64,000 nt of DNA from Paenibacillus massiliensis subsp. panacisoli DSM 21345 (GTDB lineage Bacteria; Bacillota; Bacilli; Paenibacillales; Paenibacillaceae), in assembly GCF_000426545.1 (NCBI RefSeq), contig NZ_AUFO01000024.1:1-64000 (forward strand), written 5' to 3'. This document shows positions 1 through 64,000 of this stretch, in pieces (position 1 is the stretch's first letter; each line of letters opens with the position of its first letter). The translations under genes and the position numbers were made by a program. The notes under the pieces were generated by a model. It did not search any database. It was not told the origin of the DNA and was given only the letters and a program-made list of their open reading frames with translations.

Positions 1-581
1 CATAGACTACTTGCGCTTTGTCTTGTTTGGTGATTTTTCCTTGTTTTGAACTAAGGCATTCAACTTTTTTAGATACGCGTTTTCCATCCGCAAACGTTCT
101 AGTTCGGCCTGTAATGCTTCAATTGATCCTTGCGCAGGCTTATTCTGATTAGATCCGTTATTCTGTTTATCTGACATGATACGACGCCCCTTTTTCTTTG
201 GTATTAGGGCGTCGCTACCATATTCATTAAATTCACTGCGCCACCTTCGAATAACCCCTGGTGAAGAGATATTGAAGATCACAGCAGCTTCATTTGGAGA
301 CGTCCCGTTCTCATTCATATAGTTGAGTACGTCTAGTTTAAATGGCATGGAGTAGGCTGTATAGCTTTTTTCAAAGGCTTTTAAACCGTGATATTCGTAT
401 TGCTTAATCCACATACGCAAAACTTCATGATTCACGCCTAAAGCCTTGGCAATGCTCTTTGCCCCAGCAGACCCCGAAAGATATTGATTGATTGCTTCTT
501 TTTTTAATTCTAAATTAAATTTGGACAAAAAAACTGCACCTCCAACTGTTAGATGGTGTCTAACAATTGGGGTGCAGTTCA
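1..581 (-). mobile_element. IS3-family (IS150-like) insertion sequence, right end only
   Basis: The minus strand from 581 begins TGAACTGCACCCCAATTG, a TG-initiated end typical of IS3-family terminal inverted repeats, followed about 50 bases later by an OrfA gene. The element runs off the left edge of the window, so OrfB and the other inverted repeat are not visible. The IS lies downstream of rdgB. The family is inferred from OrfA and the end sequence; the exact boundary and the target duplication cannot be confirmed here. Confidence 0.75.
7..528 (-). CDS. IS3-family transposase OrfA (DNA-binding subunit)
   Basis: A 173-residue protein with two consecutive helix-turn-helix segments (about residues 8-50 and 62-105), the second carrying a WRSEF motif. 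A basic region with a leucine-heptad coiled coil follows (about 139-163, ALQAELERLRMENAYLKKL). This is the layout of OrfA in IS150-like elements, where it binds the ends and is fused by programmed -1 frameshifting to the DDE catalytic OrfB. The start is TTG at 528 with GGAGG about 10 bases upstream. OrfB would lie beyond base 1. Nothing in OrfA looks broken, so the element may be active. Confidence 0.85.
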   Translation of the reverse strand: MSKFNLELKKEAINQYLSGSAGAKSIAKALGVNHEVLRMWIKQYEYHGLKAFEKSYTAYSMPFKLDVLNYMNENGTSPNEAAVIFNISSPGVIRRWRSEFNEYGSDALIPKKKGRRIMSDKQNNGSNQNKPAQGSIEALQAELERLRMENAYLKKLNALVQNKEKSPNKTKRK

Positions 582-752
582 GAGCTGCCTGCTTATTTAT
601 TCACGATATCCTGTAATTATCCCGGCTCCTTGATCTTACCTAGTTATCATGCTTCGTGATCTGTGGAGCGCATGAGTTAGCAGATAACGGCTCTTACTCA
701 CATGTAATCTGTTCCATACGCTAGGGCTAACCGATCCAACCATCCTCTGTAC

Positions 753-1385
753 TTACAGCTCGTGACTTCCCAACTGCTGTACCAAAGAGCGCAGCGCTGC
801 CCCTCGGTGACTGATCGACTGCTTCTCCTCCATCGTTAGCTCGGCCATAGTCTTCTCGTAGGCTGGCACGTAGAATACAGGATCATAACCGAAGCCGCCA
901 TTCCCTGCTCTCTCAGTGGTAATCCAGCCTTCGGCTTCTCCAGAAGCCTCCAGCGTACGTCCTGTCTGCGGATCATACAGTACGAGTGAGCAGACGAAGC
1001 GAGCAGGGCTCAATAACGGTTGTCCCGTATCATCTCCCTGTTGCGCTCCTTCCAGCTGCTCCAGCAGCTTCTCGATGTTGTCCTCATCCGTGGCGTCCTC
1101 CCCTGCAAAGCGTGCAGAATAGACACCCGGCGCTCCACCCAGTAAGTCCACGCAAAGACCCGAATCGTCAGCAAGAACTGGCAATCCCAGAGCATCCCCT
1201 ACTGTTCTGGCCTTTTTCAGGGCATTATCAGAAAAAGTCGCGCCATCCTCCACCACCTCAGGCAGATCCGGGTAATCAAACATGCTCTTAACCTCTTTGT
1301 TAAAAGGGGCCAGCGCATGGGCGAACTCGCGTACCTTGCCCTTGTTTTTCGTGGCGACAATAACGATATCCTTCTGACTGCTCAT
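753..1385 (-). CDS. rdgB: XTP/dITP diphosphatase (RdgB/HAM1 family)
   Basis: A house-cleaning nucleotide pyrophosphatase that hydrolyses dITP, XTP and ITP to monophosphates, keeping deaminated purines out of DNA and RNA. The 210-residue protein has the N-terminal substrate-binding motif ATKNKGKVREF (about residues 11-21) and the DDSGLCVDLLGGAPGVYSARF region (about 73-93) with its metal-binding acidic pair. GGFGYDPVFYVP and SHRGAALR near the C-terminus are also family signatures. Its ATG overlaps the rph stop by one base (TAATG), so it is translationally coupled to rph, as in Bacillus (ysnA). Confidence 0.95.
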   Translation of the reverse strand: MSSQKDIVIVATKNKGKVREFAHALAPFNKEVKSMFDYPDLPEVVEDGATFSDNALKKARTVGDALGLPVLADDSGLCVDLLGGAPGVYSARFAGEDATDEDNIEKLLEQLEGAQQGDDTGQPLLSPARFVCSLVLYDPQTGRTLEASGEAEGWITTERAGNGGFGYDPVFYVPAYEKTMAELTMEEKQSISHRGAALRSLVQQLGSHEL

Positions 1386-2146
1386 TAAGCATTCACCCCG
1401 GCTTGGCGACTCCCAATCTTCAGTGCGATTGGCCCCAGTACTTCCTTCTGGCGCTCAATTAGCTGCAGAATGCCATTCTCGCCGAGCGTCAGCATCTCTT
1501 CCAGCTCCTTGCGATCGAATGGGCTGTCCTCTCCAGTGCCTTGCAGCTCTACGAATTTGCCGCTACCCGTCATGACCAGATTCATATCGACCTTCGCTTT
1601 GGAATCCTCATCATAATTAAGATCAAGTACTGTGTTACCGCCGGCTACCCCCACGCTCACTGAGGCCAGGAAGTCCGTAATCGGAAATACCTGAAGCTTG
1701 TGCTGCTGCGCAATCTTATCGACAGCGATGGACAGCGCCACAAAGGCACCTGTAATGGAAGTGGTTCTCGTACCGCCATCTGCCTGTATAACATCACAGT
1801 CCAACGTGATTGTGCGCTCCCCAAGCGCCTGTAAGTCGACGACTGAGCGTAGTGCTCTGCCGATCAGACGCTGAATCTCCATCGTGCGTCCTCCCAGCTT
1901 GCCGCGAGCTGCCTCACGCTGGTTACGGGTGTGTGTTGCTCTAGGCAGCATCGAATATTCTGCATTGATCCAGCCCTTGCCTTGCCCCTTCATGAAGGGA
2001 GGTACCCGCTCTTCTACACTGGCAGTACACATCACCTTCGTATCTCCCATTTCAATATATACGGAGCCTTCCGCATATTTGTTCACACCTGTGGTCAACT
2101 TCATTGGCCTTAGCTCATCACTGTTGCTGCGTCCATTAGATCTCAT
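1385..2146 (-). CDS. rph: Ribonuclease PH
   Basis: A phosphorolytic 3'-5' exoribonuclease that trims tRNA 3' ends using inorganic phosphate. The 253-residue length matches the family. [15 protein letters not shown] at the N-terminus, [15 protein letters not shown] near the C-terminus, and the central [20 protein letters not shown] block are typical of RNase PH. It lies between the GerM-like gene and rdgB, an order known from Bacillus (gerM-rph-ysnA). The ATG at 2146 is preceded by a purine-rich AGGAGG-like stretch. Confidence 0.96.
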
Positions 2147-2239
2147 GTTTTCCTCCTACATCGTTTGCGTCCTGCATGTTCACTCTATTCTAACAGAGGA
2201 ATTGTAAAAATCCAAAAACAGGAACGCTCCGTGATCGCT

Positions 2240-3292
2240 CTAGATTGGAATTTCATTAATATGTTCAGGCCTTGCCACAGGTAAACCGTAATTTTGATTA
2301 TCCTCGCCCATGACTGTCTTTTGCCCATTCAGCTCAATGCGGATCTTCGCTGTTCCACCGGCATTATCTGCTGCGGTAAGCACGATGGATTGCAGGAATT
2401 CCGCTGGGACGATCTCGCCATGCTCGAACATATCGTCTGTAATCGCGACACTGACCACCCCATCCTCTGTCTTCTTGACGGATTCCAGCTTCGTCTGGCC
2501 AGTCAGCACCTGATTGAGTCCTTGCTTGGACTGAGGACCATGAATAAGCTCAGTCAGTGCAGAGCTTAGCTTGTCAGGACCAGACTGAACGAGCCTCGTA
2601 ACAGGCACATAGTAGGCCACGCCTGCAGGGGAAGCAGCGGAGAAATAGACCGTTACAGGGCTTGAAGACATCGCAGACACTCCGTTTCCAAGCTCCAGAT
2701 TAATCCCCAAAGCCCTTGTCAACAGACGGTCGGTCGGTGTTCCATTGACTGGCATCTCATTCAGCTTGCGGCCATCCACCCATATTTGCACACTCTGTAC
2801 ATCCGGACGCTCCGTTAAAGTCCATGTCAGGGCTTCCAGTATTTTGCGTTCATCCTGCGCGGGATAGTCAAGGAACGAGGAGTTGAATTCCACCACAGCA
2901 ACCTTGCTATCCTGATCAATACTTACGCTTTCCACCTCGGTCCCCTGCGGGAGAATTCCCTGAAAGCCCTCCGGAATGATGCCTGAGAATGGTCCGCCTT
3001 TAACGAGCATTTCAAGTGAAGTTTTCGCATTCGCTGCCGAATCTCCAGGTGCAATCGGAAGTGATACAGGAGCTAGCAGGCCGTTCTGATCCGACAAATA
3101 GACGGCCTCCAGACGATCTCCAGTCGGTACGCTCTCTCCTGATGCTGCCTTCAGCATCGCTTCTTCCACCGAGGCTGGCGGTGGATCAATGGACTGTGCC
3201 GAAGAATCGAATAGACCGCATCCAGCCAGCAGCAATGGCACCATAAGCACGCCAACAGCCGGAACTAATCTAATGGCTCTTTTACCCTTCAT
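2240..3292 (-). CDS. gerM: GerM-like sporulation/germination lipoprotein with two GerMN domains
   Basis: A 350-residue lipoprotein. From the chosen start the leader MKGKRAIRLVP is followed by a hydrophobic stretch ending in the lipobox LLAGC, predicting export and lipidation. Two similar GerMN modules follow (about residues 65-185 and 210-330), recognisable from repeats of the type VAVVEFNSSF and VVSVAITDDMF. GerM of B. subtilis is needed for normal sporulation and germination. An ATG further upstream (3337) is in frame, but the one at 3292 has AGGGGAGGG about 9 bases upstream. Position next to rph supports the name. Confidence 0.85.
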   Translation of the reverse strand: MKGKRAIRLVPAVGVLMVPLLLAGCGLFDSSAQSIDPPPASVEEAMLKAASGESVPTGDRLEAVYLSDQNGLLAPVSLPIAPGDSAANAKTSLEMLVKGGPFSGIIPEGFQGILPQGTEVESVSIDQDSKVAVVEFNSSFLDYPAQDERKILEALTWTLTERPDVQSVQIWVDGRKLNEMPVNGTPTDRLLTRALGINLELGNGVSAMSSSPVTVYFSAASPAGVAYYVPVTRLVQSGPDKLSSALTELIHGPQSKQGLNQVLTGQTKLESVKKTEDGVVSVAITDDMFEHGEIVPAEFLQSIVLTAADNAGGTAKIRIELNGQKTVMGEDNQNYGLPVARPEHINEIPI

Positions 3293-3539
3293 GAGTGTTA
3301 GCCCTCCCCTAAACCTAGTAGTTACAGCCTTGCCCACGCCCTACCGATTACGGACTTACCATAAGCGATCTTCCCGTAAACGAACCATAGCAAGCATTGT
3401 GAACAGGCTGGAGATTGTACTAATATGTATACGAGCCTGTATGCAAAAAATAACCAGTAAATTCGTCATGCATAGCTCGCTAGAAATATCTGATTCAGGA
3501 AATAATCATACGACAAGAACGGCTAAGAGAGGGTGCTTC

Positions 3540-4103
3540 ATGATGAAGGAAGAAAAAGTTCCGTATAGTCTGAACAGCAAGAAGGTCGCCGATGCTACCC
3601 GAGAGTGGCTGCACAAGCGCGGCGTCATGATTAGTGAAATTGCAGAGCTGGTCATGCTGCTCCAGCAAAAGTACTACCCCAACCTTACGATGGAGGAATG
3701 CATTCACAATGTCGAGCAGGTACTGGCCAAGCGAGAGGTGCAGAATGCTGTACTGACTGGCATTCAGCTCGATATACTTGCAGAGCAAGGTGCCTTGATT
3801 TCCCCCCTTCAGGAAATGATTGAGAATGATGAAGGCTTGTATGGAGTAGATGAGATTCTCGCCTTTTCCATCGTCAATGTATACGGAAGCATCGGCTTCA
3901 CGAACTATGGATACGTGGACAAGCTGAAGCCAGGGGTGCTGGAGCGTCTGAACGATAAGTCGAGCCTCCCGATTCATACCTTCCTGGACGATATCGTTGG
4001 CGCGATTGCCGCCTCCGCAAGCAGTCGCATTGCCCACCGCAAGCAAGCAGAGCGGGAGCGGGAGCTTGGTGAAGATACACTCGGAGACAGCATCGCTCCT
4101 TAA
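3540..4103 (+). CDS. Phosphatidylglycerophosphatase A family protein (PgpA/YutG-like)
   Basis: A 187-residue protein of the PgpA family, whose characterised members dephosphorylate phosphatidylglycerophosphate in phospholipid synthesis. Visible features are the N-terminal MISEIAELVMLLQQKYYPNL segment, DEILAFSIVNVYGSIGF and HTFLDDIVGAIAASASSR. This soluble, largely helical form resembles Bacillus YutG more than the membrane PgpA of E. coli. The reading frame stays open upstream to 3189, but ATG at 3540 with AGAGAGGG six bases upstream is the best start. Activity on PGP is inferred from family only. Confidence 0.8.
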   Translation: MMKEEKVPYSLNSKKVADATREWLHKRGVMISEIAELVMLLQQKYYPNLTMEECIHNVEQVLAKREVQNAVLTGIQLDILAEQGALISPLQEMIENDEGLYGVDEILAFSIVNVYGSIGFTNYGYVDKLKPGVLERLNDKSSLPIHTFLDDIVGAIAASASSRIAHRKQAERERELGEDTLGDSIAP

Positions 4104-4233
4104 TCACATCCCGATCGAATGAACTCTATGGGCGGTAAGATATAAGTCCGCTCGCTGAAGGATGATTAATAACGTTGGGAAATGTACCGGTAGACAGAGG
4201 GACTTAGTTGAAATGGAGAGTGAGAGGGTACTA

Positions 4234-4722
4234 TTGAGTAAGCCAAGTAACGTGAGTGGAATGAATAGCATGAGTGGCGTGAGTGGCAAAAGTGACACGA
4301 AGGTCTCATGGAGCATTCGTCCCATGACAATAGAGGATTATGAACAGGCGTTCAGCCTGTGGGAGCATATGGAGGGATTAGCTGTCAGCGAGGCAGATTC
4401 ACGAGAGCAGATTGAGCGTTATCTGAATCACAACCCCGGCTGCAGCTTCGTATGTGATATCGGCAATGGTATAGCAGGAACCGTGCTCGCCGGGCATGAT
4501 GGACGCCGTGGCTTCTTGTATCATCTGGCGGTCGACTCTGCTTGGCGAGGGCGCGGCATCGGTGAGCATTTGGTCGAGCACGCCTTGCAGGCCCTACGAC
4601 AGGAAGGCATTGATAAATGCCACATCTTCGTCATTAGCGGCAACGAGCAGGGAGAGCGCTTCTGGCTGTCCCACGGCTGGGAGAAGCGGGATAGCTTCCA
4701 TGTCTTTTCCCGCTCCCTTTAA
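4234..4722 (+). CDS. GNAT-family N-acetyltransferase
   Basis: A GCN5-related acetyltransferase of unknown substrate. The core contains FLYHLAVDSAWRGRGIGEHL, with the acetyl-CoA-binding R-x-x-G-x-G signature, and the C-terminal ERFWLSHGWEKRD strand-helix typical of the fold. In-frame starts exist at 4162 (ATG, codon 1), 4213 (ATG) and 4234 (TTG). The TTG is preferred because GAGAGGG lies five bases upstream; ATG 4213 is the main alternative. The N-terminal 20 residues are Ser/Gly/Met-rich (NVSGMNSMSGVSGKSD) and unlikely to be part of the fold. Confidence 0.85.
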   Translation: MSKPSNVSGMNSMSGVSGKSDTKVSWSIRPMTIEDYEQAFSLWEHMEGLAVSEADSREQIERYLNHNPGCSFVCDIGNGIAGTVLAGHDGRRGFLYHLAVDSAWRGRGIGEHLVEHALQALRQEGIDKCHIFVISGNEQGERFWLSHGWEKRDSFHVFSRSL

Positions 4723-4784
4723 AGTTCTCATAATAAATTTATTCATGAGTAGTAAGCAGTAGCTTCGTCAGATTCGCTTGTAGG

Positions 4785-4968
4785 TGTATAGAGGCTACAG
4801 GCGGAGAGCCCTGTCAATCACTTAAGCTTGCTGTTCTGTCGACCAAGGCTCCAAAACTGATGAGCAGCAAGCTTAAAGGTAGGCACTCCGTATCTCTAGG
4901 GCTTCCCCGATTTCCGCTAACGACGATGCTCTCCAGACCATCCATCCGACCTCAGATTCGATCAAGCT
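4785..4968 (-). repeat. Intergenic structured repeat, copy A (full)
   Basis: This stretch shares long blocks with 38757-38953: AAGCTTG, AGCAAGCTTAAAGG, TCTCTAGG, CTTCCCC, TTTCCGCTAAC and GCTCT-CAGA. The two arms TTAAGCTTGCTGTTC and GAGCAGCAAGCTTAA face each other and could form a long stem. It abuts the stop codon of the minus-strand metallo-hydrolase gene, so it would be transcribed as that gene's 3' UTR. The ends are approximate. Confidence 0.8.
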
Positions 4969-5980
4969 ACGAGTTGACTGACCACGGGGACGTTGAGTGG
5001 TGGAACAGTACCTCCTCCGCCTCTTCTCCCCCTTTTTGCGTTGCCCGCCCACGCCGAATCAACTCGAACAGATGCGCCAGTGTCTCTGACATGGCGAAGC
5101 GCATCTGATGAGGTGTCAGCTTCTGACTGAACAGCTGAATGCAGAGCTGGAAGGCTGTAGTCGGTCCTGCAACGAGCAACTCCTCCAAGCGGTTCAGCCG
5201 CTCCTCATGATGGGATAGCAAGATCCACGTTCGATCTTGAAAATTAGAAAAAGGGTTCCTATGGCCTGGGTAGGCCTTCGTTACCTCATACTTTCCGAGC
5301 TCCCTTAGCCCGTCCATATACTGCTGTAAAGGATTCGTCTCACCACCTGGCACATAGCTGATATTGGGTGAAATCTGCGGTAGCACCGCATCTCCACATA
5401 GCATCGTACGCCGCTCCGGCTGATAAAAGGACAGATGGCCAGCAGCATGTCCGCCGGTCTGGATCATCTGCCAGCATTGACCTCCCATGTTGAAGCTCTG
5501 CCGCTCATCCAGCAGGGTTACTTCCGGTTGGGGCGTCACTTGCTGCTCCCCCTCCTGCATATGTGCAGGCAGAGCCTCGAGCCACGTCGCTGTCATGCCA
5601 TGTCTGGCATACAGCCCAGGCAGCTGTTGAACCATGTTCGCAGAGGCTCCCCACATTCTCCTCGCTTCCTCCTGACTTCTTTGGGACATGTAGACAGGGG
5701 CACCACTTCGCTCCTGCAGCCAGCCTGTCATTCCATAATGATCAGGATGATGGTGAGTCGCCACAATACCTTTAATCTGCTTAAAGGACAGGGATAACTG
5801 CTCAAGCAGCCACTTCCACTCCTGCTCAGCCAGCTCCGTGTGGGGACCAGGATCGATAATAGTCACACCCTCTCTGTCTCGAAGAATATAACTATTCACC
5901 CAGCGTAGGGGGAAAGCCATCGTTATTTTCGCCTGAATCAGATCATCCTCATCCCAATAAGTAAGTTCTGGTAATTTCAT
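4967..5980 (-). CDS. Metallo-beta-lactamase-fold hydrolase
   Basis: A 337-residue protein with the MBL-fold metal site: ATHHHPDHYGMTGWL (the HxHxDH motif, about residues 74-88), a downstream GGHAAGHLSFY histidine, GDAVLP aspartate and AYPGHRNPF histidine. The C-terminal ~80 residues form a helical extension (QRTW... and a winged-helix-like LFELIRRGRA) similar to the LACTB2/glyoxalase II-like YqgX group. The substrate is unknown. ATG 5980 is chosen (AGAAGGAG 11 bases upstream); GTG 6007 is an in-frame alternative. The stop lies at the edge of repeat copy A. Confidence 0.88.
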   Translation of the reverse strand: MKLPELTYWDEDDLIQAKITMAFPLRWVNSYILRDREGVTIIDPGPHTELAEQEWKWLLEQLSLSFKQIKGIVATHHHPDHYGMTGWLQERSGAPVYMSQRSQEEARRMWGASANMVQQLPGLYARHGMTATWLEALPAHMQEGEQQVTPQPEVTLLDERQSFNMGGQCWQMIQTGGHAAGHLSFYQPERRTMLCGDAVLPQISPNISYVPGGETNPLQQYMDGLRELGKYEVTKAYPGHRNPFSNFQDRTWILLSHHEERLNRLEELLVAGPTTAFQLCIQLFSQKLTPHQMRFAMSETLAHLFELIRRGRATQKGGEEAEEVLFHHSTSPWSVNS

Positions 5981-6137
5981 GAGGTCCAACACTCCTTCTT
6001 TTGGCACCAGCTTGTCTTTGTCGCCATTTCACTTGATTGAATTACTAGAAACATGAGAAATGTACGATTGACTTGAACTCTATTTCCAAGTGGACTAGGG
6101 TAACTATGTATAGCTTCTATGTAGCTACTCCTCCGTA

Positions 6138-6881
6138 CTACTCCTTCCGGTAACCTACAAAGATCATGCGAGGAGAATTCTGCTCATCATATTTGTCCTC
6201 CTGATAGCTCCCATGCACTTGCTGAACATGAAGCCCTGCCTCCTGCAGCATCTGCATGAATTCATCATAGGTGTACAGCTTGACACGCTCTTGGTGAGTC
6301 CGCACGTCCCCTTGACCATCCTTCATGGGCCGCAGCGTGATCTGCTTACTGACATATCCGTCCTCCACCTTGCGGTGCTCTTCAATCTCCAGCCCCTCTA
6401 TAGATCGGACAGAATGCGGCACCAAATGACGAATGACATAGGACGAGTTCATATAATCAATGATGAATCGCCCGTCTGGCTTCAATATTCGGCGAATCTC
6501 ATGCAATACCTTCTCCTGCTCCTGATCATCCCGGAAATACCCGAACGAGGTAAAGAGGTTCACTACCGCATCATATCCGCCTTCTAATGGAAGATTTCTC
6601 ATATCTGCACATACCCACTCTACCTGTTCCTGTTTATCAAGATGAGATGCTTCTTGCAAAAGTACCTTGGACAGGTCGACACCTGTCACCTTATAGCCCA
6701 TCTGGGCAAGCACGATGGAGTGTCTTCCCATGCCACAGCACAGATCCAGCACACGGGCTCCCTTCGGAAGGTCCAGCCAGGATATCATTCGATGGACCTC
6801 ACGGTTCGCTCCGGCTACATCGCGATGCTTATATACAATCAGATAATCTTCTCCGAAGCTGTCCTTATACCATTCTGTCAT
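6138..6881 (-). CDS. Class I SAM-dependent methyltransferase
   Basis: A 247-residue Rossmann-fold methyltransferase. Motif I, VLDLCCGMGRHSIVLA (about residues 44-59), binds S-adenosylmethionine. The acidic loop VTGVDLSK follows, then the CADMRNLPL and DAVVNLFTSFGYF segments of motifs II and III. The LFTSFGYF signature is common in small Bacillota enzymes of unknown substrate. It is a single gene with ATG at 6881 and a GGGGGA purine stretch just upstream, divergent from the DUF72 gene. Confidence 0.88.
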   Translation of the reverse strand: MTEWYKDSFGEDYLIVYKHRDVAGANREVHRMISWLDLPKGARVLDLCCGMGRHSIVLAQMGYKVTGVDLSKVLLQEASHLDKQEQVEWVCADMRNLPLEGGYDAVVNLFTSFGYFRDDQEQEKVLHEIRRILKPDGRFIIDYMNSSYVIRHLVPHSVRSIEGLEIEEHRKVEDGYVSKQITLRPMKDGQGDVRTHQERVKLYTYDEFMQMLQEAGLHVQQVHGSYQEDKYDEQNSPRMIFVGYRKE

Positions 6882-7012
6882 GATTTCTATCCCCCCAAAT
6901 ACAAGTCTATCTAGCTACTGACGTTCCATTTGGCCTGTAAAATTCTCTGATATTGTATCACATGCTACAATAATTACATGTTGCATAATTCATGACTAAT
7001 GAGGTGCTACGA

Positions 7013-7891
7013 ATGATTCATGTCGGATTAACCGGATGGGGGGACCACGAAAGCCTAGAACCCTACGGCACCAAGCCCTCAGCCAAGCTCTATGTGTACG
7101 GGACGCATTTTCCCATCGTTGAATTGGACAGCTCCTTCTATGCAGTACAGCCAGCGGAACGAATGGCAAAATGGGCGGCGGAGACGCCAGAGGGCTTCTC
7201 CTTCATCGTGAAGGCGTATCAGGGAATGACCGGACATACACGGGGCAAGATACCCTACTTCACCTCCGAAGAGGATATGTATCACGCCTTCTTGCAGTCC
7301 ATAGCCCCCATGGTAGAGGTAGGCAAGCTCAAGGCAGTCTTGTTCCAATACCCACCATGGTTCGATTGCACCTTTGAAAATGTACAGATTCTACGTGATA
7401 CCCGTAGTCGGATGAAGGATATTCCCTGTATCGTCGAGTTCCGTCATCAGAGCTGGTACGCGGACGAATTCTGTGAACGGACACTGGCCTTCCTATCCCG
7501 TGAGCAGTGGAGGCATAGTGTGTGTGACGAGCCGCAGGCCGGATTGGGATCGATCCCCATCGTCCCTAAGGCCACTCACCCGGAGCTGACACTCGTCAGG
7601 CTGCATGGACGCAATGTCAGCGGCTGGAATCAGAGTGATGCTCCTAACTGGCGTGAGGTACGATACCTCTATAATTATAATGAGCAGGAGCTCACCGACT
7701 GGAAGCACATCATTCTGGAGCTGCAGCAGCAGTGCAAGGAAGTATGCGTCATCTTCAACAACAACTCAGGTGGGCACGCTGCGGCTAACGCTAAGCAGTT
7801 GATGACGCTACTGGGCATGAATCCGAAGCCCCTGCCAGTTCGTCTAGCACCTGAGGATGGAGAAGACCCGGAGCAGATGAGCCTATTCTAA
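7013..7891 (+). CDS. DUF72 domain protein (YecE/YunF-like)
   Basis: A 292-residue DUF72 protein, a TIM-barrel family of unproven function. The start MIHVGLTGWGDHESL, the FPIVELDSSFYAVQP strand, FSFIVKAYQGMTGH and CIVEFRHQSWY are family hallmarks, as are YLYNYNEQEL and VCVIFNNNSGGHAAANAKQL at the C-terminus. ATG 7013 with GAGGTG seven bases upstream is preferred to the in-frame codon at 6992. It is transcribed divergently from the methyltransferase gene. Confidence 0.9.
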   Translation: MIHVGLTGWGDHESLEPYGTKPSAKLYVYGTHFPIVELDSSFYAVQPAERMAKWAAETPEGFSFIVKAYQGMTGHTRGKIPYFTSEEDMYHAFLQSIAPMVEVGKLKAVLFQYPPWFDCTFENVQILRDTRSRMKDIPCIVEFRHQSWYADEFCERTLAFLSREQWRHSVCDEPQAGLGSIPIVPKATHPELTLVRLHGRNVSGWNQSDAPNWREVRYLYNYNEQELTDWKHIILELQQQCKEVCVIFNNNSGGHAAANAKQLMTLLGMNPKPLPVRLAPEDGEDPEQMSLF

Positions 7892-7940
7892 GCTTCAAGT
7901 TATTTCCTTAGAATCCCCTCTCTCTTTTCCCCCGGAATTG

Positions 7941-7948
7941 GCCGATAT
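7941..7948 (+). promoter_or_regulatory. Candidate sigma-D -10 element upstream of chemoreceptor 1
   Basis: GCCGATAT matches the sigma-D (motility sigma factor) -10 consensus exactly, about 115 bases before the chemoreceptor ATG. A closely similar CCCGATATATAT lies before the paralogous chemoreceptor at 12326. No good TAAA-type -35 is visible at the expected distance in either case, which lowers confidence. Confidence 0.4.
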
Positions 7949-7959
7949 ATATAGTATCA

Positions 7960-7997
7960 GCATGCTGCGGGATTTCATGTAAAAGCCCGCAGCATGC
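7960..7997. other. Perfect 12-bp hairpin in the leader of chemoreceptor 1
   Basis: GCATGCTGCGGG at 7960-7971 pairs perfectly with CCCGCAGCATGC at 7986-7997 around a 14-base loop. No U-run follows on the plus strand (GTTATATC) and none is seen on the minus strand, so it is not a standard intrinsic terminator. It lies between the DUF72 gene and the chemoreceptor, downstream of the candidate sigma-D element. Confidence 0.6.
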
Positions 7998-8062
7998 GTT
8001 ATATCAAGCAGATGCTCCATTAACCGATGGGTGCAGTTCGTGCAGAAAGCCGGGGGATTGGA

Positions 8063-10033
8063 ATGAAACTTGGATTCTTGACGCTTCGAAAAAAATTAAT
8101 CGCAGCATTTCTTTTTTGCTTGCTTGTCCCCACGTCTATCATTGGTGTGTTCTCATATCTGGCTGCTGGAGATCAGATTCGTAGTGAGTTATTGAATAGT
8201 GCACAAGCAGGCACTAATGCAGCCGATATGGCTGTCACCCAGACACTTAGCGTTAAGATGAAAGACATTGAATATTATGCAACCGTGTTCAGTCCAGACA
8301 TGACTATGGAGCCGGAAGACTCCGGTATTCTTAATGTACTGGATACATATTTGAATACACATGGTGACGTTCTGAACATGTATCTGGCTACTCCAGATGG
8401 TCGGATTGCGCCAGGACGTCCCCTTACCTCCAGCAATTATGACCCTCGTGAGAGACCATGGTACAAGCTCGCGATGAGCAATCCTGGTCAGACCGTTATG
8501 ACGCCTGTAGAGCTGAATTCGCAGCAGGTCCCTGTCGTGTTCATTTCCCGAACATTACCAGATGGAAGTGGCGTTGTGGGACTATCCCTGGATCTTAGCG
8601 CACTGCAAGCCATGACGAACATGAAGATTGGGCAAGAGGGCTACGTCCTGATTTTGGATAACACGCATAAGGTTGTTGTACACCCGACACTGGCCAGTGC
8701 AGACCAGCCGGAAGGTGCATGGGTTGATCAATTGTTTGGTGCCTCAGAGGGGCTATTCTCCTACACAGACGCTGATAGCAGTAGAGAGATGAGCTTTACG
8801 ACGAATGAGCTGTCTGGCTGGAAGATCGCCGGAAGCCTTGACACCGCCGAGATTCAGGCAGCTGTAAGGCCGCTCTTGAACTTCATTGTCATTGTAATGG
8901 TCGTATCGGCCTTGCTGGTTGGTGTGGCTGCGGTCATTATCGTCCGTTCCCTGTTGCGACCACTCCATCGTCTCGGTCGGTCTGCCGAGAGCATCAGTCA
9001 GGGAGACCTGGCTAGCCAGGTCCGGATTGATAGCCGCGATGAAGTAGGCGTGCTCGCCAGTCACTTCCAGACTATGGTGGACAATCTGAGAGGTATGGTA
9101 GGCGGCATTCAGGACATGACCGTCAATCTGTCCTCCTCCGCCCAGCAGCTGGCAGCTGGCGCTCAGCAGACAACGAGTGCGATAGAGCATGTCACGGTAG
9201 CCATGCAGGATGTGGCTTCAGGAACAGAGCAGCAAGCCATGCGGGTGCAGGAAGGTCAGGACAGCATGCAAGTCATTGCTGGCAAGTCACACGCGATGAC
9301 CGAGCTGATTATCCAGATGTCCGAGCTATCTGAGCAAGCTATCGTGGCCTCGGATCAGGGTAGTGAGCATATCGGGACCAGTATCATGCACATTGACGGC
9401 ATTCAAGCCATCGTCGAGGAGCTGGATAGCGTAATCAACACGCTAAATGAACGTTCCGGGCACATCGGCAGTATCATCACATTGATCTCCGAGATTGCCA
9501 AGCAGACCAACCTGCTGGCCTTGAATGCCTCCATTGAAGCGGCACGAGCTGGAGAGCAAGGCAAGGGCTTTGCCGTAGTAGCTACGGAAGTCGGCAAGCT
9601 CGCGGCGAACTCCTCTGCATCTGCGCAGCAGATTCGGGATCAGATCTCCAGCATTCAGGAAAGCGTGAACCAAGCTCTTCAATCCATGGACACGGTGAAG
9701 GCAAGAGTTCAGGAGGGGATTGCGTCCATTGATCTGTCAGGACGCTCCTTCTCTCGTATTCGTCGGAATGTAGCCAAGACAGCCGAGCAGCTGGATACCA
9801 TCACACGTTCCTCCGAGGAGGTAACAGCAGGAGCCAATAGGGCAGCTGAAGCCATGGCTGACATCTCTCGTCTGGCCCAAGAGGCAGCCGCAAATACCGA
9901 GACCGTCTCTGCAGCAGCTCAGCAGCAGCTGGCTTCTATGGAAGAGATCGGCTCGTCTGCTGCGGATCTGACACACCTGGCAGAGCAGTTACGTACACAG
10001 GTCGAGAAGTTCCGCATTGATTCAAATGAATAG
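8063..10033 (+). CDS. Methyl-accepting chemotaxis protein with extracellular dCache-type sensor
   Basis: A 656-residue membrane chemoreceptor. After [12 protein letters not shown] comes a first transmembrane helix (about residues 13-34), then an extracellular Cache sensor containing [12 protein letters not shown], a signature of dCache domains that bind small ligands. The second membrane helix is at about 278-305, followed by HAMP. The signalling tip [22 protein letters not shown] identifies the CheA/CheW-contacting domain. ATG 8063 has GGGGGA seven bases upstream. It is about as long as, and very similar to, the receptor at 12400, so the pair arose by duplication. The ligand is unknown. Confidence 0.93.
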
Positions 10034-10096
10034 AGAACAGCAGGATAGATAGCGTCACAGGAATTTGATTGAGACGATGATCAAGCTTCACCAAAG

Positions 10097-10147
10097 AAGG
10101 TTCTTCTCCGGGTCTGCAATACACTCTGACCTGCGCAGAAGAACCTT
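10097..10147 (+). terminator. Intrinsic terminator after chemoreceptor 1
   Basis: AAGGTTCTTCT (10097-10107) pairs with AGAAGAACCTT (10137-10147), followed by TT and a GTGTCGTTCTT stretch. Confidence 0.6.
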
Positions 10148-10237
10148 TTGTGTCGTTCTTTCCGTTTTACCTTCAAAACGTGTACAATAGACAGGGACAG
10201 ATTATGGAAAGAAAAGATTGAAGGAGGTCCTAAGTAG

Positions 10238-11614
10238 ATGAGTTCCAACATCTATACTACATATTTTGCAGACCATCGGGAGCAGCACCTGTCAGAGCTG
10301 AAGGAATGGCTGACCATCCCCAGTATTTCTGCACTAAGCAATCACAAACAAGACGTGAACAGAGCAGCATCATGGCTGGCTGATCACCTGAAGGCAGCAG
10401 GTCTTGAGCATATCGAGATCATTGAGACAGCTGGCCATCCCATCGTATATGCGGATCATCTGCATGCCCCAGGGAAGCCCACCTTGCTAGTCTATGGGCA
10501 CTATGATGTGCAGCCCGTCGATCCGCTCCATCTATGGGAGACACCTCCGTTCGAGCCGACGGAACGTGATGGCAAGCTGTATGCACGCGGAGCAACAGAT
10601 GATAAGGGACAGATCTTCATGCACGTCAAAGCGATCGAGGCCATTCTTCGTGAAGACGGCAAGCTTCCGGTCAATATCAAGTTCTGCATAGAGGGTGAAG
10701 AAGAGATTGGTAGCCCTAATCTGTTAAAATTCCTCAACACTTCAGAAGCTGCAACCAAGCTGTCTGCGGATGCAGTGCTGGTCTCCGATACCTCCCTGAT
10801 TGAGAAAGGCAAACCAGCGATCTGCACAGGGCTGCGCGGACTTTGCTCCATGGAGCTGTCCCTGCACACAGCCAATACAGATCTACATTCCGGCAGCTAT
10901 GGTGGTGGAGTGCCGAACGCACTTCATGCCATGGTCACGCTATTAGCTACCCTGCATGATGAGCAAGGACGTGTCGGTGTGGATGGCTTCTATGATGACG
11001 TTGAGCCTCTCTCCCCAGCCATGAAGACGGAGCTGGAGAAGATGGATCTGGATGAAGAGAAGCTACGCCAGGGTCTGGGTCTGGAGAGTCTCTATGGCGA
11101 AGAGGGCTTTAACTTCGTGGAGCGTGTCGGTGTACGTCCAACTCTGGAGCTGAATGGTGTATACGGTGGCTTCCAGGGCGAAGGCAGCAAGACGGTCATT
11201 CCTAAGGAGGCTCATGCAAAGATTACCTGCCGACTGGTAGCGAATCAGGACCCACAGGACATCCTGGACAAGATTGAGCGGCATTTGAATGCTCATGTAC
11301 CTACTGGTGCTCGCATTGATGTTCGCCAGAAGGAGAAGGCCCGTGCTTTCAACATTGATCCGGATCAGCCTTTCCTGCAGCAGGCGGCAGATGCGTTCGA
11401 ACGGGTCTACGGCAGACGGGCCATCTTCACCAAGGATGGTGGCTCCATTCCCATCGTTGAGACCTTCGCACGGGCTTTGTCCGCACCAGTTGTACTGATG
11501 GGCTTCGGTCTGCCAGATGAGAATCTGCACGCACCGAACGAGCATTTCAATCTGGAGAACTTCGATAAAGGTCTGTTGACGATCGTCGAATACATTCGTT
11601 CGCTGCAAGCCTGA
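10238..11614 (+). CDS. M20-family metallodipeptidase
   Basis: A 458-residue M20 peptidase of the dipeptidase (CNDP-like) group, which cleaves dipeptides or short peptides with a two-zinc centre. VYGHYDVQPVDPLHLWETPPF carries the first zinc His and catalytic Asp (about residues 86-106). LYARGATDDKGQ supplies the bridging Asp, EGEEEIGS the catalytic Glu and metal-binding residues, and TDLHSGSYGG the dimerisation-domain loop. The late His is in NLHAPNEHF. AGGAGG lies 10 bases before the ATG. It sits between the two chemoreceptors; whether peptides are the chemotaxis signal is speculation. Confidence 0.92.
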   Translation: MSSNIYTTYFADHREQHLSELKEWLTIPSISALSNHKQDVNRAASWLADHLKAAGLEHIEIIETAGHPIVYADHLHAPGKPTLLVYGHYDVQPVDPLHLWETPPFEPTERDGKLYARGATDDKGQIFMHVKAIEAILREDGKLPVNIKFCIEGEEEIGSPNLLKFLNTSEAATKLSADAVLVSDTSLIEKGKPAICTGLRGLCSMELSLHTANTDLHSGSYGGGVPNALHAMVTLLATLHDEQGRVGVDGFYDDVEPLSPAMKTELEKMDLDEEKLRQGLGLESLYGEEGFNFVERVGVRPTLELNGVYGGFQGEGSKTVIPKEAHAKITCRLVANQDPQDILDKIERHLNAHVPTGARIDVRQKEKARAFNIDPDQPFLQQAADAFERVYGRRAIFTKDGGSIPIVETFARALSAPVVLMGFGLPDENLHAPNEHFNLENFDKGLLTIVEYIRSLQA

Positions 11615-11630
11615 ATTATAGAACAAAAAA

Positions 11631-11655
11631 AACAACCGGCGCTCAGCCGGTTGTT
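11631..11655. terminator. Bidirectional terminator between convergent genes
   Basis: AACAACCGGC (11631-11640) and GCCGGTTGTT (11646-11655) form a 10-bp stem with a 5-base loop. A run of eight A precedes it (U-run on the minus strand) and TTGTTTCTCTTT follows it. The stem encodes the last codons and stop of the minus-strand zinc-ribbon gene. Confidence 0.9.
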
Positions 11656-12137
11656 TCTCTTTCCACGAAATATTTATTGGTCATATAGTATGCTTCGCCA
11701 CGTGAAGTTTCTACCATTCCCTTCTTTGAATCCAGGAACACGATCTCCTTACATTTGGTACAGTACCACTTGGTTCGCTTGAATGGGGACTCTGTTACAT
11801 ATGCGGTACCGCACTTGCAGTCAATTTTGATCAAAATCTCTGTTTCTTTGTAGGCGTTCGATAGCTGCTTCAAATTGCTGTCTGTCTGTTGCTGTTGGAC
11901 AGGCGTGATTACTTCCTGATAGCTGGAAGAAGAATTATGTACTTTGAAATCAGCAACCAAGTCTGCGTGCAGGCCGAAAAATTCTTTTCCAATCTCGGTG
12001 ACGAACTTCGTTCCACTCTTGTAACAATTCATCCACTCCTGGATCTGCTGATTAGACAAAGGCACAGTGCCCTTAATGCCACTGTTTAATGTGTAGGTCA
12101 TGATGTATAAAGTATCCTCTTGTCTGTTTGCGTACAT
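11643..12137 (-). CDS. Unknown protein with C-terminal zinc ribbon
   Basis: A 164-residue protein not recognised as a named family. The C-terminal half has a four-cysteine pattern CKCG-(15 residues)-CTKC (about residues 108-130), consistent with a zinc ribbon. The N-terminal part, with LSNQQIQEWMNCYKSG and FVTEIGKEFFGLHADL, looks helical and soluble; no signal peptide or membrane helix is evident. ATG 12137 has AAAGGAGG six to seven bases upstream, so the start is secure. It is a single gene convergent with the dipeptidase. Confidence 0.75.
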   Translation of the reverse strand: MYANRQEDTLYIMTYTLNSGIKGTVPLSNQQIQEWMNCYKSGTKFVTEIGKEFFGLHADLVADFKVHNSSSSYQEVITPVQQQQTDSNLKQLSNAYKETEILIKIDCKCGTAYVTESPFKRTKWYCTKCKEIVFLDSKKGMVETSRGEAYYMTNKYFVERETTG

Positions 12138-12325
12138 GAAGAGCCTCCTTTGGATTCACTGCTAATGTACTATAAAGATATGAAAACATCAATGCTATCC
12201 CTTATTTTAACCTTAATGTGGCAAAAACCGTGGCTTGACGATTTTGATTTATTTTTTACATTTCTGATCTGGGCGTCCAAATTCCATACTTTTACAAATT
12301 CTCTCTCATTACTTTTAGCCCTTCG

Positions 12326-12333
12326 CCCGATAT
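12326..12333 (+). promoter_or_regulatory. Candidate sigma-D -10 element upstream of chemoreceptor 2
   Basis: CCCGATAT, continuing ATATTC, resembles the sigma-D -10 and the GCCGATATATAT before the paralogous receptor at 7941. It lies 67 bases before the ATG. A convincing -35 is not visible. Confidence 0.35.
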
Positions 12334-12399
12334 ATATTCATGTAAGCTGTTAAACAATTCCCAATACTAGAACAGAAACAGACAACGGAGGAGAGACAT

Positions 12400-14364
12400 A
12401 TGAAGTTAGGCTTTTTTACTTTGCGCAGAAAATTGCTCGGATCATTTCTAATCTGTATGGTGATCCCAGCTTTATTAGTTAGCATAATAGCTTATGAAGT
12501 GGCCGCTGACAAAATTGAAGCCGAGTTGATGTCGGGGGCCCAGTCCAGCATCTCAGCTGCCGACATGATCACTACCCAGACGATTAGTACCAAGGTAAAA
12601 GATATTGATTTTTATGCTGGCATCTTGAGCACCGATATGACAGCCAATCCCGAGGATTCCGAGCTGCTACATGAACTTCAGCTGTATCTATCCACTCATG
12701 CAGAGGTTACGAATATTTTCGTAGGTACGAAAGATGGCATCATGGTGCGAGGTCTGGAGCGTAACTCCTCGGAGCCCTATGATCCGCGAGAAAGAGCCTG
12801 GTACAAGGATGCCATGAACAAGCCCGGTGAGACGATAATCTCATCCGTGTCCTTGAATACCGAGAACATCCCTGTCGTGTTCATCTCACGCGTGCTTGCT
12901 GATGGAAACGGGGTCCTGGGTATGTCTCTGAATCTGACGGCATTGCAGGAGCTGACCAACATGAAGGTCGGTGATCATGGATACATACTAATCCTTGATG
13001 GCAGCAAACAGATTATCAGTCATCCTACACAGCCTGCTGGAGAAGTGGCGGAGACGGATCTCAGCGATGGGTTGTTCAAGGATGCCTCCGGTCAATTCGA
13101 TCATATTGATGACGCAGGAGCCGCTGAACGCATGAAGTATATAACTAACGAGTTAACAGGCTGGAAAATTGCAGGGGTACTGCAGATTTCCGAAATCTCA
13201 CAGGCCATCGCACCAATTACCTATGCGACCTTCATCGTGCTTGGTGTGTCTACTGTGGTCATTGGCCTGCTTTCCTACTGGTTGATTCACTCGATGCTGA
13301 AGCCACTGCAACGACTCAGACAGGTGGCTGAGCAGGTCAGCAATGGAGATCTGACACAGCAGACAACAATCACCAGTCGGGATGAAATCGGCTTATTAGC
13401 TAGTTATTTCGGAACCATGGTACACAATCTCCGCTCAATGGTAGTGAGCATCCAGGATCTAACCTCGAATCTGTCTGCCTCTTCTCAGGAGCTTGCGGCA
13501 GGTGCAGAGCAGACTACGCGTGCCATTGAGCATGTAACTGTAGCAATCCAGGATGTAGCCTCAGGCAGTGAGAAGCAGGCCGACAAGGTCCAGCACGGTC
13601 AGGAGAGCCTACAGGGCATTGCAGAGCAGATGACTTCCATGACTAATCTTGTAGCGCAAATGGCGGAGTTCACCGAGCAGAGCATTACCGCGTCTGACAA
13701 TGGTAGCGAGCAGATTGGTCACAGCGTAGTCCACGTGGATGGCATCCGTTCCATTGTCGAGGAGCTCGATACTATTATCGCTGCACTTAACGAACGCTCT
13801 GTGCACATTGGTACCATTGTCACACTGATGGCGGACATTGCAAGACAGACCAACTTGTTGTCTCTCAATGCTTCCATTGAAGCCGCAAGAGCTGGTGAGC
13901 ATGGTAAAGGCTTTGCCGTCGTGGCCTCCGAGGTTCGCCAGCTGGCTGAGAACTCGTCCGCTTCCGCTGGACAGATTAACGAGCAGATCGCGGGCATCCA
14001 GCAGCAGGTCACTGAAGCCCTGCAAGCAATGCAGACCGTGAAGGAACGCGTCGGAGAAGGTATTCTGTCCATTGACTCGTCAGGCCGCTCCTTCTCTCGC
14101 ATTCGCAGAAGCGTCATGAAGGCTGCGAAGCAGCTGGAGTCGGTATCCGGCGCTGTGCAGGAGATATCCCACGGGGCTGAAGATGTCGTGCTTACGATGA
14201 CCGAAGTGACCCATCTGGCGCAGGAGGCTGCAGCCCATACAGAGACTGTCTCTGCCGCAGCCCAGCAGCAGCTGGCTTCCATGGAGGAGATTGGTTCCTC
14301 CGCTGCAGACCTGACTCGCCTGGCAGAGCAGCTACAGGAGCTTGCGGGTAGGTTCCGCATTTAA
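12400..14364 (+). CDS. Methyl-accepting chemotaxis protein, paralogue of the 8063 receptor
   Basis: A 654-residue chemoreceptor with the same order as its neighbour: [16 protein letters not shown] leader, membrane helix, dCache-type sensor with [12 protein letters not shown], second membrane helix (about 270-297), HAMP, and signalling domain with [22 protein letters not shown]. The cytoplasmic halves of the pair are nearly identical in many stretches (for example the shared [20 protein letters not shown]-type end), while the sensor domains differ more, suggesting duplication followed by ligand divergence. GGAGGAG precedes the ATG by seven bases. An inverted repeat after the gene (14462-14504) ends the transcript. 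Confidence 0.93.
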
Positions 14365-14461
14365 GGATGTCCTGAGTACGCTAGATAGAATACTAGACGA
14401 ACGTGCCTGGATAAATACGCTACACCTGACGTATGTTCTAGCACAGTCAATCACTTACAAC

Positions 14462-14504
14462 GAAGAGCCTCCCGGTCCACATCAGTGGACTGGTGAGGCT
14501 CTTC
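14462..14504. terminator. Terminator-like hairpin between convergent genes
   Basis: GAAGAGCCTC (14462-14471) pairs with GAGGCTCTTC (14495-14504), with further pairing of CCGGTCCAC and GTGGACTGG inside. It separates the plus-strand chemoreceptor from the minus-strand VOC gene. The U-run is weak. Confidence 0.7.
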
Positions 14505-14530
14505 TCTGTCATGCTCCATTTTTGCCCCGG

Positions 14531-14977
14531 TTACTTGGCCAGACGCTTGTCGTACATCAATTGAATCAGAATACCGAATGGATCTTGTACAATCCCATAG
14601 GCCTCGCTGAAGACGATCTCGCCCAAAGGTCGGATCACCTCGGTTCTCGATTCCTGAAGCAGTGAATGATACATGCCTTCGATCTCCTGCCGATCTGCAG
14701 ATTGAATACACAGGGAAATATGATTTCCTGCTTGGTAGCTTGATTGAGGGAGCATCGTCTCCTCCGCTAGCATAAGCTTATGCACCCCAACCTCCAGTAT
14801 GGAATGGGATACCCACTGCTCTGTTCCTTCCTTCACCACCAGAGTCGGTTCCATTCTCTTCATCTCTTCATAGGTCACCTTGAAGATGACCTTGGCCTGA
14901 AGATGACGCGTATAAAATTCAATAGCCTCTGCCGCTCTTCCATTCATCGATAAAAATGTAACTACCTCGTAGCTCAT
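14531..14977 (-). CDS. VOC-family (PhnB/glyoxalase-like) protein
   Basis: A 148-residue vicinal-oxygen-chelate protein. FLSMNGRAAEAIEFYTRHL near the N-terminus and the C-terminal YGIVQDPFGILIQLMYDKR are typical of the PhnB-like group. The PhnB group is often annotated as 3-demethylubiquinone methyltransferase-like but has no settled function. It is divergent from the WYL regulator, with about 95 bases between the two starts, suggesting that regulator controls it. Confidence 0.83.
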   Translation of the reverse strand: MSYEVVTFLSMNGRAAEAIEFYTRHLQAKVIFKVTYEEMKRMEPTLVVKEGTEQWVSHSILEVGVHKLMLAEETMLPQSSYQAGNHISLCIQSADRQEIEGMYHSLLQESRTEVIRPLGEIVFSEAYGIVQDPFGILIQLMYDKRLAK

Positions 14978-15071
14978 AATGTCACTCCTTTATTCATGTA
15001 TGATGTTACGTGTGATCTATGTATACTATAATCACGAAAGGTATCAAAATTAGACACCATTGGTGGAGACT

Positions 15072-16034
15072 ATGAAAAAATACGAAAACATATACAGGAT
15101 CATGAATTATGCCTACAAAAAAGATCGCTTCACACTGCAGGATCTAATGACAGAATTCAGCATTTCCAAAAGCACCGCCCTCCGCTACGTCAAAGCCCTT
15201 GAAGATATCGGTGTGCCCTTATACTCGGAAATGGGCCGCTACGGTGGCTACACTATTCTGGACACCTATAAGCTGCCCCCCGTGACTTTTTCTCCACAGG
15301 AGGCCTACGCCCTGTTCTTCTCTATGAAGAGTATGGAGCTGCTAGGGGCTATACCCTTCCAAGCCGAATATGGTGCCATACGTTCTAAATTTCTGGATTC
15401 GGTATCGCCGAATATCAGGAGTACACTGGAGCAGTTGAACTCTCGTATTTCATTTGGTACTGTGAAGCTAGCTGACGATTGCCCTATGCTGGAGCCCATT
15501 CTTCGAGCGATTCTGAAGCCGTCTGTAGTAAGCATCGTATATCAGACCGCGCACAAGCACACCAAACGGCGCATCCAGCCCATAGGCATGCTCGCCAAGT
15601 ATGGTAAATGGTACTGTCCGTCATGGGACCTCGACAAACAGGAATACAGGCTGTTCCGTTGTGACCGGATCATCCAATTGACTGTACTTGACGATCTACC
15701 TCTGAAGTGGCTGCAGGATCTGGATCTGACCAATCACTTCCAGTTGGTGCGCAAGAGTGATCAGGCGATGGATTACATTATTACCATTGCTACAGAAGGC
15801 GAACCCATCTACGAGCGTTCTCATTATCCCAATATGTCGCTTGAGAAGAAGAATGGACAGGATGGACAAAGCTTGATCACTGGCTGGATCGAACCTTCTG
15901 AGATCGATTTCCTACTCCAATATTGTCATCAATTCGGGCCTTATTTGCTTGATATTCATCCTTATTACATTAAGCAGAGGTTCGCTCATCAACTCGTCAG
16001 CATGAAGGAACGACTGGACAAGAGCATTCCATAG
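15072..16034 (+). CDS. HTH-WYL transcriptional regulator
   Basis: A 320-residue YafY-type regulator. The N-terminal winged helix-turn-helix (about residues 18-60: FTLQDLMTEFSISKSTALRY) includes a DeoR-like recognition helix. The WYL domain (about 150-215) has QPIGMLAKYGKWYCPSWDL and FRCDRI, positions that bind ligand or nucleic acid in this family. A C-terminal WCX-like region follows. ATG 15072 has GGTGGAG close upstream; GTG 15063 is an alternative. The divergent VOC gene is the likely target. Confidence 0.9.
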   Translation: MKKYENIYRIMNYAYKKDRFTLQDLMTEFSISKSTALRYVKALEDIGVPLYSEMGRYGGYTILDTYKLPPVTFSPQEAYALFFSMKSMELLGAIPFQAEYGAIRSKFLDSVSPNIRSTLEQLNSRISFGTVKLADDCPMLEPILRAILKPSVVSIVYQTAHKHTKRRIQPIGMLAKYGKWYCPSWDLDKQEYRLFRCDRIIQLTVLDDLPLKWLQDLDLTNHFQLVRKSDQAMDYIITIATEGEPIYERSHYPNMSLEKKNGQDGQSLITGWIEPSEIDFLLQYCHQFGPYLLDIHPYYIKQRFAHQLVSMKERLDKSIP

Positions 16035-16128
16035 TGAAGGAGCTCGAAAGACAGATGTAATGGTAGAACGTACGATAATGAAGGAAATGAAATGATATAT
16101 CAAACTGTTTAGCAATGAAGGAGAACAT

Positions 16129-16848
16129 ATGAGAAACTATATTATTTTTGGTGCAAGCAAGGGGTTGGGCGATGCCTTTGTGAAAGGACTGCCTGATCAG
16201 GGGGATCAAGTATGGATCGTCTCCAGAAATAAGCCAAGCAGTATGGAGCTTGCGGATGGCGTCAATAGAAGATGGATTGCCGCCGATCTGGGGCAACCAA
16301 ACGCTGCACAGGCCGTGTCCGATGCTCTGCAAGGCGAGACCATTGATGTACTCATCTATAACGTGGGTATCTGGGAAAAGGAAGGCTTCGAGGAGCACTA
16401 TAGCTTTGACCTAGATACTCCTGCTGAGATATCGAATATTATCCAGGTGAACATCACCGCGACGATTACCTGTATCCAGGCATTATTGCCTAATGTACGA
16501 CATTCTGAGGCTGGCAAAATCATCATGATTGGTTCGACAGCCGGGCTGGATCATACTAATAATGCCCAAGTGTCCTTCGTGGCTTCCAAGTTCGGCCTGC
16601 GCGGTATTGCGAATGCATTGCGGGAGCATGTTCGCAAGGACAACATCGCAGTCACCTGCGTCAATCCCGGAGAGTTGGCCGCAGAGATTCCGTTCGAGGA
16701 TGGGCCGGACAAGGCGATTGCAGAATATGATGGGACACGGATTCCCGTACAAGATATCGTCTCCATCGTGAAATGCATTGTCAGCCTGTCCAAGGTCGCT
16801 TGCGTCAAAGAAATTCATGTGCCTGCCATTACGGATGTTAATGCATAA
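16129..16848 (+). CDS. SDR-family protein lacking the catalytic tyrosine
   Basis: A 239-residue short-chain dehydrogenase/reductase-like protein. The nucleotide-binding GASKGLGDAF glycine motif (residues 8-17), the YNVG motif (about 77-80) and the catalytic-region serine S136 are present. The YxxxK motif reads FVASK (residues 150-154), so the acid-base Tyr is Phe; the codon is TTC at the expected spacing of 14 from S136. The protein may therefore be non-catalytic or use a different proton donor. GAAGGAG precedes the ATG by five bases. It follows the WYL gene by about 95 bases. Confidence 0.88.
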   Translation: MRNYIIFGASKGLGDAFVKGLPDQGDQVWIVSRNKPSSMELADGVNRRWIAADLGQPNAAQAVSDALQGETIDVLIYNVGIWEKEGFEEHYSFDLDTPAEISNIIQVNITATITCIQALLPNVRHSEAGKIIMIGSTAGLDHTNNAQVSFVASKFGLRGIANALREHVRKDNIAVTCVNPGELAAEIPFEDGPDKAIAEYDGTRIPVQDIVSIVKCIVSLSKVACVKEIHVPAITDVNA

Positions 16849-17015
16849 GGTTAATGCGTAGTGATGTAGATCCGTAGAGGCACACATTCGCAACTTGTAG
16901 TACCTAATGTAGAGCATCACATACCATGAATCATTCGTATTCAAGAATAGCCGTATAGGCTAAGACATGATCTAGCTCAATAAGCACTTTCAATTCACTA
17001 AGGAGGCACAGTCCA

Positions 17016-17339
17016 TTGAATGCAAAGCCAAAGTTCAAGCTTCTAACAGACATGTATAGCAGCAGTTATTATCCCGATTTTCTGGTAGACAAGATCAAGG
17101 ATGAAATAGTTAGCCTGGTTCATTTTCTGGAGACCGACACTAAGGACCTTGAAGCCATTCAAGAGAAGCTCGACCAGATGACGAGTACCATTAACGATAT
17201 TCAGGAGCTGTTCTGGGAACATGAGAGCGAGATTGAGACTGTTGCGCGGGATAGCATTGCTGTATCTGTGAGAGATGTGCTTCAATTCTTCGCCATTGAT
17301 ATTGATCTGGAAGAAGCTCTTCGCGAACGAGATTGGTAA
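17016..17339 (+). CDS. DUF5713-family protein
   Basis: A 107-residue acidic helical protein matching the DUF5713 pattern from memory: an N-terminal MYSSSYYPDFLVDKIKDEI block, a central helical pair, ESEIETVARDSIA and the C-terminal RDW. No function is established. The TTG start is decided by AGGAGG nine bases upstream (17001-17006). It begins a same-strand run with the SUKH-like, AraC and transglutaminase genes; the gap to the next gene is 40 bases. Confidence 0.75.
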   Translation: MNAKPKFKLLTDMYSSSYYPDFLVDKIKDEIVSLVHFLETDTKDLEAIQEKLDQMTSTINDIQELFWEHESEIETVARDSIAVSVRDVLQFFAIDIDLEEALRERDW

Positions 17340-17379
17340 GGAGCAAGAGTATGGCAGCAGACGTTAAGGAGAATAGATA

Positions 17380-17808
17380 ATGTATGTAAAATCACTTCCC
17401 AGACATGAGCAGTATGAAATGTTTCTAAAAGTTGCAGGCTGGTATGAAGGTCGCACAGTAGACATTACAGCATATAAAGAGATGGCTAGCTCAAGATTCG
17501 TAGAGTTGACACCAGCTTCCTACCAGTTCATTGCGAGCTATGCCAATCTGGAGCCGAACATCCAGTTCTGTTATGAGGAAGGCGGCGATAACTATTTTGA
17601 TTTTGACTTCAGGCTGAACATCGAAGCAGCTGATATTTTCAGCCAAGGCCAGGACTATCAGAGTATCCTTCGTCATGCTCAAGAGAAATGTCTATGTATT
17701 GGCATTATGGGACACTATTATGCGGGTGTGCTCGCTATCGGTGAGTCTGGAACCCTGTATCTGAAGCATGATTATAATGATCATGTCCAACAATTCACTT
17801 GCAGATGA
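17380..17808 (+). CDS. SUKH-like (SUKH-3 type) protein
   Basis: A 142-residue protein resembling SUKH-3 immunity-type proteins: FLKVAGWYEGRTVDI near the N-terminus, a central YFDFDFRLNIEAADIF strand region, and CIGIMGHYYAGVLAIGESGTLYL. SUKH proteins often neutralise toxins of contact-dependent systems, but many are stand-alone. No toxin gene is seen next to it. Its TGA overlaps the ATG of the AraC gene (ATGA), so the two are translationally coupled. Family assignment is moderate. Confidence 0.65.
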   Translation: MYVKSLPRHEQYEMFLKVAGWYEGRTVDITAYKEMASSRFVELTPASYQFIASYANLEPNIQFCYEEGGDNYFDFDFRLNIEAADIFSQGQDYQSILRHAQEKCLCIGIMGHYYAGVLAIGESGTLYLKHDYNDHVQQFTCR

Positions 17809-18566
17809 TTTTATACGGAGCTGAGCATCACATCCTTATATTATCCGATACCATTGATGCGGATGTGCATAAGCACTCTTTTATTCAAGTTACCATCGCC
17901 TTAGAAGCTCCGTTTGACATGGACATTGAGGGACAACATATATCTTCCAGCGGGGTCATCATTAATTCCAATGTTACGCATCGCTTGCACGGAATGGGCC
18001 AGCCTTTGCTACTGCTGCTTATGGATAGTACATCTACAATGGCGGCAAGCTTCAAGCGCTATATGGGCAGTCAGCCGTATGCGCTATTTCCAGCAGATAT
18101 AATTGACGATGTCGTCCCATTTATACACAGTGCATCACTCCATATTAAGGATACCGGAGGGTATGTCTCATTTCTGGAGAACCTCTTGCAGCATTTTCAT
18201 ATGGACTACAAGCAACCTGTCATTACGGACCCCCGAATTATAGAGCTTATTCAGCTAATAAAAGCTTGTACGGACTCCGATCACTCAATCAGTAATTTTG
18301 CTCGCCAGATCGGCTTGTCCAACAGTAGGCTGTCACATCTCTTTAAAGAAAATACGGGGATATCGCTGAGTGGGTATATTCTGCTCCACAAGCTTCAAAA
18401 GGCCTCTTATCTGATCTTCCAGGGACTCCGTATTACAGATGCCGCTATGGCAGCGGGATTCGATAGTCCATCGCATTTAGCCGCCACAAGCAAGAAATTG
18501 CTAGGTATGACGGCCAAGGATATTCGCAAAGATAGCGTCTTTTTGCAAGTTTCCTGCCTGCATTAG
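17805..18566 (+). CDS. AraC-family transcriptional regulator
   Basis: A regulator of about 253 residues with an N-terminal cupin-like sensor (DADVHKHSFIQVTIAL, containing a His-x-His) and a C-terminal double helix-turn-helix. The first helix pair is ISNFARQIGLSNSRLSHLFK and the second is LRITDAAMAAGFDSPSHLA, with the F-K-x-x-x-G-x-S linker typical of AraC proteins. The ATG overlaps the SUKH stop by four bases; a TTG two codons earlier is also possible. The effector is unknown. Confidence 0.85.
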   Translation: MILYGAEHHILILSDTIDADVHKHSFIQVTIALEAPFDMDIEGQHISSSGVIINSNVTHRLHGMGQPLLLLLMDSTSTMAASFKRYMGSQPYALFPADIIDDVVPFIHSASLHIKDTGGYVSFLENLLQHFHMDYKQPVITDPRIIELIQLIKACTDSDHSISNFARQIGLSNSRLSHLFKENTGISLSGYILLHKLQKASYLIFQGLRITDAAMAAGFDSPSHLAATSKKLLGMTAKDIRKDSVFLQVSCLH

Positions 18567-18596
18567 CTATACAATTAGCGCAAGGAGGTGCTTGTA

Positions 18597-19295
18597 ATGA
18601 GTTCATATCTAACGGATACCGTATTACTTGACTACACTCACCCGACGATTCAAGGCCTAATCCGCAGTCGGCAGTGGGATTGTCTACCTGTGAAGGATCA
18701 GATTCTTGCCGTATATAATTACGTCCGCGACGAGATCGTCTTTGGCTATAATCGATCCGATGATATTCCAGCCTCCGAAGTACTGCAAGACAGCTATGGT
18801 CAATGCAATACCAAAGGTGTACTTTTTATGGCACTGCTAAGAGCTCTCGGCATTCCTTGTCGTATGCATGGATTCACCATCCATAAACAGCTGCAAAAAG
18901 GCGCAATAAAGGGCTGGTATTATAGACTGTCGCCCCAGGAAATTCTGCATAGCTGGGTGGAAGTATGGTATGAGGACAAGTGGTTGAATATCGAGGGCTT
19001 CATTCTGGACCTTCCTTATCTCACCAAGCTTCAGCAAAAATTCCAGCAATGTACAGGCTCCTTTTGTGGCTATGGCGTTGCTACAGACAATTTTCAGAAC
19101 CCGCCCATCCATTGGAATGAAAATGACACCTATGTACAAAAAGAAGGAATTGTTCAGGATTTCGGAACCTACAAGAGTCCAGACGCCTTTTTCTCCGCTC
19201 ATCAACAACAGCTGGGTCCGCTCAAAAAAAAGATCTATAGCCGGATTGTCCGTCATTTAATGAATCGGAATATCAGGCAAATCAGGGAAGAATAG
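18597..19295 (+). CDS. Transglutaminase-like domain protein
   Basis: A 232-residue protein with the transglutaminase/protease-like core: SYGQCNTKGVLFMALLRALGIPCR carries the nucleophile Cys, LHSWVEVWYEDKWLNIEG the catalytic His, and FILD the probable Asp. Such proteins may be peptidases or cross-linking enzymes; no signal peptide is visible, so it is likely cytoplasmic. AGGAGGTG lies six bases before ATG 18597, which favours it over GTG 18588. It ends a same-strand group closed by a terminator at 19314. Confidence 0.85.
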   Translation: MSSYLTDTVLLDYTHPTIQGLIRSRQWDCLPVKDQILAVYNYVRDEIVFGYNRSDDIPASEVLQDSYGQCNTKGVLFMALLRALGIPCRMHGFTIHKQLQKGAIKGWYYRLSPQEILHSWVEVWYEDKWLNIEGFILDLPYLTKLQQKFQQCTGSFCGYGVATDNFQNPPIHWNENDTYVQKEGIVQDFGTYKSPDAFFSAHQQQLGPLKKKIYSRIVRHLMNRNIRQIREE

Positions 19296-19313
19296 TTCGC
19301 AAGGAACGTTCCA

Positions 19314-19341
19314 ACACGGAGCCAAGAGCTCCGTGTTTTTG
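19314..19341 (+). terminator. Intrinsic terminator after the transglutaminase-like gene
   Basis: ACACGGAGC (19314-19322) pairs with GCTCCGTGT (19328-19336), followed by TTTTT. Confidence 0.9.
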
Positions 19342-19476
19342 TTGTTGGTCTCTAATTCTCACCAGGATTTGACTGAATAATAGCAACGAAAAGGAATACC
19401 GCACAAAAACCCTCTCTCCCATCCTTCTGCAGAAGGATAATCAAGAAGGTTATGCACCCGCAGGAGCGTAAGTACG

Positions 19477-19701
19477 TTAGATTTTCAGTTCTCCAAGCTT
19501 GATCAGTTCTACGACCGCTTGTGAACGCCCCTTAACATTCAATTTTTGCATTACGTTCGAGATATGGTTTCTCACCGTTTTCTCGCTAATGAATAGCTGC
19601 CCTGCAATATCCCGCGTTGTCTTGTCTTGTACCAGCAATTCGAATACTTCACGTTCACGGTGAGTCAGCAAAAATTTGCTTTTGTGGTCGCTGCCCTTCA
19701 A
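19477..19701 (-). CDS. gerE: Spore coat transcription regulator GerE
   Basis: A 74-residue LuxR-type DNA-binding protein with no receiver domain, the same length as B. subtilis GerE. LTHREREVFELLVQDKTTRD and ISEKTVRNHISNVMQKLNV are the dimerisation and recognition parts of the LuxR/GerE fold. GerE acts late in the mother cell with sigma-K to switch spore-coat genes. In Bacillus gerE sits close to gerM-rph; here it is about 16 kb away. AAGGAGGGG lies upstream of the ATG. Confidence 0.92.
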   Translation of the reverse strand: MKGSDHKSKFLLTHREREVFELLVQDKTTRDIAGQLFISEKTVRNHISNVMQKLNVKGRSQAVVELIKLGELKI

Positions 19702-19795
19702 GATTCACCCCTCCTTGCTCGGGTTTATGTGGTGTAACAAGGTTAAGGGATACAGTCAACACATTTTATGTTAGGTGAAGGGTGTTGGTTCAGTT

Positions 19796-20152
19796 TTACT
19801 GCAAAAATGGGCAGTTGTTTGCTCGAATGAACTCCCTCCAGCGTTTTGGGGAGAAGGGTTGATAAAAGAGTCTCTCTAGTTCATCATACTGTGACTCGTC
19901 CAGTCTCAGGTGGAGTGCTTTGGGGACGATCTTCGAACCAGGCTGGTAGCGCAGCTTCCTGCCTCCTGCTCCGCGCTTCAATGGAATGCGAAACTGTAGC
20001 AGATCCTCAAGCCGCTGCCATCCCTCCCAGCTTAATCGCCCTCCACGCTTCCAATCGATGGCATACAATGCAAAATACGAGCCATGTGTGTGCTTTTTCT
20101 CCGCAATAATCCAGAGTGAGGGAATGTACTTCTGACGTTGTCGTCGATTCAT
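19796..20152 (-). CDS. Unknown basic protein
   Basis: A 118-residue protein, basic and not recognised. It contains WIIAEKKHTHGSYFALYAID and a basic GAGGRKLRYQPGSK loop; no signal peptide or membrane segment is seen. The start at 20152 is chosen because AAGGAG lies nine bases upstream; the frame remains open to 20239. A perfect 16-bp palindrome lies about 65 bases upstream of the start (20215-20230) and may be its operator. It is divergent from nagR. Confidence 0.65.
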   Translation of the reverse strand: MNRRQRQKYIPSLWIIAEKKHTHGSYFALYAIDWKRGGRLSWEGWQRLEDLLQFRIPLKRGAGGRKLRYQPGSKIVPKALHLRLDESQYDELERLFYQPFSPKRWREFIRANNCPFLQ

Positions 20153-20214
20153 AGCCAGATATCTCCTTTGCTGCTGGTATCCACGTAATCCATAGTAAAT
20201 GAACCTGGGGACTT

Positions 20215-20230
20215 TGTGTAATATTACACA
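20215..20230. promoter_or_regulatory. Perfect 16-bp palindrome, possible operator
   Basis: TGTGTAATATTACACA is a perfect inverted repeat in the 217-base divergent region between the unknown gene (start 20152) and nagR (start 20370). It could be the site of the RpiR-type regulator or of another dimeric regulator; which promoter it serves is not clear. Confidence 0.5.
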
Positions 20231-20369
20231 CCTGTTCATTATGTTTTTTTGTGGCTATGGACCAGAATCCACTTGCTTTACTATAAATGATTGATTACAA
20301 TCAAGATGTAAAAATAATTTTCTAAATTTATTTATAATTAATAAAAATAATTTTCAGAGGAGTTTCTAC

Positions 20370-21230
20370 ATGACAGCCATACTACATGTGCTGCAGCAGA
20401 CATTGGAGGGTCTCCCCCCACAGGAGCGCCGGATTGCGGAGATTATTTTGCATACTCCCTCCGAAGTTCCAGGCTGGACGATTAACCAACTGGCATTACA
20501 GAGCGGGACAAGTCCCGCAACGGTGACACGTTTTTGCAAAGCGTTCCATTTCAAAGGCTTTCCCGATTTCAAAATGAAGCTGGCTGCCGAGATCTCTCAG
20601 CCCGCTCAGGAGACGGCCTATCAGGATATTGTAGCAGGCAATCCCCTATCCCGAATCGTAGAAGCAATCGCCGCCAATCATCTGGCCTCCATTTCAGATA
20701 CAACCAGGCTGCTAGATATGGAACGACTGGAAAAGGCCGTGGAGCTGCTATGTCGAGCTAATCGCATTGACCTGTATGGAATGGCAACCTCCTCCATTGT
20801 GGCTCAGGATTTCTATCAGAAGCTGGTACGCATCGGCAAGAACAGCACAGCTTTTGCCGACTCCCATATGCAGATCACTTCAGCCTCGACACTCGGGTCA
20901 GGAGATGTAGCGCTCGCTGTATCTTATTCCGGTGAGACCCCCGAGACGATTGACGCACTGCGTGTCGCAAAGGAAAACGGGGCAGCTACGCTATCGCTCA
21001 CCTCTTACGGTAGCAATACACTTGCCCGAATTGCGGACTTTCCGCTGTTCTCATCCTCGCTGGAGGAAGGAATGCGCAGGGGTGATATGGCTTCGCGTAT
21101 TGCGCAGCTGCATGTGATTGATATTTTGTTTACAGGTATGGTGAGCGCTGGCTTTGACCACTACATTCCAAGACTGGAGCATTCCTACCGCAACGTACAG
21201 AAGACTCGTAAACATCAGGGAGGCGAATGA
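20370..21230 (+). CDS. MurR/RpiR-family regulator, probably of amino-sugar use
   Basis: A 286-residue RpiR-type regulator. The N-terminal HTH (about residues 1-77) includes NQLALQSGTSPATVTRFCK. The C-terminal SIS domain has the sugar-phosphate-binding ALAVSYSGETPETIDALR and GAATLSLTSYG. It is the first gene of an operon with nagB and nagA (gap of three bases), so glucosamine- or N-acetylglucosamine-6-phosphate is the probable effector. GAGGAG precedes the ATG. An AT-rich stretch with TATAAT at 20333 lies just upstream. Confidence 0.9.
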   Translation: MTAILHVLQQTLEGLPPQERRIAEIILHTPSEVPGWTINQLALQSGTSPATVTRFCKAFHFKGFPDFKMKLAAEISQPAQETAYQDIVAGNPLSRIVEAIAANHLASISDTTRLLDMERLEKAVELLCRANRIDLYGMATSSIVAQDFYQKLVRIGKNSTAFADSHMQITSASTLGSGDVALAVSYSGETPETIDALRVAKENGAATLSLTSYGSNTLARIADFPLFSSSLEEGMRRGDMASRIAQLHVIDILFTGMVSAGFDHYIPRLEHSYRNVQKTRKHQGGE

Positions 21231-21233
21231 AGG

Positions 21234-21962
21234 ATGAATATTCGAATTTTTGAACACGAGGATGACCTAAATGCAGCAGGAGCAGGCATCATTGCAAGCC
21301 TCCTTCAGACCAAGCCCCGTGCCACCCTCGGCCTTGCAACCGGAAGCTCACCGGTAGGCATTTATCGCCATTTAACCGCGATGTACCGCAGGGATCTGAT
21401 CAGCTTTGCTCAGGTATCCACAGTGAACCTTGATGAATATGTCGGATTATCTTCTGACCACCCCGAGAGCTACCGCAGCTTCATGAACAAGCACCTTTTT
21501 GACGAGGTTAACATCCCAATCGCCAATACGCGTGTGCCGAATGGAAATGCTCCTGATCTACAGGCAGAATGCGCTGCTTATGATCGACTCATTGATGATC
21601 GAGGGCCAGTAGATCTTCAACTACTAGGCATCGGACACAACGGCCATATCGGCTTCAATGAGCCTGCTGAGAGTCTGATTGGTGGTACACACGTCGTCGA
21701 GCTGGATGAGCAGACACGCACGGCCAACGCACGCTTCTTCGACTCGATTGATGATGTCCCACGTCAAGCCATTACGATGGGGGTTGCTTCCATCATGAAG
21801 GCGCGCCAAATCCTGCTGATTGCACGCGGTGCAGATAAGGCGGACATTATTCGCCGAGCATTCACCGGGCCGATCACGACTGCATGTCCGGCATCACTGC
21901 TGCAATGCCATCCGTATGTCGTTGTTCTGCTTGATCGTGAAGCAGGGAGTCAGCTGCCATGA
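21234..21962 (+). CDS. nagB: Glucosamine-6-phosphate deaminase
   Basis: A cytosolic enzyme converting glucosamine-6-phosphate to fructose-6-phosphate and ammonia. The 242-residue length fits the short Bacillota form. LGLATGSSPVGIYRH is the phosphate-binding loop, TVNLDEYVGL holds the catalytic Asp, and LGIGHNGHIGFNEP the catalytic His region. The start follows nagR by three bases and the end overlaps nagA by four (ATGA), so the three genes form one operon. Confidence 0.95.
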   Translation: MNIRIFEHEDDLNAAGAGIIASLLQTKPRATLGLATGSSPVGIYRHLTAMYRRDLISFAQVSTVNLDEYVGLSSDHPESYRSFMNKHLFDEVNIPIANTRVPNGNAPDLQAECAAYDRLIDDRGPVDLQLLGIGHNGHIGFNEPAESLIGGTHVVELDEQTRTANARFFDSIDDVPRQAITMGVASIMKARQILLIARGADKADIIRRAFTGPITTACPASLLQCHPYVVVLLDREAGSQLP

Positions 21963-23185
21963 GGGGGCAAGAGTCTAAGCCGCAGGTTATGTATGGCGCT
22001 GTCGTTACTCCGACAGGCATTATCCATGACGGTGCGCTGGTCATACAGGATGGAGTTCTGCAATATGTAGGCACTATGGAGAACATCCCAGCCCAATGGA
22101 AGGATGTCGCCTCCACTCTAGCATCGACAGCAGGAATGTCTTCTGATCAAGCGATAGCATCTGGCTCGCATGGCTACCTGGTACCTGGATTTATAGATAT
22201 TCATGTCCATGGAGGTAACGGAGAAGACTTTATGGACGCTAACAAAAAGGTACTCGATACCATTACTTCCTTTCATGCCTCACAGGGGACGACTTCTATG
22301 CTAGCTACGACCATGACAGCTCCTCGCAAGAGCATCGAGCGTGTACTGGCAGAAGTGCATGCCTATATCCAACAGGATATGCCATACGCTCAATTGCTTG
22401 GCGTCCATCTGGAAGGACCCTTTCTCAGTCCCAAGTGGCCAGGAGCACAGAACCCAGAGCATATTGCCCTGCCAAATCTCGAATGGGCACGATCATGGGT
22501 CACGCAATATCCTGACTTGATCCGTCAGCTCACATTGGCTCCAGAGCAGGCAGGTGCACTGGAGCTGATAGCCTGGCTGAGTCAGCAAGGAATTACCCCA
22601 GCACTCGGACATACCGATGCCACGTATGAAGAGGTTCAGCGAGCGGTCAAGGCTGGACTACGCCACGCCGTGCATACGTTCAATGCTATGACTCCACTGC
22701 ATCATCGGAAGCCTGGAGCGGCTGGAGCGGTGCTCGGGGATGATCGGATTGAAGCGGAGGTCATAGCCGATGGGATTCACGTTCATCCGGCAGCGGTCGC
22801 TTTACTTGCCAGACTGAAGCAGGAGCATAATCTGATACTCATTACGGATGCCATGTCTGCGGCAGGGCTTCATGACGGGAACTATACCCTCGGTGATCTG
22901 CCCGTCGTAGTGAAGGATGGTGTCGCACGCCTCGAGGATGGGATCACCCTTGCTGGTAGCACCTTAACCATGATCCGCGGCTTCCGCTTTCTCATTGAAG
23001 AAGCTGGCATGAGTCTGGTCGAGGCTTCGCTGACTGCCAGTCTGAACCCGGCACGTTCCATCGGCATGGCAGATCGTGTCGGTTCGCTGGAACAGGGTAA
23101 GCAGGCAGATATACTACGCTTGTCCCCTCAGCTTGCGCTTGAGGAGGTATGGATTCAGGGCAGGCAGCTACCGTTGAACCGGTGA
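21959..23185 (+). CDS. nagA: N-acetylglucosamine-6-phosphate deacetylase
   Basis: A 408-residue amidohydrolase removing acetyl from N-acetylglucosamine-6-phosphate, feeding NagB. GFIDIHVHGGNGEDFMD carries the HxH metal pair, LLGVHLEGPFLSPKWPGAQN the catalytic-region Glu, LGHTDATYEE a metal His, VHTFNAMTPLHHRKPG the substrate-binding loop, and LITDAMSAAG the catalytic Asp. The ATG overlaps the nagB stop. A terminator follows at 23266. A run of residues at 45-62 (about TAGMSSDQAIASGSH) looks like an extra loop. Confidence 0.94.
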   Translation: MRGQESKPQVMYGAVVTPTGIIHDGALVIQDGVLQYVGTMENIPAQWKDVASTLASTAGMSSDQAIASGSHGYLVPGFIDIHVHGGNGEDFMDANKKVLDTITSFHASQGTTSMLATTMTAPRKSIERVLAEVHAYIQQDMPYAQLLGVHLEGPFLSPKWPGAQNPEHIALPNLEWARSWVTQYPDLIRQLTLAPEQAGALELIAWLSQQGITPALGHTDATYEEVQRAVKAGLRHAVHTFNAMTPLHHRKPGAAGAVLGDDRIEAEVIADGIHVHPAAVALLARLKQEHNLILITDAMSAAGLHDGNYTLGDLPVVVKDGVARLEDGITLAGSTLTMIRGFRFLIEEAGMSLVEASLTASLNPARSIGMADRVGSLEQGKQADILRLSPQLALEEVWIQGRQLPLNR

Positions 23186-23265
23186 AACCTTGAACATACC
23201 ATCCAACTGACAACCACAGTACATTGCAGCAATGATTCTGGCGGTGCTATACGTTGGATAAAAAC

Positions 23266-23307
23266 AAAAGTCACAGCAGCACCGATCAGGTACTAACTGT
23301 GACTTTT
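23266..23307. terminator. Bidirectional terminator between nagA and the YhcN-type gene
   Basis: AAAAGTCACAG (23266-23276) pairs with CTGTGACTTTT (23297-23307). T- and A-rich flanks serve both convergent genes. Confidence 0.9.
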
Positions 23308-23365
23308 GTTCATGGATGGCTCCGTGAGAAATGTACAGAGCATTCCAGAATGCTATCAGTTCGTA

Positions 23366-24367
23366 TTATCGCATAGTATTACCGCGCATACCTTGAGTTC
23401 CATTAACCGTTCCGTTCGGTTGGGTCGTTCCAGCTGGAGTCGGGAACAAACGCTCCGTCATCACACGGAACTCATCGGTAATCGCACGTACCGGATGTCC
23501 ATTCTCCATATCACGGGCAAAAGTGCTCATGCGCTGTGTGAAATGTGGGTCAGCCGATACATATACATTCTCAATCTCTGGAGCAAATTGCTTGACTTTA
23601 TTGGCAATTTTATTCTTCAATTGTTGTGGCAGCTCTGCAGCTGCTGTGTTGGTATTATACGTGTGAACACCAGCTCTATTCATCATGCCATGATCACGAA
23701 CACCTGCATTAGAGTTAGCTGCTGCGCCTCTCATCATACCAAGCACGCCTGTACGTGACGTCATGTCCATCCCTTGATCGGCTGGGCCATAGCCTGTATT
23801 TCCTCTAACCATGTTCCGCTCACCAGTCATTGGCACACCTGTCGTGTTAGGAGTATTCGTTCCATATACACGGGGACCTCCCAGGTCTGTCGTCCGCTCA
23901 TTTACACCGTTCATCCCACGAGTGCCATTCATTCCATTTGTGCCATTCATCCCACGAGTGCCGTTCATTCCATTTGTGCCATTCATCCCACGCGTGCTAT
24001 TCATTCCACGTACGCCGTTTGCACCCATGTTATTCGTATTTACGGCTACATAGGCATCATTATTGCGCAGCATCACGGTAGCATTTCTTACTTCTGCCAT
24101 TTCAGAAATGCGCTGGGACAACTCCTTGCTGACCCGCAGGTTCTCACTACGACCGTTCGCGCTGCCGTCCATCAGACCATCTCGTCCAGTGGAATTGACA
24201 CCGTAACGATTCACTCTGTTCATATCCAGAGTCTTCGTTCCATACCGTGTACTGTTCGTGCTAACGTTTCCGTTGCCATCCCGGTATCCACAGCCTGTCA
24301 CGCTGACCATGCCAGCAATCAGTACAGCAGATAAGGACAAAGAAATAAGTTGTTTCCCTCCAGGCAT
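23366..24367 (-). CDS. YhcN/YlaJ-type sporulation lipoprotein with internal repeats
   Basis: A 333-residue secreted lipoprotein. The leader MPGGKQLISLSLSAVLIAG ends at the lipobox VTGC. SQRISEMAEVRNATVMLRNN and the C-terminal VYVSADPHFTQRMSTFARD are YhcN/YlaJ features; these proteins are found in the forespore or spore membrane. The middle carries six-residue repeats of the type MNGTRG/MNGTNG, which inflate its length above the family norm. ATG 24367 has GGAGG eight bases upstream; the upstream in-frame ATG at 24382 lacks an RBS. Confidence 0.85.
   Translation of the reverse strand: MPGGKQLISLSLSAVLIAGMVSVTGCGYRDGNGNVSTNSTRYGTKTLDMNRVNRYGVNSTGRDGLMDGSANGRSENLRVSKELSQRISEMAEVRNATVMLRNNDAYVAVNTNNMGANGVRGMNSTRGMNGTNGMNGTRGMNGTNGMNGTRGMNGVNERTTDLGGPRVYGTNTPNTTGVPMTGERNMVRGNTGYGPADQGMDMTSRTGVLGMMRGAAANSNAGVRDHGMMNRAGVHTYNTNTAAAELPQQLKNKIANKVKQFAPEIENVYVSADPHFTQRMSTFARDMENGHPVRAITDEFRVMTERLFPTPAGTTQPNGTVNGTQGMRGNTMR
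23908..24025 (-). repeat. 18-bp tandem repeats within the YhcN-type gene
   Basis: Six 18-base units encode M-N-(G/S)-T-(R/N)-G, alternating as MNGTRG and MNGTNG to give a 36-base higher-order period. Such arrays can change copy number by slippage while staying in frame. Confidence 0.85.
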
Positions 24368-24500
24368 GAATTCATCCTCCAATATGATAAATTGTGTGAC
24401 AATCCTAGAATGCGCTCATGAGAGGGCATTTATCCTGCAAGGATATGGGAACACAGTCGTACGCTTTATCATTATGAAGAAAGAAGGTTGCTGAAGAGTG

Positions 24501-25421
24501 TCATTCTGATTGGGCAGCCTCACTTGCTGATCGGTCGAAGCTAGACACCTCACTCGCTGAGATACCATAGGCCCAATTGCTGCCCGGTGGAACCACCCAT
24601 ACCTTCGCATCGTTGGGAAGCGTCCAGCCTTGGTATACCTCTGTTGGATCTTGCCCTGAGCGTGTGACTGTCAAGGTAAACTGATGTACAGCCCCCTTGA
24701 GCTTGGAGGCGGGAAGCAAAGGTAGCTCTGCAACGGTATTCTTAATCTGGTCTGCAATGCCTGAGGCCACTTCATTCGTTACGCGGGTCCCATTCAGCTT
24801 CCACTCCGTCTCTGATGTTGTACTGCGGGACAGCATCCATGATGCTTCTCTTCCCTCCCATTCCAGCTGGGTAATCTCGGACTGATCCCACAGGAAAGGT
24901 GTAGTATTCACGAATTCAGAATAGCTCAGCAGCAAGGAAGTCATCGTACTATTGGCTATGGACGTAATATCTCCTTCATTCACCCGAGCGTATACCTGAT
25001 CACCCGTAGGAAGAGTATCTCCAAAAGCAATCTTTGTGACCGTTCCCTGTTCATCCGTAATTTCAATCTCGTCGTGTTGCCCATCCATTCCATATTTAGC
25101 AGTCTCCTGCGGGTTCGCTTCAATGACATCTCCGGCTTCTGCTGTCTGCAGCATATCCAGCCATCGCTCTACACCGTATTTATTTAATGGATAGGCATCC
25201 GGTTCTTTCATCATCCAGGCCCCATTGTCCTGAATAAGTCGTATAGCTGTCCCATCTTCTCCTTTTCCACGAATTACAATCTCTCGGATTAAGCTCTTAT
25301 CCTGTTGGACTAATCGCGCTGCTACGGTCTCGGTGCTCCGAAAGAAATTCTCCGAGCTTGCATACCAGAAGCCGGCTATACATATCACGACCAGCAATAA
25401 TGTAGGCATCCATTTTCTCAT
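24501..25421 (-). CDS. DUF4340 domain protein of a Gld-like ABC system
   Basis: A 306-residue protein with one N-terminal membrane helix (WMPTLLLVVICIAGFWYASS) and an extracellular DUF4340 region. WMMKEPDAYPLNKYGVERWL and AKYGMDGQHDEIEI are typical. The family usually accompanies GldG-type auxiliary transport proteins, as here. Its ATG overlaps the stop of the upstream GldG-like gene by four bases, and GGAGGAG precedes it. Confidence 0.85.
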   Translation of the reverse strand: MRKWMPTLLLVVICIAGFWYASSENFFRSTETVAARLVQQDKSLIREIVIRGKGEDGTAIRLIQDNGAWMMKEPDAYPLNKYGVERWLDMLQTAEAGDVIEANPQETAKYGMDGQHDEIEITDEQGTVTKIAFGDTLPTGDQVYARVNEGDITSIANSTMTSLLLSYSEFVNTTPFLWDQSEITQLEWEGREASWMLSRSTTSETEWKLNGTRVTNEVASGIADQIKNTVAELPLLPASKLKGAVHQFTLTVTRSGQDPTEVYQGWTLPNDAKVWVVPPGSNWAYGISASEVSSFDRSASEAAQSE

Positions 25422-26812
25422 GACTGTCTTCTCCTCCACCACAGAAGTGCCCCACCCGCTATCAGCACCAGCGGAATTCCGACCACAGTAATGGCGAAGA
25501 TGGTCCGGGCTTGAACAGGCGTCAAATAGGCCAGCTCATAGCCTTGCTGTTGTCGCGGTCTGATCGACAGATCGTTGGAACGCTCCAGCAGATGATTATA
25601 GCTATTCAGCGCCAGATCCCGATTGCCTCCATTCATCCATTCCGTATCACTGAACAGGGCCGAGCTGCCTAGAATTATCGCCTTGGACTTGCCCTCTGCT
25701 GTATCAGCCGCATACCCTAGATTTACTGGTCCCTGAATATCAGTACCTTCATTAAAGCTCGTATCTCCATTTAACAGGCCCTTAATATCTAGCTCTCCAT
25801 AGCTGTCTCCCGAGCTCTGCATGAGAGAGGTCAGCTGCCAATTGCTCTGCTCCTCCTCGGATGTGGTCAAAGCAATAGACAGAGACAGCATGGGCAGCAG
25901 ATTGGCTGAAGCCAGCTTCGACGTAATCGGATGCTCTCCAAGACTAGGCACAACCCACAGTGGTCCCAGTGTACTCGTCTGGGTACGATCCACTGTGACG
26001 GCATGCAGGTCCTTCACGCCATAGTCAGAAGCCAAGGCATCAATATTACTCCAGCTCTCTGCCATATCATCCTTGAATCCAAGTGCTAGAAGAAGCTTGC
26101 CGCCATTGCTCAAATATTCACGAATCAGCTTCAGCTCCTGATCACTAAGATCACGTTGCGGACCTATGATCGCTAGTACATCCGTATCCTCAGGAATAGC
26201 TCCATCCCGATTCAGTTGAAGCTCGGTAGCCGTAGCGTTGTACTGCTCCAAAGACGAATGTAGCCCCGTCATTTCTGATAGTGGAATCTCTTCATGCCCG
26301 CTCAGGAAGGCAATCTTATGCGTATCCGAAGAGGACAGAGACATCAGACTTGAGGTGAGCTGCTCCTCCCCTGCGAACTCGTAGCCATTGCCATCTGCCG
26401 TGGCACGGAACAAAGTACCGATATCCACGACTCGGCTCTGATCTCCCTGCAGGAGCACAATCGAGGCGGATGAGACACCATACTGCCGCGCGAGTGCAGG
26501 CTCCTGATTCAATTCATACTCCTCCACAGACAGCTTGCTGCTGCGTTTCTTATATTCTTCAAGCAGATCAGAGACATCCTGATTCAGAACCTGATTCTGC
26601 GCACTACCTACCGTAAAGGACAAAATGCGCACATCCTGCCGGATCGACTTCAGCACACTCTGTGTCTGCTCAGACAGGGTGTACTGCTTATTCGCGGTTA
26701 GATCGAGCTGAAAGCCGCCAATCGAACGAAGAAACAACGTAAGCAGAATGAATATTCCAACTGCAGCCAGAGATAACACCACACTGTTTCCATGTCCCAG
26801 CCATTTTTTCAT
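25418..26812 (-). CDS. GldG-like ABC transporter auxiliary protein
   Basis: A 464-residue membrane protein with an N-terminal helix (SVVLSLAAVGIFILLTLFLRS) and a C-terminal helix (ARTIFAITVVGIPLVLIAGGALLWW). Between them is a large extracellular region related to ABC_transp_aux/GldG, with TANKQYTLSEQTQSVLKSI at its start and VLAIIGPQRDLSDQELKLI. Such proteins work with a GldA/GldF-like exporter; the substrate is unknown outside gliding bacteria. ATG 26812 follows GGAGGTG by seven bases; it sits eight bases after the end of the permease gene. Confidence 0.87.
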   Translation of the reverse strand: MKKWLGHGNSVVLSLAAVGIFILLTLFLRSIGGFQLDLTANKQYTLSEQTQSVLKSIRQDVRILSFTVGSAQNQVLNQDVSDLLEEYKKRSSKLSVEEYELNQEPALARQYGVSSASIVLLQGDQSRVVDIGTLFRATADGNGYEFAGEEQLTSSLMSLSSSDTHKIAFLSGHEEIPLSEMTGLHSSLEQYNATATELQLNRDGAIPEDTDVLAIIGPQRDLSDQELKLIREYLSNGGKLLLALGFKDDMAESWSNIDALASDYGVKDLHAVTVDRTQTSTLGPLWVVPSLGEHPITSKLASANLLPMLSLSIALTTSEEEQSNWQLTSLMQSSGDSYGELDIKGLLNGDTSFNEGTDIQGPVNLGYAADTAEGKSKAIILGSSALFSDTEWMNGGNRDLALNSYNHLLERSNDLSIRPRQQQGYELAYLTPVQARTIFAITVVGIPLVLIAGGALLWWRRRQS

Positions 26813-26819
26813 GTTCCGT

Positions 26820-27536
26820 TCACCTCCACCGTTTCCGTTCCACAACCTGTATGCTGAACAGCAGGAACAGTGCGGACAGTGTTATATAGTAGATGATGTC
26901 GGCTCCATTCAGGATGCCCTTCAGGAATCCGTTAAAACGACTGGATAAGGAGAAGGGCTGAAGCCATTTCATAATAGCCGTGTTGCTGCTGCCTCCGAGT
27001 GAATCAAGCATCCACAAAGAGAGCAATATAATGAAGCCGGCTATGGCCGCCACCATCTGATGTCGCGACAGAGACGAAGCGAACAGACCAATCGCCATCA
27101 TACCAGCCCCCATAAGGAATAACCCGAATGCGGAGGTGAAGAGTATAACGAGGTCCAGCTCTCCGAACTGGGACATTAATAACGGATAGAGCAAATTAAG
27201 TAAGACCAGCACCAGCAAGAATACGAGCGAGGATAAGTATTTACCTAGAATAATCTCTGTCGTACTCGCTGGTGAGGTTAGTAATAACTCGTCAGTACCC
27301 TGACGGAATTCCTCAGCCATCAGTCTCATCGTCAAGAGTGGAATCACGAAGATGAAGACAGATAATGTATCCCCGAGTACCAAGCGATAATCTACGATAC
27401 TTGGCTGATAAAACACGAAGCTTGAGTAGAACAGTAACCCCGACAGGAGCATGTACACGGCAAGTATCCCGTACGACATAGGTGTCCATAGATAGCCATG
27501 CAGCTCCTTTCGACAGATCGCAAGCATTCTTCTCAT
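26820..27536 (-). CDS. ABC-2 type permease (GldF-like)
   Basis: A 238-residue permease with six predicted membrane helices. The N-terminal MLAICRKELHGYLWTPMSYG is characteristic of GldF/NosY-like ABC-2 subunits, and MRLMAEEFRQGTDELLLTSP is the conserved cytoplasmic coupling segment. Its ATG overlaps the stop of the ATPase gene (ATGA). It forms the membrane part of the exporter encoded from 28717 to 24501. Confidence 0.9.
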   Translation of the reverse strand: MRRMLAICRKELHGYLWTPMSYGILAVYMLLSGLLFYSSFVFYQPSIVDYRLVLGDTLSVFIFVIPLLTMRLMAEEFRQGTDELLLTSPASTTEIILGKYLSSLVFLLVLVLLNLLYPLLMSQFGELDLVILFTSAFGLFLMGAGMMAIGLFASSLSRHQMVAAIAGFIILLSLWMLDSLGGSSNTAIMKWLQPFSLSSRFNGFLKGILNGADIIYYITLSALFLLFSIQVVERKRWR

Positions 27537-28717
27537 CGCTTGTCCTCCTCTGCTGAATTCTGCTTGTCCAGTGTGGAGCTCGACGATTCAGGCTCGTCCG
27601 TTGCAGGAGTATCCTGTGCGGAAGACTCTACCTGATTCGGAACGGTCTGCTGTGAATCTTCCGCTGAGATTATCTCTTCCGATGGGGAGGAGGCGCGTTC
27701 CAATGTCAGCTGCTGGAATATCTGCTCCAGACTTGGCTGTTCTCGCTTCATTTCCAGGATAGGCAGGTTCGCCTCGGATAAAAGATAGAATAACGGCTCA
27801 CGGAAGTCCTCAGCCGTATTTCCTTCAAGGAACAGACGAGTAGTCCCGGAAGCTGATAGCTGATGTATATCGTCTTCACGTTGACTTGGAAGCTGCGCTG
27901 CTCCAGTTAAAGTGTTCGTAGGTGATGTATTCGCAGGTAACGTGTCCACAGCACCAGCTATCTGAGCCTTGGCATATGACCATCCTTCCAGTACACTCAT
28001 GACTTGCTGCCGCTCCCCCTTGACCTCCAGCGTTACTTTGAAGGCTTCATTCACGCTTCCTCTTATTGCTTGCGGATCACCATCCAGGACAATCTCCCCC
28101 TCATGGATGATCAGCACTCGGTTACAGAGCATGCTTACCTCAGGCAAAATATGTGTACTAAGCAGTACGGTATGTTCTTCCCCCAACTCACGAATCAGAT
28201 CCCGGATTTCCATAATCTGATTAGGGTCCAGCCCCGACGTAGGCTCGTCCAGCACAAGTAAATCTGGCCGATGGAGGATAGCCCCCGCAAGGCCAAGTCT
28301 TTGCTTGTATCCCTTGGACAGGCTCCGAACAAGCTGTCGTTCCCTTCCATTCAGCCCTAGTCTGCTAATCATTTCGCTAATGGTCATTTTTTGTTCACGG
28401 GCAGGGACATTTCGCAGATCCGCTACGAATCTCAGATAACCTTGTACGGACATTTCTGAATACAGAGGCGGTGTCTCTGGCAAATAACCAATTCGTGATC
28501 TTACCCGCTTCCCTTCATCATGCACGGAGATCCCATTCACCAGCACTTCTCCCGAGGTGGGGTACAGATATCCTGTAATCATTCGCATCGTCGTAGTCTT
28601 TCCGGCTCCATTTGGCCCCAGAAAACCAACAATCTCACCGGGCTGGATGCTGAAGTCAAGCTCTTTGACCCGCATCCGGCCATCATAAGCTTTGCTAACC
28701 TTCTTCACATCAAGCAC
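27533..28717 (-). CDS. ABC exporter ATPase (GldA-like) with long C-terminal extension
   Basis: A 394-residue ATPase. Walker A GPNGAGKTT (about residues 34-42), signature SKGYKQRLGLAG (about 134-145) and Walker B LLVLDEPTSGLDP are intact. Beyond the usual ~300 residues there is a Ser/Thr/Pro-rich insert (about 250-280) and an acidic, Ser-rich tail (about 345-394, ESSSSTLDKQNSAEEDKR at the end), both unlikely to be structured. It is the first gene of the four-gene export operon. Confidence 0.92.
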   Translation of the reverse strand: MLDVKKVSKAYDGRMRVKELDFSIQPGEIVGFLGPNGAGKTTTMRMITGYLYPTSGEVLVNGISVHDEGKRVRSRIGYLPETPPLYSEMSVQGYLRFVADLRNVPAREQKMTISEMISRLGLNGRERQLVRSLSKGYKQRLGLAGAILHRPDLLVLDEPTSGLDPNQIMEIRDLIRELGEEHTVLLSTHILPEVSMLCNRVLIIHEGEIVLDGDPQAIRGSVNEAFKVTLEVKGERQQVMSVLEGWSYAKAQIAGAVDTLPANTSPTNTLTGAAQLPSQREDDIHQLSASGTTRLFLEGNTAEDFREPLFYLLSEANLPILEMKREQPSLEQIFQQLTLERASSPSEEIISAEDSQQTVPNQVESSAQDTPATDEPESSSSTLDKQNSAEEDKR

Positions 28718-29050
28718 ATCACTTCATCCTTTCTCCGCATATTCCCGCCTTTGTGAACGGGAGGCTGTACCACTATATCTAATAACTACTAATTCTCGCT
28801 TAAAGTTATCTAAATGCAAGCTTAAAATAATGTGTCTAACTTGTGAACTAATAAATCATAAATATCGCTTTCCCCTTTATTGCTATTTGACTTGCTGAGC
28901 CTGAATAAAAAGAAACTGCTCCTGCCAGAGCCGACGACGAAAAATGAGCGCCGCAAGCACTGTAAGAACAGCTGAAAAGGTAGAAAAAATCCTGATATCC
29001 ATATAGAGTCTACATACTCCAAAATTTGTTCAAGATAATGTTCTTACTCA
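28718..29050. other. Intergenic region of 333 bases
   Basis: This AT-rich stretch separates the ABC operon start (28717) from the end of the serine hydrolase gene (29051), both on the minus strand. It must hold the ABC operon promoter. The only candidate gene seen is a 39-codon frame at 28883-29002. No convincing hairpin with a U-run is visible. Confidence 0.5.
28883..29002 (-). CDS. Possible 39-residue membrane peptide
   Basis: ATG at 29002 opens a frame encoding MDIRIFSTFSAVLTVLAALI followed by FRRRLW and a polar tail, a single hydrophobic helix with positive residues on its C-terminal side. The only GGAG is about 14 bases upstream, too far for a good ribosome-binding site. It could be a small membrane protein or chance. 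Confidence 0.25.
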   Translation of the reverse strand: MDIRIFSTFSAVLTVLAALIFRRRLWQEQFLFIQAQQVK

Positions 29051-30217
29051 TTACTTATCTTCTCGAATACCCTTGTAGACAGATTCGCACAGCTCCGTTG
29101 TAAACCTGCCTGACATTCCTTCAAGCGCCGTATTAGTGAACGATACAACACTAAGCTCCTCACTCGGATCAACAAACCAGGAATGCCCATAGGTGCCGCC
29201 CATCCGCCACGTTCCCGGCGATTCAGGTGTATTGGCATCCGCTGGGTCTTTAAGCAGCGTGAAACCAAGTCCAAAGCCTCTTCCCGGCCAATAGGGCATC
29301 ACAAGGTTACCAATTTGATTGGTTGTCATTTCTGCGACAAGAGCCTTAGGCAGAATCGGATTTCCTCCCTGCCGCAAAGCTTCCAGCAGTTTAAGAAAGT
29401 CTCCTGCGCTACCAATCATACCAGCTCCACCAGAAGGATAAGCTGTCTTATCGGTAAACCTATTGGGTGAAAGGCGGAATCCTGCCGTCCCCTCCACGAA
29501 AGGAATGGTATCAAAATCGTGCAAGCGCCGGGGCTCTCCAGCACTGTCTGCGTAAGCCGCGGTCAATCGGTCCGCATCCACAGCCTTGAAATCTGTGTCC
29601 ATCATTGAGAGCGGATGAGTTACAAGCAACCGTACAGCTTCACTTAGCGGCATTCCAGTTACCTTTTCGATGACCGCTCCGAGCACGTCTGTTGCTATGG
29701 AATACCTCCACATTTTCCCCGGCTCATATAGAAGCGGGACAGAAGCGAGTCTTTGCAGATTCTCTTCAAGGGTAATTCCTGCCAGGTCCATGCCGTCCGA
29801 TACCCCGGCAAGCTCATAAGTTCCCGATTCTTCCTGGAAGAAACGGTAGGTTAAGCCGGCAGTATGTGTCATCAGATGGTGAATGCTTATAGAGGCATAC
29901 TGTCCGTTTGGCAGTTTGGGACGAAAGGCGGGCAACCATTTTTCCACCAGATCATTTAACTGCAATCTCCCTTGCGAAATTAATACTAAAGCTGCCGCTG
30001 ACACGATCGGCTTGGTTACCGAAGCATATCTAAACAAAGCATTTTCCTGCATCGGTCGTTTCTGCTCGCGGTCGGCCCAACCAGCAGACCTGTGGTAGAC
30101 AACATTTCCGCCTGATGCAATTAGGACGACGGTACCCACGATCCTTTTTTCCTCAAGTGTGTGGTCAATGACCTCATTGACGCTTTTATGCAGCCATTCC
30201 AGATCTATTTTTCTCAT
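29051..30217 (-). CDS. Serine hydrolase, beta-lactamase/esterase family
   Basis: A 388-residue protein of the class C beta-lactamase-like group (Pfam Beta-lactamase). The S-x-x-K motif is SVTK at residues 66-69 in FRYASVTKPIVSAA. The second motif Tyr lies in WRYSIATDVLGAVIE, a form typical of EstB/LovD-like esterases rather than true beta-lactamases. GHSWFVDP near the C-terminus replaces the KTG element. No signal peptide is seen, so it is probably cytoplasmic. ATG 30217 is nine bases after AGGAGAGG. It is divergent from the Lrp-type gene. Confidence 0.9.
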   Translation of the reverse strand: MRKIDLEWLHKSVNEVIDHTLEEKRIVGTVVLIASGGNVVYHRSAGWADREQKRPMQENALFRYASVTKPIVSAAALVLISQGRLQLNDLVEKWLPAFRPKLPNGQYASISIHHLMTHTAGLTYRFFQEESGTYELAGVSDGMDLAGITLEENLQRLASVPLLYEPGKMWRYSIATDVLGAVIEKVTGMPLSEAVRLLVTHPLSMMDTDFKAVDADRLTAAYADSAGEPRRLHDFDTIPFVEGTAGFRLSPNRFTDKTAYPSGGAGMIGSAGDFLKLLEALRQGGNPILPKALVAEMTTNQIGNLVMPYWPGRGFGLGFTLLKDPADANTPESPGTWRMGGTYGHSWFVDPSEELSVVSFTNTALEGMSGRFTTELCESVYKGIREDK

Positions 30218-30388
30218 GCTTCTCATCCTCTCCTGCTGTAATTCACTTGATTTTTTATAGCAAGTGTGTTTATTATATAAATAATTTCTGCCACCTTACA
30301 TAAAGAAAACAAGTTATACAAAGAAATTTTCGATGATTTTAAAGGCATTTAAAATAAATGGATTTTAAATTAAAGGAGGATGATTTTC

Positions 30389-30832
30389 TTGGACGAAATC
30401 GATAAAGACATCCTGCTCCATTTGCAGAATCAGGCGAGATTATCAATGACAGATTTAGGAAAGCTAGTGGGGTTATCTCAGCCAGCTGTTACTGAACGTG
30501 TAAAACGCATGGAAGAAAAGGGGGTTATCGAGGAATACCGAACCGTCATTTCTTCGCAAAAAATGGGTAAGCAATGTACAGCCTATATGCTAGTTCGGAC
30601 CCGTAATTGCTATCCATTCCTTGATTTTTGTCGTTCATCACCGGAGGTCACGGAATGTTACCGGATAAGCGGAGAGCATAATTATTTATTGAAGGTCCTC
30701 ACGGAAACAACCCAGGAGCTGGAAGGGTTTGAACACCGGTGCGATCAATACGGAACCTATACGACTATGATCGTCATGTCTTCACCAATCGCTTACAAAA
30801 ATCTCATTGGAGAAACAGATTTGCTCGCATAA
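30389..30832 (+). CDS. Lrp/AsnC-family regulator
   Basis: A 147-residue feast/famine regulator. The N-terminal HTH (MTDLGKLVGLSQPAVTERVKRMEEKGVI) and the C-terminal RAM-type effector domain (TECYRISGEHNYLLKVLTE) are complete. The start is TTG 30389: AAGGAGG ends immediately before an in-frame ATG at 30380, which is too close, and stands nine bases before the TTG. It lies between a divergent serine hydrolase gene and a convergent MFS exporter gene. AT content is higher than in the neighbouring genes. Confidence 0.9.
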   Translation: MDEIDKDILLHLQNQARLSMTDLGKLVGLSQPAVTERVKRMEEKGVIEEYRTVISSQKMGKQCTAYMLVRTRNCYPFLDFCRSSPEVTECYRISGEHNYLLKVLTETTQELEGFEHRCDQYGTYTTMIVMSSPIAYKNLIGETDLLA

Positions 30833-30851
30833 GATGTACTTCTCTAATCCC

Positions 30852-30889
30852 AAAAAAATGAATCCGCCATACAGCGGATTCATTTTTTT
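30852..30889. terminator. Bidirectional terminator
   Basis: AAAAAAATGAATCCGC (30852-30867) pairs with GCGGATTCATTTTTTT (30874-30889), giving U-runs in both directions between the Lrp-type and MFS genes. Confidence 0.95.
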
Positions 30890-30918
30890 GCTTATGTTAC
30901 ATATACTCTTGGGCTCCT

Positions 30919-32118
30919 TTAGGAAGGAAACCCATGCTTTTTAGCTTGCCAAGCTGCAAGCAAAGAGAGAAGCAACAGGATAATTAATGCTCCCGGAAGG
31001 AATCGGGCTCCGAGCAACTCGAGAAGAAAGCCACCAATAATGCCTCCCCCGCCTATGGCCACATTCCACGCAGTAACCAGCATTGATTGGGCTATATCTG
31101 CGCTTTTCCCTCCAGCTTGTGCTATTGCTGTTTGCAGTAAAGTGGCTGCCCCGCCAAACGTAAGCCCCCACGCTGTAATAGCAAGCATGATGATTACAGG
31201 CTGATTCATTCCGATTCCCAAGGCTACAGAAGCCAAGGCAAATCCTGTGATGCTGATTAAAACCAGCATTCTTAGAAAACGGTCAATCAGTATGCCTATT
31301 ACCCAAATGCCAACAACCGAGGTAATTCCAAAAATAAGAAGAACCAAATCCACTCGCTGAGCAAACACGGTCTCCGCAAGATACGGTGCAATATAAGTGT
31401 ACAAAATATTATGAGCCAGTATCCATGTCAAAACGACGAACAAAATTGTGCGCACTCCAGGAAGCAGGAAAACCTTGTGAAAAGGGACTTGATCCCCAGC
31501 TGGCTCACCTGCATAATCCGGCACCTTCCAGAGCACCCAGCCAATAAGCGCTACAGTCAGTAATGATACAGCTCCGAAAATGAGACGCCACCCTGTATAT
31601 GTTCCAAAAAAAGTACCAAGCGGAACGCCAAGCGCCAATGCCAGCGGAGTGCCGACCATGGCTACGGCCATCGCTTTTCCTTTCAGCGAATCAGGTACCA
31701 TGCGCCGTGCATAACCGGCCGTCATCCCCCACAGAACACCTGCCGAGACACCTGCGAAGAAACGTGCGACAAGCGTCAGCACATAAACAGAAGATAACGC
31801 GGTGATGGTGTTAAATACAAGAAAACCGATGATGCACAGCAACAGAAGCGGTCGACGCCTCCACCCACGGGTAGCCGTTGTCAAAGGAATGGCGGCCAGA
31901 AGCGATCCAATCGCATAGAGAGTGACCAATTGTCCAGCAAGAGCTTCTCTAACCCCAAGATCCTGTGCAATTTGCGTCAGTAATCCAGCAGGCAGGCTTT
32001 CCGTAAGAATGCAGATGAAGCCCGCCATGGCTAAAGCTAGCAACCCGGCCCACGGAAGACGTTTGGAAGACGACACATTAGCCCCGCCTTTTCTTACAAG
32101 AGCAGTGTTTAAGTTCAC
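30919..32118 (-). CDS. MFS transporter of the DHA1 drug/sugar efflux type
   Basis: A 399-residue twelve-helix transporter. ALAMAGFICILTESLPAGLL in helix 1 and the TRGWRRRPLLLLC loop between helices 2 and 3 resemble the AraJ/YdhP group of exporters. Helix 5 has the exporter-type GTPLALALGVPLG motif. GTG 32118 is taken as start because GGAG lies eight bases upstream; the frame remains open to 32193. Substrate unknown. It may be controlled by the adjacent Lrp-type regulator. Confidence 0.9.
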   Translation of the reverse strand: MNLNTALVRKGGANVSSSKRLPWAGLLALAMAGFICILTESLPAGLLTQIAQDLGVREALAGQLVTLYAIGSLLAAIPLTTATRGWRRRPLLLLCIIGFLVFNTITALSSVYVLTLVARFFAGVSAGVLWGMTAGYARRMVPDSLKGKAMAVAMVGTPLALALGVPLGTFFGTYTGWRLIFGAVSLLTVALIGWVLWKVPDYAGEPAGDQVPFHKVFLLPGVRTILFVVLTWILAHNILYTYIAPYLAETVFAQRVDLVLLIFGITSVVGIWVIGILIDRFLRMLVLISITGFALASVALGIGMNQPVIIMLAITAWGLTFGGAATLLQTAIAQAGGKSADIAQSMLVTAWNVAIGGGGIIGGFLLELLGARFLPGALIILLLLSLLAAWQAKKHGFPS

Positions 32119-32278
32119 GAAAAAATCTCCTTTATTTATTTTTTGCCGCTTAAAAGGCTTTCGCTTCCGTATAAGCTTATATAAATAAAACACTTTTTTA
32201 CATGGATGATTAACGGGGGACGAAGTGAATTAAGAGGAAAATACATTTGTTTTCATAGAAATCCTTTGATTTTAAAAG

Positions 32279-32306
32279 CAAAAAAGCAGCATCGTCAGAT
32301 GCCGCC
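32279..32306 (-). terminator. Intrinsic terminator after the third glycosyltransferase gene
   Basis: On the minus strand GCGGCATC and GATGCTGC (32305-32286, one G-U pair) form a stem followed by TTTTTTGC. Confidence 0.75.
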
Positions 32307-32392
32307 TAATGATAAATCATAATCGCCGAGCTTGAAGCGTTCGATAGGGATGAATGTGAATTTCTCTTTCCCCCGTATTGGATCGTGTCTTT

Positions 32393-33457
32393 CTACCCGA
32401 TTGCATGGAGCATCTTCATAAATTCCATACAATATTTCTCAGCGCTGAATTCTTGCTGCAGATGCTTGAGCCCAGCCTCACGAATATCGTCCCTATGTCT
32501 CGGATCATTCATCAGCTCCTTGGCGCCACGTACAGCTTGCTCAATATCCCCCAGCATATAGCGCTTGCCAGTGACATTATGGATGACCGAGGCCGTCACA
32601 CCATCTGAGTTCGAGGCGAGTACAGGGCATCTGCAGCTCAGTGCCTCCAGTATCGATAACGGAGCGCCCTCTACCTTGGAGGTGGAGCAGAGCAATCCGC
32701 CAGAATCGCCTATCTGCGAATAATAATAAGCCATCTGGGCATTCGGTATATTGGAGCGGATCTCCAGGCGAGGTCCCAGCCCCAGTCCCAACACCAGCTG
32801 CTCGAATTGCTCACGTTCTGCGGGTACAGACAGACTCGCATCCTCGAACATCCACAGACGTAGCTGGGGATACTCCTGCATCAGTCGATACCCGATGTAC
32901 AGGAATTCTCTCCAATTTTTGTTGTCCTCGATTCGCCCGATCCAGGCAACAATCGGAGCATCAGGCTTCGATGCCGAATCATAGGTGAAGCTTGTTGTAT
33001 CAAAGCAATTGTTCATGTGAAACTTCGGAAGGGTCGGATACAGTTCGTTGAAGAGTTTTGCGATATGGGGTGTATTAGGATTCAACAAAGCAGATGCATG
33101 GGCCTGAACAATGGGCATAGCTTTGGTCAGTTCTGCACGTGCTACCTCCATCGGACCGTAGCCCTGAATTTCAAGCACAAGCTTGCCTTGGAATCCGAGG
33201 CTTCTGAACCGTTCAAAGCTGCTATGATCCGTTGTCACGACGATAACGTCATATTGACCATCCTGCAAAATTCGCCGTGTCTGCTCATCATCCCGAGTGA
33301 CATGAACCGGGAAGTCCACGGGATTTTGCAGCCCAGCTCCTGGCTCATAATACAGGCATTCGGCCATAATGCCACGCTGGCGAAGTGCTGAGCAGCGCTG
33401 GCGATTCAACGTCTCCATACCTCCGCTCGGGATGTAAAAAACAAACAGAACTTTCAC
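32393..33457 (-). CDS. Glycosyltransferase, GT-B fold (family 1/4-like)
   Basis: A 354-residue glycosyltransferase. The N-terminal VKVLFVFYIPSGGMETLNRQ is a GT-B acceptor-domain start with the G-G-x-E loop. The C-terminal donor-binding half contains IVAWIGRIEDNKNWREFL and VEGAPLSILEALSCRCPVLA, the E-x7-E signature of GT4-type retaining enzymes. GTG 33457 is preferred (GGAGG nine bases upstream). It follows the two larger GT genes on the same strand but is separated from them by about 190 bases. Sugar and acceptor are unknown. Confidence 0.88.
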   Translation of the reverse strand: MKVLFVFYIPSGGMETLNRQRCSALRQRGIMAECLYYEPGAGLQNPVDFPVHVTRDDEQTRRILQDGQYDVIVVTTDHSSFERFRSLGFQGKLVLEIQGYGPMEVARAELTKAMPIVQAHASALLNPNTPHIAKLFNELYPTLPKFHMNNCFDTTSFTYDSASKPDAPIVAWIGRIEDNKNWREFLYIGYRLMQEYPQLRLWMFEDASLSVPAEREQFEQLVLGLGLGPRLEIRSNIPNAQMAYYYSQIGDSGGLLCSTSKVEGAPLSILEALSCRCPVLASNSDGVTASVIHNVTGKRYMLGDIEQAVRGAKELMNDPRHRDDIREAGLKHLQQEFSAEKYCMEFMKMLHAIG

Positions 33458-33646
33458 TGCGTGCTTCCTCCCCTCCACACTTTCTTGTCTGCCTGTTGGG
33501 ACACATTAAGCCTCGTGATGGATATAACCAAAATGGATGTCGTGAACATCGCTACGAAGATAACCTTGGACCTGTGACGAACGCTAGTCGAGGCTCCGCT
33601 GTCGAATGTGTCTGAACTCATTTCTCCTGCCCTACTTCATGACCCG

Positions 33647-33943
33647 TCAATCGATCTCAAGCTGTCTTCGCAAAAAGGGTATGTCCGGGATGGTATATTG
33701 CTCAGGCAGATTTTGTTGCAGCCTAGTCCAGAGGTCGACTGTTTCGCTTCTCTGCTCCAGCTCCCGGAACCCATCCATGTTAAATAGTCGCTCCTCGTTA
33801 TACAGCTCATGCGGGTCGAGTGTCTTCAGAAAGGCAGGATCAGGGAATAGGCAAGACGCTGCCAGTAGCTCGGTTAGCTGGTGCTGCCTCTCTTCGGGAA
33901 GGACAGGACGCGTCGTGATATTGAATATGGGAATTCTCGTCAC
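33647..33943 (-). CDS. Unknown 98-residue protein coupled to the FG-GAP glycosyltransferase gene
   Basis: An acidic 98-residue protein with no recognised family: it begins VTRIPIFNITTRPVLPEE and contains LDPHELYNEERLFNMDGF. GTG 33943 overlaps the stop of the upstream gene (GTGA) and has AAAGGAG 10 bases upstream, which shows translational coupling. No signal or membrane helix is seen. The pairing suggests a partner or accessory of the large glycosyltransferase, but that is inference. Confidence 0.65.
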   Translation of the reverse strand: MTRIPIFNITTRPVLPEERQHQLTELLAASCLFPDPAFLKTLDPHELYNEERLFNMDGFRELEQRSETVDLWTRLQQNLPEQYTIPDIPFLRRQLEID

Positions 33944-36879
33944 TCTTGTGCAGCTCCTTTCACCGAATCTATCGCAGCCTGGTAGACCTGAAGTGTCCGA
34001 TTCATTAGCGTAGTCGATGACCAATGCTTCTCTGCCCATATTCGGGCCTGTTCTGCTAATTGCTGCCTGTATTCGTGTCCAGTCAACAGTAACTGAAGCG
34101 CTGCTGCCAGCTGACGTTCATTTCCCGTCTCTACAATATGACCTGTTACACCGTGCTTGATCATCTCCGGGATTCCCCCGGTGTCCGATGCGACAATGGC
34201 CGTTCCCGCCAGCTGTGCCTCCATAATCGAGAATGGAAGATTATCCTGCAAGGATGGCAGCACCATCAGATCTGACTGACGTAGCAGGGCAGGCACATCG
34301 CTCCGGTCACCAAGCAGCACTACCCGCTCCTGTAATTGGTATTCCGCAATCATGACGCTGATCTCCTCTCGCAGCACGCCATCGCCGATTAACCAGCAGC
34401 GCCACGGAAGCTTGTGCTCAGCGGCCAGCAGGCGCAGTGCCCCCAGCAGCACCCGATGACCCTTCACTGGTACGAGTCTGGCCGGACAGCTGATGATGGG
34501 TACTCCCTGCTGGAATTCAGCTTGCGTCAGGACAGGCACCTCTTTTGTACGCTTCAGGAAGCCAGCAATGTCCATTCCATAGGGAAGAACGCACAGCGAC
34601 TCCGGTGGTACCGCGAACTGTCCCATTTCACGAACCAGCCATTCGGTGGGAACGATCGTAGCATCTGCTGAAGTACAGCCATAGTACTCTTCATCTGCAA
34701 CGTACTTCCAGGCCAGGCTTTCCTTGCTTGTAATGTCCCCGGCATAGACGTGCTCCTTGGCCAGCAGCCCATGAATGGTGGATACGAGTGCGGTAGAGGC
34801 TGGCTTGACTCGTGATAGAGCCCGGGTCGAGATAATATCCTGCGTATGAATGAGATCATATTGCTTCAGATTGAACAAGGAGGCTGCCAGCTCGAAGCAA
34901 TAGCGCTCAATCTCACGATAACGGACCCAAGGCTGAATATGGGGGAGATATTTTTGATACAGGGGCATCAGTCTCTCGTATACCACTTCCTTGATCGGCC
35001 ATTTGTCCTCTATATGGCTACCATCTGTCAGGTAATAGTGCGCCATATCTGGGTGGTGGGCCAACACATCGACTGTATGCCCTTGCTGCTCCAGCTCTTT
35101 TTTGAGCAGGCGCACATAGACGTCTACGCCCCCCACGTGCGGAAGATACCAATAGGTGACGATCAGAATGCGTAAGGATCTAATGTAGGTGGGATGACCT
35201 TTGGCTATGAGAGCCGATGATAGATGAGTGCCAGAGGTGGAATCAACTATTGTGGGTGACGGCATAGTCCGGTCAGGAACGTTGGCTGGTGCTTCCGATT
35301 GTTTCGCAGAGTCGATCTGATCAAGCGAATGGGAGGACGAGGATTCAGTAGCTTGGATGAGTTCGTTAGATGCACTAGAAGTGGTTGGTGTGGTTGGTGT
35401 GGTTGGTGTGGTTGATGCAATAGTTTCGTTAGTTTTGTTAAATGCGTTTGCCGTTGACTCACTTGATGCACTTGATGCACTCGATGCAGCTAATTCCGTT
35501 GGAAGGGCTGTTTCGGTTGAGTATGTTAATCCCGTTGGTTCGCTGGAATCGTTGGAATTGGTAAATTCCACTGATGGAGTTGTTGGAGTTGTTGGAGCAG
35601 ATTGGCTTGATTCACTAGTTCCGGGGGAATGGGATGAGTTACTGGATTTTACAGAGCTAGTAGCATCCCGAGCTTTCCCTTCTTGATTGAAAATATACAC
35701 ACAGCCCGACATCCAGTGCTGACGATTCAAGCCCGACAACGCGCCGATGGCAAGCCGACTACGGCCCAGTCCTGCATCCAATACACATAGGGAGTGACCG
35801 AATAATTCATGCTCGACACCCTCCAGTTCATGCAGCACCTGTCCCGAGGAATCCAGTACATAGGTAAGGCCTGCTCTGGAGCCAATAAGCCATTGCTTCT
35901 GTCCGCTCAGTCCACTGCCAACGAAGGTTCCGAGCTGCTGGGATGCAAATGTCCCTTCCTTCTGCAGAAGCTCCCGCTGTAGCGCAACAGAATAGACGGT
36001 GACGAGTCCTCCACGCTGGTATTTGCGACTGGCATTTGGTGAGCCTATCAGGATATCTGGTATTCCGTCTCCGTCCACATCCTGTACAGCAACACGACTC
36101 CCGCCTTCATCATAAGCGCGGCTTCCCCGCCATTCGCCCAGCACGCCGTTCGGTGCGCAGATCATCACTCTCCCACTGCGTGTCATCCCATCTGCATGAT
36201 AATGAGGAGCACCGATGATCAGTTCATCTCGTCCATCACCATTGACGTCACCTGCCGCCAGTGATAGACCCAGTCCCTCTCGGGCATTTCCCATGAAGCG
36301 AGCCAAAATCTGCTTTCCATCTTGCTTGTAGACGGTAACCATTCCGTCCTGTTCCGTGCCATACATGTCTGTCTGATGGGAGGACACCGCTACCTCCGGT
36401 ACCCCGTCCCCATCCCAGTCCAGAATGGCCAGTTGAGATCCCAGACGAGCATAATCCTCCATCCCTTGCCAGCGATATAGCAATTCTCCCGACACGCCAG
36501 AGAAGACACGGATCTCTCCGCACTCTACGCAGGTGAGACTACTTGCCCGTGGAGAGGCTACAACAATCTCAGGAACGCCATCACCATTGAGATCTCCAAG
36601 CGCAAGAGCTGCTCCGAAGCAATCACCGTTGTTATTTCCCTCCAATGTATACAGTAGCTCCATATCACGGGTGTAGACATATACTCTGCCGCTAAATGGA
36701 TACGGGATAGGGTTCACTCCATTTTTATCCTCTACATAAGTGGCTGTACTGGCTGCGATAATCCATTCTTCCTGTCCGTCTCCGTTAATATCTCCCGCTA
36801 GAATACGGCTTCCGAATCGGTCATGCTCCCCCTCTCCCTCCACTTGCTTCCATAGATAAAAGGGCTGTTGCTCACTCAT
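33940..36879 (-). CDS. FG-GAP beta-propeller / glycosyltransferase family 4 fusion
   Basis: A 979-residue fusion. Residues 1-400 are FG-GAP (integrin alpha-like) repeats with at least five calcium-loop motifs: DINGDGQEE (30), DLNGDGVPE (96), DWDGDGVPE (154), DVNGDGRDE (211) and DVDGDGIPD (267). Residues about 401-565 form a Ser/Thr/Pro-rich linker with TPTTPTTPTT-type runs. Residues about 568-979 are a GT4: ILIVTYWYLPHVGGVDVYV, VSTIHGLLAKEHV, ISCPARLVPVKGHR and LPSLQDNLPFSIMEAQLAG (E-x7-E-type region). No signal peptide is present although FG-GAP proteins are usually extracellular. The ATG overlaps the preceding GT stop by four bases. Confidence 0.9.
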   Translation of the reverse strand: MSEQQPFYLWKQVEGEGEHDRFGSRILAGDINGDGQEEWIIAASTATYVEDKNGVNPIPYPFSGRVYVYTRDMELLYTLEGNNNGDCFGAALALGDLNGDGVPEIVVASPRASSLTCVECGEIRVFSGVSGELLYRWQGMEDYARLGSQLAILDWDGDGVPEVAVSSHQTDMYGTEQDGMVTVYKQDGKQILARFMGNAREGLGLSLAAGDVNGDGRDELIIGAPHYHADGMTRSGRVMICAPNGVLGEWRGSRAYDEGGSRVAVQDVDGDGIPDILIGSPNASRKYQRGGLVTVYSVALQRELLQKEGTFASQQLGTFVGSGLSGQKQWLIGSRAGLTYVLDSSGQVLHELEGVEHELFGHSLCVLDAGLGRSRLAIGALSGLNRQHWMSGCVYIFNQEGKARDATSSVKSSNSSHSPGTSESSQSAPTTPTTPSVEFTNSNDSSEPTGLTYSTETALPTELAASSASSASSESTANAFNKTNETIASTTPTTPTTPTTSSASNELIQATESSSSHSLDQIDSAKQSEAPANVPDRTMPSPTIVDSTSGTHLSSALIAKGHPTYIRSLRILIVTYWYLPHVGGVDVYVRLLKKELEQQGHTVDVLAHHPDMAHYYLTDGSHIEDKWPIKEVVYERLMPLYQKYLPHIQPWVRYREIERYCFELAASLFNLKQYDLIHTQDIISTRALSRVKPASTALVSTIHGLLAKEHVYAGDITSKESLAWKYVADEEYYGCTSADATIVPTEWLVREMGQFAVPPESLCVLPYGMDIAGFLKRTKEVPVLTQAEFQQGVPIISCPARLVPVKGHRVLLGALRLLAAEHKLPWRCWLIGDGVLREEISVMIAEYQLQERVVLLGDRSDVPALLRQSDLMVLPSLQDNLPFSIMEAQLAGTAIVASDTGGIPEMIKHGVTGHIVETGNERQLAAALQLLLTGHEYRQQLAEQARIWAEKHWSSTTLMNRTLQVYQAAIDSVKGAAQE

Positions 36880-38513
36880 TCATTCTCCACCTCTCCAAGT
36901 ACAGCTGTAATCCTGAGTTCACTGGATGTATGCAAAGTGATCTTCTGCGTATAAGGCTTGTAATCTTCCTTCACACATACAAGCTCATAGCTTCCAGGCT
37001 GAACATCACTTAGTTGAAATGCTCCGTCATGCCCGCTTCTCGCGTTGTACAATACCATCCCGGCACAATCGAGCAAATGAAGACCTGCATCTGGGATCGG
37101 CTGCGCTGTTGTCGCAGCTGTTACAACGCCTGATATGTCAGACATCTCACGGGCTAGTGATTCAGGGGCGCCACCTGCCAGGAATATGCTGCTCTGCTCT
37201 GTTCTCTTGGGCATCATGAATTCTAATAACTCCCATGGATGAGAGCATGTTATGTGATCCATCTCGGTGGTGTTTGTGGTGTTTGATGAAGCAAGGTTGG
37301 TGGCAGCATGTGTCTCCGTATATATGTCCAAAATTCGCTTCGTCATCACAGCTTCATCCCATTCGCCTCGCTTGGCTAATGCTTGCTGCGATTGACGGTG
37401 TCTCAGCACAGGGTCGTCGATTAATAGAGCAAGCCTTTGATACAGCATATCCGCATTAGCTGGCTCAACCAGGAAGCCATCCTCCCCATCATGAATCATT
37501 TCCACGATGCCGCCTACGCCAGAAGCCACTACGGGCTTTCCGGCACTTTGGGCCTCGATAATGGAATACGGAAGATTGTCCTGCAGCGATGGAAGCACCA
37601 CAATATCCGCACGGGACAATAGCTGGGGAATATCCTTGCGCTTGCCAAGCAAATATACAGAAGCCTCCAGACCAAGAGTCGCAATCTGCTCCTCCAATGT
37701 CTTCCTGAGCATACCATCGCCAATGATCCAGCAGACGAATGGATGACCGGAATCACGTAGCTTGGCAAGCGCCTTCAACAGGTATACATGTCCCTTGATG
37801 GCGACCAGTCGTGCCGGACAGGCAATGACAAGCTTATCCTCTTCTTGAGCATGCATAGGTACAGCTTTCATTAACGGCAAGGACATGCTGTGGACATAAA
37901 GCTCCTGATCCAAGCCATAGGGAACAAGATCCGTACTGGCGTGGTGGACGCCCAGATCCCCCAATCTGCGAGTCAGCCAGCGGGAGGGGACAATCAAGCG
38001 ATCAGCAGACCTCACCCCGCTGTACTCCTCACAGACAAGATACGCGCGTTCTTGAGCAGTCCGATAGCGAATTTCACCATTTACTACCCACTCCGTAGCC
38101 AGACACCCATGAATGGAGAAGATTAATGGGGTACGCGCAGGCTTATACTTGGCACAAACTGCAGAGGCATAAATATCGTGAGCATGAATGATGTCATATT
38201 GCCCCAGCTTCGCCTGGATACAGGCCAGACCAAAAGCTGCCTTCTCGATCTCCTTTCGCAGAAGCCAGCTTGTCAGGGTGATCTGTTCCTGCTGCATGCG
38301 TGCCATAATGGCTGCCTCAGCTTGATCCAGAAGCGGCTGCTTGGGGATCAGTCGTCCTTCTTTTACCAAGTAATAATGAGAGAGATTTGGATGCTGAGCG
38401 AGCACCTCCACCTCATGACCCAAATCTTCTAGCCGTGAGGACATGCCCTGCAAATGTGTCGTCACTCCGCCTGTATGGGGGTATGGCCAGTAGGTTACAA
38501 GCAAAATCTTCAA
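36876..38513 (-). CDS. Glycosyltransferase family 4 with C-terminal carboxypeptidase-regulatory-like domain
   Basis: A 545-residue protein. Residues 1 to about 400 are a GT4 with KILLVTYWPYPHTGGVTTHL, IFSIHGCLATEWV, IACPARLVAIKGHV and LPSLQDNLPYSIIEAQSAG, clearly paralogous to the GT4 half of the next gene. Residues about 455-540 resemble a carboxypeptidase-regulatory/Cna-B-like beta-sandwich (DISGVVTAATT, ARSGHDGAFQLSDVQPGSYE). TTG 38513 is the start: AAGGAAGGG ends six bases upstream. It is the first gene of the cluster. Attaching such a domain to a cytosolic GT is unusual. Confidence 0.88.
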   Translation of the reverse strand: MKILLVTYWPYPHTGGVTTHLQGMSSRLEDLGHEVEVLAQHPNLSHYYLVKEGRLIPKQPLLDQAEAAIMARMQQEQITLTSWLLRKEIEKAAFGLACIQAKLGQYDIIHAHDIYASAVCAKYKPARTPLIFSIHGCLATEWVVNGEIRYRTAQERAYLVCEEYSGVRSADRLIVPSRWLTRRLGDLGVHHASTDLVPYGLDQELYVHSMSLPLMKAVPMHAQEEDKLVIACPARLVAIKGHVYLLKALAKLRDSGHPFVCWIIGDGMLRKTLEEQIATLGLEASVYLLGKRKDIPQLLSRADIVVLPSLQDNLPYSIIEAQSAGKPVVASGVGGIVEMIHDGEDGFLVEPANADMLYQRLALLIDDPVLRHRQSQQALAKRGEWDEAVMTKRILDIYTETHAATNLASSNTTNTTEMDHITCSHPWELLEFMMPKRTEQSSIFLAGGAPESLAREMSDISGVVTAATTAQPIPDAGLHLLDCAGMVLYNARSGHDGAFQLSDVQPGSYELVCVKEDYKPYTQKITLHTSSELRITAVLGEVENE

Positions 38514-38691
38514 ACGAAGCCCTTCCTTTCCCGAACAACCGCTCACCTTACTGAGCAAATGTCACGATACGAACCCATCCCTTGGGTGAAAATCTTCGAT
38601 CCTTGCAAAAGCATAGGTCACAAGGAGTTATACTATTTAATATATTCCACTCGTTGCCGTTGGTATGGACCTTAGTTGAAGCTATGGAACG

Positions 38692-38729
38692 AAAAAAACC
38701 TCAGGGATTCTTCTGAATCCTTCTGAGGT
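38692..38729 (-). terminator. Terminator for the siderophore uptake operon
   Basis: CCTCAG-GGATTC (38699-38710) pairs with GAATCC-TT-CTGAGG (38715-38728). On the minus strand it is followed by GGTTTTTTTC. It lies about 445 bases after the ATPase stop, so the mRNA would include repeat copy B in its 3' UTR. Confidence 0.85.
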
Positions 38730-38756
38730 AGATTGTGGACTATTTCAAATATCAAT

Positions 38757-38953
38757 GTGGGTCTAAGACCGCTGCAAGCAGGGAGCCCTCTCGACCACTG
38801 TTAAGCTTGTTGTTCTTGAACTAAGTTGTTAGCAGTTGAACAGCAAGCTTAAAGGCGGACACGGTCGTTTCTCTAGGTCTTCCCCACTTTCCGCTAACCA
38901 TTACGCTCTACAGATCATTAAAACCTGAAATTAGATCCGGTCAAGGTGCTAGT
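38757..38953 (-). repeat. Intergenic structured repeat, copy B (full)
   Basis: It matches copy A (4785-4968) along its whole length, sharing GGGAGCCCT-like, AAGCTTG, AGCAAGCTTAAAGG, TCTCTAGG, CTTCCCC, TTTCCGCTAAC and ACCT-A-ATT-GATC blocks. The arms TTAAGCTTGTTGTTC (38801 region) and GAACAGCAAGCTTAA (38838 region) are complementary. Located 3' of the minus-strand iron ABC ATPase gene and before its terminator. Confidence 0.85.
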
Positions 38954-39089
38954 TTCCATTATTAGTTTCTATTGTTAGTTATTATATCGCTATTTCTATT
39001 AATGACTATCACTATGTCTATGGCTACTCTCTAAAACTGCAATCTATAACGGCCCTCTACTACGACTCAAATATAATACGGTTATTAAT

Positions 39090-39135
39090 CTCTAATCTCT
39101 AATGATTTTCTCTAATGATTTTCTCTAATCATTAT
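39090..39135. repeat. Short 14-base tandem repeats
   Basis: TCTCTAATGATTTT is repeated two to three times with decay (…TCTCTAATGATTTTCTCTAATC). It lies 40-85 bases after the stop of the iron ABC ATPase gene. Confidence 0.6.
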
Positions 39136-39173
39136 TCACTCATCTCATATTTCCCATCTCATATACTACTCAC

Positions 39174-40007
39174 TTATACATACTGAACGTTCTTCTTCGA
39201 GCGTTGCACCAATCTCCTGCCTTTACCGTGCGGAATGACAAGGGGAGTCCCAAAAATAGGGTCTGTGTCGATCTGACAACTCAGACCAAAGACAGCCTGA
39301 ACCATGTCCTTCGTCAAAACGATCTCTGGTGGCCCCTCGGTCCATACCGACTTGTCATGGACAGCCACAATGTGGTGTGCGTAGCGGCAGGCCAGATTCA
39401 GATCGTGCAGCACCATCACCACAGTACGCCCTTCCCGTTCATTTAGCTCAAACAACAAGTCTAGAATTTCAATCTGATGCGCCAGATCAAGGTAGGTCGT
39501 AGGCTCATCCAGTAACAACCAATCTGTATCCTGTGCAAGTGTCATGGCAATCCAGGCCCGCTGTCGCTGCCCACCAGACAAGGAGTCTACCGTACGCTCC
39601 GCGTAGACACTCATCCCTGTCTTGTCGAGCGCTTCACGAACGACTCGCTCATCCTCACGGCTCCATTGCTTCAGCCAGCTCTGATGGGGATAGCGTCCCT
39701 GGCGTGCCAACTGCAGCACCGTCAGCCCCTCAGGAGCGGTCGGCCCTTGTGGGAGAATAGCTAGCTTCCGGGCTACCTCCTTCGTTGGCATTTGCAGCAG
39801 ATCCTTGCCATCCAAGAGCACACTACCCTGCTGTGGCCGCAGCAAGCGTGCCACTGTACGTAATAATGTTGATTTGCCGCATCCGTTGCTGCCGACAAAT
39901 ACCGTTATTTTTCCGGCTAATAGCTCTAGATCGAGCCCTTCAATGACCGGATCTCCTCCGTAGGAGATCGTTAAGTCACGAATGTCGAGTCCGCCTGTCT
40001 GTTGCAT
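39174..40007 (-). CDS. Siderophore ABC transporter ATP-binding protein
   Basis: A 277-residue FecE/FhuC-type ATPase that powers ferric-siderophore import. Walker A GSNGCGKSTLL (about residues 39-49), signature LSGGQRQRAWIA (about 142-153), Walker B WLLLDEPTTYLDL and the switch His in VMVLHDLNLA are intact. It follows two permease genes and a binding-protein gene on the same strand. The downstream tract contains repeat B and a terminator. Confidence 0.93.
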   Translation of the reverse strand: MQQTGGLDIRDLTISYGGDPVIEGLDLELLAGKITVFVGSNGCGKSTLLRTVARLLRPQQGSVLLDGKDLLQMPTKEVARKLAILPQGPTAPEGLTVLQLARQGRYPHQSWLKQWSREDERVVREALDKTGMSVYAERTVDSLSGGQRQRAWIAMTLAQDTDWLLLDEPTTYLDLAHQIEILDLLFELNEREGRTVVMVLHDLNLACRYAHHIVAVHDKSVWTEGPPEIVLTKDMVQAVFGLSCQIDTDPIFGTPLVIPHGKGRRLVQRSKKNVQYV

Positions 40008-40029
40008 GGCAATTCACTCCCTATCCTGA

Positions 40030-41067
40030 TTAATGACGTCGATGACGAAGCAGCAGCATGATGAAGAATGGAGCGCCGATTGCGGCGGTGAATACGCCCG
40101 CTGGAATATCCAGCGGCTGAAAGAGCGTCCGTCCTGCGGTGTCCGCCAGCAAGAATAGCAATGCTCCGACTAGCGCTGCGGCGGGTAGCAGCCCGCCATA
40201 GGATGGTCCGACAAGTCTGCGCGCAATATGTGGCCCAAGCAGGCCGATGAAGCCGACAGCTCCCACCAAGGCAACGGCCGATCCTGCCAATGCCACCGTA
40301 ATCAGGAGCAAGCCCAGGCGCTGACGCTGTACAGCTGCGCCTACGCCAGCAGCCACCTGCTCGCCCAGCTCATGCACATTCAGATGTCGTGCGCAGATCA
40401 TTGCAAGCGGTATAAATATCAGCGTCCACGGCAGCAGCGTCAGCACCTGCTCCCAGGAGGCTCCATATACGCTGCCAGTCAGCCAGATGTAAGCACGGCT
40501 CGCTGTGGTGATTGAGCTGAACGACAACATGAGCATGGTCAGGGAACTTGTACCCGCTGAGATGCCAATGCCGATCAATACGAGGCGAATCGGTGAGACG
40601 CCATCCTTCCAGGCAAGGGCATAGATCAAGCCAGACACGAGAGCAGCACCGAACATGGCAGCAAGCGGTAGCCAGCGAATGCTGAGCTCCCCTCCGAGGA
40701 AAGCAATAAAGGCAACGGCAGCGACCGATGCTCCCCCTGTCATCCCGAGCACATCCGGGGAAGCCAGCGGATTACGAATTACTCCCTGCAGGATAGCCCC
40801 TGCCACACTGAGACCCGCTCCGGCCAACATCGCCAGCACAAGCCGAGGTAGACGAAGCGTACCAATCACAAAAGCTGAATCTCCCCCCTGGCCAACAAGC
40901 GTAAGCAGCACTTGCCACGGTGACTCCCACTTGCTACCGAGAGACGCTCCCAGCACGAATGACATCATGAGAAGAAGCATCAATACCAGCAATGTCAGAG
41001 CAATTCGTCGATCAGCCAGAAGGGATATACGCTCTTGACGACTACGAATCGGAACAAGACGACTCAT
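40030..41067 (-). CDS. Siderophore ABC transporter permease 2 (FecCD family)
   Basis: A 345-residue permease of the BtuC/FecCD family with about ten membrane helices. LPRLVLAMLAGAGLSVAGAI, NPLASPDVLGMTGGASVAAV, ALVGAVGFIGLLGPHIAR and AIGAPFFIMLLLR are family hallmarks. Its ATG overlaps the stop of permease 1 by four bases, implying a stoichiometric heterodimer. Confidence 0.94.
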   Translation of the reverse strand: MSRLVPIRSRQERISLLADRRIALTLLVLMLLLMMSFVLGASLGSKWESPWQVLLTLVGQGGDSAFVIGTLRLPRLVLAMLAGAGLSVAGAILQGVIRNPLASPDVLGMTGGASVAAVAFIAFLGGELSIRWLPLAAMFGAALVSGLIYALAWKDGVSPIRLVLIGIGISAGTSSLTMLMLSFSSITTASRAYIWLTGSVYGASWEQVLTLLPWTLIFIPLAMICARHLNVHELGEQVAAGVGAAVQRQRLGLLLITVALAGSAVALVGAVGFIGLLGPHIARRLVGPSYGGLLPAAALVGALLFLLADTAGRTLFQPLDIPAGVFTAAIGAPFFIMLLLRHRRH

Positions 41068-42089
41068 CCTGCGGCCTCCTTCCCCCGAAATCCAGTACGG
41101 GCAATATAAATGAAGAATGGCATACCAATTAGTCCAGTCACGACTCCAAGCGGTAGCTCTCCCGGCTGCACTGGGAAGCGGGCGACAATATCCGCAGCAA
41201 GCAGCAGAATTCCGCCAAGCACGGCACTGTATGGAATGACCCAGCGATAATCAGTTCCGGCCAGATAGCGGGCAAAATGTGGCATAACCAGTCCAACGAA
41301 GCCGATGGCTCCCGCCACCGCTACCGCACTACCCGCCAACAATACGACTGCAGCGGCAGCAATGGCTTTGACGAGCAGGGTACGCTGACCAAGACCTTTG
41401 GCTACATCCTCACCAGAGCTGAGCACAGTTAGCGGGTAACCGAGCCCCAGAGCCGCGATTCCACCTGTAATCATATAAGGAAGCACCTGCTGTAGCAGCG
41501 GCAGCTCCTTGCCTGCTACCGAGCCTGCCAGCCAGAACAGTACATTTTGCAAGCCTGATTCGTCCAGCACGAGCACGCCCTGAGTCATGGCGCCGAACAA
41601 AGCGCTGAGCGCGGAACCAGCCAGCACTAGCCGAAGCGGTGACAGGCCTCCGCCTCCTAATGAACCAAGTACATAGACTAGCAGAGCTGCAATCGCAGCG
41701 CCTGCGAAGGCTGCCCACACGAGCTGTGACAGCGAGGACAACGGCAGAATTGTGAGCGCCAGAACCACCGCTAGCACAGCACCGGCATTGATCCCGAACA
41801 GCCCCGGTGAAGCCAGGGGATTGCGAGTAAGGGCTTGCATGAGTGCCCCGGCAATCGCCAGCGCTGCACCAACAGCCAAGGCGAACGCAGCCCGTGGTAC
41901 ACGCGTAGTCATGATGATCAATTGCTCATTGTTGGCCGGATTGTAGCTGACGAGCGCCTCCAGCGTTGTAGACGGGGCAATAGGTGTCGTTCCGAGTGCG
42001 ATGCTGCCGATAAAAGCGACAGCAAGCAGCAACAGCGCGGCCACAAGGCCGATCAGCTTGCTACGGTTACGTTGCAAAAGTGGCTTCAC
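41064..42089 (-). CDS. Siderophore ABC transporter permease 1 (FecCD family)
   Basis: A 341-residue FecCD-type permease. VPRAAFALAVGAALAIAGAL, NPLASPGLFGINAGAVLAVV, VAGAIGFVGLVMPHFARYL and LIGMPFFIYIARTGF identify it. It is separated from the binding-protein gene by 148 bases with an internal terminator-like hairpin, an arrangement that usually gives more binding protein than permease. Confidence 0.94.
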   Translation of the reverse strand: MKPLLQRNRSKLIGLVAALLLLAVAFIGSIALGTTPIAPSTTLEALVSYNPANNEQLIIMTTRVPRAAFALAVGAALAIAGALMQALTRNPLASPGLFGINAGAVLAVVLALTILPLSSLSQLVWAAFAGAAIAALLVYVLGSLGGGGLSPLRLVLAGSALSALFGAMTQGVLVLDESGLQNVLFWLAGSVAGKELPLLQQVLPYMITGGIAALGLGYPLTVLSSGEDVAKGLGQRTLLVKAIAAAAVVLLAGSAVAVAGAIGFVGLVMPHFARYLAGTDYRWVIPYSAVLGGILLLAADIVARFPVQPGELPLGVVTGLIGMPFFIYIARTGFRGKEAAG

Positions 42090-42141
42090 GATGATCCTCC
42101 CTCATATCATGGTGCACAAACATCCAGGGCCAATGAAAAAA

Positions 42142-42174
42142 AGACAGAAGCGGCAAGCCATATCGGCCGCCGCT
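42142..42174 (-). terminator. Attenuator-like hairpin between binding-protein and permease genes
   Basis: On the minus strand AGCGGC-GGCC-GATAT-GGCTT-GCCGCT (42174-42149) is followed by TCTGTCTTTTTTTC. It lies in the 148-base gap inside the uptake operon. Confidence 0.7.
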
Positions 42175-42237
42175 ATACGGAGCAACAGCGGCGCACCGAT
42201 AAATACCTCTCGGCACTTGCCGCTGCCCTGCCGCTCA

Positions 42238-43281
42238 TTAGTCCAGTTCGTAGAATTCCTTAAGATCCTTAAGCATCTCTTCGGCCGCCAATGGACCTGA
42301 GCCACTGTTCCAGACGGCTGTATCCACCTGATAGACACGGTTCGCTTGCACGGCCTTGATATTCTTCCAAAGTGGATGCTCTGTCCACTCCTTGCGCAAG
42401 TCGAGGCGTCCATCATCGCGATCTGTGCTCGTCTGATCAAAAATGATGTCTGCATCCATTTGCGGAATGTTCTCCTTCGATACCAGCTTCACTCCCCACT
42501 CCTCGCTCTTCTGGACGTCAGGGCGTGTGAAGCCCAGCTCATCCAGGACCAGCGCCGAGAAGCCTGTATGGACAATACGTGCATGATCCGCACGGAAATC
42601 AACAATTCCCACCTGCTGGTTCAACTTGTCACCCATCTTTTCCTTGAAATCGGCAACCTCGCTTGCCCAGCGATCTAGAAAGGCCTGCTCTTCAGTCTTC
42701 TTGTTCAGTGCATCCGCCGTCAACGACAGCGAATCCTTCCAGATATGCACTTCCTCCGTCATCACCGTTGGCGCTATGGCACTAAGCTGGTTATAGATTT
42801 CTTCATGACGGGTCTTGGAGCCAATAATGACATCTGGCTTAAGTGCAGCGATCTCCTCCAGATTCGGCTGGTTCTCGGAGCCCAGATCCACGACCCCATC
42901 CATCCGTTCACGGATATAGTTATACCACGGCTTCTCAATCCATGCCTCTACGGCACCTACAGGCTTGACGTCCAGCGCCAATGAAGCATCAGTAGCTCCC
43001 TGGAACAAGGTAACGACCTTCTGTGGCGTTCCCTTGATCACCGTCTCGCCCATGGCATGCTGAACAGTACGTTCCTCACCAGCTGCTGCGGAAGAGCCCT
43101 CCTGCCCCGCTGCGGTCGAACCCGACTGAGCGTTGGAGGTTGTAGCTTCACCACTGCCCGAGCTTGCGGTATTACCGGCACTTTGTCCGCATCCAGCCAA
43201 TACGACCAGCACAAGCAGACAAGCCGTAAACATCATGAACCCGGAGCGCCTCCGAAGTCCTTTATGGAATAAACTAAACAT
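42238..43281 (-). CDS. Iron-siderophore substrate-binding lipoprotein
   Basis: A 347-residue class III (FhuD/FecB-like) binding protein. The leader ends with LVVLAGC, a lipobox, followed by a Ser/Gly/Ala-rich tether. GTPQKVVTLFQGATDASLAL starts the binding fold, and LEEIAALKPDVIIGSK and DIIFDQTSTDRDDG are typical of the family. It is the first gene of the uptake operon. A Fur-box-like sequence lies 40 bases upstream of the ATG, so iron repression is likely. The ligand may be the siderophore made by the neighbouring cluster. Confidence 0.93.
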   Translation of the reverse strand: MFSLFHKGLRRRSGFMMFTACLLVLVVLAGCGQSAGNTASSGSGEATTSNAQSGSTAAGQEGSSAAAGEERTVQHAMGETVIKGTPQKVVTLFQGATDASLALDVKPVGAVEAWIEKPWYNYIRERMDGVVDLGSENQPNLEEIAALKPDVIIGSKTRHEEIYNQLSAIAPTVMTEEVHIWKDSLSLTADALNKKTEEQAFLDRWASEVADFKEKMGDKLNQQVGIVDFRADHARIVHTGFSALVLDELGFTRPDVQKSEEWGVKLVSKENIPQMDADIIFDQTSTDRDDGRLDLRKEWTEHPLWKNIKAVQANRVYQVDTAVWNSGSGPLAAEEMLKDLKEFYELD

Positions 43282-43319
43282 GAAATGGACACTCCCCTTT
43301 TTCTATCTCAACCTTAATT

Positions 43320-43339
43320 GATATTGATTCTCATTATTA
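43320..43339. promoter_or_regulatory. Fur-box-like operator of the siderophore uptake operon
   Basis: GATATTGATTCTCATTATTA resembles the Fur 7-1-7 consensus (TGATAATNATTATCA) with a few mismatches, just upstream of the binding-protein gene. It is the expected position for iron-dependent repression. Confidence 0.7.
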
Positions 43340-43514
43340 CATGAAGCTTAAGGCTTGAAAATGAACATTTGCGTCAGCAGTTCTGGACATTTCCGACAGT
43401 AGGGATATTTAAGAGAATGGCAATACTTATGAGAATCGTGGTATTAACGGAATGGTAAAAGGACAGTCCAAGAACACCCTAAAGTGATCCTGTGCTGTCC
43501 CTGATTTAAAGGAT

Positions 43515-43721
43515 TTATGTAGACTGGCTCATTCGGTTCGCCAAGATACTCTTCTCCAGTCGGACTTCAAATAACTTCCGATTCAGATCCTGCTCGACGG
43601 CATGGAGGTGATACGCAGCCTGTGTAACTGTGTCCATGTGCAGCACACCCGCTCGCTTCGCGATGATGTTCATAGCGTCCAGTATGAGTTTGTTACATGT
43701 GACCAGTTGGTTTGTCTTCAC
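43515..43721 (-). CDS. Unknown small protein, possibly frameshifted
   Basis: A 68-codon frame from GTG 43721 encoding a helical protein (LILDAMNIIAKRAGVLHMD, YHLHAVEQDLNRKLFEV). The GTG has no good ribosome-binding site. A strong one (AAAGGAGTGGTG) instead precedes an ATG at about 43779 in a different frame, which codes 27 residues and stops at about 43696. A single indel would join the two into one protein of about 90 residues. No family is recognised; length and helicity recall small sporulation regulators, but the Spo0E signature is absent. Confidence 0.45.
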   Translation of the reverse strand: MKTNQLVTCNKLILDAMNIIAKRAGVLHMDTVTQAAYHLHAVEQDLNRKLFEVRLEKSILANRMSQST

Positions 43722-44039
43722 GTTGGACGAGTTGTGCGTATTGCGAAGCGAGGTCTTCGCTGTTGGTACTTGTCATGTCACCACTCCTTTGTTATGGAGA
43801 GGTTAACATAAGGAATAGATGAATGTGGTACGTGGACACGTATCATTTTGCAGTATCAGTATTTATTTAGAAATAATCATCTATATTACTGAAGTTATGT
43901 TTTTGTTTGAGTTTACTGCCACCATTAACCACCTTAAAAACAACAAAGGCTATCCCTCTCAGGACAGCCCTTGCTTTCATTCTATATACTGCACCACTCA
44001 AATTCTTTCCTTGAGCAGTCGCGGCACAGCTAGTATACC
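43722..44039. other. Gap of 318 bases
   Basis: It holds the ribosome-binding site and out-of-frame 5' part of the small gene described at 43515 (up to about 43795) and the minus-strand terminator of the siderophore biosynthesis operon at about 43945-43972. Nothing else is evident. Confidence 0.6.
43937..43972 (-). terminator. Terminator of the siderophore biosynthesis operon
   Basis: On the minus strand AAGGGCTGTCC (from 43972) pairs with GGATAGCCTTT (to 43945) with one mismatch and is followed by GTTGTTTTTAAGG. Confidence 0.75.
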
Positions 44040-45380
44040 TCACACCAACTGCGTCGCAGGCAGTTCAGTCAGCCCCAAGTTCTCACGCAGTGTATTTCCA
44101 GTGTACTCTGTACGGTAGATACTGCGGTTCTGCAGCTCAGGGATGACCTTCGTCACAAAATCCTCCAGTCCCGTCGGCAAAAGTGGCGGCATTAGATTGA
44201 AGCCATCGGCCGCACCTGCCTCCAGCCAGCGCTGCATGGTATCGGCAATCTGAATCGGCGTACCCGCAACAGTAAAGTGTCCTCGTCCTCCCGCCGTTCG
44301 GATAATCAGCTCTCGGATCGACAGCTGCTCCTCACGTGCGAGATTGACATACAGCTGGAAGCGCGCTTTCTGGCCCTGTATCTGCTCAAGCTGAGGTAAG
44401 CGTTCATAAGGAAGCGGTCCATCCAGCGGACAATCCGACAGATCTGTCTGCAGCAACGCCGACAAATTATAGAGCCCGTATTCGGAAGCGCTTAGTTCAT
44501 TCAGCTCGCGTTCCTTCTCCTTCGCCTCTGCCTCGGTATCCCCCACAAAGGTAATCAGCCCCGGTAAAATCTTCAGTTGCTCAGGTCGGCGTCCCCATAG
44601 ATTCAGCCTGCTCTTCAAATCCGTATAGAAGGCCACCGCCGACTCCATCGAAGGCTGTGCTGTGAACACAAGCTCTGCCCACCGGGCAGCGAATGAGCGC
44701 CCTGCCTCAGAGGAGCCTGCCTGTACAAGCACTGGCACCCCCTGAGGAGATCGTGGCAGATTGAGCGGACCAGCCACTGATAGATGCTTACCCTCATAGT
44801 CAGCAGCTTTGATCCGGTTCATATCCGCATATAATCCAGCCTCCTGATCGATCAGCAGCGCATCTTCAGCCCAGCCTGTCCACAGCTTAACAGCTGCCTC
44901 AACGAATTCATGGGCGCGATCGTAGCGGAGCGAGTGATCGAGATGGTTCTGCCTACCAAAGTTACGAGCAGTCGCATCACCTGTTGAGGTCACGATATTC
45001 CAGGCTGTTCGCCCACCGCTAATGTGATCCAGTGAAGCAAATTTGCGAGCGATATGGAAGGGCTCGTTATACGTGGTCGACGCCGTCGCCGTCAGACCGA
45101 TCCGCTCCGTTACCGCTGATAGCGCAGCAAGCATGGTGAATGCCTCCAGCTGCGGAATGACACGATACTTCGTCATTTTGTTCAATCTGTATTTCTCTGC
45201 AATGAAGATGGAATCCATCTTCGCCTGCTCTGCCATCCGGGCCAGTCGCTCGTAATAGCGAAAGTCTGTTGCTAGCTGCGGACTAGCATCGGGATGACGC
45301 CAGCTTGCTTCGTGATGTCCCGTGCTGAGCAAGAACAGATTCAGGTGAAGCTGACGTCTTCCTTGGTCTGTTGTACTCAT
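44040..45380 (-). CDS. LLM-class FMN-dependent monooxygenase (NtaA/SnaA/DszA type)
   Basis: A 446-residue flavin-dependent monooxygenase. HLNLFLLSTGHHEASWRHP is the start typical of the NtaA/SnaA/DszA/SoxA group. DSIFIAEKYRL, ERIGLTATASTTYNEPFHIARKFASLDHISGGRTAWNIVTS and LPRSPQGVPVLVQAGSSEAGR follow the family order. These enzymes use FMNH2 supplied by a separate reductase. It overlaps the RraA-type gene stop (ATGA region at 45377-45380) and closes the siderophore operon. Whether it modifies the siderophore or has an independent catabolic role cannot be told. Confidence 0.9.
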   Translation of the reverse strand: MSTTDQGRRQLHLNLFLLSTGHHEASWRHPDASPQLATDFRYYERLARMAEQAKMDSIFIAEKYRLNKMTKYRVIPQLEAFTMLAALSAVTERIGLTATASTTYNEPFHIARKFASLDHISGGRTAWNIVTSTGDATARNFGRQNHLDHSLRYDRAHEFVEAAVKLWTGWAEDALLIDQEAGLYADMNRIKAADYEGKHLSVAGPLNLPRSPQGVPVLVQAGSSEAGRSFAARWAELVFTAQPSMESAVAFYTDLKSRLNLWGRRPEQLKILPGLITFVGDTEAEAKEKERELNELSASEYGLYNLSALLQTDLSDCPLDGPLPYERLPQLEQIQGQKARFQLYVNLAREEQLSIRELIIRTAGGRGHFTVAGTPIQIADTMQRWLEAGAADGFNLMPPLLPTGLEDFVTKVIPELQNRSIYRTEYTGNTLRENLGLTELPATQLV

Positions 45381-46009
45381 ACTCCCTCTCCTCCCTCACC
45401 AATATGGCCGTACCCGAGCTTGTCACGGGTGCGTTGCTCACGCTGCTGCTTTTCCACAGCCTTCCTTCCCAGCTCCTCTGCTCGCAAGGGATCAATAGCG
45501 AACAGTCCGTCCTCATCTCCGATGATCAGATCACCAGGACGTACCGCTACACCCCCCACGCTGACGCAGGTGTTCACCTCTCCCTCCAGCTCCAGCGAGC
45601 GAGTTGTCAATGCACTGATGCCACGCGAAAATACTGGAAAACCAAGCTGTCTCAGCGCTGCTGCATCCGAGACACATCCCGATACGACCGCTCCAGCTAC
45701 TTGCTTGGCTATGGCTTTGTAGGCGCGGAATTCTCCCCAGCAGGCCCGATCCTCGTCGCCTGACATGTCGATGACGAGCACATCCCCGGGCTGAGCCATC
45801 TCCAGCGCCTCACGCAGCGCCGCAGAATCGAGGTGGGGTAACCGTACTGTAAGGGCTGAGCCAAGCAAGCGGATCGGATGAAATAATGGGCGTATCCCGC
45901 GAATATAACCGAAGTCAGTCAAATGTCCAATCGTAGAGGGCTGAATGGTGCGATATAGCTCCAGCAGCTCCGGTGCCAATGGCTTAGCATGAGGCTCAAT
46001 ACGCAACAT
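45377..46009 (-). CDS. RraA-family protein with altered RD motif
   Basis: A 210-residue protein of the RraA/HMG-aldolase family. GDVLVIDMSGDEDRACWGEF and VAGAVVSGCVSDAAALRQLGFPVF align with the substrate loop of 4-hydroxy-4-methyl-2-oxoglutarate / 4-carboxy-4-hydroxy-2-oxoadipate aldolases. The conserved Arg before the metal-site Asp (motif V-R-D) is Ser114 here (V-S-D). That argues against the standard aldolase activity or for another substrate. ATG 46009 lies inside the end of the upstream IucA/IucC gene (14-base overlap) after GAGGAGG, so the genes are coupled. Confidence 0.87.
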   Translation of the reverse strand: MLRIEPHAKPLAPELLELYRTIQPSTIGHLTDFGYIRGIRPLFHPIRLLGSALTVRLPHLDSAALREALEMAQPGDVLVIDMSGDEDRACWGEFRAYKAIAKQVAGAVVSGCVSDAAALRQLGFPVFSRGISALTTRSLELEGEVNTCVSVGGVAVRPGDLIIGDEDGLFAIDPLRAEELGRKAVEKQQREQRTRDKLGYGHIGEGGEGV

Positions 46010-47999
46010 GTGGCACCTCCTCCTCTGCTTGGACAGCACACAGTGGATTCGGCATTTCGCCTTTGCCATATGGCATGCTGCCTGGTACCTTGGACGTCTG
46101 TGCCAGCAGCGGTCGGACGATCTGCTTCCATGGCCACTGCTTGGCTATAAACAGACTATTGGAGATGACACTCGCCTGTGGTTCAGGCAGTGCCGCTCGC
46201 TCCATTGCCGTCTGCAGAGCCCGCTTAAGCTCTGACCACATTCGCTCCTCAGAGAGGCTGTAAGCGTTGGCTAAGCTATCCATGATGGAGAACAAATTCA
46301 CCTGAATGCCGAGCATCTGGAAGAACGCAATAAGCTGCTGTGGCGAATCATGGTACAGCGAATTAGGCACGCCTGGACGCAGCAAATATTCGGGATCAGC
46401 CAGACCCGCTTCCTGCAGCCATGGCACATGCACACGCAGCGCGTCATGATCACGCAGCAGGAGTCCTGATACCTTTCCGTCATGGAGGACCAGGACAGCA
46501 TTTTGCCCGTGCGCCTCCGGTACGAGACCGAAGCGTAGCAGGCGCAAGGATAGCTCACCGAACGTCTCGGCAACTTCACGGAACAGCTCAAGTGCAGACT
46601 CCGCTGTATTTGGAAGTCCTCGTTCCTGCAGCCATTCGGCGAACAGCAATGCCTGACTGCTCTCCACAGCTAGAGCTGACATCGGGACAAGCCGCTTCCT
46701 GTCATCACTCATTATTTCTTCTGGATAGGTGCGAACCAGAGCAGAGAGATGACGGGGATTGTCCGCGAACAGATCATCGTCCTCAGGCCTCAATGCCCAC
46801 CAGCGCCCTTCCTCGCATAAATACAGCTGTGCGCTCAGGACCGGATCAAGCTCTCGGGCTTGTCGCAGCAAGCTCTCGGCACGTACGCCATTCATCATCT
46901 TGATTGCGGATAGATAACGCAGGCCACCCAGTGAACGAATGCCCAGTGGCAGCTTCACATGCCGTGGTGATGCTTCCAGACTCATTAATGAGCGTACAGA
47001 AGAAGTAGCATAATAGGTGCCTGCCTCTATATCCAGCGGGACACATGCACCATTCTCCAGCTCTGGGTGCAGACGACTAGGCAGCATATGCTCCATCTGC
47101 CATGGATGCACAGGCAAGACTGCGTGCGTATCCTTCAGTCCACGGCGGGTTAACTCCTCCGTCAGCTTCTGCTGCTCTGCTACAGAGAGCAACAGTTCAT
47201 GCGGCAGCACGCTCGCAGTATCCGCTCCACTCAGCAGACGATCCCGTTGCACGGCAATCCAGCGCAGCTTGATCGGCTCCGCCGCCTCCGCCGTAAAGCT
47301 CCCGCATTCCTCCTGACCCCAGCCGAGCTTCGCCTTTGCTACCGGATGAAATGGACGGTCCCGCCATGCGGCATAACGCTCCAGTGAGAGAAGAGCATGC
47401 TCTGGCGGTAGTGATAGCTGGTCCGAATAAGATTGACGACGCTCCAGCGACCACGAGATCTGCCTAACTGTCTGCTGCAGCATGTCGATGAAAACGGCAG
47501 TACCTTCAGGCTGTATTCCGGCTGCTTCCCCGTGACTGTCAGCGACTAAGCGCATAAGCTCTGACGGAGATAGAAGTCGGGCTCTTCCCTTAGAATTACT
47601 CCCTACTACCACGGCTCCCGGGATACAACGCCAGCGCTGTACCACGGAGGGACGAAGGGCGAACAAGACCATCGTACTGTCTTTGGACGAACGCCAAAGG
47701 CCAAACATCGTTTCAGATGTTTCTGGGTGCATGCTCTGTTCTGTCTCAGATCCTACAGTAGCTCCGTCGGCACTTGTTTCGTCTCCTGCTCTGGCACCTG
47801 CTCGCTCAGCAATGAGCGCTGCTTGGATCCGATGTAGCTCCCAGACGGAATCGAAGATTTCATCCGCTTCAGCGAGCGCATCGCAGGCTGCTGGTGTGAG
47901 CATGATTAGCCCACTTAACAATTCTTCAGCCAGCAACGTGTTCAGCAGATCCTCCATGACACGTCGTAGTGCTTCCTCTTCAACCAACTTATTCGGCAT
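45996..47999 (-). CDS. IucA/IucC-family siderophore synthetase (third in operon)
   Basis: A 667-residue NRPS-independent siderophore synthetase, joining a carboxylate to an amine or alcohol through an acyl-adenylate. RPFHPVAKAKLGWG (about residues 214-227), LPVHPWQMEHMLPS (about 300-313), YYATSSVRSLMSLEASPRHVK and EAHGQNAVLVLHDGKVSGLLLRD carry the ATP- and substrate-binding residues of the family. A longer Ser/Ala/Glu-rich N-terminal part (about 1-190) is less conserved. It overlaps the preceding synthetase by 11 bases. Which substrates it uses needs phylogenetic typing. Confidence 0.92.
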   Translation of the reverse strand: MPNKLVEEEALRRVMEDLLNTLLAEELLSGLIMLTPAACDALAEADEIFDSVWELHRIQAALIAERAGARAGDETSADGATVGSETEQSMHPETSETMFGLWRSSKDSTMVLFALRPSVVQRWRCIPGAVVVGSNSKGRARLLSPSELMRLVADSHGEAAGIQPEGTAVFIDMLQQTVRQISWSLERRQSYSDQLSLPPEHALLSLERYAAWRDRPFHPVAKAKLGWGQEECGSFTAEAAEPIKLRWIAVQRDRLLSGADTASVLPHELLLSVAEQQKLTEELTRRGLKDTHAVLPVHPWQMEHMLPSRLHPELENGACVPLDIEAGTYYATSSVRSLMSLEASPRHVKLPLGIRSLGGLRYLSAIKMMNGVRAESLLRQARELDPVLSAQLYLCEEGRWWALRPEDDDLFADNPRHLSALVRTYPEEIMSDDRKRLVPMSALAVESSQALLFAEWLQERGLPNTAESALELFREVAETFGELSLRLLRFGLVPEAHGQNAVLVLHDGKVSGLLLRDHDALRVHVPWLQEAGLADPEYLLRPGVPNSLYHDSPQQLIAFFQMLGIQVNLFSIMDSLANAYSLSEERMWSELKRALQTAMERAALPEPQASVISNSLFIAKQWPWKQIVRPLLAQTSKVPGSMPYGKGEMPNPLCAVQAEEEVPHVAY

Positions 48000-49833
48000 A
48001 TATCCCCACTCCTTTCACAGCACGAAATGCATGAAGTGGATTAGGTACCCACCTCGGATCGACCTGCGTATCAGGCCACAGACGGCGGCGGGCCAACTGC
48101 TCAATACGAATGCTATCCGAGAACAGATCATATAGCTCGTACTGAGCTGCGAACTCAGGGTGGCTCTGCTGATATTGATGGATAATTCCGGCTACACGCT
48201 CCCAGAAGGACTCTTCTGCGATGCCATGACGCTCATGCAAGAAGAGGGCAAGGTCACCCAGACAGACGAAAAAGAATGCGCTGTGCAGAAAATCCCGAAC
48301 AGCATCCGGGTCATCCGTCTGCATATAGGAATGGCGATTCTGAGCCAAATGTGCTGCCGGCTCGGGATGCAGCTCTGGACAAAGCTGTGGCTGTGGCAGC
48401 AAGCGCCGGGAATACCGAACGCCATCATGAAAATCACGTAGCGCGATACGCACGGGTCGTCCGTCCCGATGCAGCAGGAGAATATTTTGCGCGTGTGACT
48501 CCAGCGCCACTCCATGCGCATACAGTAGATGAATAAGCGGTGTAACCGATGCCTCAAGTAGCTCGCCAAGCCATTGATCTGCCCCATATCGGGCTATCCA
48601 CTCCCCTACAAGGTCTGCCTGCTCTCCTTCCGGGTGTGACAACGCGGCAAAAGGAAGCACCTGCTCGCCATCCCGCACAACAGCTCCCACACCGCGCCTC
48701 ATAATGGCGCCCAGCGCACCATAAGCCCGCTCACGCACCGAGGGCGACAGCTCCTGCGTATCAAAGGCTATACCGGCATACTCATCCAATAGCGCGAACT
48801 CCGGCTTGTTCGGTGTACGGTCCATCGCCACCAGATCATGCAGCCAATCCGACACCAAGGCAGCATTCAGCACCGTGTGCCGTGCCAGCATGCGGCGAGT
48901 CGACGTATTAACAATACCGAGTGCCAGCTTCAGTGTTGCTTTGCTGCGATCGCTTGCATTTTCCAGACTGCGAATGGATTGTTGCGCCCGATAGTCATCC
49001 TCTGCATAACCTAATGGCAGTACGATACCTTCCGCTATTTCACGGTGCAGTGCAGGCACCACTACATGCTCCCATTGCCAAGGATGCACGGGCAGGAACA
49101 GGTAATCTATTGGATCATAGCCGCTATGGAGAATCACGGCGCGAAAATCCGCCAGAACCCTCTCCCCAAGCTCCTCCTGCAGCCACTCCTCCTCATTCAT
49201 GCCACGACGTAGCGACAGCTGCGCATAGGAACGTGAGACAGCTACCCATACCGGCTTCAATAGCTCACCGAACTCCGGTCCGTATTGACGGTTGTCACTG
49301 GCATCAAATCCAACACGGGATTTGAAGCAAGGATGGTACGGATGACCATCGAGCTCTCCCTCCGCATGATCACGCTGTCGCTGTGCCCCCTCTTCTACAC
49401 GCCAGGCGCGGGATTCTGCGTCATGTAGCAACGTGCGTGACAGCTCCTCCTGCAAACGAAGCAGCAACTCCCCCTGCTGATATTGACCCAGTACTTCATC
49501 CACAAAAAGCGCAAGTCGTGCAGGAGATGACTCTCCGTCTGGCCCGATCCGTTCCAGCGATTCACGATCAAGACGAATCCTCTCAAAGCTGAGCTTACGG
49601 CGGCAGACACAACGGTAATGAACGACCTCTCCAGACGCTGAACGTCCAGCCAGCTCCACCATTCGGCTCTCGCCTGCCTGTGGCAGGCCTTCCTTAGGCA
49701 AAGCAATTTCCTCGTACAGCACAGCTTCAAGCAATTGTCCCAGCACGCGTCGCTCTGCCGCCTCGTAGTGCTGAGAGCGAATCGCTAGGCTGCGCGGGTC
49801 GATTTCTTTCCATGGTTTCATGTGTTTCTTCAC
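47989..49833 (-). CDS. IucA/IucC-family siderophore synthetase (second in operon)
   Basis: A 614-residue NIS synthetase. GHPYHPCFKSRVGFD (about residues 161-175), LPVHPWQWEHVVVP, DDYRAQQSIRSL, LALGIVNTSTRRMLARHTV and ESHAQNILLLHRDGRPVRIALRDF are the expected motifs. The HPxHPxxKxRxG pattern is closest to the classic form among the three synthetases here. It overlaps the next synthetase gene. A block of short tandem repeats lies in the 230-base gap upstream of its start. Confidence 0.93.
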   Translation of the reverse strand: MKKHMKPWKEIDPRSLAIRSQHYEAAERRVLGQLLEAVLYEEIALPKEGLPQAGESRMVELAGRSASGEVVHYRCVCRRKLSFERIRLDRESLERIGPDGESSPARLALFVDEVLGQYQQGELLLRLQEELSRTLLHDAESRAWRVEEGAQRQRDHAEGELDGHPYHPCFKSRVGFDASDNRQYGPEFGELLKPVWVAVSRSYAQLSLRRGMNEEEWLQEELGERVLADFRAVILHSGYDPIDYLFLPVHPWQWEHVVVPALHREIAEGIVLPLGYAEDDYRAQQSIRSLENASDRSKATLKLALGIVNTSTRRMLARHTVLNAALVSDWLHDLVAMDRTPNKPEFALLDEYAGIAFDTQELSPSVRERAYGALGAIMRRGVGAVVRDGEQVLPFAALSHPEGEQADLVGEWIARYGADQWLGELLEASVTPLIHLLYAHGVALESHAQNILLLHRDGRPVRIALRDFHDGVRYSRRLLPQPQLCPELHPEPAAHLAQNRHSYMQTDDPDAVRDFLHSAFFFVCLGDLALFLHERHGIAEESFWERVAGIIHQYQQSHPEFAAQYELYDLFSDSIRIEQLARRRLWPDTQVDPRWVPNPLHAFRAVKGVGIYAE

Positions 49834-49879
49834 CTCGCATAATTTCGTTTATTCGTTGTTTTGCGAATTATACAAACAA

Positions 49880-49965
49880 TTACTCATACCTTAAACTATC
49901 ACTTACATCTAAACTATCACTCACATCTTAAGCTATACTCATACCTTACTATCACTTATATCTTG
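49880..49965. repeat. Degenerate 17-19-base tandem repeats
   Basis: The unit TTAAACTATCACTTACATC recurs about four times with variation between the exporter stop (50063) and the second synthetase start (49833). AT-rich; no function is evident. Confidence 0.65.
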
Positions 49966-50062
49966 GACCAGGTCGATGTATTGACCACCACTGGATTGCC
50001 AGCCGTGAGACACACCCGGGAGGACATCCAGCAAGATAACGCCTCACCGTCGATAGTGCTGT

Positions 50063-51325
50063 CTATAGCTCCCGTTTTTCCGATTGGATCATGCTTGTAT
50101 CCGATGCAGCTTCACCCGACAGGGAATCTGTATTCGTGACCCCCTCCCGCCGCTCTGCTGTCCACATCCAGACGAAGTTGGCCGCAAGCAGCACCGCCGA
50201 GCCTACAAATATATAACGCAAGCCAAAAGCCGCAGCCATCCAGCCCAATCCGATCGAGCCAAGCAGACCTCCTGCCATTTGCGCGCAGTTAAGATAGCTG
50301 AAGGAACGGCTCTCCATCCCAGACGGAGCATAACGTCTTACAAGCACATTCAGTGACGGGCCAAGTCCACCAAGACAGGCGCCACTGAAAAAACGAAGAG
50401 CAATCAGCTGCCACAGCTGCTGTGCAAAAGCCTGAGGAACCATGAGCACGACGGCGCCGAACAGCGCTCCATTCAACACTCGCCGCTGTCCATAATGATC
50501 GCCGAGTCTGCCCAGTTGTGGTGCCGATAGCATATTGGCTACACCCATTGCGGCTGCAGTAAAGCCTGCGAGCAATGCGATATTATCGCTGCCAGGCGCC
50601 AGCATTTGTACATACAATGGAATGAACGGCAAGGTACCTACCATAGCCGCCCGCTGCAAGAAGGCCGAGACTAGCAATGTGGGCATGGCCCGACGGGACA
50701 TGATTTCCTCAAAATCCCCTCGCAATCCCGTCGTCTGCATCTGGCTCGTTGTCTCCTCCCGCTGCTCATGTACACCGAACAGAACGACCAGCGAAGCGGC
50801 GAATATTCCTATCCCGATGTATAGAAATACAGGTGCGAAGCCGAATTGATCCGCCAGTGCTCCTCCCAATAGCGGACCACATATCGTGCCGCCAACCGAA
50901 CTGGAGTGCAGGACGCCAAGCGCATAGCCGCTTCTTTCCTTCGGGGCATTCTTCGCGATCAGCGCTACTGCAGCCGGACTGAATCCAGAGAGCATACCAT
51001 TTACCAAACGCAACAGGAAGAGCTCCAGCGGACCGCTCACCACGCTCATCAGCGTGATCGTCAGCGCCATGCCAAAGCCGGAGCGCAGCAGCATCGGCTT
51101 GCGTCCATAGCGGTCAGCCAGTCTTCCCCAGAAGGGACCAAGGACAAAGGCACTGAGCAGATTCGCACCGTAGATCGCGCCCGACCAGAGCATCACTTCT
51201 GATTGTCCATGCACGCCCAGCTCCTGCAGATACAGGGGCAGAAACGGTGTCACACAACTGACGGAGGCCATAGCTAGGAACTGACCGATGCACAGGATGT
51301 ATAGACTACGCTTCCAAGCTTCCAT
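50063..51325 (-). CDS. MFS exporter, probable siderophore efflux
   Basis: A 420-residue twelve-helix MFS protein. SLYILCIGQFLAMASVSCVTPFLP starts helix 1, and GRLADRYGRKPMLLRSGF is the classic helix 2-3 loop. GYALGVLHSSSVGGTICGPLLGG is the antiporter motif in helix 5. Placement between siderophore synthetases indicates export of the newly made siderophore, as for SbnD or SfaA-like transporters. ATG 51325 (AAGGAAG 10 bases upstream) is preferred over in-frame ATGs at 51346 and 51355. Confidence 0.92.
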   Translation of the reverse strand: MEAWKRSLYILCIGQFLAMASVSCVTPFLPLYLQELGVHGQSEVMLWSGAIYGANLLSAFVLGPFWGRLADRYGRKPMLLRSGFGMALTITLMSVVSGPLELFLLRLVNGMLSGFSPAAVALIAKNAPKERSGYALGVLHSSSVGGTICGPLLGGALADQFGFAPVFLYIGIGIFAASLVVLFGVHEQREETTSQMQTTGLRGDFEEIMSRRAMPTLLVSAFLQRAAMVGTLPFIPLYVQMLAPGSDNIALLAGFTAAAMGVANMLSAPQLGRLGDHYGQRRVLNGALFGAVVLMVPQAFAQQLWQLIALRFFSGACLGGLGPSLNVLVRRYAPSGMESRSFSYLNCAQMAGGLLGSIGLGWMAAAFGLRYIFVGSAVLLAANFVWMWTAERREGVTNTDSLSGEAASDTSMIQSEKREL

Positions 51326-51396
51326 CTTGGCCCGTCTTCCTTTCATAGCATTCATTGTTGGTGTGGAACATGCCGTGACGTCTGAAGCCTATCCAT

Positions 51397-53232
51397 TCAG
51401 CTCCCACAGTCTCGTTGCTCACCTAAAATGCTGTTACCACGCGAACCCCTTTCGGATGAAAGACAGCTCTCTCGTATTGGATTCGGAATTCCCAAATACG
51501 ACGGTGTATCTCCCTTATCTGCCAGGCAACTGGAAAAGTTGGCCTTTGCCGGCAACGTATCTGTATTCAGTAGCTCTTCCACATACGGACGCAGCCGCAC
51601 ACTCGCACGCTCCCGCTCCTCTAGCAGCAGACTACGCACGACAGCCCAGCCTTCACCCTCTGGCCGCTCCTGCCAAAGAGCGAGAGCATGAATTAGCGAA
51701 CCGAGGTGATTGACAAAAAAGTAGTATTTGGTACGATGCCAAGCCTCTGCCGGGGCGTATAACAGTGGGCTATCCTCCGCAATAGAGCCACCAATCCATT
51801 CCAGCTTGCGGGCGAGCTCATGATCTACGCTCATCCCTTCCAGATCGCGGATGTAAAAGCAGCTAGGCCAGCCGTCCTTCAGCGACAACAGCGAATTCTG
51901 TGCATGCGCCTCAAAGCTGATGCCGAAGCGATCCCAGACACGCAGCAACGGCAGCATAGACAACCGCAGATAGCATTCCAGCCATGCCTTCATATCGGGT
52001 ATGGGCAGATTCCCCCCATTTCGCGCACGATCTGATATGGCCTGGGCCAGCTTGGGTGTATGCTCACCCGGCCAGCTCTCCAGCGCCGAAGCCAGCACGA
52101 ACGTGGACGTTCGATCCACCTCCATCGGTCGGATGAGTACAGTGAAGGCCGGATCAGGCTGATCCTGACCTGGCGCTACAAGGCCGATGAACCCCGTCTC
52201 TGGAAGTAAGCCAGGCAGCTCCTGGACCAGCTCATGCCCCAAAAACGCAGTCAAGGATGCTGCATCCATGGTACGAGACGTCTGCTCTGGCGTATTGACA
52301 CGAATCAGATTCGTAATGCGCACCTCCAGCGGAAGCTTCCAGCCGTTCCGACTAGAAGGCTCCCAGACGGTTCGTACGGATGAGGTAGGGTATACCCTCG
52401 GGCCTAATGGCCCCAGTGGAATGAGCTCTTCACGCTGTATCAATTCCCTCACCCAAGGGCGCTCCAGCATGCGGTATGCCTGCCACGGGTGCATGGGCAA
52501 GGGCTTGTACAGCGTGTCTGCCTCGCTACTCAGACGCTCCGACAATGCCTGCCGGAACTGCACATATACCTCCGCTGGAAAGGCGCGGCTTTCTTCTCCC
52601 TGCAGCCACTGCTCCTGCAGTCTGGAAGCATGAACCGCGAAATAATAAAGGACAAAGTTCGCACCGCGCTCCGGGCTGTAGCGATCCTGCTCAGATTCGC
52701 TCATGCCTTCGGCGCTTTTGGGATATGGATGGAACGGGTGGCCTGCAAATACACTTTGCTCTGAGGCAATGTAATCCAGCCTGTTCGGATTCTTGTCATC
52801 CGCCCCGGCCTCCACCCACTGTTCCAAATGCCCCCGCAGTTGAGAGACGCTACGGTGTATGCGTTCCAACACCGCTGTCGTGTTCAGACTAGCCTCCGAG
52901 TCGAAGCGGAGTGCCAGCTCCGTGACCAGCGTCTCGGCCAACTCTTCGAAGCTGAGCTGCCCAGTATAGCCGCCACGTTCCAATAACCAGCCTTCCTCGA
53001 ACAGGTGCTGTCCGGTCAGTGAGGCATAACGGATCGTGACGCGCAATTTTGCGCCATTCGCCAGCAGCAAGCTTAGTGATACGGCTGAGCCCTGCTGTGC
53101 CGCAGCTTCAAGCTCGGCGACTGACTCTATCGCGTCTTCGTTTTCCCGCAGGAAAGCATTAAGCAGCGAACGAGCGGTCATACTCTCGGCCATCCCCTGT
53201 GCCGTCGTCACTGTCATCCGTTCTGTCAGCAT
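51397..53232 (-). CDS. IucA/IucC-family siderophore synthetase (first in operon)
   Basis: A 611-residue NIS synthetase. GHPFHPYPKSAEGMSESEQDRYSPE (about residues 164-188), LPMHPWQAYRMLE, VYPTSSVRTVWEPSSRNGWKLPLEVRITNLIRVNT and FEAHAQNSLLSLKDG…RDLEGMSVD are the family motifs. The N-R-VNT and RDLEGMSVD forms resemble the IucC/SbnC-like group more than the other two synthetases, suggesting a distinct step. The start overlaps the aminotransferase stop by seven bases. The C-terminal 20 residues are Ser/Arg/Gly-rich and may be unstructured. Confidence 0.92.
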   Translation of the reverse strand: MLTERMTVTTAQGMAESMTARSLLNAFLRENEDAIESVAELEAAAQQGSAVSLSLLLANGAKLRVTIRYASLTGQHLFEEGWLLERGGYTGQLSFEELAETLVTELALRFDSEASLNTTAVLERIHRSVSQLRGHLEQWVEAGADDKNPNRLDYIASEQSVFAGHPFHPYPKSAEGMSESEQDRYSPERGANFVLYYFAVHASRLQEQWLQGEESRAFPAEVYVQFRQALSERLSSEADTLYKPLPMHPWQAYRMLERPWVRELIQREELIPLGPLGPRVYPTSSVRTVWEPSSRNGWKLPLEVRITNLIRVNTPEQTSRTMDAASLTAFLGHELVQELPGLLPETGFIGLVAPGQDQPDPAFTVLIRPMEVDRTSTFVLASALESWPGEHTPKLAQAISDRARNGGNLPIPDMKAWLECYLRLSMLPLLRVWDRFGISFEAHAQNSLLSLKDGWPSCFYIRDLEGMSVDHELARKLEWIGGSIAEDSPLLYAPAEAWHRTKYYFFVNHLGSLIHALALWQERPEGEGWAVVRSLLLEERERASVRLRPYVEELLNTDTLPAKANFSSCLADKGDTPSYLGIPNPIRESCLSSERGSRGNSILGEQRDCGS

Positions 53233-54596
53233 GACAGAGCCTTGCGGGCTGCCCGCACCGATTCGCAGAACCGATCAGCGATATCGTCCAGTTGCTCCTC
53301 CGTCACGATGAGCGGTGGAAGGAACCGCATAACCGCAGAGTGTCGACCTCCGACCTCCAAAATAAGTCCACGTCTCAGGCATTCCTGCTGGATTTGCGCT
53401 GCTAACCGCGAAGCTGCAGGTATATGGCCCAGATGATCCGGCTTACCATGCTCATCGACGATCTCTACCCCGATCATCAAGCCTAGCCCGCGTACATCCC
53501 CGATGCAAGGCTCCTGCTCCGCCAGCTGGCGTAGTCTTCCTTGCAGGCGCTCGCCCAGTTGACGAGCCCGCTCAGGCAGCTCTTGCTCTTTGATATAGCG
53601 AAGTGCTGCGAGCCCGGCTGCCATGGCTAGCTGATTGCCACGGAAAGTACCAATATGCGCACCTGGCCGCCACACATCGTAGCGTTCATGATAGACGACA
53701 ACGGAGAGTGGCAGACTGCCTCCAATCGCTTTTGACAGCACGATGGCATCTGGCTCAATCCCGGCATGCTCAAAGGCGAATAGCTTTCCGGTACGTCCAA
53801 ATCCTGTCTGAACCTCATCCACAATGAGGGGAATTTGTTGCTCTTGGGTAATACGCCGGAGCCCATTCAGCCATTCAGCTGGAGCTGGTATCGAGCCTCC
53901 TTCGCCCTGAACAGGCTCAACAATCATCGCCGCTGGCTTCACGATCCCGCTCTCTGGATCACGCAGTACATTCTCGATATAACGGAGACCCAGTCGCTGT
54001 GTCTCATCGCCTCCAACACCAAAAGGACAACGATAAGCATACGGATACGGCAGGAAATGAACATCTGGCATCTGGCCTGATATTTGCTCCTTCTGCCCCA
54101 GCGTACCGCTGATGCTCATCGTCGCATGGGTCGAGCCATGATAGCCTCCATGGAACGCCAGCACGCTTCGTCTGCCAGTCGCCGTCTTCATCAGCTTGAT
54201 TGAGGCCTCGACGGCATCGCCGCCGGTTGGGCCACAGAACTGAATACGGGCATGACGGGCAAAGGACGGAGGCAAGCTCGCGAATAACTCGTCAATAAAG
54301 CTCTCCTTAAGCGGAGTTGTAAGATCAAGCGTATGCAGAGGAATTTTCTGATCGAACACATTCCTCATCGCTTCAATCACCACGGGATGATTATGCCCAA
54401 GCGCCAAGGTTCCTGCGCCGGCTAAGCAGTCGTAATAGACCTTACCGTCCATATCCTTGATATGGACTCCCTCCGCTTCGGCAATCACGATCGGAAGGCG
54501 TCTAGGGTAGGAGCGGGCCGAAGATTCACGCTCCTGCTGGCTTTGTAGATAACGGCTGTTGGCAGATGCTTCTGTTGCCGCTGTAGCTGGATGCAT
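53226..54596 (-). CDS. L-2,4-diaminobutyrate : 2-oxoglutarate aminotransferase
   Basis: A 456-residue class III PLP aminotransferase of the DABA-forming (RhbA/EctB-related) group, making 2,4-diaminobutyrate from aspartate semialdehyde. DCLAGAGTLALGHNHPVVIEA, FCGPTGGDAVEASIKL, VLAFHGGYHGSTHATMSISG and IVDEVQTGFGRTGKLFAFEH precede the Schiff-base Lys in AIVLSKAIGGSLPLS. In rhizobactin-type clusters this enzyme is followed by a DABA decarboxylase; none is seen here, so DABA itself may be the building block. It is the first gene after a perfect Fur-box palindrome. Confidence 0.93.
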   Translation of the reverse strand: MHPATAATEASANSRYLQSQQERESSARSYPRRLPIVIAEAEGVHIKDMDGKVYYDCLAGAGTLALGHNHPVVIEAMRNVFDQKIPLHTLDLTTPLKESFIDELFASLPPSFARHARIQFCGPTGGDAVEASIKLMKTATGRRSVLAFHGGYHGSTHATMSISGTLGQKEQISGQMPDVHFLPYPYAYRCPFGVGGDETQRLGLRYIENVLRDPESGIVKPAAMIVEPVQGEGGSIPAPAEWLNGLRRITQEQQIPLIVDEVQTGFGRTGKLFAFEHAGIEPDAIVLSKAIGGSLPLSVVVYHERYDVWRPGAHIGTFRGNQLAMAAGLAALRYIKEQELPERARQLGERLQGRLRQLAEQEPCIGDVRGLGLMIGVEIVDEHGKPDHLGHIPAASRLAAQIQQECLRRGLILEVGGRHSAVMRFLPPLIVTEEQLDDIADRFCESVRAARKALSC

Positions 54597-54634
54597 ACGG
54601 GTTCACTCCTTGGATACGATTTATGATCTACCGC

Positions 54635-54652
54635 TAATGATAATCATTATCA
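54635..54652. promoter_or_regulatory. Fur box upstream of the siderophore biosynthesis operon
   Basis: TAATGATAATCATTATCA contains the perfect 7-1-7 palindrome TGATAATCATTATCA (54638-54652), 42 bases before the aminotransferase ATG. It strongly predicts iron-dependent repression of the whole 54596-44040 operon. Confidence 0.9.
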
Positions 54653-54741
54653 GTAGGTTGCCTAAATCATACCATTTATGGAGTGGAACTGAATATTATC
54701 CAGCAGGATTATATTCATACTCTTATCGTGTTAATTTGGGG

Positions 54742-55176
54742 TTAGTCTTGCGTTCTACTGTGGCTTTTCAGCTTCTCTGCCAGCAGAAAGACGAAATCTC
54801 CTCCTGTCTGCTCGATACAGAGCGTTTTCTTAATATTCTGAATATGCTTTTTAACCGTATTAACGCTAATATATAATTCCTCCGCAATTCTGCGAATACT
54901 GTAGTGGCGGCACAGCAGCTCAGCAATCTCAAGCTGCCTCCCGCTCAGCACCACAGACTCCGCCGGCCCTGCCGACTGTGGGATACGTGTAGCCGCAGCT
55001 ACGGGGAGGGCCTCCTGATCAACCGCCTCATACTCCATTTTGACCTGAATACAATCGCGGATGTTCATCTGGATCACCCAATTCATAATGATGCTGTGCA
55101 GTTCAGCCAGCTCCTCGCGCTCTCGTTCATTACCCGCGCTGGAGGCGACCGTTAGACTCAGTTTAGTAACAGGCAT
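54742..55176 (-). CDS. LuxR-type DNA-binding protein in the siderophore locus
   Basis: A 144-residue protein with a C-terminal LuxR HTH (about residues 75-138: LSGRQLEIAELLCRHYSIRR, ISVNTVKKHIQNIKKTL). The N-terminal 70 residues (ELAELHSIIMNWVIQMNIRD) do not look like a receiver or autoinducer domain. It is co-directional with, and 38 bases after, the AraC-type sensor gene, and 146 bases before the aminotransferase gene. A role in activating the biosynthesis operon is likely from position only. Confidence 0.82.
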   Translation of the reverse strand: MPVTKLSLTVASSAGNEREREELAELHSIIMNWVIQMNIRDCIQVKMEYEAVDQEALPVAAATRIPQSAGPAESVVLSGRQLEIAELLCRHYSIRRIAEELYISVNTVKKHIQNIKKTLCIEQTGGDFVFLLAEKLKSHSRTQD

Positions 55177-55214
55177 AGGTCCCTCACCATCCGAATTGGA
55201 ATATTTACTTTTAA

Positions 55215-57098
55215 TTACAAATTATGAATACGAAAATTAGAAGTAATAGGGGGCAGCAATGTCTCTTCAATCTCATCAACGACCCTGTTCATCGCCAGTG
55301 GCCCATAATAACCGGTCCATAATGCAGTGTGAAAATGACGCACTCGTCCACTCCGAACAGCACTCATACTACTCCACAAAGGATGCTGCTCATATAGCTG
55401 AGTCTGCTCCTGATTCAAATTATCTGTCAGCACAAATAACCGATCCGCCTGCAACTCTGGCAACGTCTCTAACGGAATTAATGAGCTAGTGCCGGTCTGC
55501 TTCACTGCGAGCGCTGGCGGAGCAAGGCCAAGATCCTCATACAACAGGCGCGCGGTTCGATGCCGCTCCGTATGCAGTCGTATGCTGCCGTCACGTGGTC
55601 GAATCAATGCCACTGTCTGTTCCTGACCAGTTTCAATTCTGCGACGCAGTCGATCCAGCTTGGTATTGAAGCCGTCTAGGATCTCAAGAGCCTGATGCTG
55701 TCGACCTACAAGCTCGCCAAATCTAAGCAGTGTGACACGCCAATCCTCATTGCGATCAAACATTACTGTCGGCGCTATGCCCAGCAGCTCCCCATAACAG
55801 TGCTCCTGAAATGACGTACAGACAATAAGATCAGGCTGAAGCTCGCCCAAGGCTTGCAGATCAGGCTGCTCCTTCGTTCCGAGGTGATACATGCTTCCCA
55901 TGAACTGCTTCAGTGGTAAAGGAAGTCCATCCGTTACAATACTGCAAGCCACACTACCTACCGGGCAGACACCAAGGGATAGCAGTTGATCTGAATATTG
56001 ATAATCAAGCACGACGATTCGCTCGGGCTTGCGTTCAAGCTCCAATATTCCTCTCATATGAGGCATGCGAATCCTGTCGTCCACGTAAGCGAGTCCTCCG
56101 GTACACATCAGGGTTAGTGACAATAGTGCACGGAAGGATTGCGTGGCGCTCACCCTTTGATGATAACTATCGAATTTGGCAGGGACAATGACCGTTTGCG
56201 ACGATGAACTTGGAGAAATACGACAATTATCACAATTTACTCCTGTCATGAATGGATTGGCTGTATGTGTCTGTCTATAGCCTCTCGGAGACTGTCCGAT
56301 CTTTTTCTTAAACAACCGACTGAAATAATAGCTATCTGGATACCCGACCTCTTCTGCAATTTGTGCAACAGGTTGCCCGCTTTGCTCCAAAAGTCGCTTT
56401 GCACGCTCCATACGAATGCCAATCAAATGCTCCATCGGCCCGTGTCCGAAGCGAGCCTTGAAGCCTCTTTGCAATTGACGAGGGCTTGTAAGTAATCGCT
56501 CAGCCAAGGAGGACAGCGTAATAGGCTCGTTGTAGCAAGCCTCCATATGCCAGAGAGCGGAAGCGATCATATCCTGCTCCTCTGTCCTGTCAGCGGCTCC
56601 CTCCAGCCGATCCAGCTCTGTTAGCAGCAGCTGCACGAAGGCATAGAAGCGTTGCTTTGCCTCCAGACGCGCCAGCGGGTCCTCCTGATGCCATAATCTG
56701 TCCATATCGGACGCCATGCTTCTATACATGGCAGTGGACCCGGGAGGACCGCCATAACAAGAGCCAAAACGATCCACAGCCAGCTCCGGCTCAAGCAACC
56801 CGCTCGGTAATTGCTGTGGAAGAGAGGCTTTGTACAATATCAGGACGTATTCCAGCCCGTTCGACACCTGACTGATATGAAGGCGTGTTCCTTTCACGAC
56901 ATGAACGACAGGTGAACCCTCAGAGCTGCAAATTACATCGCCAGCCTCAATTCGAGCCATCCCTGCCCCTGATATGAGGAATAGCTCTGCAGGTGCAACA
57001 TAATCCAGCTCTTCTCCCGGCTGCAGCTGGCTATGTCGAATATCGACAATATCAATGGAAGCGCAAGTCCATAACAGCATTTGATCGCGTGTCACCAT
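55215..57098 (-). CDS. AraC regulator fused to an iron-siderophore binding-protein domain (Btr/YbbB type)
   Basis: A 627-residue intracellular sensor-regulator. Residues about 1-190 are a cupin-like AraC N-terminal region and about 190-290 a double HTH (LSSLAERLLTSPRQLQRGFK, VAQIAEEVGYPDSYYFSRLF). Residues about 350-620 are a FecB/FhuD-like ligand domain (RIVVLDYQYSDQLLSLGVCP, LQALGELQPDLIVCTSF, TYHG-like GYYGPLAMNRVVDEIEETL at the end). In B. subtilis, Btr of this architecture senses ferric bacillibactin and activates its uptake genes. The same logic here implies activation by the locally made siderophore. Confidence 0.92.
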   Translation of the reverse strand: MVTRDQMLLWTCASIDIVDIRHSQLQPGEELDYVAPAELFLISGAGMARIEAGDVICSSEGSPVVHVVKGTRLHISQVSNGLEYVLILYKASLPQQLPSGLLEPELAVDRFGSCYGGPPGSTAMYRSMASDMDRLWHQEDPLARLEAKQRFYAFVQLLLTELDRLEGAADRTEEQDMIASALWHMEACYNEPITLSSLAERLLTSPRQLQRGFKARFGHGPMEHLIGIRMERAKRLLEQSGQPVAQIAEEVGYPDSYYFSRLFKKKIGQSPRGYRQTHTANPFMTGVNCDNCRISPSSSSQTVIVPAKFDSYHQRVSATQSFRALLSLTLMCTGGLAYVDDRIRMPHMRGILELERKPERIVVLDYQYSDQLLSLGVCPVGSVACSIVTDGLPLPLKQFMGSMYHLGTKEQPDLQALGELQPDLIVCTSFQEHCYGELLGIAPTVMFDRNEDWRVTLLRFGELVGRQHQALEILDGFNTKLDRLRRRIETGQEQTVALIRPRDGSIRLHTERHRTARLLYEDLGLAPPALAVKQTGTSSLIPLETLPELQADRLFVLTDNLNQEQTQLYEQHPLWSSMSAVRSGRVRHFHTALWTGYYGPLAMNRVVDEIEETLLPPITSNFRIHNL

Positions 57099-57152
57099 TC
57101 GTGCTCCAACCCCCCGCTTCCAGAATTTATGTTAGTTCTATTATAGTTTCAC

Positions 57153-57167
57153 TGAGAATCATTATCA
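57153..57167. promoter_or_regulatory. Fur-box-like operator upstream of the AraC/binding-protein sensor
   Basis: TGAGAATCATTATCA differs from the perfect TGATAATCATTATCA by one base. It lies 55 bases before the sensor's ATG. Confidence 0.8.
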
Positions 57168-57329
57168 AATATCGTTTCAGAGGCATCGAATTCAACAGAA
57201 TTTAATCTTGAAGCATTGAATTCATTCGAGCCTAGTTCTGCGTTCCTTTCAGCAAGACTCTTCAAATATAACTGAGCTATAACGATAGCAACAGCAGAAT
57301 AACAGCAACAATATATGTTCAGCAAAATA

Positions 57330-57371
57330 AATAGACCTCATAGATCCGTTATCACGTCTCTGAGGTCTATT
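57330..57371 (-). terminator. Terminator after the Ser-rich lipoprotein gene
   Basis: AATAGACCTCA (57330-57340) pairs with TGAGGTCTATT (57361-57371). On the minus strand TATTTTGCTG follows the stem. Confidence 0.8.
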
Positions 57372-57441
57372 GCAGCAGTAGCGCAAGTATTTTAAAAGAC
57401 AATTATAAAGAAGATAATTATATGCGTCGTCTCTTTAACCG

Positions 57442-58521
57442 TCACAATGGTGACATATAGCGACCATAAGTAACGTCCAGCTCCGTAAATTGGTTCTGCT
57501 CCCTTGACAGGAACGTGACGGACTCACCTTCTGCTCCCATCCATTGCACACCCAGCATGAATCCTTGCGGTGTGCGAGCGGCCCACAGGAATGAGAACAT
57601 CTCTGGCAGGACCTCTCCACCATCGTCCACTCGCCAAGCTGAATAGCCCTCAAGCTGCGCAGGATAATCCTGCACGATCAGTCCATCCTTGCTGTCAAGC
57701 ACAAGGCTGGCCAGCAGTTCTTGGCCTTTGGGCTCGAATTGGACCAGGTACAACTTACCCTGTGAGTCAATCTGCTCTAAAGGCCAGATATGTTGAATCT
57801 GACGCTTCCAGGTATTATCCAGACGGCTGACGAGCGCAGCAGGTGTCTGCTCTTCACGTATAGAGGTCATGCCCAGTTGAGCAGCTTCAGGCATGTCTTG
57901 CGCCATTGTCAAGAAATAGGTCTCATTCGGCGTAGCCTTCCCCTCGATGATCTCATAGAGACTGCCAGGCAAATAATCAAAGTTCTGGGCCGTCTGGCGG
58001 CCATTATCCGCATCATTTCGCTCCTGTACACTCATATATCGAACAGCGAGGCGCTGGCCATGGTAGCCTACGGCGAGATTGTATCCCTGACTCGGCACCT
58101 TGCCCTCGCTTGGCGAATCAACTAACAATCTGCTGCCTGACGCATCTGCAAAGCCTAAGGCGCCTTCGGTCAATAGTAAGGAAGGATTGAGAACTGCAAG
58201 TGGTTCCGCAGACGACACCGAAAATGAAGATGATATTGATGACGATGATGTCGATGACACCGCTGACGAGGAGCCTAGACTCGAATGGCTTGCCGCTGGA
58301 GTCGTGGATGCTGAAGCATCTTCACTGTCTAGCGTATGCTCACTCCCCGCACCCAAGCCGCTGTCCGTCTTAGCTTCACCTTGGGTGTTCACACCCTTTT
58401 GCGTCTGTGCCGGGACAGGCTGTTCCCGATCTACAGCTGAATTCTGCATCCCCGTACAAGCCGCCAGCAGCAGGCTCATCGTAATCCAGACCGGCACAAG
58501 TCTCTCAATGCTCCCTCTCAT
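57442..58521 (-). CDS. Unknown lipoprotein with Ser-rich linker
   Basis: A 359-residue exported lipoprotein. MRGSIERLVPVWITMSLLLAAC is a signal peptide ending in a lipobox. A low-complexity linker of about 100 residues follows, rich in Ser, Thr and Ala (SSTSSSSISSSFSVSS). The C-terminal ~230 residues (LAVGYHGQRLAVRYMSVQER, WKRQIQHIWPLEQID, GFMLGVQWMGAEGESVTFL) look like a folded beta-rich domain without a recognised family. ATG 58521 was chosen to give a proper signal peptide; ATG 58554 and the frame up to 58575 are alternatives. Its own terminator suggests a single-gene unit. Confidence 0.75.
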   Translation of the reverse strand: MRGSIERLVPVWITMSLLLAACTGMQNSAVDREQPVPAQTQKGVNTQGEAKTDSGLGAGSEHTLDSEDASASTTPAASHSSLGSSSAVSSTSSSSISSSFSVSSAEPLAVLNPSLLLTEGALGFADASGSRLLVDSPSEGKVPSQGYNLAVGYHGQRLAVRYMSVQERNDADNGRQTAQNFDYLPGSLYEIIEGKATPNETYFLTMAQDMPEAAQLGMTSIREEQTPAALVSRLDNTWKRQIQHIWPLEQIDSQGKLYLVQFEPKGQELLASLVLDSKDGLIVQDYPAQLEGYSAWRVDDGGEVLPEMFSFLWAARTPQGFMLGVQWMGAEGESVTFLSREQNQFTELDVTYGRYMSPL

Positions 58522-58694
58522 CCCTATCGCCCCTGTTCGCTGTAAAGTCAGCATTTTGCATACATCCAGGCCCAAAATACAGCTCAGACATCCAGTTGAA
58601 GATACCCGGATACGATGTAAAAGTGCCTTATCTCCCTCACTTTACAACAGGTTATGAATAGCGGCAATAGATCGTAAATGGTTGATTTTGGTGC

Positions 58695-59858
58695 CTAAGC
58701 TGCGCGCTTATTCTTATTGTAGATATCGAATGCTACGGCCAGTAGAAGTACCAGACCTTTAATACCTTGCTGCCAATCAATACCGAGGCCGATGAGCGAC
58801 ATACCATTGTTCAGCACGCCCATAACCAAGCCCCCGATGATTGCACCATAGACCGTCCCGATCCCCCCGGAGGCCGAAGCCCCCCCAATGAAGCAGGCTG
58901 CAATAGCATCCAGCTCAAAGTTCGTTCCAGCCCGCGGCGTAGCAGCATTCAGACGTGCGGCAAAAATCAGGCCAGAGATGGCAGCCAGCACACCCATATT
59001 GACGAACACCCAGAACGTGACCTTTTTCGTCTTGACCCCGGACAGCTCAGCCGCCTTCTCATTTCCTCCGAGTGCATACACATGTCGTCCGATGACCGTA
59101 CGATTCATGATAAAGGAATAGGCAATAATAAGTGCGAACAACAGAACCAGAATGTTCGGAATGCCCGCATAGCTCGCCAGCATGAAGGTGAACACATTCG
59201 TTATGATTGCTACCGCAGCCAGCTTCAGGAGGAATAAACTATTAGCCCCCGCTTCAAATCCATATTTTAATTGCGCACGACGAGCACGCATTTCACTCAG
59301 AATGTACCAGACACTCAGTGCAACACCCACTACCACCGAGATGATACTAACTCCTGAAAAAGCAACGTCCGGCAGGAAACCTGAGCTCAGCTTCTGAAAT
59401 CCACCAGGGAATGGAGAGATGGACTGCCCATCCAGCACAATCATGGTCAGACCGCGGAAGAGCAGCATACCCGCCAGCGTCACGATAAAGGCCGGAATCC
59501 GTACATACGCGACCCAAAAGCCTTGCCAGGCACCGATTAAGCCACCAACCAGGATGGCAGCAATAACAGCTATCCATGTCGGCAGCTGCCAGTCTACCAT
59601 CATGATCGCAGCTACCGCACCCACAAATGCAGCAACCGAACCGACCGACAAATCAATGTGCCCTGTTATAATGACCAGCACCATGCCGATGGCAAGCACC
59701 AGAATATAGCTATTTTGCAAAATCAGATTGGTAATATTGATCGGCTTGAGCAATAGCCCGCCCGTTAACACCTGGAACAGCAGCATGATGACCACCAATG
59801 CAAATATCATACCGTATTGCCGTACATTCCCCTTGAACAATCTAGCCAACATGGTCAT
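58695..59858 (-). CDS. mmsB: Monosaccharide ABC transporter permease
   Basis: A 387-residue permease of the RbsC/XylH type with ten or so helices. [20 protein letters not shown] is the conserved family segment; [23 protein letters not shown] and [33 protein letters not shown] are the cytoplasmic coupling and C-terminal signatures. The length fits the multiple-monosaccharide (ChvE-GguAB/Mms) subfamily. The start overlaps the ATPase gene end by 17 bases after AGGAGG. Confidence 0.92.
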
Positions 59859-61392
59859 GCTTCCCGCCTCCTGACTTGGTCATATATCTCATAAGCACTT
59901 CCTGCGATGCTTCCTCACGGCTCACTTCTCCGGTCATTCGTCCTGCGTTCATGACATAGATGCGATCACATAGCCCAAGAATCTCGGACAACTCGGAGGA
60001 AATCACCAGCACAGCCTTTCCTTCTGCAGCCAGTCGATGAATGATGGTATAGATCTCATATTTGGCACCTACATCAATACCGCGCGTCGGCTCATCCAGC
60101 ATGAGAATGTCAGGCTCCGCGAATATCCATTTTCCCAGTACCACCTTCTGCTGATTGCCACCGCTTAGATTACCGGTCTTCTGCAAAATGCTTGGTGCCT
60201 TGATATTCATGCTGCGCTTCATCTCCTCAGCCACCAGCACTTCCTCATGCTCGTTCACCACGGTGTTCTGACTAAGCTTGGGCAAGCCGGTCAGCGAGAT
60301 GTTGCGCTTGATGTCATCCATCAGAATCAGGCCGTAAGCCTTGCGATCCTCGGTAACATAAGCGAACCCATTCTCAATAGCCTCCGTCACGGTCCGGTTG
60401 CGAATGATGCGGCCCTCCTTGATGAGCTGCCCGGAGATGCTACGCCCGTAGGATCTGCCGAAGATGCTCATGGCCAGCTCCGTTCGACCTGCTCCCATCA
60501 GTCCGGCGATTCCGACAATCTCCCCGCGCCGTAGCTGCAGATTGACCTCCTCCAGCACTTTGCGGTCCGCATGATGCTCATGGTAGACCGTCCAGTCCTT
60601 CACCTCCAGAATGACCTCACCAATCTCGGCGTGTCGCTCCGGATAGCGGCTGGTCAGATCTCTGCCAACCATACCGCTGATGATCCGATCCTCTGTAACC
60701 ACGTCCTTCTTCATGTCCAGTGTCTCAATGGTGTGCCCGTCACGCAGGATGGTCACAGAATCTGCCACTTTGGATATCTCATTCAGCTTATGGGAGATGA
60801 TAATGCAGGAAATGCCCTGTCGCTTCAGCTCCAGCATCAATTGCAGCAGGTTCTCGCTATCGTTCTCATTCAGGGCTGCCGTCGGCTCATCCAGAATGAG
60901 CAGCTTGACCTTTTTGGATAAGGCCTTGGCGATCTCGACGAGCTGCTGCTTCCCTACACCGATGCTGGATACCAGCGTGTCTGGCCGCTCATGCAGTCCG
61001 ACCTTGGCCAAAAGCTGCTGCGTGCCCGCATAAGTGGCGTTCCAGTCGATCACTCCTTTGCTGGCTCGCTCATTGCCCAAATAGATATTTTCCGCAATCG
61101 ACAGCTCCGGAATTAACGCGAGCTCTTGATGGATAATAACGATCCCAAGCTCCTCACTTTGCCGAATATCCTTGAACTCACACGTCTGGCCTTGAAAACG
61201 AATCTCCCCTTCATAAGAGCCGTGGGGATACACTCCGCTAAGCACCTTCATCAAGGTCGATTTTCCTGCTCCATTCTCGCCACACAAAGCGTGAATCTCT
61301 CCCTCGCGAATCCGTAGATTCACGTCCTCCAGCGCCTTGACGCCCGGGAAAGCTTTGGTGATACCAATCATCTCCAGAATGATTCCAGCCAT
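59842..61392 (-). CDS. mmsA: Monosaccharide ABC transporter ATP-binding protein (two ATPase domains)
   Basis: A 516-residue double ATPase of the XylG/RbsA type. The first domain has [16 protein letters not shown] (Walker A) and [13 protein letters not shown] (Walker B) but a signature replaced by [13 protein letters not shown]. The second domain has a degenerate Walker A ([16 protein letters not shown]), [14 protein letters not shown] and [14 protein letters not shown]. That asymmetry is normal for sugar importers. AAAGGAG precedes the ATG. The permease gene overlaps its end. Confidence 0.94.
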
Positions 61393-61427
61393 GGACCTGC
61401 TCCTTTCCAGCTCGTGTCTTCTGCTTG

Positions 61428-62513
61428 TTACTTAAGACCAATCTCCTCGCGGGTGTAATATCCGCTATCCACAATATCCTTCTCCACATTGCTCTGATCG
61501 ACAGAAATAGGGTCCAGTAGATAAGCCGGGACTACCTCTATTCCATTGTTATAAGACTCCGTGTCGTTCACTTCCGCCTGTTGACCTTGTAAGATGCTGT
61601 TAGCCATCTCTACCGTCTTCTCCGCTAATTTACGTGTATCCTTGAATACCGTTTGCGTCTGCTCCCCGGCTACAATGGATTTGATCGAGGAGAGCTCAGC
61701 ATCCTGCCCGGTGATGATCGGCAAGGGCTTGGCACTGCTACCATAGCCGACGCCCTTCAATGAGGATATAATTCCGATACTAATTCCATCGTACGGTGAC
61801 AGCACAGCGTCCACCCGTTCTGTCGAATAGTAGGCGCTCAGCAGATTATCCATCCGGGACTGAGCTAGCGCACCATCCCAACGCAGCGTGGCAATCTGGG
61901 CCATCGTGGTCTGTTGACTACGGACGACAAGCTTGCCCTCATCAATGTAGGGCTGTAGCACAGACATGGCCCCGTCAAAGAAGAAATAGGCGTTGTTATC
62001 GTCCGGTGACCCGCCGAACATCTCAATGTTGAACGGTCCTTTACCCTCCTTAAGCTCCAAACGCTGCTCGATATACGAGGCCTGCTGCACGCCTACCTTG
62101 AAATTGTCAAACGTTGCGTAGTAAGTTAGATAAGGTGTATTGCGAATCAGACGATCATAGGAAATCACCTGAATTCCCTGATCATGTGCCTTCTGAATTA
62201 CATCTGTCAGTGTATTGCCGTCTACCGAAGCGATGACCATGACATCAACGCCCTTGGTAATCATGTTCTCGATCTGCGAAATTTGATTCTCAACGACATC
62301 CTCAGCGTATTGCAGGTCCGTCTTATAGCCTTGCTCCTGAAAGAGACGGACCATATTCTCTCCATCAGCTACCCAGCGTGCAGAGGATTTGGTCGGCATA
62401 GATATGCCCACGTAGCCCTTCTCTCTGCTGCCCGGCCCGCTCTCTGCCAGATTGCAGGCGGATAGCAGCAGGGTCATGGCCAGCAGCCACAGCATTACAG
62501 CTCCTTTTTTCAT
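61428..62513 (-). CDS. chvE: Monosaccharide-binding lipoprotein (ChvE type)
   Basis: A 361-residue periplasmic-binding-protein-like lipoprotein. The leader [20 protein letters not shown] is a lipoprotein signal. [61 protein letters not shown] and [28 protein letters not shown] match ChvE-like proteins that bind xylose, arabinose, galactose or glucose. ATG 62513 follows AAGGGGA by eight bases; the frame extends to 62645 without a suitable start. A candidate cre site lies about 90 bases upstream. Confidence 0.9.
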
Positions 62514-62603
62514 CGCGAAGTCCCCTTTCCTATTGAATCGCCAACCCACTCGTCCCGAATTGTGCTTGCCGCTACTTGCTGGCGGATGTTCAGTGACACA
62601 ATT

Positions 62604-62617
62604 GGATAACGCTTTCA
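62604..62617 (-). promoter_or_regulatory. Candidate cre (CcpA) site upstream of the sugar importer
   Basis: On the minus strand TGAAAGCGTTATCC matches the cre consensus TGWAANCGNTNWCA at all defined positions except the last. It lies 91 bases before the chvE-type ATG, implying catabolite repression. Confidence 0.65.
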
Positions 62618-62769
62618 AAATGTAATATTGGTACGTCACCTGCATGGATATGGTATCACTTGGGAATAAGCAGGGTCTTTATGATGAATGAACCTTTTTT
62701 ATAAAATTTTAACTTTTGTCTTGTCAGGCTCGACTGCTCATCAAAATTAGTGAACGGTTGCCTCTAAAA

Positions 62770-62812
62770 AAACACAAAAAGACCTCACCAGCTCCAGAGA
62801 ACGGATGAAGTC
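62770..62812 (-). terminator. Probable terminator of the response-regulator gene
   Basis: On the minus strand GACTTCATCC pairs imperfectly with GGTGAGGTC, followed by TTTTTGTGTTTTTTT. Confidence 0.5.
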
Positions 62813-62852
62813 ATTTGGTTTCTACTATACCTTAACCAGATCAATCATATGG

Positions 62853-62916
62853 GAGTGTAGAGCCGCTGTAAGCGGGGAGCCCTATCGACCGCTGTTAAGC
62901 TTGCTATTCTGTGGCC
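62853..62916 (-). repeat. Intergenic structured repeat, copy C (partial)
   Basis: GTGTAGAGCCGCTGTAAGCGGGGAGCCCTATCGACC…CTGTTAAGCTTGCTATTCTGTGGCC-type sequence matches the left part of copies A and B. The second AAGCTTAA arm and the CTTCCCC/TTTCCGCTAAC block are absent. It lies in the presumed 3' UTR of the response-regulator gene. Confidence 0.75.
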
Positions 62917-63027
62917 TGTGCTATTTCATTGTCAGTTATTAAGGCTCATCAATTATCAGCTATCAGCAGTTTTCAGTGATCGTTATCAGTTTTCAGTGAT
63001 CGCTTTATTCGTTTATTCGTCTATTCG

Positions 63028-64000
63028 TTATTGCTTCCCACTTGGTAACGTGCCCCGACCTCGGCGGTACTGGGCCGGAGAGACGCCCATAATCTTCTTG
63101 AATGCCGTGCTGAAATAATGCTGGCTGTCATATCCGGTCTGCTCTGCGATCGCATGAATGGGCAGCAGGGTGGAATCCAGCAGCTGCACGGCCTTGCGAA
63201 TTCGGGTACGCGTGACAAGTGTGACGAAGTTATCGTTCAGCTCCTTCTTGAGCACACGACTGAGATACACGGGCGATACCTGCAGGCTGGCTGCCAGCGA
63301 ATCCAGCGTAAGCTCGCGCTGGGCATAACGCTCCCGGATCAGCTGACGTGCACGGCGGACCAAGGGAGACACCTGGGCCTCATACTGCAATTGCTCACGG
63401 CAGTGCCGATACGCTGCTCGAAGTCCATCCAGTCCATCTTCATTCTTCTCCAGGCAGCAATGTACCGCGATATTCAGGAAGCTGCCAATCTTCTGTTCAA
63501 TCTCCGCCTCCATACCTTCAGGCGCAAGCTGCCACAGACACATACCAACCAGTCCTCCGCGCGTCTGGAACAACACATGCGGAAGCTCCGTCAGCAGCTC
63601 CCCCATAATATTCTCAGCACCGAATCGAAGCAGCTGTCGCTCCGACTCCTGCATAATGCTCTGCGACTCCCCTCCTGGCCAGCGTACAAGTCCAATCTGT
63701 ACCGGAAGATGGGACGGCAGGCTCAGGAAGGCGAGCTGCTCCAGCACCTCGGGTTCTTCCATGCTCCCCTCTAGCCACTCCAGGCAGCTGCGACGCCGGA
63801 GCAAGGGAATATGTCGCTCCAATTGGATGGCCGTCTGCTCCACATAGGCGCTCCGTGCAAGCTCCTCATCCATTCGCTGTCGCAGACCGGATAAGGTCTC
63901 ATATAATTGCCTGTCGTCTACTGGCTTGAGCAGATAATCCTGTACACCGAGACGAACAGCCTCCTGGGCATAGGCGAATTCATCATGACCGGATATGATC
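63028..64000 (-). CDS. YesN-type response regulator, AraC output domain (5' end beyond window)
   Basis: The frame stays open to base 64000. The outermost residues, ISGHDEFAYAQEAVRLGVQD followed by YLLKPVDDRQL, are the end of a CheY-like receiver domain with its conserved Lys-Pro. A middle region of about 170 residues links to a C-terminal AraC HTH (LTLDSLAASLQVSPVYLSRV, IHAIAEQTGYDSQHYFSTAF). This is the YesN/two-component layout common in Paenibacillus, where the pair regulates adjacent sugar transport. The sensor kinase and start lie outside the window. Confidence 0.9.
   Translation of the reverse strand, partial: IISGHDEFAYAQEAVRLGVQDYLLKPVDDRQLYETLSGLRQRMDEELARSAYVEQTAIQLERHIPLLRRRSCLEWLEGSMEEPEVLEQLAFLSLPSHLPVQIGLVRWPGGESQSIMQESERQLLRFGAENIMGELLTELPHVLFQTRGGLVGMCLWQLAPEGMEAEIEQKIGSFLNIAVHCCLEKNEDGLDGLRAAYRHCREQLQYEAQVSPLVRRARQLIRERYAQRELTLDSLAASLQVSPVYLSRVLKKELNDNFVTLVTRTRIRKAVQLLDSTLLPIHAIAEQTGYDSQHYFSTAFKKIMGVSPAQYRRGRGTLPSGKQ

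Follow-up and report, generated by a model that had tools for sequence, protein, structure and literature searches.

A single open reading frame of Paenibacillus massiliensis subsp. panacisoli DSM 21345 joins an integrin-type FG-GAP propeller to a GT4 glycosyltransferase. Judging from the sequence and its gene surroundings, we give a somewhat better than even chance that the product is a glycosyltransferase active in the mother cell late in sporulation, where it helps to build spore-surface glycan (crust or coat), with the propeller as a calcium-loaded docking module. The gene lies in a 64,000-nucleotide stretch of contig NZ_AUFO01000024.1 (the window) at positions 33940..36879, as in the original prediction, and is located on the minus strand, which the latter left unstated. 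It starts with ATG and encodes 979 aa. The predicted union of propeller and GT4 within one signal-less protein agrees with both Pfam and hydropathy. No membrane-like hydrophobic stretch was found across the whole protein (best 19-residue Kyte-Doolittle mean of 1.21), and no signal peptide was seen by hydropathy, the maximum being 0.21 for segments starting within the first 50 positions.

The propeller comprises residues 1-400 (35680..36879, minus strand), as indicated by Pfam, AlphaFold2, VIA-align and five calcium loops. The Pfam family FG-GAP (PF01839) matches in five stretches with an E-value of 1e-35 and 121.4 bits, against a cut-off of 22.1, and FG-GAP_3 matches with an E-value of 4.8e-18. 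Calcium loops of the form D.[DN].DG..[DE] are located at residues 30, 96, 154, 211 and 267, and all five are kept in 11 of 11 homologues, a set that includes the window protein, one truncated copy and one stand-alone propeller. Blade-type FG/LG pairs occur at residues 22, 88, 146, 203, 316 and 360 and a GG pair at 259; with a spacing of 44-66 residues, these pairs fit seven blades. The AlphaFold2 model of residues 1-405, obtained from seven aligned sequences, has a pLDDT of 80.8 and a pTM of 0.85. An integrin-type seven-bladed propeller fold is thus predicted, and the model, which the original prediction had proposed as a check on this region, resembles integrin alpha heads. Among the 50 VIA-align matches listed, superpositions on integrin alpha have Z-scores of 37.1-38.9 over 347-365 residues, with an rmsd of 2.9-3.6 and an identity of 18-20%. 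The Foldseek matches listed are integrin alpha chains with more modest TM values by query (0.48-0.70). The seven-bladed fold and the DxDxDG-type loops are common to the fusion and to the integrin alpha propeller and its bacterial relatives, as described in part of PMC3192720. However, identity to integrin alpha is only about 19%, the calcium loops occupy blades 1-5 instead of blades 4-7 or 5-7, and the window propeller, unlike integrin alpha, is fused to a GT4, with no signal peptide seen.

The GT4 domain (GTc) comprises residues 570-979 and the stop codon (33940..35172, minus strand) and was assigned by Pfam and invariant residues. Both Pfam halves of known GT4 enzymes exceed their cut-offs: PF13439 (Glyco_transf_4) at residues 582-771 (E-value 5.6e-19, 69.2 bits) and PF00534 (Glycos_transf_1) at residues 789-947 (E-value 9.6e-34, 116.8 bits). 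Residues R801, K806, D879 and E887 are invariant across six aligned homologues. EX7E is a motif of GT4 enzymes; the fusion keeps R801, K806 and E887 and differs from known GT4 enzymes in its N-terminal propeller and in a DX7E variant, where Asp replaces the first Glu. From the sequence, we infer that the domain is enzymatically active, as well as which sugar it transfers.

The first tree of the glycosyltransferases, with 30 rows, had very long branches; it was rebuilt with 24 rows, leaving out three GTd sequences, G140_GTe, G406_x and pBM600_GT4b. In the 24-row tree, a 100/100 branch sets the seven fused GT4s apart, and these share a 99/97 group with GTa, the solo GT4 of the same gene set, and one pBM600 GT4. 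The seven sequences of GTb, the neighbouring GT4, make up their own side of the 99/97 branch, and GTa, the G024 GT4 and one pBM600 GT4 are grouped at 93/86. A single fusion event would be enough to account for this, the decay in genomes G126 and G119 and the propeller-only state of G451 being later. The best plasmid relative is the Priestia megaterium pBM600 GT4 (WP_041816920.1), with 38.7% identity over residues 567-970. It resembles the GT4 of the fusion and belongs to a glycan cluster, with two genes annotated as spore coat protein about 10 kb away; unlike the fusion, it has 405 aa and no propeller.

Residues 401-569 (35173..35679, minus strand) form a flexible linker, recognised by composition and by a model pLDDT mostly below 30. 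The full-length AlphaFold2 model is poor (pLDDT 52, pTM 0.42), with the linker below 50. The linker had been described as Ser/Thr/Pro-rich and 165 residues long; the composition stands (69 of 169 residues in the window protein are Ser or Thr), and the length is 169-173 residues, depending on the choice of cut. In seven of the nine species with an intact fusion, it is only 30-62 aa long. A conserved role of the linker as a glycosylation target, which the original prediction had raised, was rejected on this variation in length. Since the length falls to 30 aa in other species, the linker is most likely a flexible tether.

In the window's genus, the propeller was found in two of 75 genomes, the window's included, and a related GT4 in 57. 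Matches in the family (8/394 genomes) consist of six intact fusions, a truncated copy in G126 and a remnant with stops in G119. The 11 matches among 392 genomes of the order sample are seven already found, fusions in G432, G420 and G406, and G451, where the propeller is alone with no fused-type GT4 after it on the same strand. With P. massiliensis (L040/G017), P. macerans (L041/G124) and Fontibacillus panacisegetis (L042/G127) counted once each, the intact single-frame fusion occurs in nine species from three families of the order, and decayed copies in two more. Conservation of the fusion was therefore borne out in other genomes, within Paenibacillus in few (2/75), and a genus-wide trait was rejected on this count. 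The class sample, searched at 1e-15, gave 6/398 matches (the window and five weaker frames of 377-387 aa) and the phylum sample, at 1e-10, gave 5/299 (the window and four others). Pfam detected propeller-type matches and no glycosyltransferase in the class-level frames L072, L074 and L075 and in all four phylum-level frames (L084-L087); a glycosyltransferase fused to the weaker FG-GAP matches outside the order was found in none of these seven sampled loci. The frames in L084-L087, of 575-618 aa, come from four distant genomes and have similar ends, and foreign DNA in the assemblies is possible. No paper on an FG-GAP and glycosyltransferase fusion, or on both in Paenibacillus, was found in one open-access literature collection.

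The gene upstream of the fusion, GTb (36876..38558, minus strand), encodes a GT4 with a C-terminal CarboxypepD_reg domain, according to Pfam. Its reading frame opens with TTG, a likelier start being near 38513, and its stop overlaps the ATG of the fusion. Like the fusion in the same operon, GTb combines a GT4 with an extra module, and its CarboxypepD_reg domain is kept in relatives. A further glycosyltransferase, GTd (32393..33478, minus strand; Pfam Glycos_transf_1), follows the small protein described below and has a homologue in the equivalent position in P. macerans, G123 and G140. In P. macerans, Fontibacillus, G123 and G140, the genes for GTa, a Lys/Arg-rich protein, GTb, the fusion and the small protein are contiguous, GTd then follows in three of these loci, and genes for a UDP-sugar dehydrogenase and an epimerase diverge from GTa. 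In the window genome, GTb, the fusion, the small protein and GTd adjoin one another, and about 50 kb of the same contig separates them from GTa and the genes of the sugar enzymes. Nucleotide-sugar enzymes and several glycosyltransferases, the gene set expected for spore-surface glycosylation, are thus present together, split by about 50 kb in the window genome. Pfam confirmed the identities of the dehydrogenase, the epimerase and, on two loci, the YhcN/YlaJ protein. This sporulation lipoprotein family is encoded beside the cluster in five of 12 species (L061, L062, L063, L065 and L066) and was not found in the examined stretches of the other seven, the window's included. A YheC/D ATP-grasp gene adjoins the G140 cluster. 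Together, the gene neighbours suggest a putative role in spore-surface glycan assembly.

Several other features of these loci were recorded. The protein encoded directly after GTa is Lys/Arg-rich and then Pro/Ala-rich (L044 10913-11989, L041 6087-7235, L042 6928-7758), matches no Pfam family and looks like a cationic coat-type protein. Proteins of 142-172 aa with a GTGPGTGPGTGPGT stretch and an acidic tail are encoded before GTb (L062 11433-11951, L064 11156-11587, L078 10553-10981); the two scanned match no Pfam family. As well as an intact GTa, G451 has a second, minus-strand GTa-like copy with a broken frame, next to the UDP-sugar dehydrogenase gene (L080 10944-12214). In G024 (L049 5608-8201), the related GT4 is directly preceded by two BNR-type propeller frames that look signal-less, the first scanned with Pfam, so that propeller and glycosyltransferase are separate neighbouring genes.

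The small protein (33647..33943, minus strand), recognised with a motif profile, contains two copies of the motif W..L..LP..Y.IPD..FL..L and consists of 98 aa from a GTG start that overlaps the stop of the fusion. The profile was built from 12 motif copies in six small ORFs and run on 821 frames of the best 28 genus loci, of which four (G024, G060, G063 and G022) had prompted the idea of a small protein. A frame of 56-88 aa directly 3′ of the GT4 matched in 28/28 loci with E-values of at most 0.0035; the other matches were one nearby (E-value 5.7) and eight elsewhere (E-values of at least 0.16). In these loci (L012-L039) and the window, the proteins after the GT4 have 56-98 aa and a Y/W..LP..Y..PD motif, and start and stop codons mostly overlap. 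In L078 and L079, which did not contribute to the profile, a frame of this type comes after the fusion too, and small motif proteins follow related GT4 genes without a propeller as well. No Pfam or NCBIfam family was over the cut-off in those scanned. We read the GT4 and the small protein as a putative enzyme/small-protein pair and would guess that the latter is an acceptor or adaptor of the GT4. Kinship of its motif to the Lys/Arg-rich protein after GTa is not claimed, the matches being patchy: E-values were 1.1e-6 in L079, 6.9e-4 in L081, 1.4e-3 in L078 and 4.4e-3 in L080, and 0.45 to 2.1 in L066, L041, L063 and L065, with no match among those listed for L042, L044 and L064.

Promoter patterns were composed of what we take to be the sigma-K consensus letters. 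Lengths and spacing of the sigma-K promoter elements are given in a section of PMC517825. A sigma-K-like −10 box, CATANNNT[AG], is located at −39 to −42 before GTa in 11/11 loci, which are related and do not represent 11 independent cases, and whose count leaves out G119 with its broken GTa; the last letter of the box was relaxed after the sites had been inspected. The strict CATANNNTA box is found in seven of the 11. Among random 90-base pieces taken from these loci, 3.9% contain the relaxed box and 1.9% the strict one, and the box precedes 18 of the 139 starts of frames of at least 250 aa in these loci, GTa included. The strict two-part sigma-K pattern occurs in 11 of the best 28 GT4 loci of the genus, compared with 4.6% of random pieces, and the −10 box alone, scored by eye, in 22, the six without it being L012-L017. 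The strict pattern precedes five of 32 starts: GTa of the window genome, G123 and G126, Fontibacillus GTa (at −379) and the YheC/D gene of G140. The 400 bases preceding GTb gave no strict site in seven of seven loci, including the window, and no −10 box with C was found before the window GTb. A one-letter-off site, AATATATTA, at −133 before the window GTb was too weak to use. The sps genes are described as sigma-K dependent, with products acting in the mother cell, in part of PMC7439481. The fusion operon of the window species would itself presumably be switched on in sporulation.

Assembly of the spore coat proceeds from the cytosol of the mother cell. Since this compartment faces the forming coat, a propeller that lacks a signal peptide could meet the spore surface and presents no paradox on an enzyme of the cytosol. 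The tension noted in the original prediction, between a domain normally found outside cells and a cytosolic enzyme, would lessen for a protein that acts in the mother cell during sporulation. In the proposed mechanism, the UDP-sugar dehydrogenase and epimerases of the gene set would provide the sugar, and the GT4 half, kin of GTa, would add it. The calcium-loaded propeller would dock the enzyme on its presumed partner, the forming coat or the acceptor, and the linker would act as a flexible tether between the two domains. Calcium depletion impairs B. subtilis crust glycans, according to part of PMC10502511. The propeller may bind calcium and the activity may depend on it, a dependence proposed because of the conserved loops and this depletion effect.

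The spore-surface reading is supported by the gene set, the YhcN/YlaJ and YheC/D neighbours, the box before GTa and the pBM600 context; retention of the propeller without a glycosyltransferase in G451 speaks against it. An enzyme that makes exopolysaccharide or cell-wall glycan in vegetative cells, with the propeller as an intracellular calcium sensor or scaffold and no tie to the spore, is possible, leaning towards unlikely. The best-scoring GT4 profiles, none over the cut-off, are general exopolysaccharide and PEP-CTERM ones, and the fusion’s own operon is without a strict sigma-K site, but the sigma-K-like box of GTa, the sporulation-family neighbours and the pBM600 context stand against this explanation. 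An assembly error or a chance join of two genes has next to no chance of being correct: the window comes from a 43-contig draft, but homologues are not always encoded as two proteins, as an artefact would demand, and one frame with differing linker lengths in nine species from separate assemblies rules it out.

The propeller might instead recognise the acceptor, a possibility raised in the original prediction; its ligand would then be the substrate protein or glycan, and not the coat as a site. The propellers of integrins have proteins as binding partners, and GTb, next to the fusion, has a beta-sandwich add-on of its own, CarboxypepD_reg; however, the best partner candidate, the small motif protein, also follows propeller-less GT4s and is not obviously the ligand of the propeller, and we consider this quite improbable. 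An extension of the spore-surface reading, in which a calcium-switched propeller docks the glycosyltransferase on the nascent coat from the side of the mother cell and the small protein is its dedicated acceptor or adaptor, so that the two would form an unrecognised enzyme-peptide pair of spore-glycan synthesis, appears distinctly unlikely.

The ytdA-ytcABC genes of B. subtilis presumably form a dehydrogenase, epimerase and glycosyltransferase set like that of the fusion in gene order; YtcC, which we take to be a solo glycosyltransferase, differs from the fused propeller-GT4 of the window. Together with other glycan genes, ytdA-ytcABC shape the B. subtilis crust, according to part of PMC7439481, and YtcC is named in part of PMC10502511 among nine glycosyltransferases potentially involved in crust glycans. 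The latter source proposes that metal-dependent GT-A enzymes are one cause of the calcium effect, an explanation that does not need the propeller; a propeller with calcium loops might still contribute to the damage that crust glycans suffer on calcium depletion. In 2020, the final legionaminic acid acceptors on the forespore and the transferring enzymes were still to be identified, according to part of PMC7439481, and in 2011 integrin-type propellers of bacteria were described in part of PMC3192720 as having no known function. A propeller-GT4 in a sporulation-linked gene set offers a testable answer to both the question of spore-glycan acceptors and enzymes and that of bacterial propeller function, and the GT4/small-protein pairs may provide a second handle on the acceptors of spore glycans.
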